A stretch of 64,000 bases of DNA from Galdieria sulphuraria. Its lineage: Eukaryota > Rhodophyta > Bangiophyceae > Galdieriales > Galdieriaceae. The notes beneath the pieces were generated by a model. It was not told the DNA's origin. It searched no databases and was given only the letters and a program-made list of their open reading frames with translations. Within the stretch, counting starts at the first letter, position 1. Each line of letters starts with the position of its first letter. The stretch spans positions 80,540 to 144,539 of the forward strand of contig NW_005178432.1 of assembly GCF_000341285.1 (NCBI RefSeq), written 5' to 3'. The translations under genes and the position numbers were made by a program. Positions 1-64,000 of this stretch are shown here, piece by piece.

Positions 1-520
1 AATTGCACTGTTTCCTTGTACTGGCGTCCATCCTATTACACAAATATAAGCAAACAAGTATCCTCGAAATAACCGAAAACCTACCAAATGGGACATTCTT
101 GTCTTGAGAAGGCGGTCTGTAACTGTTGTGCTATACCAACTTCGGGATTCAAGTGACGAAGCAATTCTACAGCACCACGTCTCCAATACATACTCCCGTG
201 TTGTTGAGCAGAACCACTTATGCAACGAACTTGATCCAAAGGTATTCTTTCCTTGAGATGTTCGAAGACTTTTTCCAAAGCTTCCACAAACATTAGAGCT
301 GGCGATGTGAAACGTCCATTTTCACCAGCATGAGCACCACCCTTTGTTTGATAGTGTGGAAGATCTCGATCAAAATTCAAAGAATATTCCAGTACTACCT
401 CACAGTCAGAGTCCATCACAATAACAGACAAACCTAAGAGATGGTTAACATATAACTAGTTTCAATCGTTGTATGCCTACTCTGAGTACTCAAATCGAAA
501 CCTAACGCATAACCTGACAT
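1..520 (-). CDS. Xylulokinase, N-terminal part (runs off the window)
   Basis: FGGY-family sugar kinase that phosphorylates D-xylulose to D-xylulose 5-phosphate. Three exons splice cleanly: 520-481 (start ATG at 520), 433-85 and 32-1, joined over GT-AG introns of about 50 nt. Exon 1 gives the ATP-site motif ALGFDLSTQS. Exon 2 gives DRDLPHYQTKGGAH and SGSAQQHGSMYW, the typical xylulose kinase substrate region. The third exon restores the family motif CPIWMDAST across the junction. Only about 140 N-terminal residues are present, so the C-terminal half lies outside the window. Frame and junctions are seen in the sequence; the substrate is inferred from the family. Confidence 0.88.
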
Positions 521-768
521 TTTCTTCACAGCCGAGAATTCCTCAATTCACCACAACGCACTTTAAGAAATGTTGTCAGATGGTCAAGCCATTTTTGTGC
601 ATGATTTTCGAAAGGCTTATCGAAATATTTACCTATCACAATGCATTCCACATACTCAAGTGTTCATGTAATACTTTATTAGTTGTCCAATCTACACAAA
701 AGAGGCTTTCTCTTGTGTGTTTTAACTTCAACGGTCGTTTAAGATTTTCCTAAAGAGACAACTTTTCT

Positions 769-1092
769 CTATTCCTTTGCTTTGAATTTCCGTCTTCGAG
801 GACGAACTTGGGTCCAGCCTGAGTCTTCTGCATTATATTCTTCTTGCCTAGTTACATAACTGCCATCGTCGTTGATGCTTTCGTTGGAAGCACTCGAGGC
901 TCCACTCGTCTTCTTCTTCTTCTTTTTCTTCCTTCCGGTTTTGTTCTTCCTATTTGTTTCTTTGTGAGTTATCTTCTTGCTATTCTTTGACTGCAAATGG
1001 TTCCAAGTAAAATATGCTACTACAGAAGTTACCAAACAAAGCGACGCGGACAATGCACCGAGAGCCCATAACTTGGACGTGTCAGCGTTCAT
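769..1092 (-). CDS. Small lysine-rich single-pass membrane protein, unknown function
   Basis: A 107-residue single-exon ORF starting at the ATG at 1092. Residues about 8-30 form one hydrophobic segment (LWALGALSASLCLVTSVVAY). A strongly basic stretch with a run of seven lysines follows, then an acidic and serine-rich linker and a basic C-terminus (GWTQVRPRRRKFK). This suggests a type I or tail-type membrane protein with a positively charged soluble part. I do not recognise the family. It lies 173 bp downstream of the p24 gene on the same strand, inside a block with no other unused space, which supports it being real. Confidence 0.55.
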   Translation of the reverse strand: MNADTSKLWALGALSASLCLVTSVVAYFTWNHLQSKNSKKITHKETNRKNKTGRKKKKKKKTSGASSASNESINDDGSYVTRQEEYNAEDSGWTQVRPRRRKFKAKE

Positions 1093-1265
1093 GCCAAAAT
1101 AGTCTTCAATTTCTTCTGTGACACACTTTCAGATTTTATCGATGAACCACATGAAAACCAATCTCTCATCTTTCCAAAACATATCTTTTATTCCATATCC
1201 ACATTCCAAAACTATGAAAAACACAAATAGGTTACCAAAACACCACATGATTGAAATCAACTACT

Positions 1266-2220
1266 TTAAACACGCATACGAATTCTCTTCGGATCATCAA
1301 ATAAGCGCTTCACAAAATACAATTTTACAGCGACCAGTGAAGCAACAAATAACGTTTTGAGCAACAAAAACACCAAAACTGCTCTGTTGGTAGAAATAAT
1401 AGTCTTTTCATGTCTCAATAGACGACTGGGCTATCCTCAATGCCATTCCCATTTCATGTTGCAACATACACTTACGTTCTCAAGTAATATTGACTAGCCA
1501 ACGCACTATCCAATTCACGCTGTAAACTAGTAAGTCCTTCATAAGTTTTCTCGATTTGTCCTTTTCCGATATTCAGACGAAACAAAGCATTTATGTTTCT
1601 TTTGCTTACCAACTTGTAAAGCATTCATAGCTTCCACTTCTACCGTGCCTTCAAACCCAGTTTTCGCCACATAACTGACTAAACGACTCGTTCTGAAAAC
1701 AACTTGTGTCGATGGAATGCAACCAACAAAGAACAACTTACGTAATATCTCCACTACGAAAACAAACCTTGTATGAGCCACCCTCTTCCGCTTTATAAGA
1801 TATGCGACCTCGTTGGACACCTCTTGAATCCCACTTCAACTCGGGAGGTCCTTGAGGATTCACTTTAAACAACTATGCTAACTTAACTTTGTAATTAGAT
1901 ACAACAACACACTCATTACCTCCACATCTATACGAGAATCTTCGGGATCCAACACGTGAAAATTGCCAGTTAAAACACCTCCTCTCTCTATTTCTTCATA
2001 GAAACAAAAGTCCTAACCACACACAACTCGTATTGGAAAAGTTGTCCAGTTTCCTTCATCTACTTACTTCGGGATTCCAAGTAGGTTCGTATACAAAGTC
2101 AAACGGTGCAGCCTAAATAAACTTTAAGTATGGAACCAAGTTTTCTCAACAAGCTCTTTTTACTTTTTGCCAATATAAAGCAACTAGAAACATGATGAAT
2201 ATCCATTGTATCTTCTTCAT
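1266..2220 (-). CDS. p24 / emp24 family cargo receptor of the early secretory pathway
   Basis: Seven exons: 2220-2164, 2112-2068, 2012-1920, 1872-1742, 1692-1610, 1560-1476 and 1425-1266, giving 217 residues in unbroken phase. The protein starts with a hydrophobic signal peptide. A GOLD domain follows (CFYEEIERGGVLTGNFHVLD, then ISYKAEEGGSYKVCFRSGD), then a coiled-coil segment with QIEKTYEGLTSLQREL, one transmembrane helix (VFLLLKTLFVASLVAVKLYF) and a short basic tail, KRLFDDPKRIRMRV. That is the full p24 plan, in which the tail binds COPI/COPII coats for ER-Golgi cargo sorting. Introns are 47-54 nt. It is divergent with the CSN1 gene, the two ATGs lying 70 bp apart. Confidence 0.9.
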
Positions 2221-2290
2221 TTCTGGGAGAAGACGACGTAACTGAATTGTTATTGTATCGAACATTTGGTTGTATTGAAAAAGTGTGACT

Positions 2291-3648
2291 ATGGAACCTC
2301 AACCTAGTTCCGACTTGGATACTTATGCTTCAAGATATTATGGTCGTGGAAAGATATTGAGACTGCTACATATTGCCTCTCATAGTGTGCAACTACGAAA
2401 GGAAGCCCTATTGTTGGCATTGGATGAAACCAAAGCAGAAACAAGGGACGTACAGTTGTATAAACGGTTATTAGAAAAGTTGAAAGAAACAGGTCAAGTC
2501 AGCATTCTTCAAGATGAATGGGAGACGACTGTGGTGAGAGAAGATTCCAAAGAAGTGGAAAGATTGGAAACCGAGTTACAGAGATACAGACATAATATGA
2601 TCAAGGATAGCATTCGAATGGCATATGGAGACCTCGGAGACTTTCAATATTCTAAAGGTAACTTGGAAGAGGCATTGCGCAACTACTTGAAGATGAGAGA
2701 CTATTGTGTTAGCTCTCAACAAATTACGGATATGTGTTTGAAGATCATCCAGTGTGCTATCATTTTAGGCAACTTTTCATTGGTAGAAAGTTATGTTCAA
2801 AAAGCAGAACAGACTCCAGAAATAGCAAACGATGAGGTAAGTAACAAGCTGTGTAAAGGTTTCAACCGTGATGAATAGGATTGTAGAAAACACAAGCGAA
2901 ATTGCAGTGTGCTTTAGGTTTGGCTCTTTTATCAAAGAGAAAGTTAAAAGCTGCGGCAGAACGGTTTTTACAAGTTTCTTTTGCGTTGCAAGATAGTTTC
3001 AATGAAATGTTGGCTCCCGAAGATGTGAGTACGTTGGGAGCTATATGTGCTTTGGCCACTTTTGATAGGAAAGAGTTGAAACATAAACTTTTGGATAACA
3101 AAGCGTTTAAAGAATTTCTAGAACTTACTCCCAATGTTCGGGAGTTGATCAATGATTTTTATTTTTGTCGCTATGGAAAATTCTTTGAACGCTTACAACG
3201 AATGGAACCTGATTGGAGGTTGGATTTGTATTTTTATTCTCTAGTTGATACGGTGATGGAGTTGATTCGTGACAAAGCACTTGCTCAATATGTCATGCCT
3301 TATACTTGTGTATATTTGGATGAAATGGCAAAAGTTTTCTGTACTGACGTGTATCATCTACAAAATGAACTTGCAAAGTTGATAACGAGTCATCAAATAG
3401 AAGCAAGAATTGATTCGCATAGGAAAATTTTATATGCGAAAGAACTAGATGTGAGAAATACCAGTTTATGGAATACTGTTTCACAAGGTGCTCAGTTAAT
3501 TGACCAAGCAGAATCGATGCTATTACATATTAAGATGCTCAAACATCGACTCTCTATTCGAGCATTGAGTGCAACAGAAGCATCATATGATCATTCCAAC
3601 TGTTCGACAAGTAGAATGGATTTGGGTTCTCTTCATCATGGTGAATAG
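2291..3648 (+). CDS. CSN1: COP9 signalosome subunit 1 (CSN1/GPS1)
   Basis: Two exons, 2291-2836 and 2887-3648, encode 435 residues. The first in-frame ATG is at 2291. The N-terminal half has the helical-repeat signature shared by CSN1 and RPN7 (DLDTYASRYYGRGKILRLL, then SIRMAYGDLGDFQYSKGNLEEALRNYLKMRDYC). The C-terminal half holds the PCI region (CALGLALLSKRKLKAAAERF to LAKLITSHQIEARIDSH). CSN1 is a scaffold subunit of the complex that removes Nedd8 from cullins. The splice acceptor at 2886 was chosen because it continues the conserved AKLQCALGLALL frame. The paralogous proteasome subunit RPN7 is the main alternative; the N-terminal wording favours CSN1. Confidence 0.82.
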
Positions 3649-3712
3649 AGTGACCGTCATTTTCAGTTCAGAAATGGAAGACAAATACACACCTTTGACA
3701 CAATCAAGTTTA

Positions 3713-5368
3713 TTAAAGTTCCTCTTTTTGGATATGTTGTAAAGGAAAGGTTGCATGTTGCTTGATAAATTGCATTATATTTTCCCGAGTAATGGGAGAT
3801 TCAAAAGGAATACCAACTTTAGGAGAACCTGCAGGGAAATAATGCATCGTTGGATATTTCTTAGCAAAATAGGGACTTGGAGCATCGTTATCCACGGCAT
3901 TCATCTTTGCCACAGTCAACTTATCGGAATAGGAAATGAGTTCCTTTGCAATCTCTTCCACGATGACTTCCGCTTCTCGACTCTTGTCTAACCAATGAGC
4001 AAATTGTAAAATGAAAACGTCTTTGTTCGAGTCATCTACGATAGAATGCCAAGTCTCTCCAACTACTATTTTAGGTACACCTTTATTAGGCATCGGAGGC
4101 TTTTCCGATCTTCTAAACTCTTCTATTGTTCCATCCAATACGCCTTGAACCCATCTTTTCAATGCTTTCACTTTGGGTGCAGTTGACTTTCTCGGAAATA
4201 CAAAATTCTTATTTTTCTCAAATATGTGCATCACAATGGCACTCACATCGCTTTCATTATCATTCACAGAGAGTTGTCTTCTAAGACTTCCAAGTGACTT
4301 CCAATCTCCCAAAACAACATTCACATAACCTAACATGTCCTTACTTATACTATCAAGTACTTGAAATAGTTGCGAATCCATTTGTGATACATTCTTAATA
4401 AATGCAACCAAAATGGGTAACTTGGTTGCTTTGAACTGATGAACGGTTGTAGTGTTCAAATAACTAAGAGGAGGAAATACACTGCCTCGAACAAAACGAC
4501 CCATCTCCTCCTCTTCCCTATTATTATCATGGGTCCATTTCTGAATGCTTACTAAAGGAGGTCCACCAATCGCATCAGGATAATGACGAACAGAAAGAAT
4601 AGCATTATCATTCATGTTATCTTTTACATGATAAAAACTACAAATAGCTTTCCACAGAGTTGCATTGGTTGTCAAATAAAACATATTCAAGCCATCTACA
4701 GCAACGGAAATGGGTTTGGATACTTTATCCAGTAGGCCAAGGAACTTCTTTTGATCCACTTCTTCTTTGGAATAGGCGATAAGAAGACAACCTGAGTCTT
4801 TGTTTCGTGACTTTATCTCCAGTTGCAACGCTTCCGACTCATTTTCTATTACCTTCCAAGGTGAAGTTATGCTTCCTCTCACAAAAGAAATCATATCGTT
4901 GGCCTTTCTTTTCCCAAAATAATCCTTTTCAAACTGGCCATGAGTAAACAATTTCAAAGTCTAAAAAGTATAAACTTGATGTTATTTCACAAAAGAGAAA
5001 GAATACATACTGGATAACCTTCAATATTGAGTTCGTCTGCTAGTTCCTATACGATACTACTTTGAGTTTGAAAGTTGCTCCCAATAGATACCAACCTTTT
5101 CTTGAGTACAATCTACTTGAGCAAATACTGCTTTATCTTTTAGTTTCTCAGCTGCTTGTTCGAATTCTTTTACCATTTTGTTACAGTGTGAACACCAAGG
5201 TGCATAAAATTCAACAAAAACACAGGATTCATTTTGTACAACTGACCAAAAGTTTTCTTTTGTAAGTTGGATGACATGAGATTCTTTCTCTTGTAGTGAT
5301 TGTGCAAGTACAATAACCCAACAATACAACAACGAGAAGAGGACACGACTCGAAGACTTTTCCATCAT
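3713..5368 (-). CDS. Protein disulfide isomerase with one redox-active thioredoxin domain
   Basis: Three exons, 5368-5096, 5046-5011 and 4960-3713, encode 518 residues. An N-terminal signal peptide precedes a thioredoxin a-domain with active site FYAPWCSHCNKMV and the following CTQEKELADELNIEGYPTLK. Two b-type domains lacking cysteines come next. The a'-type domain keeps the fold (LTVAKMNAVDN, KKYPTMHYFPAG), but its active site reads FAHWLDKSRE, so the CxxC is gone. The C-terminus is KEEL, a KDEL-like ER retrieval signal. Classical PDI has two CxxC sites; this one should have oxidase/isomerase chemistry only at its N-terminal domain. Two ATGs lie in tandem at 5368 and 5365. Confidence 0.9.
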
Positions 5369-5432
5369 CCAAGAATAGAAAATGATGAGCAATCCATTTT
5401 CATGGCCTTTATTAAAAAAAGAAAAATGCTCA

Positions 5433-6065
5433 TTACATTTTGGGTTCCACTAAACGAGGTTTGACGAACAATAACGTCGCTTCAGCATATAAAGCGCCAT
5501 CAGGATGATACATTTTGCCTCCAGCTATAGTCTTCCTTCCATTTGTTTGATCAATATATCCTTCCACTACTACCACACTGTTCAATGGAACGGGTTTTCT
5601 ATACTGAACATTCAACTGAACTATAAAGGGTCATATACAACCACTTTCAACATCTTGTAGTGCACTTTTCTTACCTGTCATAGCAAAAGGACCTGATAAT
5701 AAGACTGCGCTACTCACACAGTCATCCAACAAAGCCGCAGTAGCTCCACCGTGCATAAACCCTGAAGGTCCTTGTACTTGTGAACCCACCCTTGCAAGGT
5801 AAATAACTGAGCCATCCAATGCCCTTCGAAGCATAACGACATGGATTTGTGGATTACTCAAAACAAAGTTCTTTGAAATATTGGACAAATTACCCTTTTG
5901 GATATTCAGCTTTCTCATCAAACGAAAACCACGTTCAAATAACTTGCGCAATATCAGTTGGAACTCCTCCGAATGACCTGAAGGAAACCAAGTTGGAAGT
6001 TGAGCTTGTTCCGAAGACAGTGCTTTGACATAATAAGGCTGGAAAGAGGGCTTTTGCATCGACAT
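5433..6065 (-). CDS. Hotdog-fold acyl-CoA thioesterase (PaaI/THEM4-like)
   Basis: Two exons, 6065-5675 and 5620-5433, encode 192 residues. The core motif GPSGFMHGGATAALLDDC is the classic 4HBT/hotdog catalytic segment. The second exon gives the last strands (VQYRKPVPLNSVVVVEGYID, then EATLLFVKPR). Such enzymes hydrolyse acyl-CoA thioesters; the substrate cannot be told from sequence. The start ATG at 6065 was preferred to longer antisense-strand reading in another frame. It is divergent with the gene at 6182 (116 bp between ATGs). Confidence 0.85.
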
Positions 6066-6181
6066 TCATAGAAAGAAAACCTTCGTTTCTCTCCTTCTCA
6101 TTCACTGATGTGATGAGAAGCCTCAAAGAAGGAAATGTCAATGAGACAAATGAAGGCTGGACGTGGAGCATCTGATTGAGA

Positions 6182-7339
6182 ATGTGGATCATCATCGGTA
6201 CCGTTGCTTTGTTACACACAAAGTGTATTGGAAACTCAGTACTAAGGAAACAGAAGTCATCAAATATACTGGTTACTTATCGTATCAACAGAATACACTT
6301 TCAACAGACCATTCGTTGTTCAACTGAAAACCAACCTCAAGGTGAAAGTGGAAAGATAAAGACGGGAAAGTTGTTATTACCCAACGTGAGTTATTATCTT
6401 ACAAAGAATAACGGTAATACTTTCCCTCAGTTGCCTTTGAACGGCCAGTCGACGGAGGAAATTCTAGGCTCTACCAAAAAAATATTGCTTGACCACCGGG
6501 GAGTAGTATATACACAAAAGAGTACTGTAAATATGGAAAAAGAACATATAGCAGCTTTGGAAACCAAAAATATCCAGTCAAAGAGTGCAAAAACCCATTC
6601 TTCCTTTGGAGTTTTGACTGTCGATAGCGACCTGCACGTGACACCCGCATCGTCGTTATTACCACAGTCTCCAATAACAAGTTTATGTACTACAAAAAAG
6701 GGAGTTGTTTTAGGTGTTTTACAATCAACTGATGACGAAGATTATATACCGATATTGTGGATGGCCAACTATGGAACTTGTGGAAAGAATACAGAGTGCT
6801 TCTTGGTGGGTATCTCTATAGTAGACTTGAAGCGGTTTCAAGCAGGGATAGTCGACCAATTGATTGATTTATTTGCAGCACAGTTTCAAGTAAAAGCCAA
6901 AAATCTGCGAGTTTTGATAGGAATGACTCCATCTATGAAGTTTCCACGAGCAAGTGGAAATCAGGTCTTGGAAATATTTGATTGTGAAAGATGGAAGTTG
7001 ACACGCCAGTTTCAGATTGTGCATATGGTTGGAAAGAAACATACGGAACAGTTGGTCATAAGCAAAAAAAGAACAAGTCTTCAAAAGGATAGGGAAGTAC
7101 TGGCTCGAAAAACTTTGGGAAGCATTCAATGGAAAGTGGATATATCGAGGCTTATTGCAGAGCGTCTTCAATATTTAGGTATTATTGTATTGAATAATAC
7201 TTTTCCAGTTTCATTGTTGGAAAACGTGAATCCACAACAGTCAGAAAGTGACCAAACAAACAAAGAAACGGAAATACATTTGATGGAAACATCATTTACC
7301 AAAAATATTCTTTCTGCCGCCATAAGCATTCCTTCTTAA
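6182..7339 (+). CDS. Protein with a degenerate YfiH/PgeF-like (laccase-domain) fold
   Basis: Single exon, 385 residues from the ATG at 6182. The N-terminus is hydrophobic, followed by a basic serine-poor stretch, and may be a targeting sequence. The second half lines up by eye with YfiH/PF02578: VVLGVLQSTDDEDYIPILW where the family has a TADC-type motif, then KNLRVLIGMTPSMKFP for the LGPAIGP segment, and WKVDISRLIAERLQYLGI for the C-terminal helix. The metal-site Cys and the AHAGWRG His are not present, so catalysis by the usual mechanism is unlikely. The family call is an inference from pattern; a profile search would settle it. Confidence 0.5.
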   Translation: MWIIIGTVALLHTKCIGNSVLRKQKSSNILVTYRINRIHFQQTIRCSTENQPQGESGKIKTGKLLLPNVSYYLTKNNGNTFPQLPLNGQSTEEILGSTKKILLDHRGVVYTQKSTVNMEKEHIAALETKNIQSKSAKTHSSFGVLTVDSDLHVTPASSLLPQSPITSLCTTKKGVVLGVLQSTDDEDYIPILWMANYGTCGKNTECFLVGISIVDLKRFQAGIVDQLIDLFAAQFQVKAKNLRVLIGMTPSMKFPRASGNQVLEIFDCERWKLTRQFQIVHMVGKKHTEQLVISKKRTSLQKDREVLARKTLGSIQWKVDISRLIAERLQYLGIIVLNNTFPVSLLENVNPQQSESDQTNKETEIHLMETSFTKNILSAAISIPS

Positions 7340-7350
7340 GAAGAAGACAC

Positions 7351-8560
7351 TTAGAGGTTGTCCCAAGTTTCAGTTTTGTTTTCTTCCTCTTTCATTTGTT
7401 GTTTGATTTTCTCAACAATAATATTCGAGGGTGCCAAAAAATAGAAAATGTTTTCTATTCCATTTTTAAGTCTAGCATTGCTGATATGTGGTTCGATGCC
7501 AATGTAGAGATGACCCAGAATGGATAAGAAAACGCTCAACATACCAAAAGGAATGATTAGCTACAACTGGTTATAAAAAGTCATTGATGAACAACCTTGT
7601 ATATATTCATACCTTTTTCAAGATAAATACCAAAATATGATTCTTAATAAAAGTTCCAGGTCCATTATCCCAAAAGTAAAAAATGGAGAATGCTGCACCC
7701 AACTGAATAAGATCGGCTAATACAAAGCCAACCCAAGTAGGAAAAGTTTCTTTGTTTCGAAAACGTTGTTTCATACGTTCACTTTTGAGCCACTGCTTAT
7801 CATCTTCTATACTCTTCAGTGCATCCAAAGCACAGTGAAATCGGGTATTCCACTCTACTTCCGTACAAACCAAAGACCTTCTTCTACACTGTTCCAGAAT
7901 AGTCACTTGTCCAATTGCACCTTTGGGAAAGATAACGATATCTCCACGTTCCAAAGTGAGTATATCATTGGCACCTTCCAAAAGAACTTGAAACTTTCCC
8001 TCTACAAATAAAGATATCTCCAAATTTTCAAAGGTCCAAGGATAGCTCTGATTGGCCTCTTCTTGCACAGTATCCCAGTCTTCTACACACAATACGTTTG
8101 CTAAAATAGGATTCACCTTACGCAAGACTTGCAACTCAATTGTACTGGAGTCATAAATACAGTTACATTGATAAGATTCCAATTGGTCACAAAAGTCAGT
8201 TATCTCTGAAGGAGATATCTTTATCAGACTTGAAGAGGAAGCAACAGGTGAAGGTTGATGAGTTCTCCTTTGCATAGTCATAAGCCAAGGAAACTGAGCT
8301 TTGGTTTTCCGAGTCAAACGAGAACTCAAGTTTTTTTGAACTATTTTGTACGCACTTGTACTAGGAAAAACATGACGGTGGACAAATCTTACAAAGTTGT
8401 AACACTTTGGAAGACTTCGGTAGGAACGCAGTATAACACCCATACAAGACAAACATGGACTCTTAATAGGAAAGCCTTGAATCCAAAAGAGTTTCTTCTC
8501 TTTACAAATATGAGACAAATAAAGGGAGGAAGAAACCTTGTTAGACTTGTGGTTGGACAT
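7351..8560 (-). CDS. Cupin-domain protein with C-terminal membrane segments
   Basis: Two exons, 8560-7613 and 7560-7351, encode 385 residues. The first 100 residues are basic and serine-rich, consistent with an organelle targeting sequence. Residues about 165-245 look like a cupin barrel (YPWTFENLEISLFVEGKFQV, ILTLERGDIVIFPKGAIGQV), close to the EutQ/DUF861 type that lacks the usual metal-binding histidines. After the barrel come two to three hydrophobic helices (WVGFVLADLIQLGAAFSIFY, LIIPFGMLSVFLSILGHLYI), so the protein is probably tethered to a membrane. Function unknown. The stop of RPC2 lies 78 bp upstream on the same strand. Confidence 0.75.
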
Positions 8561-8638
8561 CCACTCTCAATCCTATCTCTCTCTCCTTCTCCTCCGATTC
8601 TGATTCTCTTATGATTCCTTTCTCATGAAACATAATCA

Positions 8639-11600
8639 TCAACTGGCATTACGTTCTTCCAATAAAATTTTTGGCCAAATATTCATACTTTGAAGTTCTT
8701 GAAACAATAGCTTACAAGCATACGGAATTTTCAATGGCCGTATTTGTAAAGAATTACCACAAGTTGGACACCAATCCTATCATGATATATATATATATAT
8801 AAGGCAAATATAATAAACAAATATTGGATGAAATATTACTTTGGAAACAATCAAACCACATTGTCTACAAACATGAGCTGTAAATGCATCACTACTGTGC
8901 ATCAATCTTTCCATAATAAGCATAGAGGCACCATATCCTATCAAACAATCCCTTTCCATTTCTCCCAACCGAAGACCACCATCTATAGGCATAATCGATC
9001 AACAACATTTCAAAAAAGAATAAATATCCTCAACAAACCTCGAGAACGGCCTTCTGTAGGCTGTCTTGTTAAAACAGCACGAGGACCTCTTGCTCTAGCA
9101 TGCATTTTGTCCTTTACCATATGCTTCAACTTCTGATAATAGATGGGTCCCATAAACACATAAGCTTGCAATGGTTCTCCAGTCATTCCCGAATACAAAA
9201 AATCTTTCCCTATTACCAAGTTACCATACTCAAGAACAAGTAACTATATCGACTACTCTTATTACCTGTATAAGAGAATCCATGTTGAACAAGTAAAGAT
9301 GCGCAATCTTCTAAAGGATCTCCATCAAATGCTGTACCATTTTTAAATTCGCCACTTAATACTCCAGCCTTGATCAACTATCAGCTGATATCATAAGAAT
9401 AGAAAAGTACTCACTTTTCCAGCCATCAATTCCAAAAGTTTTCCTACTGTCATTCTAGAAGGAAAGCCATGCGGATTCATAATAATATCTGGACATATTC
9501 CTTGTTCATTAAATGGCATATCTTCCTATTTTCATCTTAGGAATCCAAAGTACATTTACTGAAAGTATCATTGAAAACTTACTTGAGGAACAATTAAACC
9601 ACAAACTCCCTTTTGTCCATGTCGCGAAGAAAACTTATCTCCAACCTCTGGAGTTCTAGTCTCTCGTATCATGACCTAATTGGATAAATAAGTAACATGG
9701 AATATTATCATCTATTATAGTTACTTGCCTTAATAAGCGCATGGGTAGAAGCATTGGAAGTGACAACTACTCTATCAATGACTGCATCATCTGGACCCTA
9801 TTCAAGAGAACATTCAGCTTCAATATAATCTACACTTCAAAAGGAATCATTTCTTACTTTATAAAAGAATGGCTGTGGACGATAACCAACTTGTTGAATA
9901 CTTTGCTGACTAGTCATGGTCGTCATCGTATCCATAGGCGTTTCTTTATATACATATGCTTGACCAGGAGAAAGACGACCTCCCACTTTGGGTAATCCAT
10001 CTTCTTCCAAACAGGCAAACTTCATATGAGTACGTTCTGAACTTTCCGAAAAACTTGGTGGACGACAAACTCGGTCACAAGTTCCATTCGGATATCTTCG
10101 TAAACCAAAAGCATGTTTACGAACTACACAACAACGTCCATATCCTCTATCCAAACTGGATCGATTCAATATCAAGGCATCTTCAATATCATATCCACTG
10201 TAACTCATTACTGCAACAATAGCATTCTGACCACCAGGAAGTTCATCATATCTATAGGTATAAAAGAGAGATCCTTATTCATTTTCCATTCGAGACTTAC
10301 TTGATAAATGAAATGGTTTTGGTGTTGACCAACGGTTTCTGTGCATAAGTCAACAAATACAATAAAGTATCTGTTCTCAAATGTTGATTGTATCCAATGA
10401 ATCCGATAGCCTGTTTACCCATTGCACATTGATAAGTATTTCTTGGAGATTGATTGTGATGTGGATAAGGAATAACTCCTGCACAGACTCCCAATATTGC
10501 CAAAGGAGATATCTCCAAATGAGTGGTACTACAAGGCTCAATATTCTCTTCAGATAGTGCAATCAAGGCATTATTCTCTTCATTGACGTCAAGATATTCA
10601 ACAAGACCTTGTTGCACCAAATCTGTAAATTCTAGTTGATTTCTTTCAAGCTGTTCTATATATTGTTGAGTAACTTTGGGTTTCCCATTTTCAACAATAA
10701 TAAGAGGTCGACAAATGCGACCAGAATCACACGAAAGATATACTACATTTTCTGCTTCATTCACAAATATCGAAACAAACTCTCCAATGGCACCTTTTCG
10801 ACGAAGAAATCGAAAGATATTGGCAAAGTATGAAGCATTTCGATGAATTCCCAAAAATTTTCCGTTTAAGAATATTCGAAAATGGGAAGGATTGTTCAAC
10901 TCATCACCTGAAAATAAAGTTGCATCTTCAACTCCTATTATCCATCTCTATAAGAACAAACAGACAACTACCACTCTACAATTTTCCTTACCCAAAATAT
11001 AACACAAGCGTATCAAAGGCTCCTCTTCAGCATCTGTAGTAATATGAGCTGTTAAAGCCAGATTCTTAACTAGTCCACAAGATTCACCTTCTGGAGTATC
11101 GGAAGGACATAAAAGACCCCATTGGGAACCTTGTAAAGAACGAGGACCAGAAATTTTTCTAGTCTTTTCAAATTGTGAAGTAATTCTGGTCATCATTCCA
11201 AGTGCTGCGATATAGCTCAGTCTAGACAAGACCTCAAATGCAATATCAAACTTTGATCATGCACATACGCACTCTTACTTACTTGCGTAATACCTGCACG
11301 ATGCATACGAAATCTCTTGACAGTCCAATTTCCAGTGCCAATGGCATTTTCCAATCCTACTGAAATGGTATCCTAATGATAGTCTATCAGGTCGTACTTG
11401 TGATGCACCAAATGTAATACTTAACTGGTCTCATGCATTTCACAATATCAAACTGTGCAGCACGATTGGGTTTGCTGAGTACCATATCAGCATGTCTCTT
11501 CAAATCTGCATTGAATTTCTTGAATAGATCTTCAAACAACAAAGATAAAAGTTGTCCAGCCAATTCTAAACGTTTGTTTCCATAATAATCCTAAACAAAA

Positions 11601-13140
11601 GTATGAGACAATCATTTGAAGCCTTGGCAGTTTATCCACTTTTATCATACTTTGTCATCTACTGTGGTTAAATTTTCAGCGACTGTTAACAATCGACGAA
11701 CCATAAATGCTAAATAAATACTCCTACAGACCATGCTTTATGTAAGCCTATGAGAGAGATACATTCCAACTTACTTATTGCGAAAGTTATGTTGATATGT
11801 TGGAATATGAGACAATATAACGCCAGCCAATACTTCTTGTGCTTCTTCTATAGTGGAACGACGAAATGAGTAACCTTTGCGAAAAAGACGAACTCTAGAG
11901 CCAATATATTCAAGTGCTTCATTTCGATTTTGAACGTGACGAGAAATACATTCCTCTATACAAGGCAAAAGAGCTTGAGCAAATACAGGTTCGGAGCCTA
12001 CTCTTATGATTAAGCAAGAAATAATAACTACGATATTCTTCTTCTATCAAACCTATCAATTGAACAATCTCTTGATCAGATTCCACTTCTAAAGCTTTGA
12101 ATACAATCCAAATTGGAATATCATCCACAAGTGAATTGTGTCGAAGATAACTAACAAATGAATAAAACTAATGGTTGTTTTGGACTACAAAGACTTACAT
12201 GTTGTTAGACTTGTATACCAGAGAAGTTCGTGACTTGCGTTCATGCGTAGAAGAGGTAACTGTAGCACAATAATTTCCTTTCTTATCTTCTTCTATGATG
12301 ATACGATTCTTTGATAATTGTTCTTGAATCAAAATGACTCTCTCTGTCCCACGAATAATGAAATAGCCACCTGGATCCAAAGGACATTCACCTAGGCTTG
12401 CTAACTGCCCATCCTTCTTTCCTATTTGTATATATTGTATACTTTTCATACATTATATACAGTGCAAAACCCATCTTTACCTGTGAGGATACAGTGAGAA
12501 CTTCTAAGCATGATGGGAATTCGACCAATAGCAACATCCTTTCGAATAAGCACCTCCTTTCCTCTTGTATATCTCACATCGACATAAATAGGTGCTGCAT
12601 AGGTCAAATCACGTAATCGACACTCTTGTGGAGTAACTTTGGAAATGACCAGGTCCTCTTCCTAAACAAAGTCATTCGACTAGAATCATATCATATAGCT
12701 ACTATCTCTATCAAAAACCTACAATAGAAGGAGTTCCAACTCTGATTCCTAAATATCTTAAATAGAAACTTTGATCAGCATCACAAGTAACCTTTAACTG
12801 TCAGTAAGCGTTTCTCTGCTGTCATAAACAACAATACTAACTTTATCATTAGCAGCAACTATTTTAGATAATTCTTTCTCAATAAGGAAGTTGAAAGATT
12901 CTATATGTTGTTTGACCAATCCTCTCAACTTGTATAGCTTGTTATTCAACAGGAGAATGAGAAGGACTTTCGTAATACCTTGAGAAAGGCAGGAATCAGA
13001 AGCCATTTTTCAGCAATGGACTTTATAGGCTTTCTTAATTGTTCTTCTTTATCCAGCTTTTCCTTTTCAAACAAGGTCTCCTTTAACAAGTTCAAGTCTT
13101 CTGCCTGAAAGACGTCGTCTTTGTTCAACTCATTCGACAT
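8639..13140 (-). CDS. RPC2: DNA-directed RNA polymerase III second-largest subunit (RPC2)
   Basis: Twenty exons can be joined in phase to give 1,155 residues, close to the roughly 1,130 of animal RPC2. Exon starts, 5' to 3': 13140, 12928, 12791, 12661, 12421, 12150, 11997, 11723, 11590, 11372, 11232, 10934, 10251, 9797, 9675, 9525, 9368, 9209, 8982, 8776. Pol III-type landmarks include [100 protein letters not shown] and the C-terminal zinc ribbon (CRQCGL in exon 19, CPTCG in exon 20). Most introns are 48-60 nt. The intron after 9729 starts with GC rather than GT. The start codon is 36 bp from the divergent TMEM115 start. Confidence 0.95.
8785..8801. repeat. (TA)n tract inside RPC2 intron 19
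   Basis: Simple alternating TA run within the intron between exons 19 and 20. Similar runs lie in four other introns of the window. Confidence 0.9.
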
Positions 13141-13176
13141 ATTGGCATACAATCACTTTTCATCGATTGGAGAAGG

Positions 13177-14366
13177 ATGATGATGTTGTACGGGGTTTGT
13201 TGTGAACCAAAACACTCAATGAAGGATATACTAACTATTGATTAGTGGAGAAAGTTGCAAAAGATTCCTCAGCTTACTCGCATACTTTTACTCATATTTT
13301 TATTGGGTTCCATTGGTGTTTGGTGGTTCTCTTTGGAAGCCTATTTTTTACTCGTTCCTGGACTGTTTGTATTTGACACTTATTTCCATCGTATTTGACT
13401 GAATGGGAATACAAGGACTATTTCAAATGGATATGCTTGGAATGTTTTTAGTTTTTCTCTTGTGGATGTTCCTCTTATGGAGGTTAGCTAAAGTATCTTT
13501 GAATAGTCGTACTTGCCCATAATAACGGTTATGATAGATGGGACTGTTGCTTATTCCTTTAGGTATTGTTTATTCTATGTTTGAGAATTCTTGGGGTGTG
13601 ATTCCTTTCGTATTATTTTGGATATTTGTGTCTGTTACTAGTGCCTTTGCTACTATCGTTTTACTGTTTGTGCTTTATACTTTCTTGAGAGATGAAACGT
13701 TACTGTAAGTGTGTTTATACCGATTCCTTTTCCATCATTGGAAATATGTATTTAGCTATGTACCTTTATCCGGTTCTATGGCTATTTTAGGAGGCTTTTT
13801 AGTGGCCGTCAAGCAGTTGATACCTGATCATGAGATTTATATATTACCTCGCCGTTTTCGATTTCGTTTGATAGCCAACGATATGCCTTTTTGGTTTTTA
13901 TTGTGTTTTAGTTTGGGTTGGCTCAGTGGCTTTCGTTGGATTGGACAGTGGTTCTTATCCTGTTTGGGTGTTATCAACAGTTGGATATATTTGCGATATT
14001 TACAGAAAAGAGAATATGGACGAGGTGATACTAGTGATTCTTTTCGACTGTTCACTTTACTGCCTATAAGAATTCGAGAATGGATATTAGCATTGTTTCC
14101 TAGTTCTTCAAACAATAAGGAACATGATACAGCCAGCTATAGTAGAAACCTAATCAAACAAGATAATGACATATTGCCAGTAACTACAACAGACCCAACA
14201 GAAGCTGAACGTCGAAGGTATCTAGTTTTATATATATATATATTTGTGTTTGTTTTGTAACCGAATCAATCCTAGGCAACGAGCATTGAGAGCATTGGAT
14301 GAGAGACTTGGCAGCTTAAAGTCTCATTCTAAAGCAACAACATCGGAGGAAGGAGAATTGGTTTGA
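13177..14366 (+). CDS. TMEM115: TMEM115 homologue, rhomboid-like Golgi membrane protein
   Basis: Six exons: 13177-13194, 13246-13364, 13416-13482, 13538-13704, 13756-14217 and 14276-14366, giving 307 residues. The DUF1751/rhomboid-like core is clear: LSGSMAILGGFLVAVKQLIP, then the conserved SWIYLRYLQKREYGRGDTSD and the C-terminal DPTEAERRRQRALRALDERL, which is only whole after splicing exons 5 and 6. Several hydrophobic helices precede it. TMEM115 proteins sit in the Golgi and affect retrograde transport; they lack rhomboid catalytic residues. The first exon codes for only six residues (three tandem ATG codons), so the exact start is less sure. The last 43 coding bases overlap the antisense coding end of the WD40 gene. 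Confidence 0.85.
14229..14243. repeat. (TA)n tract inside TMEM115 intron 5
   Basis: Alternating TA run a few bases after the donor site of the last intron. Confidence 0.9.
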
Positions 14367-15627
14367 GTTGTTTTAGGATAAAGATTCCATAAATAGACAC
14401 GTCCGTTCAGAGTACCGCAAGCCAAAAGGGAGTCTTGAGGTGCATATTGAATACGCTGAACACTTTCTTTTGTTGTTAGAAAAGTGGTTGGTAGAGATGT
14501 TCTTCTTACCTTTGGTTGTTGTGAGGTAAAGTAACCAATTGTCTAAATTGATTTCGTATTTCATATAGACGAACTTTGGTATCCCAATGTGCAACTGCCA
14601 ATATACGTTCTCAACCACCAATTTCAATCAACTTGTACAATATGTATATATATATATATATATTTCTTACTCACCATCATCTCGAACAGAAATATCTCCT
14701 ATTCCACCCTTCTTTAATGGACACTTTGATTCTTCTTTCAGAATTTGACCATCAAAGTCGAATAGGCCAAGTGTTTTATGGGTTCCTCCAATCAATACTT
14801 TCCAATGGGATGAATGACTATACTTGTCATACGATAACAATGTAAAAGACCCAAACTTGAGATGTTGTGTCATTTCTTGCCGACTCAAAGACCACAACTA
14901 GAACACGCTTTTTCAATATCTTACTAATTCATTATATTATATGCTTGCCTTGATTGAGCCATCTTCATGAAGAGTCATCACAACTTGTTCATTGAGAAAC
15001 CCGACCAAGGTACAAAAACCACAACGAAAATTCTCATTATGATCAAAAGAAATAATTGGCTTTTCTAAACTTCCATTCGATGACACATCGTAAATAACCA
15101 ACGAGTCCTGAGGCATACTTCGAGCAACAGCTAAGAGATTATGAAACATGGAACTTCTGGATATACCAGAATACTAGTTCTCGTCCATGATTGAAAACTT
15201 TCTCAAATGTTATCAAAAAAGACACATACTCCTACATGGAACTTTTGACTCGCTTCCAAGTGAATGGTATCTTTGCTTCGAGAAGTAGCAACTAACTCGC
15301 CATCGACACATTGCCAATGAACAACGAGCCCTGTCTTGTCGTGAGAATAAAAGCTTTCCATATCTATACAACGAGAATGAAAGGAAAACAAAATATGCAT
15401 TCGCATATCTTACTGTAAGGAGAAGGATAAACTTCCATAATAGCAGAGTTTGTATGGGTCTTCTCGTCAATCCAACAAGGAACTCGATTGTTGACGTTCC
15501 ATAAAATTAACTTTCCACTATAGTCACCTGAAACCAAGTATCGACTGCCATTCCAAAACTGCAAAGCTGAAACTCCTTCCAAATGTCCTCTTAAAGTTGC
15601 TTGAGGAAGTAATAAGTTGGTAGACAT
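14324..15627 (-). CDS. WD40-repeat protein of the GNB1L/ASA1 type
   Basis: Six exons, 15627-15414, 15363-15230, 15173-14949, 14897-14675, 14609-14510 and 14462-14324, encode 344 residues. WD-repeat turns are visible: TLRGHLEGVSALQF to SGKLILWN, HEDGSIKLWSLSR (across a junction), ILAVAHWDTKVRLYE and LACGTLNGRVYLWNLYP. The order and the last repeat match human GNB1L and yeast Asa1, linked to assembly of PIKK kinases with the TTT complex. The intron after exon 3 begins with GC. The stop codon lies inside the TMEM115 coding region on the other strand. The start is 29 bp from the divergent start at 15657. Confidence 0.78.
14645..14663. repeat. (TA)n tract inside WD40 gene intron 4
   Basis: Alternating TA run in the intron between exons 4 and 5. 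Confidence 0.9.
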
Positions 15628-15656
15628 GAAGGATTGAAACAATCACTATCTTTACA

Positions 15657-16561
15657 ATGTTTTGGAATGTGGTTCCCAAGTATAAAAGACGCCATGTTTC
15701 GTTGAGAAAAAGAACATCGAAGAAAAAGGTTCAGTTCTTTCAATAATATATTAGTAAGGGAATTAATGGAATATATTAGAAAACCAGTTCAAAGGAACCC
15801 AAACGAAGAGTTCCTTCCAAGAAGCCTAAACAAGGTTTCTACTTTGAGAATAACTCTTATGTAGCTACCAAGAACTTGTATGTTGATTGACTGTTATCTT
15901 AGCAATACCTGATAATAACAATTAGACTACAAAATGAGAAGAATCAAGTTCCATTGGGTGCTGTGATACAACTTATCAGAAAAGGAGTCTTTCAGGTGGA
16001 TCATGTCATAACTTTGGAACAGTTAAAGTCTGCAGGTCTATTGAGTAGGAAGTCAAGGCAAGTTTGTTTAGTTGGGAGAGTAAGTATGTTGTTATTGTTG
16101 GCATTGTGACCAACTTGTGAAAGTGTACAAGGATACCTTTTCCTATTCGAATAGAATGTACTTGTGTAACATATTCTGCTTGGAAATGTATTTCTGCTTG
16201 TGGAGGAGAAGTTATTTGTTTATTTCTATCGCCTTTATACTTGCAAGCATATTTGTTTGCCAAGGAGTGGAATATCTCTAAAGATTTTGTTGGTCAAGTG
16301 AGTACAAAACATTCGGTTTACAAATCATTTTTACACGAACAGGTTGTCCAAAGCCAAAAATGGTCGAAACAATATCCAAATAGAAATGCTTTTCATATTC
16401 CATTTATTTGTTTAAAGAGAACTCATCAGTTGATGGCTCCAAATGTCATTACTTATTCTCAACCCATTGGTTTACAAGGTTTAGAGTTTTTACATGATGA
16501 CTATTGTAGAGATATATTATGGGATGATTGTATAAAGCTTTCCATAGAACGAATCAGGTGA
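15657..16561 (+). CDS. Mitochondrial large-subunit ribosomal protein uL15m
   Basis: Four exons, 15657-15728, 15780-15877, 15926-16079 and 16124-16561, encode 253 residues. The first two exons are very basic, as expected of a ribosomal protein or presequence, and give RRVPSKKPKQGFYFENNS. The middle has GAVIQLIRKGVFQVDHVITLEQLKSAGLL, which fits the L15 second half (residues giving the ITMK-type segment). The end gives PFPIRIECTCVTYSAWKCISACGGEV, where L15m has the strand-helix before the VYYN loop. A long C-terminal extension is typical of mitochondrial forms. The family call is moderate because the Gly-rich L15 N-terminus is not seen. The first exon is the least certain. Confidence 0.6.
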
Positions 16562-16916
16562 ATAGATGAGAAGACGGATAGGATTGAACTGGAATGTTAT
16601 TCAAAATAAAGTTCTTTAATCGAATATTTGCATATTATGATGCAAAGAAAAGATATATTGAGCATAGAATTTTGGTGCAATGGACATAGAATAGCCGATC
16701 ATTCACACTCTCACATAATGAGAGAGGGATGGCTTGTTTTGTTGATTATCCCACTCAGTGACATCGATTAGGATACTGCAGTACTCCATCTTTCATTCTA
16801 TTCTTTTCATATCTATCTGAAAGAAGATAGTTCATTGAAATGTCATTCATCATTCCTATATGAGGAGTGAGTGTAACGGAATTGATTATTTTTGACATTG
16901 TGGTGGAAGAAGAAAA
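16562..16916. other. Intergenic stretch without a gene
   Basis: About 355 bp between uL15m and DIM1. One small perfect hairpin occurs (six-base stem CTCTCA at 16708-16713 with TGAGAG at 16719-16724). I see no RNA gene or ORF that can be supported. Confidence 0.6.
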
Positions 16917-17397
16917 ATGTCGTATCTCTTACCTCGTAAGTATATGACTCTTTTATTTATGTATGTTATTGCCGAGTTATTTTGTAGACCTTCATTCGGG
17001 TTATGCTGTGGACCAAGCTATTTTAAGTGAGGAAGATAGGGTTGTTGTCATACGCTTTGGTCAGGATTTTGACCCCACTTGTATGCTTATGGATGAAACA
17101 CTTTACAAGGCTGCAGAAAAGATAAAAAATTTTGCTGTCGTCTATTTGGTCGATATACGAGAAGTTCCAGACTTTAACTCACTATACGAGTTGTATGATC
17201 CTTGTACTGTTATGTTCTTTTTCCGGAACAAGCACATTATGGTAGACCTGGGTACTGGAAATAATAACAAGATTAATTGGGCTATGCAAGACGTTCAGGA
17301 GTTTATTGATATTGTGGAAACTGTCTATAGAGGTGCAAGAAAGGGACGTGGTTTGGTTGTTGCACCGAAAGACTATTCAACAAAGTATAAATACTGA
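16917..17397 (+). CDS. DIM1: DIM1 / U5 snRNP 15-kDa thioredoxin-like splicing protein
   Basis: Two exons, 16917-16935 and 16988-17397, encode 142 residues, the exact usual length of this highly conserved family (TXNL4A in animals). After splicing the N-terminus reads MSYLLPHLHSGYAVDQAIL. Other family motifs are RVVVIRFGQDFDPTCMLMDE, YLVDIREVPDFN, YDPCTVMFFFRNKHIMVD, LGTGNNNKINW and VYRGARKGRGLVVAPKDYST. It is an essential component of the U4/U6.U5 tri-snRNP and has a thioredoxin fold without a CxxC. The first exon carries only six codons plus one base. Confidence 0.97.
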
Positions 17398-17798
17398 ACT
17401 CCTTTGAGACTCGTATTCAACTTGGTTCTATCCTTCACTCTTGGCTCTGTCTATCTTGTACAGATAAAGAACAATAGCTTTTTGAGTTTCTTCGGATTGT
17501 GATTGACTGAACCAAATAGTGCGATGAAACAGCAACTGGAAATGAGGCTGTCAAACTATTCATTAACAGCCTAGTTGCTTTGACAACAGTACGTATTCTT
17601 ATAATATTTCACAACGGTTTATCAAGTATTCGAAATGCAATTGAAAAAGTTCATTTAAACCATAAAATAATATAGCAATAAAAAACATCCCGAAAATTCA
17701 AAGAAAACAAGCACAATCATTTATTTTGCCTGTTTTCAAATATAAACTTCTCAATAAAATAATGCAACTACAAAAGACAGCGAAAACCCAAAAAATAG
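17398..17798. other. Convergent intergenic stretch without a gene
   Basis: About 400 bp between the convergent 3' ends of DIM1 and the acid phosphatase. AT-rich, probably 3' untranslated sequence of both genes. No RNA gene or ORF is supported. Confidence 0.6.
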
Positions 17799-19056
17799 TC
17801 ATCGTAGACTCTTATGATATTGGTATAATAATTTCGCTTTCTGACTATAAGCTTCTGCGACAATCTCATTGCCATAAACTTTGAAGATAAAAAAGCCATG
17901 TGTACTGGCTCGGAATAAGCTACGAGGCTTGTCCTTATCCTGCACTCCAAAAGGCAAAACTTTACAACAATCATACCTACTGAGATGAGTACACTTGGAT
18001 ACCTTCACATGCCATGAAACTTACCAATATTGTTCAGCATCCTTGGGTGGGTCCTTCAAATTATCCGTCTTTGAACCACCTCCTGAAATAAAATGATCGA
18101 TTCCAGAAACTCCTACATTCAATATTATTCAGCTGAAAGTCTTTAACGACATGGAAAATTCTTACCATAAGGTTGCAAATGTTGCAAAGAGTGTTCGTGA
18201 CCTGATACGTACGCTGTTATTCTAGAAGAATATTTATCTAATATCGGTTTCAATAATATTCTCAATTCTTCCCGACCCCGTTCACCAGCAATACTTGAAG
18301 AATACATATTGTGATGCCCAATAACAAATATTCGTCTACTACTGGAAGAGTTCAAAAGTTTCTCGAGCCAAGAAAGTTGAAGCCTCCAACTCTGTTTTCC
18401 ATTCTTTCGGGCCACTTCTCCATAGGAATCTTTGATAAACGGAGTTGTATCCAAAAAGACAAAAAGATATTGTTCCCCAAAATAGCTATTCACAGGTATT
18501 GAGAAAAACGGACGAGGCATATTCCAACGCTCGCTTTTGTTAGAATAGTCAACTTGTGCAGTATAACTGGAGACAAAAAGTATGTCAAATACACAAACCA
18601 AGTTCACTCAAAAGTTTCTTACTTGCCCAAGTGATCATGATTTCCTAAAACGGCATACCACGGAATATTTTCCAACATCCTGTAAGAATAAACGTTTTCA
18701 AAAGAAATATTCCACTGTTTGTCTCTGGCAGAAGCTACTCCATCCTCATAAAAATTGTCGCCTGTGCTAATAATAAAACGAGGCTTAACATAACGAGCCA
18801 AAACAGCCATGGCACTTGCTACTCTCTTCTGATGGTGGTGCCCTTCTCTTCCCCAATCACCAACCACCATAAATGAAAACTCCGGGCTACTCGAAAACCA
18901 AAACCATCTACCGAGTAAAGGTAACGAAACGGAAAAGCTGAACATAGGTACCAAAATAGTTACAGCTAGCAACAGCAACAAAACTGGCGAATACCATAAA
19001 AGCTTGTATTTTTTCCTCTTATAAGGGTTCGTAAGAAGTTGCTCCTCTTCCGACAT
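17799..19056 (-). CDS. Purple acid phosphatase (type 5, ACP5-like), membrane-anchored
   Basis: Four exons, 19056-18623, 18566-18166, 18112-18025 and 17979-17799, encode 367 residues. All five metallophosphatase blocks are present: MVVGDWGREG, ISTGDNFYEDGV, VLGNHDHLG, FVIGHHNMYSS and YVSGHEHSLQHL. The dinuclear metal centre hydrolyses phosphate esters. An N-terminal basic stretch and one hydrophobic helix (SPVLLLLLAVTILVPMFSF) predict a signal anchor with the enzyme in the secretory lumen or outside. The start at 19056 was chosen because upstream codons in frame run into a tRNA gene. Splicing restores LGNYTAQVDYSNKSERW and GVSGIDHFISGGGSK, both typical of ACP5. Confidence 0.92.
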
Positions 19057-19170
19057 TTTCAGGTAAAAAACAAATTTTACCGAACATTCATTTGAATCTT
19101 CCAAAGATTCCACCATCTTTGTGGTCCAGGCCTCTGTTGAACGCCGGGAGAGTAAAAAGATTTCTACTTT

Positions 19171-19242
19171 GTCGAGGCTGAGATTCGAACTCAGGTTTTT
19201 GCGGCCACAACGCAATGTCCTTACCAACTAGACGACCCCGAC
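19171..19242 (-). tRNA. tRNA-His (GTG anticodon)
   Basis: A full cloverleaf folds on the minus strand: acceptor GTCGGGG with CCTCGAC, D-arm closed by GTC/GAC, anticodon stem TTGCG/CGCAA around the loop TTGTGGC (anticodon GTG), and T-arm CTGAG TTCGAAT CTCAG. It is 72 nt without intron and without encoded CCA. It lies 114 bp upstream of the acid phosphatase start. Confidence 0.95.
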
Positions 19243-19494
19243 AACTACTTTTAGGGAGATCTATTGAATATTAAAATTATCAATACCTTAGAATTGACAA
19301 GTCATTTACCTTTCGAACCTTTATAAAGGACTCATCCTTCAAGACCGTTTTCACGGTCATCTTTAATAGGAATAGAGGAAAAGTCTAAACGGAAGTGCAT
19401 TTCTTTGAACACGTCATCCATATCCATCATTGACCCAAGACAGTCCTGCATTGTAAATAATGGACAGCAGGTTTGAAATTTCAGTTTTGACAAG

Positions 19495-20298
19495 ATGGGT
19501 AAAGGCTCGTTGTTCGTAGTGGATACTTTTTTATGCTCAAAAGCTCTTGCAGTCCTCAGTATTGCCACCTCGTTATCTGGTTTAGTTGTATTTATTCTTG
19601 GCATATGGATATATGTTAAGGAAGGCCGAATTAGAAATTTTGTTATAGAAGCTACTTCAAGCAATCAAGTAGGCGTCGATTTGATCGAAGCACTTGGCAA
19701 ACTTCCGATAGGTTTGATAGTTATCGGAGTCGTAGTTTTCTTTTGTGGACTCATCACGTGCTGTACGTCTCAAAGAAAAGGAAGAATTTTTATCCCATTG
19801 AACACTATTTTGTTAAGCGCGCTCTTTCTTGGAGTCTTGATTATATCCATTATTCTCTATGTTGTTCCGAAATTGATTCAAGATAATTCCACTTGGCAAG
19901 AGTCATTTGAACTCAATGTATGGGTTCCATCCGCGAGAGAAGATCCTTCCTATGTCTATCAGGTAGAGCAAGAGTTTTCTTGTGCGGGTTTTAACGACGG
20001 AAACTGTGCTACCAAATGTTCAACGCCACCTAGCAACACTTATTCGAGTTCCTATGCATGTTATTTTAACTGTCCGGGTTTATCAAGTGAAACCAACTCT
20101 AGTACCTTTCCCGAGAAGCAGCAAGCCTCTAAATTTGAAACTTCACATGAAGCTACAGGATGTTTTCAGGCTATCATTCAAGAACTTGTAAGCCACAGTA
20201 AAGACATTATCATAGGCGGAGGAGTCGTAGCTGGTGTTCTATTCTGCCAAATAATCTTATCATTTTATCTCTTTTGCTGCTCTTGTTGTGGTGTTTGA
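19495..20298 (+). CDS. Tetraspanin-like four-helix membrane protein
   Basis: Single exon, 267 residues, ATG at 19495. Four hydrophobic helices are visible: residues about 15-40 (ALAVLSIATSLSGLVVFILG), 70-92 (GLIVIGVVVFFCGLITCCT), 100-125 (ILLSALFLGVLIISIILYVV) and 242-262 (GVVAGVLFCQIILSFYLFC). Between helices 3 and 4 is a large extracellular loop of about 115 residues with many cysteines (FSCAGFNDGNCATKC, YACYFNC, GCF). This is the tetraspanin topology, but the canonical CCG of the large loop is replaced by CAGF. Distant tetraspanin membership is an inference. Cysteines next to helices 2 and 4 could be palmitoylated, as in tetraspanins. Confidence 0.65.
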   Translation: MGKGSLFVVDTFLCSKALAVLSIATSLSGLVVFILGIWIYVKEGRIRNFVIEATSSNQVGVDLIEALGKLPIGLIVIGVVVFFCGLITCCTSQRKGRIFIPLNTILLSALFLGVLIISIILYVVPKLIQDNSTWQESFELNVWVPSAREDPSYVYQVEQEFSCAGFNDGNCATKCSTPPSNTYSSSYACYFNCPGLSSETNSSTFPEKQQASKFETSHEATGCFQAIIQELVSHSKDIIIGGGVVAGVLFCQIILSFYLFCCSCCGV

Positions 20299-20820
20299 TT
20301 TCATTTCATTATCTCAAACAATCTGATATTCAAGATGCACAAAATGTGTATGGTTTACTAGTACAGGTTATTATTTTGAACTGGAGAAACTGGTACAAAG
20401 TGCTTTTCTCTCCCTGATACCTTTCTTGTTGGGATATCCATTTGTTCAATGGAAGAACCTTTGCCTCATTCCTCGAGAAACAATTCTTTCACCTGCAAGA
20501 AATTGATGGTTTTGGGTCATTTTCCGAATGAAGTTAGTTCTTTTATTATTGTGCATTCTTCTTTTCATGAAGTTCTCTCCTGCTTCAAGTAGATATTGAT
20601 TGAGTCGTTAGAAAGGAATGTAGGATATATATATATATGTCCGCGACTAAATCATCTGACAAATACCAACATATGTGAATAGAGGATAGAATATTATAGT
20701 AACTACGCTGAATTTGTCAAATAAACGATATTTGTCTATTCTTTTACTTGCAAGGACACAACCATTGCATAAGGAACCATCACAACACTCGTCACATACT
20801 TGTTAAAGGATTTTGGCTGG
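20299..20820. other. Intergenic stretch with a short TA tract
   Basis: About 520 bp between the tetraspanin-like gene and the alpha/beta hydrolase. It holds one (TA)n tract at about 20,624-20,638 and nothing else I can support. Confidence 0.55.
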
Positions 20821-22322
20821 ATGGTCCACGTGGCCTTTCGAGTCTCTGAACAGGTAAGACATATTGAAAGTAACTGTTATGGAAACATTTTCTAGACTTT
20901 TTCTAGTATCTCTTGCTATATAGTATCTTTAAGCATAAAAGGACTTGTAAATATTCGTCTTTCGGATCATTTTGGCGTTGTTGCAAGGAACCTTTATCCA
21001 ACAGTTCCAAGCGTAGTGTGAATTCTAGCAACCATTCCAAGTGGAATCCGGCAGTCTTGGTTCGTTTTGCAAGAAGGTGGCTTCCTTCAAAAGAAATTTT
21101 GAGAAGATGGAGAGAGCCAGAGTTAATGATGCCCACAGCAGGACAACCTTCTCGTCCTGGTAGAAGACTTCCTGTTCTAGAGTATACCCAAGATATATTG
21201 AAACCATTACAAAGACTGAAAGCTATCACAAAGTTTATAAGAAAGACGAGAGTCGAAAGAAAAGATTTAGCTAGTGCCAATTCAGTATTTTGTATGGTTG
21301 GTGTAGCCGATAATACCATACCTATCGAACTGCACTGCATCGTGGAAAACCAACGATCAGCTTTTGTTTCAGAAAGAGTTACTAAGGATAGTATCGACAC
21401 TATTTTATTACACGGTCTATTAGCCAATAACTTTGCTTGGAGAAATATTCAAAAGCAGTTGTCTGAAATGACAGGAGGCTTCTCAGTTGCCTACGATAGA
21501 CCTCCTTTTGGATTCTCTTCAAGACCTCCTCGAGCAAGTTGGAAGGACAAGGAGTATAATCCTTACAAACTGGATTATGGAGTTACGTTGACTAGACAAG
21601 TATGATAACCAGATGATATATATATATATATATATGCATTCCTTCTCATATCACTTTTTAGGTTAGAGATTATTTTCATTTGGAAAATGTAGTTCTGGTT
21701 GGACACTCTGCGGGAGGAACTGTTGCTTTGATGTCCTCATTAAAGGAACCACAACATATGAGAGGTCTTGTTCTGATTTCTCCAGCAGTTAGAATTTCAT
21801 ATTCTCGAACTCTTTCATCCAAGTTCCTTAAGCAATATTATCGTTCCATTCTCCGAACTCCTTTACTTGGACGCAGAATAATGCGCTCTCGTTTACTAAG
21901 ATATCGTACCCCAAAAGGAATGCAGGAGTTGTTACAGCGCAATGTTTATCATTCAGATGTCTTTGAATCACAAGAATTTGTAGAAGGCTATTTAAAGCCG
22001 TTTCTTTTACCTGGTTGGGATCAGGCTTTGGTTGAAATGGCTCTAAGCTTTGAAGCTTTCGATTTGATACCACAACTTGAGCAGCTAAAGTTGCCAACTT
22101 TGGTTTGTTTTGTTTTTATTTTGGTTTGCTGATTGATTATCACTCAAGGTCATTTATGGAGAGCACGATCATGTTATTCCACGACAAGACATTTTAGATC
22201 TACGAGACGCACTGGTTGACTGTGAATTGCACGTTGTACAGAATTGTGGTCATTTACCCATGGAAGAAAAACCTGGTGATGTATTGGCGTTGATGAAGTC
22301 TTGGTTTGAGAAGAAGTTTTAG
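20821..22322 (+). CDS. Alpha/beta-hydrolase fold protein
   Basis: Four exons, 20821-20853, 20907-21599, 21662-22102 and 22149-22322, encode 446 residues. The N-terminal 90 residues are basic and serine-rich and may target an organelle. The hydrolase core shows the oxyanion region ILLHGLLANNFAWRN, the nucleophile elbow VGHSAGGTVALM (catalytic Ser), and after the last splice VIYGEHDHVIPRQD (acid) and NCGHLPMEEKPGDV (catalytic His). All triad members are therefore present. The substrate is unknown; lipase, esterase or haloperoxidase-like activities all use this fold. The intron at 21600-21661 contains a TA tract. The next gene starts only 15 bp after its stop, on the same strand. Confidence 0.85.
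21616..21635. repeat. (TA)n tract inside alpha/beta-hydrolase intron 2
   Basis: Alternating TA run close to the donor site. Confidence 0.9.
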
Positions 22323-22337
22323 CAACTTTATTGACAA

Positions 22338-23405
22338 ATGCCAAAAAAGAGAAAGAATACGTGTCGTAAAGCCGTATGTACAGAAGCTTCAGTTGATAAA
22401 CGTGCAGAAGAAGCGTACTTGGAAAACATTCAAAGGTTGGTTTCAGGGAATAAAAACTTGGACTCCGACACAATAACTGCAGTTGAGTCTTTTTGTAACT
22501 TTGACCCAAAACGAACGTACGAAACTTTACTTGAGCTATTTGAAGAACAAAAAGGAAAGGAGGAAAACTTTGGTGAACTGGAAACCACTTGCCCTACGAC
22601 GAAGACTACTTCGTGGGCAGAAGTCAGTCTTGCAGACAGACTCAAGGCCAGGCTCTTGAAAGAAAAATATAGTTTTGCTTCAGAAGATTGGATCATAGAC
22701 GTTCTACATTTTTACGAAGGAAGTATGGAGCAAGCGGAAACTTTTCTTCTAGAGAGTTATCCTTTGGACGACCCTAATATGCTGCTTGAGAGGGTTGAAG
22801 AAACGGCAAAGGAGAACAAGTCACTAAGTTGTATAGCTAGTTATTTACGGGACTTGGATGCCTTGAGAATTTCGTCAGAACAACAAAAAAATGCTCTCGG
22901 CGACAAACAGGTTTACAACGTTGTTCAGTCTATTTTTGAAAAGTCAAGGAAATTTTGGAACCAATACCTTATGTTGGGAAGACTAGCTTCTGTTACTAAG
23001 AAGAATTACTATTCAGAACGGGCGAAGGAAATGAAGCATTTATTCGAACTTTATTCAAGTCAAGCTTTGCTTGAATTGACTAGGCGGAACAGTTTTAGTT
23101 CGAATCCAGTCCTTGATTTACATGGTTTCTTTGTAGAAGAAGCACTTTTCCTTTTAGAAAGCAAGATTCGTTTAATGAAACAAGCTACGACTAGACGACC
23201 TTTGGTAATCCAGTGCATTACTGGGAAAGGTAGGTCCACTAGTTGCCGAACTTTAGTTATTTTATTCTCTTGTCTTTTACCAGGGAATAGTAGTGTATCA
23301 GGATCAAGACTAAGGCCGGCAGTGGAGAAATATTGTAAAGAGCACTGTCTGGTTTATAAATTGGAAGAAGGGGCTGTTGTTATCTACGTTGGTCTGCAAA
23401 GATAA
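22338..23405 (+). CDS. SMR-domain protein
   Basis: Two exons, 22338-23229 and 23284-23405, encode 337 residues. The N-terminal part is helical and charged with no motif I recognise. Residues about 200-255 resemble the DUF1771 helix that usually precedes SMR domains (YYSERAKEMKHLFELYSSQA). The SMR domain follows: LDLHGFFVEEALFLLE, then IQCITGKGNSSVSGSRLRPA after splicing, and a C-terminal strand. SMR domains are often nucleases or nucleic-acid binders of the MutS2/N4BP2 type. The 54-nt intron has no stop and is a multiple of three, so retention would insert 18 residues right after the TGKG motif. Confidence 0.85.
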   Translation: MPKKRKNTCRKAVCTEASVDKRAEEAYLENIQRLVSGNKNLDSDTITAVESFCNFDPKRTYETLLELFEEQKGKEENFGELETTCPTTKTTSWAEVSLADRLKARLLKEKYSFASEDWIIDVLHFYEGSMEQAETFLLESYPLDDPNMLLERVEETAKENKSLSCIASYLRDLDALRISSEQQKNALGDKQVYNVVQSIFEKSRKFWNQYLMLGRLASVTKKNYYSERAKEMKHLFELYSSQALLELTRRNSFSSNPVLDLHGFFVEEALFLLESKIRLMKQATTRRPLVIQCITGKGRSTSCRTLVILFSCLLPGNSSVSGSRLRPAVEKYCKEHCLVYKLEEGAVVIYVGLQR

Positions 23406-23639
23406 CCATCATTGTTCAGTGATACAATAGTATAATTCCTTATAATATTGTAACTTTTAGTGAAGATGTGCCAAACTATTTTTGAGACGGTCTCTATCTT
23501 TCTCAAATACCAGTTATTCGTTTCATTAGCATCAAGACCAAGACCCAAGTTCGCTCAAAGGTTTTTTGCTGGAGTTGTAACTGTTGAGTTATCCGTGCCA
23601 CTTTTATAAAAAATATTTTACAGTCATTCCATATGTTCT

Positions 23640-23721
23640 GTGGACGTGGCCGAGCGGTTAAGGCGACAGACTAGAAATCTGTTTCGGTTTCCGAGCGCAG
23701 GTTCGAATCCTGCCGTCCACG
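23640..23721 (+). tRNA. tRNA-Ser (AGA anticodon)
   Basis: Class II tRNA with acceptor GTGGACG pairing CGTCCAC, D-arm GCCGAGCGGTTAAGGC, anticodon stem ACAGA/TCTGT around CTAGAAA (anticodon AGA), a long variable arm of serine type, and T-arm CAGG TTCGAAT CCTG. Length 82 nt, no intron. Confidence 0.95.
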
Positions 23722-24142
23722 TCTATATTGGGATTGGAGAGTAGATTCTACTGTTTCTTTAAATATGAATGAATGTATCGTTGTTATTCAGATTTGCTTA
23801 TTTTTCTTTCTTACAGTCAACTAGTCTGGAAATTTTAGAGAGAGAGAGCATACCAGTCGTTTTGAGTCAGAAAAACTCTTTCCATTTTTTCCATCCGTTT
23901 CACTCTGATGTCTTTCTATTATTGTATTCATGTGAATAGAACCGTTGACATATAGCGATCTTATTAAATCTTTCAAAAAATTCAAAGCACTTTATATCTT
24001 TTATCATACCCCGTGGAATTTGGTTACTTTGTATCACATACATTTCTTTATCAAACATGTTCAACAAGGGATTTATCGATACATAACTTCCTAGTATCTT
24101 TTGGGTATTTTGAACGCCATTGACTGTGACTAATTGGGAAGG
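23722..24142. other. Upstream region of the amidophosphoribosyltransferase gene
   Basis: About 420 bp between tRNA-Ser and the PurF start. AT-rich with a short GA run near 23,838. No additional gene is supported; it probably holds the promoter and leader of the downstream gene. Confidence 0.5.
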
Positions 24143-26051
24143 ATGGACGGTGCTCTTGCCTTTGTTATTAGCCCGATTCCTCTACTCAAGAGACCAGTGA
24201 AACAGTCCAAATCGTTGCACGGAAATAGCGTGTATATACAGTTGTATACACAGAGAGTTTTTTTTCCTGGTGTTCGAAACAAGTCGCACATAAAGAAAAT
24301 TTCTCCTTTGAACACGTTTGCTCAGCTGGATCAGTTTCACGAAGAATGTGGAGTAGTAGGTATTTGGGGAATTGAATCAGCTTCGAAATATGCCTTTTAT
24401 GGTTTACACGCATTGCAACACAGAGGACAAGAAGGTGCAGGAATCGCCACAGTGTCTGACGGGAAACTTCACGAGTACAAGAATCTGGGGCTAGTCACTG
24501 AAGTATTCAACGAGGATATTTTATCCGAATTACGGGGCTCTGCTGCTATAGGACATAATAGGTTTGTTTTTTGAATTACAAAAATTCGTTAGAATTTCTT
24601 ATGTTGTAAGTGCTTGTTAGATACTCTACTTCCGGTGAAAAGAACGTCCGCAATGTACAGCCTTTCACGGTCGAACTCAGTGGCATTCAAGTATCGATTG
24701 CTCATAACGGCAACCTTACAAACGCCAACAAGTTACGACGTCATTTGGAACTTCGAGGCTCTATTTTCAATACATCTTCAGATACTGAAGTTATTTTACA
24801 TCTAATGGCAACCTCTTTACTAGCCTCGAGCTCTTTTATTGGAAAAAACTCTTATGAACCTCTTATACAACGCGTTAGTGATGCCTTGAGTCGAGTAGAA
24901 GGTGCCTATTCAGTTCTCTTATTGAGTCCTTCTTGTTTAGTTGCAGTTAGAGACCCTCTTGGATTCCGTCCATTGGTTATGGGAAAGATGAAGAACAGAA
25001 TGGAGTCCATTATTTTTGCTAGTGAGACTTGTGTATTTGATTTAATTGGTGCAGAGTTTGTAAGGGAAGTTGATCCTGGAGAAATGATAGTTGTGTCGAA
25101 AGATGGTCTACATTCATTTTTTCCATTTCCATCGCAGAGAAGAAAAGCGTAAGAAGTATAACTTGAAGTTATTTTTCACTTTGCTAAATCACATACTAAG
25201 ATGCATTTTTGAACATATTTATTTTGCGAGACCGACTTCCATTGTATTTGGTCGTTCAGTTTATATGAGTCGTTTTCGCTTTGGTGAAATTTTAGCAGAG
25301 AAAGCACCAGCAGAAGCAGATATTGTGATTCCAGTGCCTGAAAGTGGTTTGTATTTATCGACCAATCCAAAATAAATATATATATATATATTGACAACAT
25401 TGTCTTTTAGGAATTCCTGCAGCTTTAGGCTATTCAGCAGCAAGTGGCATTCCATATCAACCCGGTATTATGAGATCTCATTATGTCGGAAGAACATTTA
25501 TACAGCCTACGCAAGACATTCGAGACCTTAGTGTGCGATTGAAATTGTCAGCTGTTCGATCCATCATAGCGAATAAACGTCTCGTTGTTGTGGATGACTC
25601 CATTGTACGAGGAACAACTAGTAGAAAACTTGTTCGTATGTTGAGAGAAACTGGTGCTAAAGAAGTATGCTCCGATATCTATTTCATTAAGGATGATTGT
25701 TGAGAAGCATCCATTAGGTTCATGTGCGGATAGCTTGTCCTCCTATCATTGGTTCATGTTATTATGGAGTAGATACACCGAATACAAAGGTAGTCAACAT
25801 TTTATTGTTATACATGCTCTCATTATTTCAAGGAACTGATTTCTCACAATATGAATGAGGAAGAAATTAGACAATATATCGATGCTGATTCGTTGGCATT
25901 TTTGCCATTAGATCAACTCCATCACTTTTTAGGTGAAGAATCATCGAGTTTCTGTGACGCCTGCTTCTCAGGAAATTATCCAATTCGTCCATTGCCATCT
26001 GAAGACACTACACAAGAAGACAATATACATCCAAAAGTGTTCCAACAATAG
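24143..26051 (+). CDS. purF: Amidophosphoribosyltransferase, first enzyme of purine synthesis
   Basis: Six exons, 24143-24561, 24621-25148, 25201-25346, 25411-25664, 25718-25789 and 25833-26051, encode 545 residues. The enzyme converts PRPP and glutamine to phosphoribosylamine. The glutaminase domain starts at [11 protein letters not shown], with the nucleophile at about Cys69, preceded by a basic leader that probably acts as plastid transit peptide plus propeptide. Further motifs are [21 protein letters not shown] (restored by splicing), the PRPP loop [13 protein letters not shown] and the C-terminal [11 protein letters not shown], typical of the iron-sulfur-containing enzymes. The first ATG in frame is at 24143. 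Its stop is 22 bp from the convergent stop of YIF1. Confidence 0.96.
25376..25391. repeat. (TA)n tract inside purF intron 3
   Basis: Alternating TA run in the middle of the intron. Confidence 0.9.
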
Positions 26052-26073
26052 CATTTGTAGTAAGGAAGCGTCT

Positions 26074-27428
26074 TCAAAGTCTTGTTCGAAGCATCCAGAA
26101 AAGTGGATATTGTAGGATTGCAACGGCTAATAAAAAATAATTTTTCCTGCTGTCTAGTTTCGATGAAGGACCCGATACCACTCCATGCGTCTTAACTTCT
26201 GTTGTATGAATTACTCGACGATACGTTCGCATAAGGAACAATGCCATCATCGAAGCTGAATAAAACAAAACAAATGATGATAATATACTGCCGATGCGAG
26301 GACATATTATAGTATGGAACAGTAAACCCACCACGGTAGTAAACACCAATCTGTGCATGTTTCAACTATTCTTATAATCCCAATCTGAACAATAAATACT
26401 AACCCAACAAATTGATAGCCACTATATGCTACCAAATCCAACCAAGCACCTTCTTTCGAACCAATCAAGAAGAGACCAAGTTTAACTAAAAGGACTTCCA
26501 ACACAATAGATGCCAAACAGCTGGACGCCATACTTCCCATAATCTATCCAGAAGAAGACAAACTTCGGTTAGTACTGGCAGTTTTCATTTGCCCATAACA
26601 CATACTTCGGGAGTAAACTCTCCACGAGTACCTCTCACCAAGCTTCCAAGCAAAATATACGTTACAAGAAGCATAATGGGAATATACAAATCTGGTGCAT
26701 TAACATCTTCCGAGGGAGGCAAATATTCTTCAGCAGTACTGATGTTTGCGGTTTCAAATACGTCCGTATTCCTTCGACGTAACCAAGTCTACACACAATC
26801 TGTTCAGGTCCGACACTTTGCAAAGTTTCGATATATAATGTTACCTTATTCAGCCAAGGAGCCACGACCAATGCAAGCTTATGCAATACATATTGGTTAT
26901 TCACTAGAAAATAATACTTCAAGAGTCTTAACCAACGGGTAACTTCCTATGCCAGGTTTAAGGTTTTCTACAATTATATGTCAAGAGCACTAACAATATA
27001 TTACCCACCTGAACTTCTTGCTTTCCCACACCACCTGCATGAAGTAAGTGTGACCCATACTGTACACCTAAACGCGCAAAGGTTGCTCCAATAGCTTGTT
27101 GGTTGACCAGAGTGTCAAAGCCAGTTGCGCCTTGTTCAGTAGCCGCTGTGTTTGAAAACCAGTTCCCGTTGTTAGGTATTTGATAACTTTCCTGTGTCAT
27201 AATATTATTAGAAAAGTTCAAGGGCACTTGTTGAGTCACGTTGGTTGGGACTGTTGTCGAATACTGTTGTTGAAAACGTGGCGGAGACATCAGGTTTTCA
27301 TTTATTGAGGGTTGTTGAGCACTTTCTGTTTCGAACGAATGAAAAGCAGTTTGTTCAGTACTCTCTACATTTTGTCTTTGGTTTTTCAACGGAGGAGGAA
27401 AATAGAAAGGTTGATTATTTTCTTGCAT
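26074..27428 (-). CDS. YIF1: YIF1 family ER-Golgi membrane protein
   Basis: Five exons, 27428-27009, 26946-26845, 26788-26606, 26543-26404 and 26350-26074, encode 373 residues. The N-terminal 120 residues are hydrophilic and rich in Gln, Asn and Pro. The YIF1 domain then shows RLKYYF-type wording (LLKYYFLVNNQYVLHKLALV), PDLYIPIMLLVTYILLGSLV, and five hydrophobic helices ending in KNYFLLAVAILQYPLFWML. YIF1 partners YIP1 and Rab GTPases in vesicle traffic. The acceptor at 26351 was placed to restore QFVGLVFTTVVGLLFH. Its start lies 55 bp from the divergent phytoene desaturase start. Confidence 0.92.
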
Positions 27429-27474
27429 CGATTCTAAAATTGCAATCCAAAGGAAAGTGACACAAGAGGTGTAG

Positions 27475-29162
<1,688 letters not shown>

Positions 29163-29256
29163 AGTTTTTGAAAGTTGTGTTGGATTATTCTTCATTAAAG
29201 AATTCAAAGTTGTGATATCAGAATGCCTCCACTTCGAATTTGGAATCCTGTGGAAG

Positions 29257-29706
29257 ATGATGACGTTTGTAACTCCTGGTTTGTCAGGCTTTTCCAAAAA
29301 TAACAAAGTCGTTGAAAGCAAAGTCCACAAGCAATGTAACTGTTTCAACAGTAAAGCGAAAAAATGTTCCCAAGTTTCAAAGACTTGGGTAATGGTTGAA
29401 GGTACAGGATTGAGGCTGTTGAATGGAGAACAAAAGATGGAGATGAAGGCAACTAAGGAGGTGAAAACTGGAGATCGTGCATCTTTTTGCAGGTAGAGAT
29501 TGTGTAACTTGAATATTCGTATAAACTCACCTCGTTCTTAAGGTGTTGGAAATCCGCAAAGCATCCTTACTGTGATGGTTCACATAATAAATATAACAAA
29601 GAAGTAAGATAGCGAAATAACCTCTTCACTGCTTCTCTTATTTTGTTTCTAGACTGGGGATCATGTTGGACCTATTGTGGTAGCAGCAGTACAGCCAACA
29701 GAGTAG
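29257..29706 (+). CDS. CDGSH iron-sulfur domain protein (NEET type)
   Basis: Three exons, 29257-29492, 29543-29603 and 29653-29706, encode 116 residues. Splicing exons 1 and 2 assembles the [2Fe-2S] motif FCRCWKSAKHPYCDGSH, with three Cys and one His. The following HNKYNKETGDHVGPIVV matches plant NEET proteins of plastid and mitochondria, which function in iron and redox balance. The start at 29257 (two ATGs in tandem) was chosen because it is the first ATG in the coding frame. The N-terminal 50 residues are Ser/Lys-rich and probably a transit peptide. Confidence 0.92.
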
Positions 29707-29961
29707 ATACTCTATTTGGTATTTCAAATAAAAAGTCCTAGTTTGCTTGTTCTAGTATGCACTTATTGTATCTTGTATCGAAACGTCTTTACCTTGTGTA
29801 AACAAGATGAAAGAGTGTTTCTAACTGTTCATTATCCTGACAAATTTTTGTTTAAAGAGGATCTCTCAAGAAGAAGAAAGAAATGAGACTCATGACAATA
29901 AATAATCAAAAATTCCTTTGCCCAGTAGTGTAGCAGGTTCTGTCACTTTCTGCTCTTTGCT

Positions 29962-30050
29962 GTCTTGGTGGCTCAGTTGGTAGAATTACAAATGCCACAA
30001 GCGTAGGTCTCATAATCCTAAGGTCGTGAGTTCGATCCTCACCCAAGGCA
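29962..30050 (+). tRNA. tRNA-Met (CAT) with a 16-nt intron in the D-arm
   Basis: Joining 29962-29984 to 30001-30050 gives a perfect 73-nt elongator tRNA-Met: acceptor GTCTTGG with CCAAGGC plus A, D-arm GCTC/GAGC, anticodon loop CTCATAA with the T-T mismatch at the stem base also seen in animal elongator tRNA-Met, and T-arm GTGAG TTCGATC CTCAC. Unspliced, the D-stem and the stem below the anticodon cannot form. The intron (about 29985-30000, ambiguous by one base) lies between D-stem positions 23 and 24, not at the usual 37/38 site. Ectopic tRNA introns of this kind are known from Cyanidioschyzon. Confidence 0.9.
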
Positions 30051-30989
30051 AACATTGTTGTTTGGCTCTCTGAAAATTCCAAGACAAGGAGTGACGATCT
30101 TGCGTCTCTTTTTGGTTTGTCTCGAGAACTAAACAGAAGAGACTGTGGATTTGAAAGGAAGTTGTTCAAATACAGAAAAAAATTATGTCAAGTTGAAATT
30201 TTCTTGTATCTGTTCTATTGAGCAATCCAACGTAGCTGTCGACGGTTGACAGTTGTTTAGTTTTTTTCTGTATTGGTTCTCTGGGGTCACCTTGACTCGT
30301 TTATTAACCAAGAGTCTATTTCTCAAGGAACTGATTTCTATGTACGATTTGCTGGCTCACCCAAAGTAACACGCTGTGAAAACATTAATCTCAGCGTTGG
30401 TTCTGATAGGAGAATTTTCAAGTCGACAGACAACCCGTCTTAGCCGAGTTGGTGCTTGTTAACTGGGAGGAGAGCAACTTCTAACTCCTTACAAAGCAGA
30501 TTCCAGTTCATATGAGGATCAAACAGACTAACTTTGACAATGGGGACAAAGTCGACTTAGTTATCGTCAACAAGCTGTTCGTCTGAAAGCCTTTCAGATA
30601 AAGAGAAGTAGAACATAAACCATATCGTATGAGAGCTTATCTTGAGCAGTGTCTAGAAAATTCCTATTAGAGAAAAAGTTGAGAGGTGCCATTGCTTAGC
30701 AAATATAACAGATGTTAAAATTATCCTTTCTGATCTGTTGCTAACCTTCTTCTTTGTAAATGCTGTTGCAAATTTCCAACCAATTCACAAGGAAACCAAC
30801 GAAGACTATAAACTGAGAAAATGTCAAATGTATACAATTACCAAGGATCTTTATTTAACTTTGATTGTCTTGGCTAACTAGACTAGGTAGGATTCCACTC
30901 GAAATTTTTCTTTTACTCGAACAAGTCTGTCAGTCCTTCTGTGACGTTTACTTTAATCGACGACTTAAGTCGGAACTTTGGAAAGGTAC

Positions 30990-31995
30990 ATACGTGGAAC
31001 ACCGAAATAGAGCTCGCACTCTGAGCTATGATATAGTTATCTAGTTGACAAGGAGAAAGAGTGGAATTTCTATCTTTTCCTGTTTTCTCCGTTGTTGATG
31101 TGACCTGAGAATCTTCATTGTTTTATTCACTTAGAATTATGCTTTGAAATAAATAAGTGATGTTCTATCAGTTATTGTCACATTGGACATCAATGATACT
31201 TTTTGTCATAAAGTATGTATTTGGTCTCTTTTTTAATAGCATAAGAAAATCACACACAGACTGCTCCTGTAGCTGACTGTCAAGAGAGATTGTGTAGAGT
31301 ACTGATTTTGAACAGTAATAGGCCATGGAGTTGCTTTACTGGTCTATCTTGAGTCTTTTTTTACTTTTGTAATTTTTACCTTTTTGATTCTTGAAACTGA
31401 ACTTATTTGTCAACATTAAAGTATGGTAAAACTACTAGTCATAAAGTCTTATCCAAAAACATTGTGGCACAACTCAAAAGCTTTTCCTGTTGACAATCAC
31501 GTAGTACCTCATTATACCATGATCGTTGCATTTCAGTTGCAGAAATATCTAGTCCAGCAATCAATTCGAGACAACCCCCTCAATTGATTCAAGTAGTCGT
31601 TGACAAATTATCTTGGAGTATCATGTACACGTACAGCATATTGTTTGCATGGTTTAGAATTTAATGCTGAATTACTTGGTTATATTGTAATGACTCAATA
31701 TTTGAACCAACTTTACTTATTTGTGCAGTAACCTTGTTCTATCTTACCTCCCTGACCTCAAGTTTAGCTTGATGTGTATTAGTCATCTAGTCAACAAGGA
31801 TAAGGAGTAAGATCTTTATCTCTTATTTTTTGGAGTGATTGCAGAATGTTTGATCTCGTAATTTTAGAGTTGCTTTGGATCATGAAAATTCGAAGAAAAT
31901 GTTCATTGTACAACAAAAGGATGAAGATGCTGGAATGTAGTATTCGCGAAATACAGAGTACTGTAAATTTGAAAAGGATTCAACTAGATTGTAGA
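30990..31995 (+). repeat. Diverged repeat, copy 1 (about 1 kb)
   Basis: Collinear with 62,915-64,000 in the same orientation, with matching blocks in the same order: TTCTATCTTTT near 31,069 and 62,993; GTTGCTTTACTGGTC near 31,332 and 63,310; CAATTCGAGACAA near 31,561 and 63,567; GTCATCTAGT near 31,782 and 63,791; CTCATTGTACA-like sequence near 31,900 and 63,915. Similarity is patchy, perhaps around 60-70 percent by eye. No open frame is shared. Confidence 0.65.
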
Positions 31996-32192
31996 TGACA
32001 TTCAATCAATGGACTGTTGGTAGAAGAAATTGAATTGTCCTAGTATGACTTATTGGGTTATTTGCCTTTTTATAAAATACGAAAAAAATTTATGTTTTTC
32101 ATTTTATACGCTGTTAAATGGAAGAATACAAAAAGGCTAGTTGAAAGAAATTCAAGGAAAAAAAAGTCAAAAACTGCTTCTCTACCTCAACT

Positions 32193-32258
32193 TGGTTAGA
32201 GCATCAGATGTATAATGATCTAATGGTTTTGACTCTAATTCTCACAGGAAGAATCAAC
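32193..32258 (+). repeat. Decayed tRNA-like module
   Basis: An A-box-like segment (CTCAACTTGGTTAGAGC) and a degenerate B-box-like segment (GACTCTAATTCTC) are spaced as in a tRNA gene, but the acceptor and T-stems do not pair. It lies about 217 bp after a shared 16-mer of the repeat family, the same arrangement as near 34,200. Confidence 0.45.
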
Positions 32259-33849
32259 AATTCTGTGATTTTTACCCAAATAACAGCAAAGGACCAGATT
32301 ATCTTTCTGTAATTGCATCTTTTATTTTTTACAATTTTGGCTGCTCTTTGTCCATTATTCAAAACTTGACAATTTCCATCATAGATTCAGTGAAAAATGA
32401 CAATGTATCTCTGCAGTACCAATATCATATTTTTTGTTGATTCTAGCTTTGATAATATCTATTTCCAGTAAAATATCTTGGTCTCTTCTCGTTGCAACTG
32501 ATTTGAACCAAGCAATACTTTCTTCCTCCGGACTACTTTGAAACTTACCATCTTGAGCTCAAGCATAACAAGGAGTGGCATACTTATTCAAGTGGACAAG
32601 TAAGAAAAAGAGTTGATCATTTTTTGACCACCAGTCGAATATTTCATCGAGACGAGATTCTGTTTCATAAATTCCTCAAAGGACTTTTATGTTGATTCAA
32701 CGTTGAATTCTCAGAGATCAGATGGAATTGATCAGACGAATTTCGTTCTTATTTGAAAGAGACGTTTTACCAAGTACCAGCAGCAGCAGTAGTATGACAA
32801 AAAATGTAAAATGCCAGCTAGTTGAAGGCTTACTTGGTCGAAAGATTAATATCAACAGAGTGTTCAATGTTCCACGATCGTTGCACTATTTTTGCTAAAT
32901 TAGATACGGTTTTGTTGATTATTTCATCCTAGACAGCTTTGTGAATCGACTCTGGTGATGAATGGCAATATTTCATTGCAGCAATAGGAATCCCTTACTT
33001 TTTAGTTTGCATACTTTGGTATCAACTAGTCGTTTATTTGAATATATCTGTGTTGCACTGCATCATAGAATCAAATGTAGACTTACTTTTCTTCAAGTCC
33101 TTTCAATCATAGTACTTCGAGCCAAGGATATGTGGATTATGACGTAGTCATTTTGTTTACAAAGGTTAGGAACGAGATATCTAATTTTTCAAGTATTCAC
33201 ACATAAATGCATTGGATTACTGAATACTTTGTTTTTCATTGAAATCTTGCTGCAGCAGAAACTTTCAGACTTGGCTATTGAATTGTAACCCTAATAATGA
33301 ATGGAGTCAATATGTTAGACAAGATCAATTGATTCAGCGTTTGATTCAAAACCAATTGTTTGAACATAAGACTTAGATATGTTGTCACTTCTTGAAGGGT
33401 ATCTATCAGGGACTTGGTTGAATTGACTTTATGTGCACATTGCGTTATTCAATAGAGTTTATATAAGGTGCTTTTTTTAAGGTATAGTTGGTAGTTTGTT
33501 GATTGCTACTTGCATTCTACTTACACTACTGGGTAGGTTGATGCCCATGATTCAAATCTGCATAGCTTTGACAATTGAATATGAAATGAAATGTTTTTCT
33601 GGAATATTGAGAATATGTTACAGTGGATGAGCATAAATGAATTAGAATGCACTATCGTTCTTGTGTCTAGACCGAATTTAGACCGATTGTATTTCAATGA
33701 TTCTTGTTGGTATTGTAACGTTTTCTAATCTTGCTGTCTGCGTACTAAGCTCAGTTTCTGTCATAAAATTGTCACTTTTTTGATAAAGATATCGTGGTAA
33801 GAGTCTATTGTTTGTCCTTATTGACGAATCGGAAGGTAGTCATTATCGT

Positions 33850-34000
33850 GTTATCGTAACTTTTTCAAAAATGTTCCGGTTACTAAAAAGAAGAAACTGG
33901 ACTTTCATTATAAAAAAAAATATACCTGTGATAAATTATAGTATTCGCAGACTTTAGAATCACTTGATTTAGAATAAGATTCAACTAGATTGTAATCGGC
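33850..34000 (+). repeat. Partial third copy of the repeat body
   Basis: It contains TAGTATTCGC and, 28 bases on, GATTCAACTAGATTGTA, which also occur in this order and spacing at 31,938-31,992. The tRNA-like module at 34,196 follows at the same distance as in copy 1. Confidence 0.5.
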
Positions 34001-34195
34001 AAAGTAACAATGCTGATACAAACTATTTAGACGTTTGCCTTGTTCTTATGTTTTGTTGTACAAGGAAAAGATGACTTTTTCATTTTTTATCTCAATTTTT
34101 ATACAACTCGATGAACAAAAAAACTCGCCAAGACGCTTTGGAAGCGAGTAGATAAGAAAGAAAATATATTAAAGAGAAAGGAAAAGAATAAATGT

Positions 34196-34262
34196 TTTCT
34201 AGTTCAATAGACTAGAGAAGCAGTTTATTTAAGCCAAAGATTTTGAGTTTGATTCTCTCTAA
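34196..34262 (+). repeat. Decayed tRNA-like module
   Basis: TAGTTCAATAGACTAGAG resembles a tRNA A box and GAGTTTGATTCTC a B box, at tRNA-like spacing. The cloverleaf is broken. Position relative to the repeat body matches the module at 32,193. Confidence 0.45.
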
Positions 34263-37200
34263 AAACATCAAGAATACTCTGGTCGGCGTTTTTAGTAAAT
34301 AAGGTATTCTCTACCAGTAAGTATCTCGTACTTGTTCTCCAGTCTATTGGTATGAATAACCTGTTTCTTAATTGCACTAAATAACAAAGAAGGATCAAAC
34401 TTTTTTTCCAAAGGGTAAAATATAGGCCTGAATAAAGAACATACAATCTGATTCGCAGGTTTATTTTTTGGAGTTTTTGTAAAGATTGTGCTGTACATAG
34501 CTATCGTTTTTCTTATTGGTGTAAACGCTCCTCATCCATCATTCTTTTCAGACAATTCTTGGATTTGAATCAATCAATCTTATGTCCATCAACCAATTGA
34601 CCGGAACGAAATTGCGAACATTCTTTTTTCCAATCCAAAAGTCGTACAACTTTGGGCATAAACGAGTGGAAATGATTATGGAAATATAATTTGCCCAACA
34701 GTCTGCATCTTTCACAACAGCAGCAAGAGCAACTCTCAGAGGAGATAGGAGCACATCTGCCACTATGCCAATATTCTCGGAGACTCATAAGTACACTACT
34801 TGTTCGATAGTTTTTCATCTATTTATAATTATGGTTGGTGTTTTCATATCACTCTTTTATTTCATATGGAAAATTCAATACATTTATAGATTTTGGAACA
34901 GATCCAATTTTCTATCAAATCGATAAGATAATTTGCAAAAGTGAAATGACCCACTGTAGAGAAATCAGTTTGAATTCAACTGATTCCAAGATTATAGTTG
35001 CAGTTATGTCGAACCAAGTTGAAACTGTATTGATTGAAAGCAACTGTACAAAACTGAGATGGTAATCAACTATCAAGAAAGTGAATGGGCCAAGTCCTTG
35101 GCTTCATAGAATCAGGTCGAGAATCGTCGGATAAAAAATAGATTCTTGACTTTAAAAAAGAAATTGATTCTCTCGGTAACAAACCGTTACCTTTAGAAAC
35201 GAACGAATCTGGCAAAAAAGGAGATGCTTCGTATTTTATCGCATTATGTATGCCCAATGAGAATCTCAAGCTTGTTTACATTCTTGAAAATAGAATATAA
35301 TCTATCCTTGCCACTTTTATACTGAGCTTGGTGTGAAATAAGGATATTTGACCATTTCCATATACTTTCATATCGTTATGAGTGGGAACTTGGAAAAGTA
35401 TCCATTACATGTTATTTGCATTTATCCTCAACCTCTCCCAACTGTTTATCGCCTAGCTTAACACGCATCTTAGTTTCACAAAAATATTTGGTATCAGTCA
35501 ACCTTCCTAGTTTTGTGTTTGCAAACTATAGAGTTTTGTTAGCACCAATGTGGTTCCAATCGTTTCCATTATTGAAGCTTCGCTAAAGGCTGCTTTGACG
35601 GTATCAGACATGAATATTGGCGCAGTTAATCGCAGAAATATAGCCATACAAGGCAATTCAACTCAGTCTGAACTGTATGGTTGGCAACTTTAGAGACCAT
35701 TTTTTCTATTGCTATTTAGAACACAAAACATTAAGTTATATGTTCTTTGTAAGATTTGAATACCATAACATCTTGACAAAAATGACGAACAAGTACTTTG
35801 ATCATAACCTTGGATTGGAAATAATTCAAGTCATGCTGAGATACATGTATGGCTCTGTATATTGCCTATGGTAAAAAGTTGTCTATTAGCTTTGGTACAT
35901 TGAGCGATTGTAAACTCAAGTTAATCAAATGATACAGCTTTTACTAGGTAATGGTCCTTTGCACAGTTGAGTTGGTACTATTGTTATGATGGAAGAATTG
36001 AGTTTGACTTGTGTTGATTGTTTGCTCAGTTGATTGTATCGCTGCGTACTTATTTATCAAGTGACAAAGTATGTGAACTCATATTTGTGAAATTGATTGA
36101 TTCCAGTATACTATAAATAGAGAAAGGACTACTTTTCAAAAGGTTGATAGAACAGTGCACTTTAGACAGTTTGTTGATATGTAAATCAAAGACAAAACTG
36201 TAACCATCTAAAAGATTTGCATACAAAGTATACGATATAGATAGCAGAGGGTTAAATGTGCATTCTCAATTTGAATATTCATTGCATAGTGCTAGTAGAA
36301 TGAATTGGGTTCTTTGAACTAGATTGGGTTGTCTGTCGATTATGAGTTGGTTCGCTCATCAACTTTTCTTAGCTAAGCACTATACAACTCTCTGTTTTAT
36401 ATGTAAGGTTATCATATCCGAGACTTTGGTTCATATAGTATTGATATTTTCTCGATGCTGTATTCAACAACAACTGCTCAACGATCGTATATGGATTTGT
36501 GGGAAAAATTTACCCAAGTAGAGTTGGTAGATGAAGTATCAACTAGTATTAGTAGCGTCTCATCTATATACAGCTATAAGGACAATCTAGTTAGTTGGTA
36601 GCAATATCATCTAACATTTGGTCAATTGTGGAAACAATGGACTCAAATGAGTCATGTTTGACGAGCTATTAATACTGAATGTAATTTGTCAGTATGAAAA
36701 AACTATGCGGGCATTTGATTTGCTATTATTATGATTTTGCCAAGCAATCTTTTTCAATTGGATGGAAGTGTGCGTCCAGTTTTTTAAACGCAACTTTCAG
36801 TCAACATTTTTTAAAGGAAGTCTGCAGTCTTTTTAAAGAAGAACTTTGTAGCTTTCAAAACTGTGTGGGCATATTTTCTATTTAGGTATCGGTGCTTCAA
36901 ATACGTTGTCGGAAAGCAGTATTTACGAAGACTGAACCATCGTGAAGTCTCTGAAGAATATGATCATTATAGCAGAAGAAACTGTAGAAATTTTTGTTTA
37001 TGCTCAATGCATTGGAGCCAACGCAATCTATTCCTCACATGGGACAAGATTTTATCATTCAAGATTCTGTTGCAATATTCGGGAGTGCCTTCCTTTCTTG
37101 TTGACCAAAAAGTAACATCACTCATATTCCAAATTTTCTTTTATCATTGGCAACTAGTTGGAACACGGTTAAAATGAACCTTGTTGAGGTCTTGATCCTT

Positions 37201-40200
37201 TACAGTATTACTCGTTTATGTTTCTAGTTTTCATTGTCCAAACTGAATAGATTTTCGTCAGATTGTTTCGAAAGCGACCATGCTAACTTATTCTTTCTTG
37301 GTTTCAATGGCTTTGTCTCTCAGTTAATGATTGCACCGACAAAGCGTGAAATCAGACGAGCTTTTACTTGAGTTGCAAATCACTGTAGAAGAGTTATCGT
37401 TGCACCTTGGAACCTATCAAGAGTCAGAAATTCGTTTCTTTCACTGTTTTGTTTCAAGCATTTCATGATAAATACAGAAGATTTGGACAATTGTTCAAAC
37501 GAAACAAACTCTAGATATCCTTGAAGATAAAAAGAACGACAAATGTCTCATTTGTCCCGCTTTTATTCTTTTCACCAACTAATCAGAAATGCTACATTTG
37601 ACTTGAGATGAAAAGATGCCAACAGTCAGCAGCATACACGCTCACATTGTAGGCTATCAGGGCCGCCACCACCTGAACATGAGTCAATAACCACATAAAA
37701 AAAGTTCACGCCATGCAGTATTGTTCAAGAGCCGCACCGAATAATCCAATAAAGTGACTCCTTGAGTCTGTTTCTTTGACTCGGAAGTAGAGAAACAGGT
37801 TGAAGCTAATACGCAGAGGAGGAGGACTATGTGGGTATATATGATGAGATAACTCAAATTCACCATGCTAGTTTTAAGGTAATCTTAAGCACGCATGTAG
37901 CTGCAGTTTAGTTGTAATCGATTTTAAGAGTATTGATGTTTGCAATGTCCATTGAACAGTCGCGTGGAAAGCATTGTGGACTTGGTTGCCGGCCAACCGA
38001 TCTTATCTCTTTATATATAATATGTACAAAGAAAATGGAAGATGATGGGTCAAATGGAAAAAGGTAGCCGCAAACTTTTCGCAGTATACTTTACTGCTTA
38101 CTAGATTTGGGCCAGGTTCTTTTCCGATACATTTACTATGTGGCAGTAATAGAGATTTTTCTTGGTTTATATCTTGCAGTGCGTTTCCTAAGAGCTTCAA
38201 ACATATGATTTCTGTTGGATTCCTTTGCTATGACTACTGTCGTTTCCATCGCATTGACGGTGTCCAACGTTATATTCGTAGTAATTTTGGCAAAAATTTC
38301 AGGAGCTCGGGAATTCCTACACTCCGCTACACCTCTCAACTGGAAAACTGCTACTTTTTTATAACTTTTGTTTTTTTCAAGATAATTTTGCAGAAGAAAC
38401 TGTGAAGTATATTGCGGTGAATAAAGTACGTTTAGACAGTCTCAAAAACTGTCTAGCACAAGCAGTAGCTGTGGGTACGGGTTTCCAGAAGCAAAGCCAC
38501 AATGTGCCAGAATCGTATTCTTGGTCGGAACGAGCTTGGACTTTTTCCATTATATTGGTTCAGTTTTGGTTCTCTCTATGGAGGTTGTTTGCCATGCAGT
38601 GCAGCACTTTCATCTTCATTGGTTTTCAAATGGTATCCGCTCCAACAAATCTTCCTTGTTTTTATCAGTTTATAAAGGTTATTTGGATACCTTGCCGTTG
38701 TTATTTCTTCGTGAATGCCTCTCTCTCACATCGGAGAATCTAATTGAACCACTCTAACTAGAAGAACAGTCTTGTAGCAGATTAGCCAAAGGTTTTCTCA
38801 TCCGTTGAAATGCACCGTGAGTTGTTTTTTCAGAAGAAAGTTTCTAAGCTTTTTAATGCAAGAGTTTTGCAGAGTTTCATGAATTCTTTTGAACTTAAGA
38901 ACAATCTATTTTTGAAAGCTACTGGTGTAGATACTAAAGGATAGTGGGCTTTTTCAATTTGCCAGAATGATGGAATTTGGAGTTATCATTCTGTTTTGTG
39001 CTGTTGTGTTGTTGCACTTTGTGAATGCAAGTTTGCTAAAGGTGTCGTATATTTGTTTCTGTGAAATTAGTTTAATGGGAAGTGATGTTCCAAACTGTAA
39101 TTTTACTTGTGTAATTGGATAATATCTTAACCATTTGAGGTTTCTTTCAATGGGATTTAGTGGGCTTCAAACCTATCAATTCCACATACAGAACAGTATT
39201 CTTCAACTTTTCTATTTTGGGAGATCTTTCATTTTGCTAAAAGACCTCTTTGCAGATTTGCTCAACTACTTTTCTAAAGTATTGTTTCACGAGCCTTGTT
39301 TTCCTTCTGGACAGTCTGCGGGAAAGAGGCCTTCATTTTAGAGATCGCGTTGTTTTGTACAAAGTGCGTTCGAAAATCTTTGGTTATGTATGAGGTGGTA
39401 TAATTCTGGAGTTGTGAGAGATTACTCTTTTTTGGACCAGTAACTACTACTCTACTCAGAAGCCGCTGGTTTCTGTTGAACAAACTGCGCCGCTATTCTC
39501 GAATATATTTTCAAACGGCTAGTAATAGTTGTGCTATTCTGTTTCCTTGCAACAGACCTTGGAAAAAGATTCAAAGTCTAATAATATTGTCAGAATGACA
39601 AACTTGTATGGTCGATAGCTACTCAACTAGTGCTTCTGGTTGTAGAAAGACTACTTGGTGTTCTATTTGGAGACAGGCAGAAGTTCCAAGAATGCTACGT
39701 ATATATAGCAAGTGAATATTTTCTAAGTTTTGAAAATTTCACGAATTGAACTTGTTTCATTGGAAACAAGGAAATGCTGAAAGTTTGTAGTTTACTTGGA
39801 TGTATTCTATCGGAAGGTTAGTCAAAGGTGTTTTTATATCAAGAAATAAAAACTTCTGATATGGAAATATACACAAGGAGAACGAATTTGTGCGAAAACA
39901 GCGTTTTCTCAGCAAGAGAAGGTAAAGAGTCGAGAATATTATGACTACTGGAAGACTCTGCTCTAGTTAGCGAATACCACTTCGCAAAACTACAACTGTG
40001 AGAAGACGAGTTGGAAGAAAAAACAAGCTTTCTAACTACGTAGATGCGCTTAATAACAAGAAACTTTTAACCAGTAGCATTAAAGGGACGGTCTCCTACT
40101 TTTCGTAAAAAGGCTTGTAGTTTCAGCGTTCAACGGCGGCCGATCTCAGAAAGGTTTTGGACCAGAAGCCGTTTGAAGTTCCAAGTACAAAAAGGAGCTT

Positions 40201-40556
40201 TTGTAGGACAAGTATAGTGACTTCGAATACCTCTTACATGGTAGGAGCTCATTGCCTTTCAACGGAAGTGGTTCGAAGATGTGTGGACATAACTAAGTTT
40301 AGTTCTTTTGCTGGGGGTTGCATCTTGTGTCCCTTGTAGTCCTTTTGGTCTCAACTCCGTTGGAGCAAATATTTGCTTACCTTTCTGGAGAGTGAAGAAC
40401 CTATTCTGGTTGGGTTTTCTTAAAACTATAGGCATTTCATGCTGTGTGCGTAACTACTGGGGGTAACAAGGGCTTCTTGTTCCATGAGTACGGCCAATAC
40501 GAACTCCAAGCTGTTTCCTAATGTAACGCCGAAATCTTTCCGTTAAGATTTGAAAT

Positions 40557-41504
40557 ATGAATGATAGTTGTTGGTTATTGAAGTGGATGACTATTTATGG
40601 AGTGGTGAATATTCTGGTTCACTATTCGAACCATCATATTTCCAAGTCACAAATACAGAATGAGATATTGTTTTTACAGTCGTTCTTACCTTTACTGATA
40701 TATTATGTCTATTATTTCTTTATGTCCAACAGGAAGTCATTCTTTCCTTCTTGGAACAGAACAATAGCTTATGGTCCTGTTGCTGTATTCCATGCAGGTT
40801 CTTTATATTCCATGTTTCAGGCCTTAAAGTACTGTTCTTTTCGTACTGTTGGAGTTGGTCGTTTTATTGCTCCTATACTAACTTCTCTTTACGAAGTGTT
40901 TGTTCTACAGTCCGTTCGTTGGAGTAAGATTCAGTTCCTTTACCTTGTGGGGACTTTTATGGGTGCTGTATTGTCGTTTCGAGATGTCGAGTTTTATGGC
41001 AATATCCTTTCTATTCCGTGGATAACGACGAGTGTGGTTTGTACAGCAGGTGGAACTATCTACGCGAAGCATTTGTTGCAGTATAAAATTTGTCCGACTC
41101 AAGCGAGCTATTTGGAAAATTTGTATTGTAGTGTCTTCTTTCTTTTACAATCCTTTTGGTCGGTACCGTATGGGTGGAAACAACAGAGTTGGAAAGATTC
41201 CGTATCGTTGCCTTGGATCACCAAAGCTACCTTTTTCGTCTCTGTTTTCACTGGCTATCTTATCACTTTATCGAGGCAACATTTGCGTAAAGCACTGGGA
41301 CCAACCAAGTTTCTGGTATTTGTTGGACTGATTAGGATAAATAGCTTGTTTCTTGTTTCTAAGTTACTCTTGAAGAGTCTTTCGTGGAGCGGTTTGACTG
41401 GAGTGGGGTTGATTGTGGGTTGCAGTATCAAATACTTGATTCATCAAGATATAAAATGCAGTCCATCAGGAAATTCTAAAGATGTTGCCATTTCGTCACC
41501 ATAG
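40557..41504 (+). CDS. DMT-superfamily transporter (triose-phosphate / nucleotide-sugar type)
   Basis: Single exon, 315 residues, ATG at 40557. About nine to ten hydrophobic helices are visible. The segment PVAVFHAGSLYSMFQALKYCSFRTVGVGRFIAPILTSLYEVF (residues about 74-115) is the typical internal repeat of TPT and nucleotide-sugar transporters, and VGTFMGAVLSFRDVEF and SLPWITKATFFVSVFTGY follow. Such proteins exchange sugar nucleotides or phosphorylated sugars across Golgi, ER or plastid membranes; the substrate cannot be named. It stands isolated between two gene-poor stretches. Confidence 0.75.
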   Translation: MNDSCWLLKWMTIYGVVNILVHYSNHHISKSQIQNEILFLQSFLPLLIYYVYYFFMSNRKSFFPSWNRTIAYGPVAVFHAGSLYSMFQALKYCSFRTVGVGRFIAPILTSLYEVFVLQSVRWSKIQFLYLVGTFMGAVLSFRDVEFYGNILSIPWITTSVVCTAGGTIYAKHLLQYKICPTQASYLENLYCSVFFLLQSFWSVPYGWKQQSWKDSVSLPWITKATFFVSVFTGYLITLSRQHLRKALGPTKFLVFVGLIRINSLFLVSKLLLKSLSWSGLTGVGLIVGCSIKYLIHQDIKCSPSGNSKDVAISSP

Positions 41505-42996
41505 TGGATCTTTGAAGCTTGCAGGTAGGAGTTTGCCAGTCAGTCAAGGAACAGCTATAAGATCAGAAGTATGATAAAAGCGCAAAATACCAATTGAATC
41601 TTGAAACATTTCATAGTTTCATTCCGACATTATTTATTTCTAGACGGAAGAATTTCTATCGTTATGACCATCGATAATTCATCATGATGACGTACTTTGA
41701 AGAACTTGCAGATTGATTGAAAATTCCATCGATAACTCATCAAGAAAAAGGAATTGGCAAGAACTTGTCATGATTGATATGAAAATTACGTTAAGAAAAA
41801 AGAACAAAAGATGAAATTATATACGACAGTTATCATTGTTAGTCGAGTTACCTTAACATAAAAATAGCATATAGTGAAATTATATTCGGCATTTTGTTTG
41901 TTAGTCGAGTTTCCCTATCTTTCAAATGTTATGTTGACAACATTGTTTACAACTGTATAAAGTGTTTCCTGCAATTCAACATGTTCATTTCATTTGACTT
42001 TGCCTAGTTGTGATTGTTTTTTTGTATTTCGGTTAAGGAGTGTTTCTATAATCCTAGTAGAAGACGTATCTTCGCATCACAAGTAGTGGGATAGGAAGGC
42101 TTTGTGGAAGAAAACTGAACGGAGAAGAGCATAGTTAAGTGAGATTTCAAGTCACTCCAAGCAAGAGTTGTCGTCATATAACGCAGCGAAATACATTTGT
42201 ATGTGAATGGGTTACTTACTTGTTGAGAAATAGTCACCAAATAAATCAGAAAGAAAGACACAAACAAGCCATTGATAGTTCTCCAAAGGCTAGAACTTGT
42301 AGAGACCAGTTAACAAAGGAGCAACAGCTATTGCAAAGTACACAATGAAGGTTAAAAGAATAAGTGGCACAACAAGGCGACATAATATAGAGTCGAACTC
42401 ACTAAACAGCATCTACTGGATGATGAAAGTAAACTGATTCCAGGAAGAAGACAAAGTGACAGGCAGAACAAGCCTAGAAACTACAAATGGAACTTCCCAA
42501 GAGTACCAGTTCTTTGGGAATTTACCGATAGACTATGGTCTTTGCAAGAAGAGAACTCTCACAAAGTCAGTCATAGATATACAACAGAAAACGAGTATAT
42601 TATCGTGCATAGGGTTTATTTAGGGCTACAGTAACTCATTTAAAGTTTCCACTCACAACGAACGCTTCATCTTCTCGGATGTCAAAACGCTTCAGTACTT
42701 TCGAGCCAACTGAGTGGTTCAAAGCCAACAGTTCAAGCAGGTTGTCAGAAAACGAAAGGTTTCTTTCGCCTCAAAGTTAAGCAGAGAGTTTAGGAATACT
42801 TGGCTTTGACCGTCAAGCTCTTTTCAGGAATAACTGGTCATACAAACGACGATCTCCGTAGTTTTTTTGGGATTCCAGTTCAAAGTGGAACGAAAGAGAA
42901 GTCAGTACAGTTTAACCAACCCTTTTATAAACATATTATTTCTGTCAAGTAGAATAGCTCGACATCATAAGAAAGATATAACTTTGTACAAGTATG
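41505..42996. other. 1.5-kb stretch without a gene, with short direct repeats
   Basis: No supported ORF. Two imperfect direct repeat pairs occur: CATCGATAA(T/C)TCATCA at about 41,668 and 41,730, and GAAATTATAT followed by GTTAGTCGAGTT at about 41,812 and 41,877. The rest is low-complexity AT-rich sequence. Confidence 0.5.
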
Positions 42997-43854
42997 TCAG
43001 GACTCGCAAGTAGAAATAGTTCCTGAACGGATTGGTGGCACAACGAGACTGTGCTTTCTTTCGAGTCTAATTTCCAATTGACGAGATACTCTTTCAAATA
43101 AAACTGAAAGGCGCTCCGTTACCTTAGGATCTTCTTCCCGTGGAACGTAGTCCAGAAAAACCAATACAGCTTGAATTCGACCAAACAATGTGAAGGGCAC
43201 TCCGACAGCTGAACAAACACCAAACTTCCGTGCCAACTTTGCTCGGAGGAATATAGGATTCGTAGCAAGATGGTTAAGCCAAAGAGGTGTTTCGTTGCTG
43301 TAGACTTTTCCAGGTAAACCAGAGTTTGGAGGGAAGTGGTACTCTTGACTGGATGCTAAGAATCCTCTTATGAGTTGCAACTCACCAAGACCGTTCTCTT
43401 TCGTGGCAAACGAGTTTGCAAGCTTAAGAATGATCTCTTCTGATTTCTCACACAATTCGTCTTTCCCGATAAGCGACGTATCGGCATACCAAATTTCGGC
43501 AATCTTCCAAGCGGATAACTGTGAAACTGTTTCGCAAACTCTAGTCAACATAGGTAAAAATCGGAAATCTTGGGAAGAAAGCATTTCATTCAACCATTTC
43601 TCGAAACGTTCAATATCCGATAACAACAATCTGGTTTCTAATAGCTGCACTCGGCCTTGAAGCTTCTGTACCCGATAAATAATTTCCTGAAGAACTCGAA
43701 CTTTGGAACGAACAGGAACAATTTCTACCTCGTCACTTGACACCAGTTGAAGAAGCATCATGAGATAGTCATTTAGTTTTTTTCGACTTGCTTTCGTCGC
43801 AATGTTATGTTTCAGCCTTTTGAAGTCTGTTGAGAGCGACCTGTTTGACGACAT
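42997..43854 (-). CDS. bHLH-like protein with a GAF domain
   Basis: Single exon, 285 residues, ATG at 43854. Residues about 10-75 read as a basic helix-loop-helix: the basic part RLKHNIATKASRKKLNDYL, then a loop and a second helix KVRVLQEIIYRVQKLQGRV running into a leucine-rich coiled coil. The Glu that normally contacts E-box DNA is a Thr. Residues about 95-270 fit a GAF sensor domain: WKIAEIWYAD, then PNSGLPGKVYSNETPLWLN, KFGVCSAVGVPF and AVLVFLDYV. A GAF fold binds small ligands or mediates dimerisation. The combination suggests a ligand-responsive transcription factor, an inference. Confidence 0.65.
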   Translation of the reverse strand: MSSNRSLSTDFKRLKHNIATKASRKKLNDYLMMLLQLVSSDEVEIVPVRSKVRVLQEIIYRVQKLQGRVQLLETRLLLSDIERFEKWLNEMLSSQDFRFLPMLTRVCETVSQLSAWKIAEIWYADTSLIGKDELCEKSEEIILKLANSFATKENGLGELQLIRGFLASSQEYHFPPNSGLPGKVYSNETPLWLNHLATNPIFLRAKLARKFGVCSAVGVPFTLFGRIQAVLVFLDYVPREEDPKVTERLSVLFERVSRQLEIRLERKHSLVVPPIRSGTISTCES

Positions 43855-43925
43855 TGCTCTAACGGATCGGGAATCCTTATTAACGGAAATGTGCCATCAT
43901 TTGGATAGCTCATTATCCAAATTTC

Positions 43926-44141
43926 ATGAACAGGAAAATGGCAAGTGGTGGCTTTTCTGTTGCTTTTATTTCAGTGGAAGACGAGAATTGTGGAAGAAGT
44001 AATGAAGATACTGAAATAGACCCTGTGCAACCTCTTCTTGATTGGAACTGCGTTATTTGGTTCCCATTCTCATCTGCGAGTGCAACCAAGGAAGAGGAGG
44101 AGAAGGAGAAAGTTCACGAGGATATTGGTTTCATAGTATAA
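43926..44141 (+). CDS. Possible small protein, unknown
   Basis: A 71-codon ORF (ATG 43926) fills the space between the divergent bHLH-GAF start and the 3' end of the CLC gene. It contains WNCVIWFPFSSASATKEEEE and an acidic-basic stretch, with no recognised family. The position, 71 bp from the divergent start, fits the bidirectional layout of this genome, but length and lack of homology make it weak. It could also be leader sequence of another transcript. Confidence 0.25.
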   Translation: MNRKMASGGFSVAFISVEDENCGRSNEDTEIDPVQPLLDWNCVIWFPFSSASATKEEEEKEKVHEDIGFIV

Positions 44142-44228
44142 GAAAGGTAAGTTTTTTTCTATTTGGTTATTGTTCTCAATGAAGTCATATAGAGATATTG
44201 ATGAATGATCGGACTGGCATATGTTTGA

Positions 44229-45638
44229 CTAATAAAATAAAACATTTTTTTTCAATATATCTGAACGACTCGTTTGAGAAGGCAGGAAATGGTAATAATG
44301 AGAGGCGCAGGTCGCAACCAAGCTTGCTAAAAGCACCGCTGGAAAGGCTTCCATAGAGTTTGAAAGTTGGGCAAGCACTAATGGAGTGGCAAATACAGTT
44401 CTAGTCAGTGTTACATTGATCCCCGCTGCGCAACATAGACAAGCCGTCTCCACCGATAACTGTGGAATGGCTATAGAAAATGCTCTTCCAAAGCAGACTC
44501 CAACGAACATCACCGGAAATATAAAACCACCCCGATAACTGGAAGTTATTGCTATAGCGATACAAAGAAACTTTGCAAAGCCTAATGAAACATAATAAGC
44601 AAATGTAGGATTTGAATTATCCAAAGTGATAGAATGCTGTGAAGGGAAATAATAATTCCATTGCTGATTTTGTAGTTGAATAAGTCGCCCAATTTCCATT
44701 TCTCCCCAAAAGCTAGTTTGTGGAAACAACACTCCAATCAAGGTGTTACTTAGCGCTCCAAGTAGAGCCAAAAGAACAGGGTTGTATGTAAGGCGAGTTT
44801 CCTGGATGCTTTTTCTTAGTAACTTTACCATTTTACCCAACAGAACTGCAACAAGACTGCCGAGAAGACCAAGCAGAGCTCCATAAGCCACGGAGGAAAC
44901 AGAACAGGTTCCGAAGGGAGGAAATTGCCAAACACCGTTAAAGCTTCTCCCACTAAGACTAAGCGATATGAGAGCACTGATAGATCCTGACCAAGCTGCA
45001 TAAATCATGTGTTCAAAATATTCGTAACCATCTCGATGAAGCACCTCCAGTGCAAACAAGGAACCACCCAGAGGTGCCCCAAAGAAAACCGAAAAACCTG
45101 AAGCCATCCCACTCAAAACATATCTACGGCAACTGTCTGTATCGCGAACTTGGAACCATCGACGTGACAGAACTCCGGAGAACATTCCACACATCGTCAC
45201 TATTGGTGCTTCAGGTCCAAGGCTCATTGCTCCCACAACTGTAGCTAAGGAGCAAATTACCAAGCTCTTCAAAGGCTCTGTAGGTATGTATGCCTTTTCA
45301 TGGACACATTGGATGGTTGCGTTCAAGTCTCCTGGGTTACCAAGATATACTTGGGCACTTCCACATACAAGTCCACAAGAGAGTGAAACCAGCAAGCTCC
45401 ATACTGCTCGGAACATATTCTCATTGATATACATTCTGTTGGTTATTTTAGAAAATATAACCGTCGGAATCTTCTTCCAGAGGCTTTCAAGGAGCAGCTG
45501 TAGAATTGAATAATAAAGAAAAGTGACCAACCCGCAGAAGATTCCTATGAGAGTGCTTTTCATGATATTTATCGGAAAAGAATCCTTTTCAAAGTCTGAT
45601 ATATCATCAAGAAAAGAAGTTTTGTCTTCTTCGGACAT
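44229..45638 (-). CDS. CLC-family anion channel or transporter
   Basis: Single exon, 469 residues, about 10-12 hydrophobic helices, no C-terminal CBS domains. Family motifs: the gating-glutamate block SLGPEAPIVTM (GREGP in bacteria), SGMASGFSVFFGAPLGGSLFALEV, and RGGFIFPVMFVGVCFG. The first selectivity segment is LGNPGD, unlike the usual GSGIPE. At the internal proton-glutamate position the text reads ALEV, that is Val, as in CLC channels, rather than EE as in exchangers. It is divergent from the nitrate transporter gene, 163 bp between starts, which makes nitrate a plausible permeant ion; that is inference. Confidence 0.88.
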   Translation of the reverse strand: MSEEDKTSFLDDISDFEKDSFPINIMKSTLIGIFCGLVTFLYYSILQLLLESLWKKIPTVIFSKITNRMYINENMFRAVWSLLVSLSCGLVCGSAQVYLGNPGDLNATIQCVHEKAYIPTEPLKSLVICSLATVVGAMSLGPEAPIVTMCGMFSGVLSRRWFQVRDTDSCRRYVLSGMASGFSVFFGAPLGGSLFALEVLHRDGYEYFEHMIYAAWSGSISALISLSLSGRSFNGVWQFPPFGTCSVSSVAYGALLGLLGSLVAVLLGKMVKLLRKSIQETRLTYNPVLLALLGALSNTLIGVLFPQTSFWGEMEIGRLIQLQNQQWNYYFPSQHSITLDNSNPTFAYYVSLGFAKFLCIAIAITSSYRGGFIFPVMFVGVCFGRAFSIAIPQLSVETACLCCAAGINVTLTRTVFATPLVLAQLSNSMEAFPAVLLASLVATCASHYYHFLPSQTSRSDILKKNVLFY

Positions 45639-45801
45639 TGACTGAATAAATTAGATCCAAGTCACGTTTTTTGCTAAGTAGGCTTTTCGATCTACTATTC
45701 CTTCCGTTGGAATTCGTTTATCTCGCGCCTTCAACGGAGAAGATTGCCCATGTTGTTTTAAATCAGAGGAAAGCAATTTTTCCATTTCGAAAATAATTTC
45801 G

Positions 45802-47839
45802 ATGGCTGCTAAAGAGGAAACTGAAAATTTTTTTACCGGGTTGACGAAAGGGTTATCTAAAGAGGAGGCGCGTATTTATTCAACGGATGCAGACTTGTTT
45901 TCTTCAGACTGTTGTCATACAGAATCGAGCAGATGTCCAGAATTTAAGCTTCCAGTGAATCCGGCTAGTAAAGCAACGAAGATTAATCTCTTGAGTATTG
46001 CCAGACCTCATATGAGAGCATTTCATTTTGCCTGGTTATCCTTTTTCCTTTCGTACGTCAAGAAATGGGTTGGTTTCCTACATGTTGACTTTAAATGTTT
46101 TCATAGCTTCTTTGCTTGGTTTTCCATCCCTCCGCTAGTTACCACTATAGAACAGTTTGATCATTTGTCTCCTGGAGAGAAGGATAACACAGACATTCTT
46201 GCATCCGCAGGAACTGTTTTGGCTAGATTGATTATTGGCCCGTTGGCAGATGAATATGGACCGAGAACGATGCAGTTGACTACTTTGACAGTCTTCTCGA
46301 TTCCTGTATTTTTGACTGGTGCTACATTCAATTACGCCTCATTGGCGGTTTGTCGATTCTTTATTGGAATGGTTGGAGCAGCATTTGTGGTAGGAGAGTT
46401 TTCGTTGCGTTCATTTTTTATATTACCAAGTAGCTATCATAGGTGACTGAATTCTGGACCAACCTTCATTTTGCTCCAAATATTGTAGGTTTGGCTACAT
46501 CAACTACTGCGGGATGGGGAAATGCAGGAGCAGGTGTAGCCAATGCCCTTATGCCACAAATCTATAATCTGTTTCAGGACTTTGGACTGGATAAAGACAA
46601 AGCTTGGAGGGCATGTTATATTGTTCCTGGAATTCTCTTATGGATTGTTGGGTTGAACTTGTACTTTTTCTCAGATGACTGTCCTCGTGGTAATTATAAA
46701 GAGCTGATTGCATCTTCTGAGAGAAGGAAAGTTCCATTTCTGCAGGCGTTGAAGCGAGCTTCGTTCAACTACGTTGCCTGGTTGTTATTTATCGCATATG
46801 CCATCAGCTTTGGTGTGGAAGTTTTGCTGAACATCAGGCTTTCTTCCTATTTTCAATCCCGATTTTCTGTTATTCAGAGCAAGGCTGGATTAGCAGCAGG
46901 ACTTTTTGGATTGACGAACATTTTTGCGAGGACTCTTGGAGGAGTATGCAGTGATATGTCAGCCAAATATTTCGGAATGAGAGGAAGACTATGGTCATTG
47001 TTTCTTTTTCTTATTCTTGAAGGAGTCTTTTGTTTGGTCTTCTATGAAATGTCAGGCTTTGGTTCGAGCATTGGAGTCCTTGTACCATTCAGCATTTTTG
47101 TGCAGTGTAGCACAGGTATGGTTAAAATATAATATCTACGATTCATTCCATATGTAATTATTCTAACGATGATCAAGGATGTGTTTTCTCCATTGTGCCT
47201 TTTGTGCTTCCAACCTTTGTTGGAGGTGTTGCAGGATTGGTTGGAGCTGGAGGGAACGTTGGCTCAGTGGTATTTGGCTTTCTTTGGAAGCTTCCAGGAG
47301 TATCCAACGATCCCGGAAAGCCCTTTTTCTTCTTATCATTCTTTATTCTCGGACTGGCGTTTGTCGTTCCGTTTATTCATTTTCCAAAATACGGCTCTAT
47401 GTTCTTTTCACCAAGAAACAAAATACAAGAAAGAAAGAATTCAGATCGAGAGAGTGCTCATATAAGATGGATTCCTATGAAAATAGATGAAGAAGTAGAG
47501 AGTCTATCCATCAGCTGTGTGGAAGTCTTGAACAAGAAATTTTCTTTCGACTGTCACTATTGTCGCTGTTTAGAGTGCAACAGGAAGGAAGAAAGTGTCC
47601 CTTCTTCTCCGGAGTTTCAAGCCACTTGTTCGAGCTTTGCGGATGAGGTGAAATGTAAATCTCAACAAGAAGAAGCATGCTATGTCTTGAACCTTGAAAT
47701 TACCATTCTTCAAACATCATATCTCGTGTTGCTTGATGTAGTTCTGTCAACCGCAGATAATTGGATTTTGAAAAGCGTCTCTTTTCCTGTGCATTCCATG
47801 TTTAAGTCACCCGTGGCCATTTGCAAGCTCGAAGAATGA
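45802..47839 (+). CDS. NRT2: NRT2/NarK-type nitrate transporter with a long C-terminal tail
   Basis: Four exons, 45802-46052, 46107-46389, 46443-47115 and 47178-47839, encode 622 residues of the major facilitator superfamily. Landmarks: FHFAWLSFFLSFFAWFSIPP across junction 1, VLARLIIGPLADEYGPR, the nitrate signature TTAGWGNAGAGVANALMPQ, and the second glycine-rich signature GLVGAGGNVGSVVFG. The C-terminal tail of about 150 residues is cytosolic and carries a Cys cluster CHYCRCLEC (C-x2-C-x-C-x2-C). Intron 1 is 54 nt, stop-free and a multiple of three. Neighbours are an anion channel, a ferric-reductase-like protein and nitrite reductase, so this is a nitrate assimilation cluster. Confidence 0.93.
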
Positions 47840-47975
47840 CTGGTTCTTGTGCGAAAATCCTTATATTTGCTATTCTTTTGTTGGAATTTTCAGTTTGTCA
47901 ATACAATAAATATATTTCGCGTACTAAGAATGCGATGACGACGAGCATTGTTACGCAACCAAAAGTCTCCTTTAT

Positions 47976-50540
47976 TTAAAACTCAAATGTTTCCGTGGAA
48001 GTTGTACAACTCCAGTTGTCATTCTCCAACAACCTGCAATGTTCCTGTACTTGACTCACCATAGAAGGAGGTCCACATATGTAACTAATGCCTTTGTGGA
48101 TCCCAAGCAATAGAGACTCATGTCTCCAATTACAAATGACCGTATTCCAATCAGGACGTCCCCTGTAAAAATGGATTGTTTGACTAAATGAGGAGTCTAT
48201 TAGACAAGGAAAATCTCCATTTGTAATGTAAATTTCATAATGAACCACGTATTTTAGCAAATGATCTTCTTGAATACTGAAAAGAACATCTTGAACCCAT
48301 TCAAAATGAGCAGTGTTTGATATTGTCCAACATAATGTGATATCTTCGAAAATATTTCTTTTGGAATGCTGATAAATGTCGCATAAGATGGATAGTATTC
48401 CCGTGATTCCTACACCACCAGCACATAACAGTATACTAGAAAAATGAAAGGGGTTAACGGGTAGACTACCGTAGGGTCCTTGTACTTGAATGATCATTTC
48501 ATTCAAAGAAACTTTACAGCCTTCCTCAAGTCGTTTGTAACCGTTCTCTATATAACAATCTAATCCTTGCTTATCATGTCTAAAGAAATTGCTTCCTAGT
48601 ATATTGTCTGGAGTTAGGCTTACTAATGGTTCTGTTGAATTTTCATTATTCCGAACCAGGCTATCGTAGACACTTATTCTTAAGCTCACATCTTGTCTTA
48701 CCAGAGAAGTGCATTCGTTAACCATGTTATAACATGAAGGCCATATATTCGAACGTGATGACGAACAAAGGAAATTTCCTGTTTCAAAAGAAACGTGATC
48801 GTTTGATAAGGCTATTTCCGAAAGACTATGATTCGCTGAACCCACTCTGGAAAATGTCAACTGAAGGAGATATTGGATAAATTCCTTCTTCAGTCCGTAA
48901 AAACAAGTTATCCTTGGCATCTGTGGCAATTGTTTAGAGTCCACACGAAGGATGCTCTTGGATGAAATGTCTTTCTCCACAGACAACCACGATACAGTTG
49001 ATATGTTCCTGTCATTTTCTCCTAGCATTCTTCCATTGGCAAATTGGAGTTCTTCGACCAACTCATCATTGTTATAAAACAATGAATATCCTTGACAAGC
49101 TTTGTATAGTTTATCGGTGAAGGAACGCGTCATCCCTCTTCTCACTATAATATCAAAAGTATTGGAATCCAACGAGAATATCGAAAATGGATGAGACTGT
49201 AGCCATGCTAAATGGGGAACTTTGAAGAATCCAAGGTGACCTCCGATGCCTTCTGTTGTCCATTCCCGGGGTCCAACAAGCGTGATGCGGACAGCATCTT
49301 GAAAAACTCGAATTTTTAAAGGGATTACTTCATAAGTTCGATAAATACGGAGCATATAATCGATTCCCAACGATAAAAGACCTGGAGCTAAGTAATACGC
49401 AGCAAATCCTATGTGAAGGACTGTAAAAATCAGACAGAAGGGGAAGAGGATGACATGAGAATAGTAGAAAACTTCGAAAGCCTTTCTTCTAATGCGATGC
49501 AGAGCCAAAACTCCTAAAAGAAGAAGAAAAAGATGGGCAAAAATACCAGGCAAGTTAAATCGCACATGCGTCGATGAAAAACTAAACAAAAAAGCAAAAC
49601 CTCGGGATTGGAACATGTAGGAATGAAACATGCCAAATGCGTGCCAGCTGGTAAGAAATAAAGTCCAGTAACCTAGCAACCGATGATACAAGAGTGTTCT
49701 CTCAAAACAAGTCCCCATGATGGACCACAAAGGAGAGTTTCGAGAGACAGGAAATAACAAAATGCCAAGATTACAAACTGCCAGTTCACCAGCACATCTT
49801 GTAAGTGGTGATTTCAGACTAATATACTTTTGAAAGTATAGATAGCGGCAAAAGTATGCTTGAAAGATAAGATATATGGCAACCCTGGAGTCTATAATAT
49901 AAAGGATTGTTTCGCTCACAAACCTATTTCCTTTAAAAACAGGTGACATTACATTGGCAAGTTTCTTCCGACAAACACGCTGAAATGACGACAGTAAAGA
50001 ACCGTACTTACAGGCGGAAACTCTGTTGAAAATAACACTATACAAAACTAAAATTGTACAGAACATATAAAATGGTAACACACTTTCTTCCAAGCCTAGG
50101 CGATACAACGAAGCTAATGTGCGGGATAGAACAGTTTCTCCTGGACAAACTGGTCTCTTAGCTTTTGTTATAGAACTCCTGGTTCCGGGATGAGATATAT
50201 CCCAAACTCGAAAAGGGATGTCTCCTTTCTTCCAGACACAGCAGGGATCACCCAACTCCATGCCGTTGCTTTGACCGTCGCCATCGGAGTCTAGCACACA
50301 AAGTCTTTTCCAGTTGCCACCAACCTTACGAAAGTCTTTTCCAAACTGATTTATGCCGGTCGTACCCATCGCATCTTTATGACCGACACCTATCCAAGAA
50401 GTTGTATTGGATTGAGGGTCCAGAACTTTGGCTCCGTTAGGAAACTGATCCAAGTAATTGAGATGACCAGTTACCAGGCAACACAGGGATACGAATATAA
50501 CCAGAAAAACATGCGGTGACGACGAAAAAGGTGCTAGCAT
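47976..50540 (-). CDS. Temptin-domain / ferric reductase-NADPH oxidase-like fusion protein
   Basis: Single exon, 854 residues from the ATG at 50540. A signal peptide (MLAPFSSSPHVFLVIFVSL) precedes a temptin-like luminal domain with DQFPNGAKVLDP, WIGVGHKDAMG, LCVLDSDGDGQSNGMELGDP and ISHPGTR. A ferric-reductase-type membrane domain follows, with two His-x13-His heme pairs (YHRLLGYW to SWHAF, and YYSHVILF to VLHIG). The C-terminus has an FAD motif SHPFSIFS, a pyrophosphate and nucleotide region GPYGSLPV with CAGGVGITGI, and CGPPSM. It should move electrons from cytosolic NAD(P)H across the membrane to the outside. Partner and acceptor are unknown; see the finding on the molybdenum enzyme nearby. 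Confidence 0.85.
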   Translation of the reverse strand: MLAPFSSSPHVFLVIFVSLCCLVTGHLNYLDQFPNGAKVLDPQSNTTSWIGVGHKDAMGTTGINQFGKDFRKVGGNWKRLCVLDSDGDGQSNGMELGDPCCVWKKGDIPFRVWDISHPGTRSSITKAKRPVCPGETVLSRTLASLYRLGLEESVLPFYMFCTILVLYSVIFNRVSACKYGSLLSSFQRVCRKKLANVMSPVFKGNRFVSETILYIIDSRVAIYLIFQAYFCRYLYFQKYISLKSPLTRCAGELAVCNLGILLFPVSRNSPLWSIMGTCFERTLLYHRLLGYWTLFLTSWHAFGMFHSYMFQSRGFAFLFSFSSTHVRFNLPGIFAHLFLLLLGVLALHRIRRKAFEVFYYSHVILFPFCLIFTVLHIGFAAYYLAPGLLSLGIDYMLRIYRTYEVIPLKIRVFQDAVRITLVGPREWTTEGIGGHLGFFKVPHLAWLQSHPFSIFSLDSNTFDIIVRRGMTRSFTDKLYKACQGYSLFYNNDELVEELQFANGRMLGENDRNISTVSWLSVEKDISSKSILRVDSKQLPQMPRITCFYGLKKEFIQYLLQLTFSRVGSANHSLSEIALSNDHVSFETGNFLCSSSRSNIWPSCYNMVNECTSLVRQDVSLRISVYDSLVRNNENSTEPLVSLTPDNILGSNFFRHDKQGLDCYIENGYKRLEEGCKVSLNEMIIQVQGPYGSLPVNPFHFSSILLCAGGVGITGILSILCDIYQHSKRNIFEDITLCWTISNTAHFEWVQDVLFSIQEDHLLKYVVHYEIYITNGDFPCLIDSSFSQTIHFYRGRPDWNTVICNWRHESLLLGIHKGISYICGPPSMVSQVQEHCRLLENDNWSCTTSTETFEF

Positions 50541-50718
50541 TAGACTTCTGTACACAAAATGAAGGCGCAACAGCAATACTTTTTATTTGACTGTCTAAAA
50601 GGTCACTCATCATTGCCTGTCCTCGTTACTCTCGAGATCAACGGAATCTCAACGGAAATGCATTTATAGACAGAACAATTCACAACAATATTGTTACAGA
50701 AACTTGTTGGTAAGTTTG

Positions 50719-52578
50719 ATGGATAGATCATCATTTGTCTTTCATAAAAATGTTGCTTATCTTTTTCTTACTAATTCATCATGCCCTTTTTCAGTTTCTT
50801 CGACAAACCATAGAAGAATGCATTGTAGGTCATTGTGTTACGTCAGGACGAACGCACTTTCTGTACGGAGACTTAATGAGACTACTGCTTCGGCTGACTC
50901 AGCCCCGCTTGAGGATTCCTTGCCGAGTTTTGACTTACCTCTCATTACTGGTTGGGATTTTTTACCAAAGACAATACAACAGTCCGTTTTGGAGAACAAT
51001 AATAAGATAGAGAAACTGAAAGCTGAAAAGGATGGAAGCTTAGCTTGGCAAGAGATACAGAAGTACAGTCAAATGCTTCGGGATGGAAACGTAAACTGGG
51101 AAGATATTCCACCTGAAGACTTGGATATCCGTTTAAAGTGGGCCGGCTTCTTTCACAGAAGAAAGAGAGTTCCCGGGACCTTTATGGTGCGTTTGAGGCT
51201 TCCAAACGGTATCATTTGGGGCTATCAACTGAAAGCTTTATGCAGTTTCCTTCGTCGTTATGATCTACAAAATACATGCTTTGACATCACTACCAGACAA
51301 AATTTACAGCTTCGTGGAATAAGACTGGAGGATGCTGGTATTTTTTTAGAAGAACTTACTCGCCTAGGAATTGGATGCTTTCAAAGTGGAATGGATAATG
51401 TGCGTAATATAGTTGGTTCTCCTCTAGCAGGTATAGATCCATATGAATTATATGATACAAGAAGTATCTGCTTTGCCTTGGATGAGATGATATCGAACGG
51501 TGGAAAAGGTAAACCAGATTTTGCCAATCTTCCAAGAAAATTTAATATTGCGGTGGGTAGCTACTCTGTGGACACAGTGCACGGTCATATCAACGACTTG
51601 GCTTTCTTACCCATCGCAAAAGATGATAGCTCAGGGAGCTTACTTTTCGAGATACTTATAGGCGGCCTCTTGTCTCCCAAAAGAAATGAAACTTCACTTA
51701 GACTAAATCTATGGGTTCCTGAAAGTTCTATTTTGGCTGTCACTCGTGTGGTCTTGGAAATTTACAGAGATTTTGGTTTCCGGAATTCACGAGCAACTAG
51801 CCGCTTTATCTATCTTATTGAATCATGGGGTTTAGAGAGAATAAAGGCTGAGATAGTTCGAAGGCTAGAAGAAAAGGATGTGGTGTGGTTGGAACCCTTG
51901 AAAAACTCCATAGCAGATAACTCAGCCCCCGTGATTGGTTCGGAAATTTTTGGCATTCATTTACAAAGGCAAAAGGACAAATTCTTTCTTAGTTGTCATG
52001 TTCCTGTTGGTAGGCTGAATGTACAGGAAGCCGAAGTTTTAGCAGACATTGCAAGTAACTATTCCTGTGGAGAAATTAGACTTACTGTGGATCAGAACTT
52101 TATCTTGCCTAATATAGTTCGCACTAAAATAGAAAGTGTTTTACAAGAACCACTTCTTCGTGAACGATTTACTCACAGACCAAGACCACTTTCGAAAGGA
52201 TTGGTTTCTTGTACGGGTTCTCAATTTTGTGGTTTGGCTCTAATAGAAACAAAAAATCGCTCCTTGGAGCTTTGCAAAATCCTGGAAGAGACGCTTGACT
52301 TTCCTGATGGACAAACGGTGCGTATCCATTGGACGGGTTGCCCCAACTCTTGTGGACAAGCACAAGTTGCAGATATCGGTTTGATGGGAGCTCCAGCCAA
52401 ACAAGATGGAAAACTTGTCGAAGGAGTAGACATTTACCTAGGAGGCACATTAGGAGTGAACTCCACTTTGGGAACTTTATACAGAAAAGGGATTCCCTGT
52501 GATTTCAAATACCTACTTCCTATCATGATAGAATTACTTCAGACACATTTTGGTGCTAGACTAAAGGAAGATATGTGA
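50719..52578 (+). CDS. nirA: Ferredoxin-nitrite reductase, plastid
   Basis: Reduces nitrite to ammonium with six electrons from ferredoxin, using siroheme and a [4Fe-4S] cluster. The plant/cyanobacterial type is shown by VPGTFMVRLRLPNG, DITTRQNLQLRGI, LPRKFNIAVGS, HINDLAFLPI and the cluster ligands SCTGSQFCGLA and TGCPNSCGQAQVADIG. Open reading continues from an ATG at 50719, but a good intron (GTAAGT at 50710, branch-like TACTAAT, TTTTTCAG ending at 50796) covers that start. If it is spliced, translation begins at 50818 with MHCRSLCYVRTNALS, a good plastid transit peptide, and the protein has 586 residues. I favour the spliced form. Confidence 0.94.
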   Translation: MDRSSFVFHKNVAYLFLTNSSCPFSVSSTNHRRMHCRSLCYVRTNALSVRRLNETTASADSAPLEDSLPSFDLPLITGWDFLPKTIQQSVLENNNKIEKLKAEKDGSLAWQEIQKYSQMLRDGNVNWEDIPPEDLDIRLKWAGFFHRRKRVPGTFMVRLRLPNGIIWGYQLKALCSFLRRYDLQNTCFDITTRQNLQLRGIRLEDAGIFLEELTRLGIGCFQSGMDNVRNIVGSPLAGIDPYELYDTRSICFALDEMISNGGKGKPDFANLPRKFNIAVGSYSVDTVHGHINDLAFLPIAKDDSSGSLLFEILIGGLLSPKRNETSLRLNLWVPESSILAVTRVVLEIYRDFGFRNSRATSRFIYLIESWGLERIKAEIVRRLEEKDVVWLEPLKNSIADNSAPVIGSEIFGIHLQRQKDKFFLSCHVPVGRLNVQEAEVLADIASNYSCGEIRLTVDQNFILPNIVRTKIESVLQEPLLRERFTHRPRPLSKGLVSCTGSQFCGLALIETKNRSLELCKILEETLDFPDGQTVRIHWTGCPNSCGQAQVADIGLMGAPAKQDGKLVEGVDIYLGGTLGVNSTLGTLYRKGIPCDFKYLLPIMIELLQTHFGARLKEDM

Positions 52579-53092
52579 CTGGAAGGCAATTTTGGTTTCT
52601 CTTAATCTTTCAAAACACTATACTCTGTGAGACTTTGATCTAGACGGTTTCGCCTAACAACAGCTTGAATGTTGTATAAAACCTACAATTCCGAATGTTT
52701 ATTCGACTGCTAAGTTAGGTAACCAGTTGTAGTTTTTATACTGCTGGTAGCAAAAGACACACAATGGTTGTAGCTGGATAGTTCACACTTATACTTCGCT
52801 TCACATTAGCTATTCGCTTGAGAATTTCCCCCTTTCGACAAGGAGTCCAGTACTTAGTAACGCTTGTGCATTCCTCATTCGGATGACAAGATATCTAGCA
52901 GAATTTCGTAAAAGCCAGAATTGTGCATATTGTGTAAGGATGGATATGTTGCGTTGCGTGTAGTAAACCACGGCAATAATTCAAAATACGAATTTTTGGG
53001 TTTACTGGACGAGAAGATTCCTTCTCTTCTGAAGCCGACATAAAAATAAAAAGGTATTGTTTTGCTCGAAAGAGGCCAACTCTAATAACCAA
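52579..53092. other. Convergent intergenic stretch without a gene
   Basis: About 510 bp between the convergent nitrite reductase and molybdenum oxidoreductase genes. No ORF or RNA gene is supported. Confidence 0.6.
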
Positions 53093-54261
53093 CTAGATAA
53101 TCTCAAAGATTACAGAACCGACCCCATGCCATCCACCCAAGTCGTTTGTCCAAGTTTCATCTGTTGCCATTCCATTAACGCATTGAACTTTAGAGAAAAC
53201 CTGAAAAACTCCTTTCCATTCGTGAGATATATCTATTTTCCACAAACTCCAAACGTCAACTGTGCCTCTTCGAACAATTTCAGCAGCTATCCAGGAAACG
53301 TTCTCAAAAATCTTTCCAGAATACTGTGATTTCCAATCTCTGTAATCGCCATAAACCCTATCGTAAGCTACCGAAACATTCTGCACTTCCTGACTTCCGC
53401 AATAGGCGATTCCTGTTATTCGTAAAGTACTTTTTCCTTTAGACCCAGCAATTCTGCTAAATTGGCCAGGATAGTAGATAAAGCTAACTGGACGTATCCT
53501 ATGTTCAGCAGGCCATCCTTGTAGCTCGAAAATATCCTTCTGATGTTGGGCTTGAGAAAGAAACTCTATTTTCTCGATCCACTTTACATTCTTCGTTCCA
53601 TAATAGGAAGTCGCAATGATTCGAACTGGAAAGCCATGTTCTGGGGACAACCACTGACCATTCATTTTCCAAACCAACCACAAGTTATCTAAATTTTCCA
53701 ATGGAATACTTGCAATATAACCATCTCTACCTTTCATTTCAACATAATCACAATCTGTAGTCCAATGAAGATTCCTCATTTGTATAATTTCTAGCACTGT
53801 TACTCCAGTCCATATCCTTCAAACAATAGCTGAGATAAACGAAATATCCATCGAATCAAATTTACTTACGCGTTTCCAATAGCAGACCAACTATCTGTTG
53901 CTCCAATACATAACAAGGTGAACTCTTTTTCTCTAACGGGCAACTTGGAAATTATTTCTTGAATTGTCACTGGTTCTATCTCGCTCTCCTTGCCTCGTAT
54001 TCCACCTTGTAAGTATAACTTCCAACCAGAAATTCCTTCAGGAAAATTTGGAATCACAGCACTGTGTGACAAAAAGAATAATTCTTTCCAACTCGTGATC
54101 ATTCTCGGGAGGCAACTGAAGTCCATACAATGCTGCTCTCGTATCCACTCAATATCTGAATCGTTGTTCCAGAACCAATAAGGATAACAAACGGATACAA
54201 GCACAATAAAAGAAACAAAAACGACCAAGAAAATTTGAACAACTTGTGAAAACCTCGCCAT
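53093..54261 (-). CDS. Membrane-anchored molybdenum-cofactor oxidoreductase (sulfite oxidase family)
   Basis: Two exons, 54261-53870 and 53816-53093, encode 371 residues. An N-terminal signal anchor (FLVVFVSFIVLVSVCYPYWF) puts the catalytic part outside the cytosol. The Moco domain shows ELFFLSHSAVIP, then FTLLCIGATDSWSAIGNA, where the Cys matches the molybdenum-ligating Cys of the family. After the splice come IWTGVTVLEII, GYIASIPLE and MNGQWLSPEHGFPVR. The Mo-dimer domain follows (LRITGIAYCG, ending ETWTNDLGGWHGVGSV). The substrate-binding Arg of the CAGNRR motif is missing, so sulfite or nitrate as substrate is uncertain. There is no heme or FAD domain, so it needs a separate electron partner. 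Confidence 0.85.
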
Positions 54262-55447
54262 TTCGAAACAACAATGTTACGACCCGTTGGTCACGAGATG
54301 AACAGAAATTCTCCCGGTCCTCCCCATATTCTAGAAAGGATGAGGGTTCGTTTTGTCAGTTACTTCGAGGTTGATGTGGAACCGTGAAGTCTAACCGATG
54401 ATAGGTTGAGAAACACGAACCTGGTATCGGAGAAAAACGCAATCATTGGAAGCAGCTCACTTTAGTGAGGGCGCGTAACATCGTGCCTATTTATAGGTTG
54501 TAGGTAGTCGAGTTTATAGACAACAGTTTTGTTTGGACCTTGATTTTGCCTTGGGATACTGGCTTGATAAGATTCTTGCGAGAGCAATAAACTTCATGGT
54601 CTTTATAGTATACGCACTTTTGATTTTTCCACAAAAGGCCTCACTCTGCACTTCTTCTTCCATATTGAGCAAGAAGGAGAGCACTTTTAAGAATATTGAA
54701 AAGGCAACAAAATCTGCTGGCACAGTGCTCTATCTCTTTCTGTAGAGTATTCATATAAAAGAAACGAGTCCTTGAAAACAATCCAATACGCACAATACGT
54801 ATTTCTGTATTAAAAAAAGTAAAGGACGGATGAATTCTACTACAAGTGAGGTTGGAGCAATACTTCGCATCCAAACAGTGCCAGCTTGGGATTTCTTAAC
54901 TCGATTCCACTGGTACTTTTCAACAGACGCAAGGTACCCGAACTTTTCCTTCTACAATAACAAAAATGCTGTATACAGATTCGATTTCCAACAGTAACTA
55001 GCTACTTCAGTCTATTTCGAATAGATCAGTTTCAAATGAATTTTGTTAGTGTAGGTACTCAAGAAAATTCAAAAATTCAAAAAAAGCTTCATGCTAAACA
55101 AATCTTGATTACGAAAGATTACCTATCATTTTCAAAGTTCCATGCAATGATTTATTCTGAAGGAACGTATTGTTTCACCACGAGACAGCTCCACAGCTTC
55201 ATATTCATTACAGCAACAATTTTTCCTCCATGTTTTTTCCCAATAATTCTTCCAAAAAAACATACATTGGTTTTCTATATGAATACAACGATAGCTCTCG
55301 TGGATTTTTCTTTCTTTTTCCACAACGCACCGAGAGTTTTATTTGATTCCTTTATTGATACATGATCTCCAATGCCAATGTAGTATTCTCGAATGACTCC
55401 GCCTATGTTAGATAGTGATCGGTCCATGCATATACCAAGCTTTGGAT
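54262..55447. other. 1.2-kb stretch without a supported gene
   Basis: Upstream region of the molybdenum enzyme and downstream of the truncated NTPase. A few ORFs of 65-110 codons exist (for example 55,036-55,365, plus strand) but show no family features and biased hydrophobic composition. Confidence 0.5.
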
Positions 55448-56044
55448 TTAACATCTATCACTCGACATTTTTCTTTTTCCGTTTTTTGCTGAACTTTCAT
55501 CAAACACTACGAGAAGATATTGATCAAAGGGAATGCTTAAAGTCTTTCGTAGCTCTAGAACCACCGAAAGTTTTGGATAGGGAGGAATGTGTCCGTAGGC
55601 TTCATCATCAGGCTTCATAAACGGTAGACCCGTCTGATCACAAGCTGATCGGTAGAATAAAAAGTACAAAGCCCACTCAAGGTTTCTTTTTTCCTCGATG
55701 GGTCGAATGGGCTCCAACTTCCTTGGATCAATGAACAGTAACGAAGTATTTTCAGGCTTCTTCAAAAAACCTCTTCGGTTGGACTTCTCAGACTCACCAA
55801 CGTCATTGAGACCTATCAGTGCACTTTCACCCACGTTACTCAACAGTTCCAAATAACTTTGTATGAATTTTGTCTTGCCACTTCCGAAGAGGTGGGGACC
55901 AACGGGTATGACTGGTTTGAAAGGGGGACCAAGTTTACGTAGAGTGTATAGCTGAAATAACTGCAGTGTTACTACACGAACATCATTTTCTCGGTGTACT
56001 ACAACCATGTCATATACGGTTTCTGGTTCAAATTCACTAGACAT
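55448..56044 (-). pseudogene. Truncated P-loop NTPase, tandem paralogue
   Basis: A 198-codon ORF (ATG 56044) homologous along its length to the first 200 residues of the next gene. Shared blocks: MVVVHRENDVRVVTLQLFQL, GPHLFGSGKTKFIQSYLELL (Walker A), NTSLLFIDPRKLEPIRPIEE, RNLEWALYFLFYR and QYLLVVFDESS (Walker B). Right after Walker B the sequence changes to KNGKRKMSSDRC and stops; the rest of the family domain is not found downstream. It is either a decayed copy or a short separate protein. Confidence 0.6.
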
Positions 56045-56584
56045 ATCGTAAGCTGTGAAGTAAACTATGCGACAGAAAAATACAACAATGATCGATCTTC
56101 TTCAATTGTTTCCAATGCTCAAACTCATGATTGAGACGAAAATCGTTGGAAGCTTTGAACAAATATGCAGCACAACTACATATATATCAATTATCATTTT
56201 TCATTTCCTTGTAATAAAGAGTGGATATTGGTTTCTGTGCAATTGTATATAAAGACAACTTCTCTGAGCTATTAGAAAATAACCAGCTGAGGAACTTTCA
56301 ACTTAAGGCGAACCATAAATAAAGTCTTTGATGAATACAAGACCTTGTATAAAACCCAATCGTCAACACTTTAAGACACTCTCCTGAGAAGTAACAAGAA
56401 GCAAATATGACCTGTCAAACTGTGACAGTGACTTTTACAACAATAGGCTTATTTTGATTTTCGTGGTTAGTACCATATTACGACGATACTCCTCAGAGTA
56501 AAAGCGAGTAAGCTGTAACCAAGTTTCAAACATACAAAAAAGTTTACTTGCTCTTCAAAACAAAGGGAAGGACTGAGTTAGAAT
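56045..56584. other. Spacer between the two NTPase copies
   Basis: About 540 bp, AT-rich, without supported ORF or RNA gene. Confidence 0.5.
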
Positions 56585-58683
56585 CTATTGCCAACTTAAG
56601 AAACTGTTACGGATTCTATGAAGTAAATCTAATCCAAAATCCCAAAAAGTAGGATTATGAATATGAAATGCTCTTTCAAGTACGCTCAATATTTCTTCGT
56701 CAATCAGCATTTGGACATCTCTTTCACAAAGAATAACAAGTTCACAATTATCAGGTACTTTGAAAGAATCATTTCCAATAAACATTCCACTGGTGTAACA
56801 ACGACTCTGATTATCCAACTCATTAGAAACTTTCAATGATAACTTTGTACTAACGATAATAAGCATACAATGATGATAATCCATTGCACTGGATAAGACT
56901 TGATCATAAACAGGATCTAAAAATTTCTTGGCTTCATCTATAATATCTGACCAGCCAATTCCTTCCGACCTCCAACGTCCTTTACATGCAACTCCAACAG
57001 TAAGAACTTTGGGTTCCACAGCAGATTGTAATTGGAATATAATATCAGGACTATGAGAAGTGGCGTCCAAAGGAATGTAAATAGTCTCTAAATAAAGTGT
57101 CTCTCGAATAATGTTATTCCATTCAGTATTGGCAAAAGTTCTTCGACTCTTGTTCGATTCACTTCTTGTTTCTCTAGAACTAACAACAGACTTCATATAG
57201 TGAATAGGTGATATTGTACTCATTGGAAGTTTCATTTGTTTCCATATCGGAGACAATTGACACAACAATTCCCTCAACTCATTTAAGACAACATCAAAAC
57301 TAGTCGTAAAGCAACAATTCCTTCAAATACACGACACTTTGAATAGAAGAAACAATCTACTGGTTCTACATCAAGTGATCCAAGAAGTATCTTTTCCAAA
57401 GAAGATATGGAAGGGTCGTTCTTGAAGATTACAATAAATACTTTTGGAATTAGGACTTGGAAAGTATTCTGGTCAACAGGATATCGATATAGTCCCATTT
57501 CAGTTACGGCATCAAATAGATAAGACTCCGAGGTCAATATGTCATCTACTGGAAACGGTATACGATAAAGTGCCATCATCAAAAGCATATCAAAAACACT
57601 TCTTCTATCTTCGTCCAAATTCAATATTCGTTCCACAAATGGTTCAGCACAAATTATTCGGAAATCGTAGTCGTTCATACACATCAAACATTCTTCTTTC
57701 GATATGAAAGGCTGGTTTCTTGCTATTACATAATTCAAAAGCATATTCACTGCACGAGTCAACAAACCAGGAACTCCACCTGTACATTCCAATAATGAGT
57801 CTGCCAATTCATTTACTGAAAATGAAGAACTACATAAGACATTACAAACTGGAACTTGAGTAGGTGTCTTTAGAAGACTTTTTCCAAGGAATTCAACGAT
57901 ACTGCAAGCGTCCAAAGGTGATAAAGGGATAAAATGTAGTATAACTCTCGATAGCCCAAAAGCCACATCATTCTTAATACTTAAACCCTTGCTTTTCCCA
58001 ACAACTATAAAAAACAAGTCGGGTTCTTTGCACAATTGACTAATGATACCGAAAAAGTCATTGTAAGGTCGAATCACACCTTTTTCGTTCTTCTCCAGTT
58101 CAAAAAGAATTCCATTCGTATCCAAAACACCAACTTCATCAAAAGCTACCAAAAGATATTGATCGGAAGTAATGTTTAAGATGGAACGAAGTTTCCTAAC
58201 TAACTTATAGGGACGTGTACGGCATTCTTTAAATACTACTTCTTCATCCTCTGGTTCTTGTCCAACAGAAGTGCAACACGCTTCTATCATTCGATAGTAG
58301 ACTGCCCACTTTAGGTTGCGTTCTTTCGGTTCTGTGGGCTTCAACTCCCTCAAATCCACAAAGAGCAACGAAGCCCTTTTCAGCTTCTCCAAAAAGGTTC
58401 TCCTCAAAGGGTCCGAAGCAAAAGTCGACAGAAAAGTTTCACCAAACCTTCGCACCAACTCCAAATAGTTATGACAAAACGTAGTCTTGCCAGAACCAAA
58501 CAGATGCGGAGCAAATGGTATCGTCAAGCGATAGTCGCAACTACTCGTTACACCCCTGAGTTGTTCTCTGTTGCTATGAAGATCATACAGTTCTTTTGTC
58601 ACTCGAACAACATCTCTTTCACGATCTACCACAACAGACTTAAAGTTGTCCACAGCTTCCCACTTTTCATCCAAACTCGCCAT
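56585..58683 (-). CDS. Large P-loop NTPase with nuclease-like C-terminal region
   Basis: From the ATG at 58683 the frame is open to 57283 and continues in a second frame, 57299-56585. Joining them with a 38-nt GTGTCG...CTAG interval (57300-57337) restores one frame of 686 residues; a frameshift is the alternative. Walker A is PHLFGSGKTTF (His where the usual first Gly stands), Walker B is LLVAFDEVG, and ECTGGVPGLLTRAVNMLLNY resembles the GxP motif of STAND/archaeal-type ATPases. The C-terminal part has SPDIIFQLQ and LTVGVACKGRW, spaced like a PD-(D/E)xK nuclease core but without the usual acidic residue. Galdieria is known for an expanded archaeal-type ATPase family; membership here is inferred. 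Confidence 0.6.
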
Positions 58684-60534
58684 CGCCAAAGAGAAATTAA
58701 ACAATCTTTTGTTTATTTCGGAGTACAAATATAAATAAACGATTGACTGTTTGTCGGTCACAACAACAACAAGGAAAACAGTAAAGGATACCAATCCAAC
58801 TTCTTCTCTTTATCAACTGATGACTATGTCATACCTTTTATGGCTTGGACTGAGATGACTTGAACTATGGAAGAACGATCAATATGGCTTTTTCCGCTAT
58901 CGATATTCTTATTCTCGTATGCTAATATAATGGCAACTCTCATAGGGTACAAGAAGGATTAGAAGGAAGCCAATGTTTATTTCACAAGTTTTTTATGCTC
59001 TTTGAGAGTATAAAGCTATTGAACATGGCCCATTCTCACATAGATAAGAAAGTTTCTTTCAGAATTTTCGAGAGTAGTCATGAGAGTTCCAAGCAATATA
59101 GATTGTTCATGAAGAATTTGTTCCATAGACGTCTCTCTCTAGATTTTCTGTATTTTATAGAACAGTTTTTACGTCACTTTTGCTTCATTTCGAAACACGG
59201 AACTAGAGTATGAACCAAGTCATTCTCTTGTACAGTCTATTCAAAAGCTCCAATTGAAATATTATTATTTAGTAGAAATGCAGAAACCCGCAAGCACAGC
59301 ACTGCTTTATTTTCAGCAATCATCAAATTCCTTTCTCACGATATCATGACAAGTAGCAGCTTATCACTAAAGCTACAAAAGTTGATGATAGCAAAAGACA
59401 AAACCAAAACAAATGTGCAAAGAAGGATCCAAAATATCGCGTGGTTTTATCAAATCTCAGAAACAACAATGACTCACACAAGTGTATCATCAATACTCAA
59501 TTTCTGTAAGAGTCAATAACTCCTGTTTCTTTCTCCTCTGAAAATACTAACAGACAATAATAGCATTTGATACTATGGATTCTGTTAAGAGGAGAAAAGA
59601 TATTTTCAAGAAAAATTCAATTCAATCGAATTGAGTCTATTCTATCGACTCTCTTCTCGTATCTTGTCATTGCATAACATTTGAATCATAGTTGAATTCC
59701 TTCTCCTCAATAGTCGACTATACAATTGAGGTGCTTTTGAAGGTAAACATGACTGTTTAGGTTTAAAGGCTTTTGCTGCATCCTCTTGTACGATAAACTT
59801 TGTAAAAACCACAACTTGTAAAGATATACAAGAAAGCAAACTATAAAAAGTACAAAGCTGCTTTAGAAACGATATAACTCCAAGAGAGCTATTATCTCTT
59901 CCAATATAAAAAAAGGTAAAACTTTTAAAAGCTCTGCAAATTCAAAGAACGATTTGTCCAGTTGAGTCCTAATCTTCTTCCAATCTCAACCATCAGCTCG
60001 TTGAATAAGTGAGTCACTATACAAAAGTTCATTCCGTTAGGCACTTGGAAGAAGACTCCTGCGAAGTATATAACCTGATGGGTACACTAGTAGAGGCTTC
60101 CTTTTGGATATTGGTAACGAGAATCAAATAGAAGGAATGTTCATTTCTACTAGGGACAAGTCAAACTTGAAAAAGAAGCGAAACGCTGTTTTATCCAAGT
60201 TGCTCTACAGAGAATAAAAATATTTTCAACTCGCAAGCAATATTCAGCAGAATAAGATAAAACAATTTATCTGATTCTTCTGCAGAGTCAAATCTTAAAT
60301 GATATTTTGGTTGTTATCCAAACTGGTAAAGGTCTTGTTCTCTTAAATATACTGGATCAATTTCGTCTACTAGTGAAAAGAAAGGAATATAAACGTAGAA
60401 ATAATGGAAAAGTAAGAATCTTTCATCTCCTCTTTGCAAAGTAACAAAGAAAGGTGAATCTTGAAATATATGTGCAAGGAGAAGCAAAAGCGTCACCACT
60501 TTTACTCTTGTAACAGTCAAAACTCTCTACAAGT

Positions 60535-60596
60535 TGTTTATGAAGAGAACAATGCGAGACCCTTGTAACTTTTGAGGTTCGATCCTCCTTATCGCA
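60535..60596 (+). repeat. Decayed tRNA-like module
   Basis: It contains a near-perfect B box (GAGGTTCGATCCTCC) and a terminal TTATCGCA that faces GCGAGA upstream, but the T-stem has mismatches and no D-arm or anticodon stem forms. It is most likely a tRNA fragment or a tRNA-derived element rather than a working gene. Confidence 0.4.
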
Positions 60597-62914
60597 AGTA
60601 GTTTATGTACGAATTTGTGTATAGTCAAAAGTATTCCCAACCTTTTGTCAGTTTTTTGTTGTAGCCTTGTCCTCTCTATACTTTCCAACTCTAGTGTTGG
60701 ATATAAGATTATTTCTTCTTTGCAGTTCACAGTGGTACAAAGACTATTCCTTGAGCCTATTTTGCGTAGAAGGAAAGGCTATGGTTCTTACACAGAAAGC
60801 CAACAGAATTATTTCTACTGAAACTGGAAAACGACCATTTTACACATTGTGTGAAGCAGTTTTCCAAGGTTTTGAGAGGCTAACAAAGGAAGATTCTGAG
60901 AACGAGAACGAGTCAAAAACTGGTTATAGCAAAACCCGTTTCTTGATTTGTAATCAAAAGAGCGTCACAAGAAGTCTGAAATTCACCTTACAAATAAAGA
61001 TTGATCAAACTCAACTCTGTGAAAAGGCACCACTGTCGATAGTAAATTGAACAGGAACTTTGTTACAACACTATTGTTCTCCTTTCACAACATTACTATG
61101 CTGTGAGATTAGTTGTATCCAGCACATTTATTATTAAAGCAGCATTTTCCAAGTCTCCAAGTAAAATAGTTTCTTTCATAAAACTCACTAGCCATGCAAG
61201 ATACTATACCTCCAGTAGAAAGGAGACAATACATAGCAATTCTTCTCATCATAGTCCAACTGGAAATTACACAATAGTTTAAAAAGGGCCAGTGTTGTTA
61301 AGGCTGTGAACTTGGTTAAGTTTACTTCTGAAACTTTTCCGACTTTAATTTCCAACTCATTCGTTGTTTTAGTTGGACAAGTGGACTTCTATTATCTACG
61401 TTTCTTTTTTAAGCCTTGCAGTTCATTCCTTTATAAAAATCCATCGAGTCGTCTTGAGCTCTGAGTTCCGGATAGACTGTAGTATCTTTTTGATATGTAC
61501 AACATTGACTATCTATTTGAATTTTACATACTTTATGCAAGACTTGTTGTTGTTTCACTTCTGGTCTTGTATGGAAATCTGTGAGCTGTATTGTCAAGAA
61601 AAGAGCAAAGACAGAAGAGTTTAAGCTGTTGTTGAGTTTAACTACATTACTCAATTAGTTGTCTCGCAAGTTCATTTAGATTTAGTTTTTACTGATAATT
61701 GTTACAGAGCATTTTTGCGTATTTATTAGCAGTTGACAGTCTAGTCTTGTAGTCGGTCGTTGAGAATCAGTCTTGGGTTCATATTTCAAAGATGTTTTTC
61801 AAGAAACCAGTTAGACACTTAGTTGAGTGTTTTGGTCAGTATAAAGAGTTACTTTCCGTATGATAGTTTTTGTCTTTTATGTGACTTCTTTCAAGATGGA
61901 AAACTTGGTCTGTAACTCTGCAACAGGTTTTATAGTGTAAACGAACGATATTCGCACTCTTTGTAAAATTCATTCCTTTTCCAGAATAGCAAAGGAAAGT
62001 CTCGAGTCCATCATTGCATATTTTTAATGGCTGTTTGTGTTGTCGAGCGTTTATATCAATTCTCTATTGATACGAGTATATATTTTGAAACATTATGGAT
62101 GTGGGCTTTAGATAACGAAAGCTGAATAAACTTGTATTTTGAAAGCAAGGGAAAAGTTTTCAGTTCAAAATATACTTGTTGGGAACCATGAAATAAAGCA
62201 AGCAAAAGGACATTGTTGAAAATCTTGGTTGTTTTCACCTGGGTAAAATGTTTTGACGATGGCGACTGTAGCTACTAGTCCGTTTTGAGAAACGCCTTTG
62301 TTTTTATGAATTACTGGGTTTACCGAAGGTGAAATATGTTTAAAAGGATATGTAAGTCATAAGAGTCATAGTGGTGAAACCAGTATTGATAGTGTTTCTA
62401 AAAGGCATCTATTGCAAATCGTCTTTGGTCCATAGTACAGTTGAAAAGGAGGGTAACAGTAGTAGCAAAGTATGAATGGGAAACAAGGAGACTGTGTAAA
62501 ACAATATTTGCCTTGTCAAGAGTGCTGCTGATCTGCTTTTATTTTCAACACACTGAAGGTCATTCTGTTGAAAATAGTGGTAGTTGTAGCTGTCAAAAAG
62601 CGAAAAGGAGACTTCACATTTTGTGCAAACAGCTTGCGTTTGGATAGTATACAAAGTAGCTCTGAAAGAAACTCACGAAGGATTGGTTGAACTTCAACAA
62701 TATTACACGAGTGCAAACATTGATGTCATCGTGTCCGACTAGAGTTTTTGGTTTGACTCTGAAGATAAAGTCCAACTTTTGGTAAATAATTCCTAGAAAG
62801 CATACGCAGACGAACAAAGTGGTTTGCACATACATTGACACGAACCATAAAACATTTTTCGATTATCGCAGCAAAATCAAACCATTCGCCACTACTTGAA
62901 ATTCAACCAGAACA

Positions 62915-64000
62915 GCAACAACAACAAATATGAGCCCAAGCCTAGTACAGTATGGCAGAGGTCATCAAGTCTACAAAGAGAATGACTCCTGCTTCTATCT
63001 TTTACTGTTTTCTTCGTTGTTGGCATGACTGGAAAAGTGCAATTGTTTTATTTACTTGGAATTGTAAAAAGACAACAAGAACGACAACAACAAGACAAAG
63101 CCATAGTGTATTGGTTAGTAGTACATGGAATATTAATAATAGTTTTTGTGATAAAAGTACGAATTTGACCTATTTTTTACCATACAAGAAAATTGCATTG
63201 TTGACTTTATAAAAGAAAAAGGCATTATTTGCACATTTACGACTATTCCTGCACCTTACTATTAGTAGAACTACATACGGTCCTGATTTTGAACAACAAA
63301 TAGGGTATCGAGTTGCTTTACTGGTCGATTTTCGATTTTCTTGTTTCTGTTTGAGAAAAATCTTCATCTTTTGATTCTTGAAACAAACTTATTTGTTATC
63401 TCATGATAGTATGATGAAGCAACTAGTCGTCATTTCTTTTCCGAAAACGTCGACGTACAACCTTTCAGAAGCTTTTTTCATTGGAAATCTCAATCACATA
63501 GAATCTCTTTGTCCCTTGATAGTTGCGTTGCCTTCGGAGGGGTGGGCAATTGATAGTCCAAATGATCAATTCGAGACAATTTCGTCAGTTGAATCAATTA
63601 ATCTTTGACAAGTGAATTTGCAGTATCATGAAAGTGTACAACATACTGTTTTCTGTGATCTAGAATCTACTACTGACTTATCTGATATATTGTATTGTTC
63701 TTATGTCGAAACTACACCTTTTGACTATTTATGCTTCAGAACGTTTCCATCTTACTTCTTCGACCCTAAGACCAGCTTCATATGGAGTAGTCATCTAGTT
63801 GATAAGGATAAGATAATATCTCTATCTCGTTTTTTCTCTTCTTTATCGGTGTGATTGTAGAATGGTGAAGATCTTGTTTTTTAGAGTTGTAATATGTTCT
63901 AAATACAGTGGAATGCTCATTGTACAAGAAAAGGGATGAAGATGATAGAAAGTAGGATTCAAAGACTGCGGGATGATGTAAATTCAAAGAAAGAACGCGA
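62915..64000 (+). repeat. Diverged repeat, copy 2 (reaches the window end)
   Basis: Same order and orientation of matching blocks as at 30,990-31,995 (see there). The copy continues to the edge of the window, so its full length is unknown. Confidence 0.65.

Follow-up and report, generated by a model that had tools for sequence, protein, structure and literature searches.

A nitrate gene cluster of the red alga Galdieria sulphuraria contains a molybdenum-cofactor (Moco) gene and a ferric-reductase-type (FRE) gene whose products may together form a split, membrane-spanning molybdenum reductase that replaces the usual eukaryotic nitrate reductase (NR), a reading that we regard as a serious possibility short of probable. 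The cluster lies within the 64,000 nucleotides of contig NW_005178432.1 that were analyzed (the window). The domains, the cofactor-site motifs, the hydrophobic N terminus of the Moco protein, the cluster itself, and the relatedness of the Moco protein to an exported bacterial subfamily can all be read from the sequence.

Structure of the Moco gene and its product

The Moco gene, encoding a protein of the sulfite oxidase (SO) fold, occupies positions 53093 to 54261 of the minus strand and yields 371 residues after splicing of two exons (54261 to 53870, starting with the ATG at 54261, and 53816 to 53093). The 53-nt intron (53817 to 53869, minus strand) has the form GTAAGT...AG, and the residues at the junction, IGNA followed by IWTG, match those of bacterial homologs (IGNAIWSG in the alignment). 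GC content in the window was 0.34 to 0.41, a value that, like the short intron and the typical ferredoxin-nitrite reductase described below, appears Galdieria-like.

In the Pfam scan, PF00174 (E value, 3.5e-27) was the only domain of the Moco protein matched at an E value of 0.1 or better; no heme or flavin domain was found. Alignment with SO/NR proteins and with the bacterial homologs indicated Cys118 (codon at 53908 to 53910, minus strand) as the candidate molybdenum ligand, and Cys118, H191, R196, and K209 aligned with SO/NR residues that presumably have a role in pterin binding. The PF00174 match, the aligned molybdenum-ligand cysteine, and the candidate pterin-binding residues mark the protein as a member of the sulfite oxidase superfamily. 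It has a single predicted N-terminal transmembrane anchor (residues ~10 to 31; 54169 to 54234, minus strand), identified by hydropathy (KD 2.95) and charge bias; an N-in/C-out topology is predicted because the flanking charge is +1 (plus the amino end) before the segment and -3 after it. Hydropathy and the Pfam scan agree with the original prediction of a membrane-anchored Moco enzyme that lacks heme and flavin domains of its own, and the outward-facing Moco domain that it proposed is likewise predicted from the anchor charge bias and from the exported bacterial relatives described below.

Relationship of the Moco protein to known families

In the tree, the Moco protein grouped on a long branch (2.65) with a bacterial subfamily of unknown function (L011, L012, and L095 to L114), with support of 100/98; identity to the bacterial relatives in BLAST alignments was 26 to 36%. 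A twin-arginine (Tat) and lipobox-type N terminus was counted by eye in 18 of the 20 bacterial subfamily members examined, which are therefore taken to be exported and anchored. Searches of viral contigs and a single-protein scan of genome contigs returned no close relatives of the Moco protein.

Identification as MsrP was rejected by the AU test against grouping with three MsrPs (P = 0.005), and grouping with Escherichia coli MsrP alone was not rejected (P = 0.2). The Moco protein scored 24.7 bits with the MsrP family model (cut-off, 207; E. coli MsrP, 504) and missed the cut-offs of the SoxC, SorT, and SorA models. Its C-terminal region aligned with the SO-type C terminus, whereas MsrP is without an SO-type dimerization domain; the Pfam dimer model gave no match to the protein despite this alignment. 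The predicted structure of bacterial homolog L011 (pLDDT, 72.9) matched SO-type chains over ~320 to 349 columns but MsrP (1xdq_A) over 186.

Membership in the eukaryotic SO/NR group was also rejected (AU P = 9e-5; 3e-4 in a second tree). In the alignment, the oxyanion-binding arginines of SO/NR (RNH and CAGNRR; WNLR in SO) and the SO/NR Tyr/Asn were absent from the Moco protein, Asp123 standing at the position of the CAGNRR arginine, and the oxyanion-binding arginine was missing in the aligned bacterial subfamily rows as well. The single chain of Moco, cytochrome b5, and FAD domains that characterizes plant-type NR was not found in the Pfam scan. Judged by its sequence, the Moco protein is distinct from MsrP and from SO/NR and belongs within the bacterial subfamily.

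Among the 20 bacterial loci, in which the relative's gene was recovered by the gene caller in 14 and missed in 6, no neighbor family, as defined by clustering, recurred in more than 4. At least four hydropathy-predicted transmembrane segments lay upstream in 69 of 80 fetched relatives. Because 55 of these 69 had no histidine in those segments, they are no evidence for heme coupling here, and a fused heme-Moco protein was dropped as a pointer to the partnership.

Features of the FRE protein

The FRE gene (47976 to 50540, minus strand; ATG at 50540) is a single open reading frame encoding 854 residues, recognized from its Pfam matches and hydropathy. Its product has a signal peptide, a Temptin_C domain that is extracytosolic by position (50184 to 50471, minus strand; PF24784; E value, 4.3e-30), a ferric reductase transmembrane domain (49425 to 49793, minus strand; PF01794, Ferric_reduct; E value, 8.4e-16), and an NAD(P)-binding domain (48219 to 48443, minus strand; PF08030, NAD_binding_6; E value, 6.2e-15). 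The FAD_binding_8 match (E value, 0.0008; 19.9 bits) was just under its cut-off of 22. Four heme histidines form two HX13H pairs, H286/H300 and H362/H376, with H376 just beyond the Ferric_reduct match. These histidines, together with the NAD(P) domain and the slightly sub-cut-off FAD domain, are the features of an FRE, and they would provide the complete path from NAD(P)H to the outside that was originally proposed.

According to PMC3591440, MsrQ/YedZ has a heme domain only, with the first histidine of TM3 replaced by arginine, and NOX proteins are recognized by His-101, His-119, Thr-178, and Gly-179. The FRE protein is not an MsrQ/YedZ, since it has its own FAD/NAD domains and both H286 and H300; nor is it a NOX, having Met at 119 and Pro at 178, with the equivalents of His-101 and Gly-179 present. 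By this comparison, its residues are FRE type rather than NOX type. The MsrPQ-like relay proposed for this DNA thus survives in its layout but not in its membership: the tree rejects MsrP, the MsrP model score falls far below the cut-off, and the four heme histidines and the flavin domain of the FRE protein are unlike MsrQ/YedZ.

No FRE relatives were found on plasmids at an E value of 1e-5, and no close ones in viral contigs. A literature word search yielded no published description of a Temptin-FRE fusion, its matches appearing to be the word “tempting.” Structure prediction of the FRE protein with AlphaFold gave an unusable model (pLDDT, 39).

The nitrate gene cluster

The only gene between the FRE and Moco genes is that of ferredoxin-nitrite reductase (Fd-NiR; 50719 to 52578, plus strand; ATG at 50719; 619 residues), which matched a solved nitrite reductase at 9.1e-139 and, used as a query in viral contigs, returned three NiR relatives. 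These three genes and an NRT2/NarK-type nitrate/nitrite transporter gene (45802 to 47839, plus strand) lie within ~10 kb. The transporter gene was recognized from open reading frames and a family model as three reading-frame pieces, with matches of 4.8e-38 and 1.1e-23 that were both under the model's full-length cut-off; a first intron was sought in it, and none was found. Divergent from it is a CLC-family anion transporter gene (44229 to 45638, minus strand; PF00654; E value, 3.7e-40). These matches place the Moco and FRE genes near each other in a cluster with a transporter and Fd-NiR, as first described.

The CLC and NRT2 genes share a divergent intergenic region of 163 bp (45639 to 45801), and the FRE and NiR genes share one of 178 bp for the ATGs chosen (50541 to 50718). 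No sequence of 7 nt or longer was common to all three promoter regions, with about one 7-mer expected by chance, and the raw density of the MYB core AACNG was 12 to 16 per kb in the promoter regions versus 8.5 in the window. No one-piece NR was seen in the cluster, and the cytochrome b5-FAD domain set of NR had no match in the 27 window proteins, a subset of the window's open reading frames, that were scanned with Pfam.

PMC5167705 (citing Schonknecht 2013) and PMC7076501 (referring to unpublished work mentioned in Imamura 2010) both state that G. sulphuraria yielded no typical NR gene. The former also describes growth on synthetic nitrate medium and reports that nitrate, although present, was not assimilated in the spring waters that it tested. 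One NR is listed for the species in a review table (PMC4620153), and this entry is possibly the window Moco gene or another gene. The Moco gene holds the position of an NR in a lineage reported to be without a typical NR gene, yet it is without the NR/SO arginine signature.

A possible split reductase and competing explanations

In the proposed split reductase, electrons from cytosolic NAD(P)H would enter the FRE protein and reach an outer face, either extracellular or vacuolar, by way of FAD and a stacked pair of hemes; there the anchored Moco protein would accept them and reduce an oxidized substrate, most likely nitrate. The nitrite or nitrous acid so formed would move into the cell, where Fd-NiR would reduce it. 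The NAD(P)H-FAD-heme-Moco order would be that of the one-piece NR, with the membrane between the halves. We infer the topology in the alga, the partnership, the substrate, and the delivery of Moco to an exported protein.

The split reductase is favored by the ~10-kb grouping of the transporter, NiR, FRE, and Moco genes with no one-piece NR, by the 178-bp region shared by FRE and NiR, by the papers reporting no typical NR gene (PMC5167705 and PMC7076501) and growth on nitrate medium (PMC5167705), by the grouping (100/98) of the Moco protein with bacterial proteins taken to be exported and anchored, and by the retention in the FRE protein of four heme ligands without the His-119/Thr-178 equivalents of NOX proteins that make reactive oxygen species. 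It is disfavored by the absence of the SO/NR arginines and Tyr/Asn, by the lack of any neighbor family recurring in more than 4 of the 20 bacterial loci, and by the lack of a 7-mer common to the promoter regions. An exported eukaryotic Moco enzyme would, moreover, require passage of Moco across a membrane, for which neither a eukaryotic route nor a secretory example is known to us. The one NR listed in PMC4620153 and the spring-water result in PMC5167705 also count against it, and the presence of NRT2 in the same cluster suggests that nitrate is imported before reduction. The full form of the proposal, a eukaryotic NR split across a membrane, with an exported-family bacterial Moco subunit outside that is fed by FRE and reached by Moco and that replaces the one-piece NR in acid-living red algae, is doubtful.

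The missing arginine, in the Moco protein and in the aligned bacterial rows alike, would be accommodated if the relay is real but does not act on nitrate, the Moco protein instead reducing some neutral S- or N-oxide, such as methionine sulfoxide of surface proteins, or another oxidant, and lying in the cluster on account of the oxidative or nitrosative load that nitrate metabolism imposes. To our knowledge, MsrP is also without oxyanion-binding arginines. PMC7759655 and PMC8228183 describe the reduction of methionine sulfoxide by MsrP, to which an FRD-type heme protein supplies the electrons. We consider this explanation unlikely, if worth keeping in view, since neither sequence nor tree ties the Moco protein to MsrP and nitrate reduction in the lineage would stay unexplained. 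The FRE-type residues, and an intergenic region shared with the iron-rich NiR and not with the Moco gene, would fit an FRE protein that is simply a metal reductase, providing iron for the siroheme and 4Fe-4S of nitrite reductase, with the Moco protein independent of it; a Moco enzyme without heme or flavin domains would then be left with no known donor in the cluster, and this account seems rather unlikely. If the Moco domain instead lay in the cytosol or the mitochondrial intermembrane space, as an NR fed by soluble cytochrome b5 and its reductase with FRE irrelevant, Moco insertion would no longer be an obstacle, and the nitrate brought in by NRT2 would reach the enzyme in the cytosol. That arrangement is improbable, given an anchor charge bias that predicts the domain to be outside, no cytochrome b5 match among the 27 window proteins scanned, and Tat and lipobox signals in 18 of 20 bacterial relatives.

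If the split reductase is true, nitrate reduction has been rebuilt in a eukaryote across a membrane, with an exported molybdoenzyme of bacterial type and a membrane reductase as its parts, and the question arises of how Moco gets to a site beyond the cytosol. The window offers candidate genes, in a nitrate cluster, for the NR reportedly not found in Galdieria, and the proposal is therefore directly testable. Even with a substrate other than nitrate, this eukaryotic Moco protein, which is anchored, belongs to an exported bacterial clade, and is separate from SO/NR, needs a biochemical identity.

Comparison with known systems

One close likeness is to the bacterial Tat-exported SO-like proteins, with which the Moco protein shares a clade, the 14-residue spacing between the molybdenum cysteine and a Trp, and, in most rows, motifs such as CIG/CIS, WLVW.MNG, and YG.KN.KW. 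The bacterial proteins have a Tat signal and lipid where the window protein has a transmembrane anchor, and they have no recurrent neighbor family matching the algal cluster. Eukaryotic NR resembles the proposed system in its NAD(P)H-FAD-heme-Moco order and its nitrate gene cluster but is one soluble chain with cytochrome b5 and CAGNRR, and its clade differs from that of the Moco protein. Eukaryotic SO shares the fold, and the plant enzyme is also Moco only; SO proteins have Arg/Tyr substrate residues and fall in another clade, whereas the Moco protein of the window is anchored at its N terminus. MsrPQ (YedYZ) likewise combines an SO-superfamily Moco protein outside, an FRD-type heme protein in the membrane, and outward electron flow; unlike it, the window pair comprises a Moco protein of another clade with an extra SO-type C-terminal region and an FRE protein that carries two HX13H pairs and a FAD/NAD domain of its own. 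Actinobacterial proteins of the Sco3746 type, as described in PMC5449189, combine a predicted bis-heme b membrane domain with a Tat-exported Moco domain, the two being fused in one chain, unlike the window pair.

Gene content of the nitrate cluster

The window read as eukaryotic, with a GC content of 0.34 to 0.41, an intron of 53 nt, and a ferredoxin nitrite reductase (NiR) of the plant/cyanobacterial type. As the original prediction held, profile and structure matches placed the genes for a ferric-reductase-type protein (FRE; 47976-50540, minus strand; 854 amino acids) and a sulfite-oxidase-fold molybdenum-cofactor (Moco) protein (53093-54261, minus strand) in a nitrate cluster, together with an NRT2/NarK-type transporter gene (45802-47839, plus strand; pieces matching at E 1.1e-23 and 4.8e-38, exon ends approximate) and the NiR gene (50719-52578, plus strand), the single gene between FRE and Moco genes. 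NiR matched a solved nitrite reductase at E 9.1e-139 and scored 590.1 bits (E 3e-177) against the NCBIfam ferredoxin-nitrite reductase model, whose cut-off is 594. FRE and NiR formed a divergent pair 178 bp apart.

A CLC-family transporter gene (44229-45638, minus strand) shared a divergent intergenic region of 163 bp with NRT2; its product contained GPEAP, the glutamate of which we take to be the gate glutamate, and read GNPGD at the position of GxGxP, presumably the usual CLC filter region. This transporter may act as an anion/nitrate exchanger within the nitrate pathway. Adjoining the cluster was a GAF-domain protein (42997-43854, minus strand; GAF 4e-5, above cut-off; GAF_2 3.2e-6, just below cut-off), a possible regulator. 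At 55448-58809 (minus strand), two open reading frames (55448-56101 and 57283-58809) had the P-loop-like motif HLFGSGKT in common and enclosed a third (56585-57322); none matched in a Pfam search, and together they look like a repeated lineage-specific family at the cluster border.

Domains and topology of the Moco and FRE proteins

The Moco gene comprised two exons around a 53-nt GTAAGT...AG intron and encoded 371 amino acids, a model supported by the near identity of its splice junction string (IGNA|IWTG) to IGNAIWSG of the bacterial relative L011. PF00174 (E 3.5e-27) was the sole Pfam match, with no second family at E 0.1, and hydropathy gave a single strong hydrophobic segment, at the N-terminus; this agrees with the proposed membrane-anchored Moco enzyme with neither heme nor flavin domain. 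Because the charge flanking this segment was +1 (plus the amino end) before and -3 after, the Moco domain is predicted to lie outside the cytosol. The C-terminal half aligned with the second domain of sulfite oxidase (SO) and SoxC, and the Pfam dimerisation model had no match in the protein.

FRE had a signal peptide predicted from hydropathy, a Temptin_C domain (4.3e-30; 50184-50471, minus strand) ahead of the ferric reductase domain, an NAD domain, and an FAD domain just below cut-off. About 215 residues without predicted transmembrane helices (~48444-49091, minus strand), presumably long for the family, separated the FAD and NAD matches. The four heme histidines formed two HX13H pairs, agreeing with the predicted path from NAD(P)H through two hemes to the outside; positions 119 (Met) and 178 (Pro) differed from ROS-making NOX, for which residue criteria appear in a passage of PMC3591440. 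The first histidine is described there as absent in MsrQ/YedZ proteins, and a passage of PMC8228183 has MsrQ, which lacks its own flavin domain, reduced by the separate flavoprotein Fre. Because FRE, unlike MsrQ, combines heme histidines with its own FAD and NAD domains, the algal chain would lie within one protein, starting at cytosolic NAD(P)H and ending at the outer face.

Active site and relatives of the Moco protein

Cys118 and the pterin-contact residues were conserved in the alignment, and the substrate arginines of SO and nitrate reductase (NR) were missing: the RNH position (or its neighbour) was serine, the CAGNRR position was Asp123, and no WNLR arginine was present. Trp232 lay near the Tyr322/Asn position; all these positions are assumed to have substrate-site roles in SO/NR. 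The arginines were likewise absent from aligned rows of a bacterial subfamily of relatives (L011, L012, and L095-L114). Nothing else in the analysis speaks as strongly against nitrate or sulfite as the substrate as does this absence.

The closest solved structures were Thermus sulfite oxidase (6y0k, 6.2e-12), SorT, and plant sulfite oxidase, followed more weakly by NR (2.5e-8) and MsrP (1xdq, 0.9). Among four NCBIfam models, all far under cut-offs, SoxC was best (1e-16) and MsrP last (1.2e-5). A prokaryote genome scan with alignment A3 gave at least 80 relative loci; the best among the matches listed were L011 and L012, from metagenome-assembled genomes labelled Proteobacteria or proteobacterium. 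Per-phylum counts with the window protein covered four phyla: in that of L011 (Myxococcota, by our guess), 46 of 377 genomes had a match with E no higher than 1e-20 (lowest 1.1e-34), and in the others 2 of 199, 1 of 395, and 5 of 198. By eye, 18 of 20 subfamily proteins examined had a twin-arginine motif with a lipobox-type cysteine after it; of the remaining two, one started near a contig end and the N-terminus of the other was not recovered. In a predicted model of L011 (pLDDT 72.9), ~320-349 columns matched sulfite oxidases and dehydrogenases, and 186 matched MsrP.

In a 55-row maximum-likelihood tree, the window protein clustered at support 100/98 with 19 rows of the subfamily (L012 and 18 of the 20 examined proteins). 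AU tests rejected both a placement among three MsrPs (p 0.005) and one with SO plus NR (p 9e-5). An earlier 53-row tree recovered the same clade (100/98) and rejected SO plus NR (p 3e-4); there, grouping with E. coli MsrP alone was not rejected (p 0.2). The window branch was long (2.65) and its composition flagged as odd, so that its exact placement merits less confidence than the support values would imply.

Several neighbourhoods of relatives were also recorded. An ammonium-transporter-like protein, recognized by eye (L118, 60-1073), was separated from the SO-like gene by at least ~6 kb and had a relative in one other of the 20 subfamily loci. Among the matches listed, which beyond the subfamily were actinobacterial and other relatives (L013-L090), 69 of the 80 loci L011-L090 had at least four transmembrane helices preceding the Moco domain; an RR motif usually lay 48-57 residues before that domain, and most of these loci had no histidine in the helices. 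Plasmid-borne small Moco proteins of Rhizobium and Paraburkholderia (L151, 362-1992; L152, 649-1995), encoded directly behind a cytochrome b/b6-domain gene, branched with MsrP (98/96, 55-row tree).

A possible split reductase and known systems

The two proteins may form a split reductase, the reading we favour, if tentatively, in which FRE would pass electrons from cytosolic NAD(P)H through FAD and two hemes to the Moco protein across the membrane; nitrate would be the likeliest single substrate. Passages in PMC5167705 and PMC7076501 describe a typical NR gene as missing from G. sulphuraria, the latter referring to an "unusual assimilatory system" from unpublished work cited in Imamura 2010. 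PMC5167705 also mentions growth of the alga on synthetic nitrate medium but no nitrate assimilation in those spring waters that were tested. One NR, which may be the Moco gene or a different one, is entered for the species in a review table (PMC4620153), and nitrate gene clusters of C. merolae and G. sulphuraria are mentioned, genes not specified, in a passage of PMC6400420. A search of open-access literature found no link between Galdieria, ferric reductase, and nitrate; in the one paper it retrieved, the term belongs to the name of a Pfam domain given in a figure legend. The main obstacles to a split reductase are that the arginines are missing, that Moco would have to reach an exported protein, and that NRT2 is present, suggesting that nitrate is taken up first.

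The pair resembles MsrPQ in layout, but neither half belongs to that family: the proposed MsrPQ relationship was not supported, as the AU test with three MsrPs rejected the grouping, the Moco protein stayed far under the cut-off of the MsrP model, and FRE keeps the first histidine and its own flavin domain. If real, the pair arose independently of MsrPQ. One-piece NR runs in the order NAD(P)H-FAD-heme b5-Moco; in the window cluster this order would be kept but divided by a membrane, with NAD(P)H, FAD, and two hemes in FRE and then Moco.
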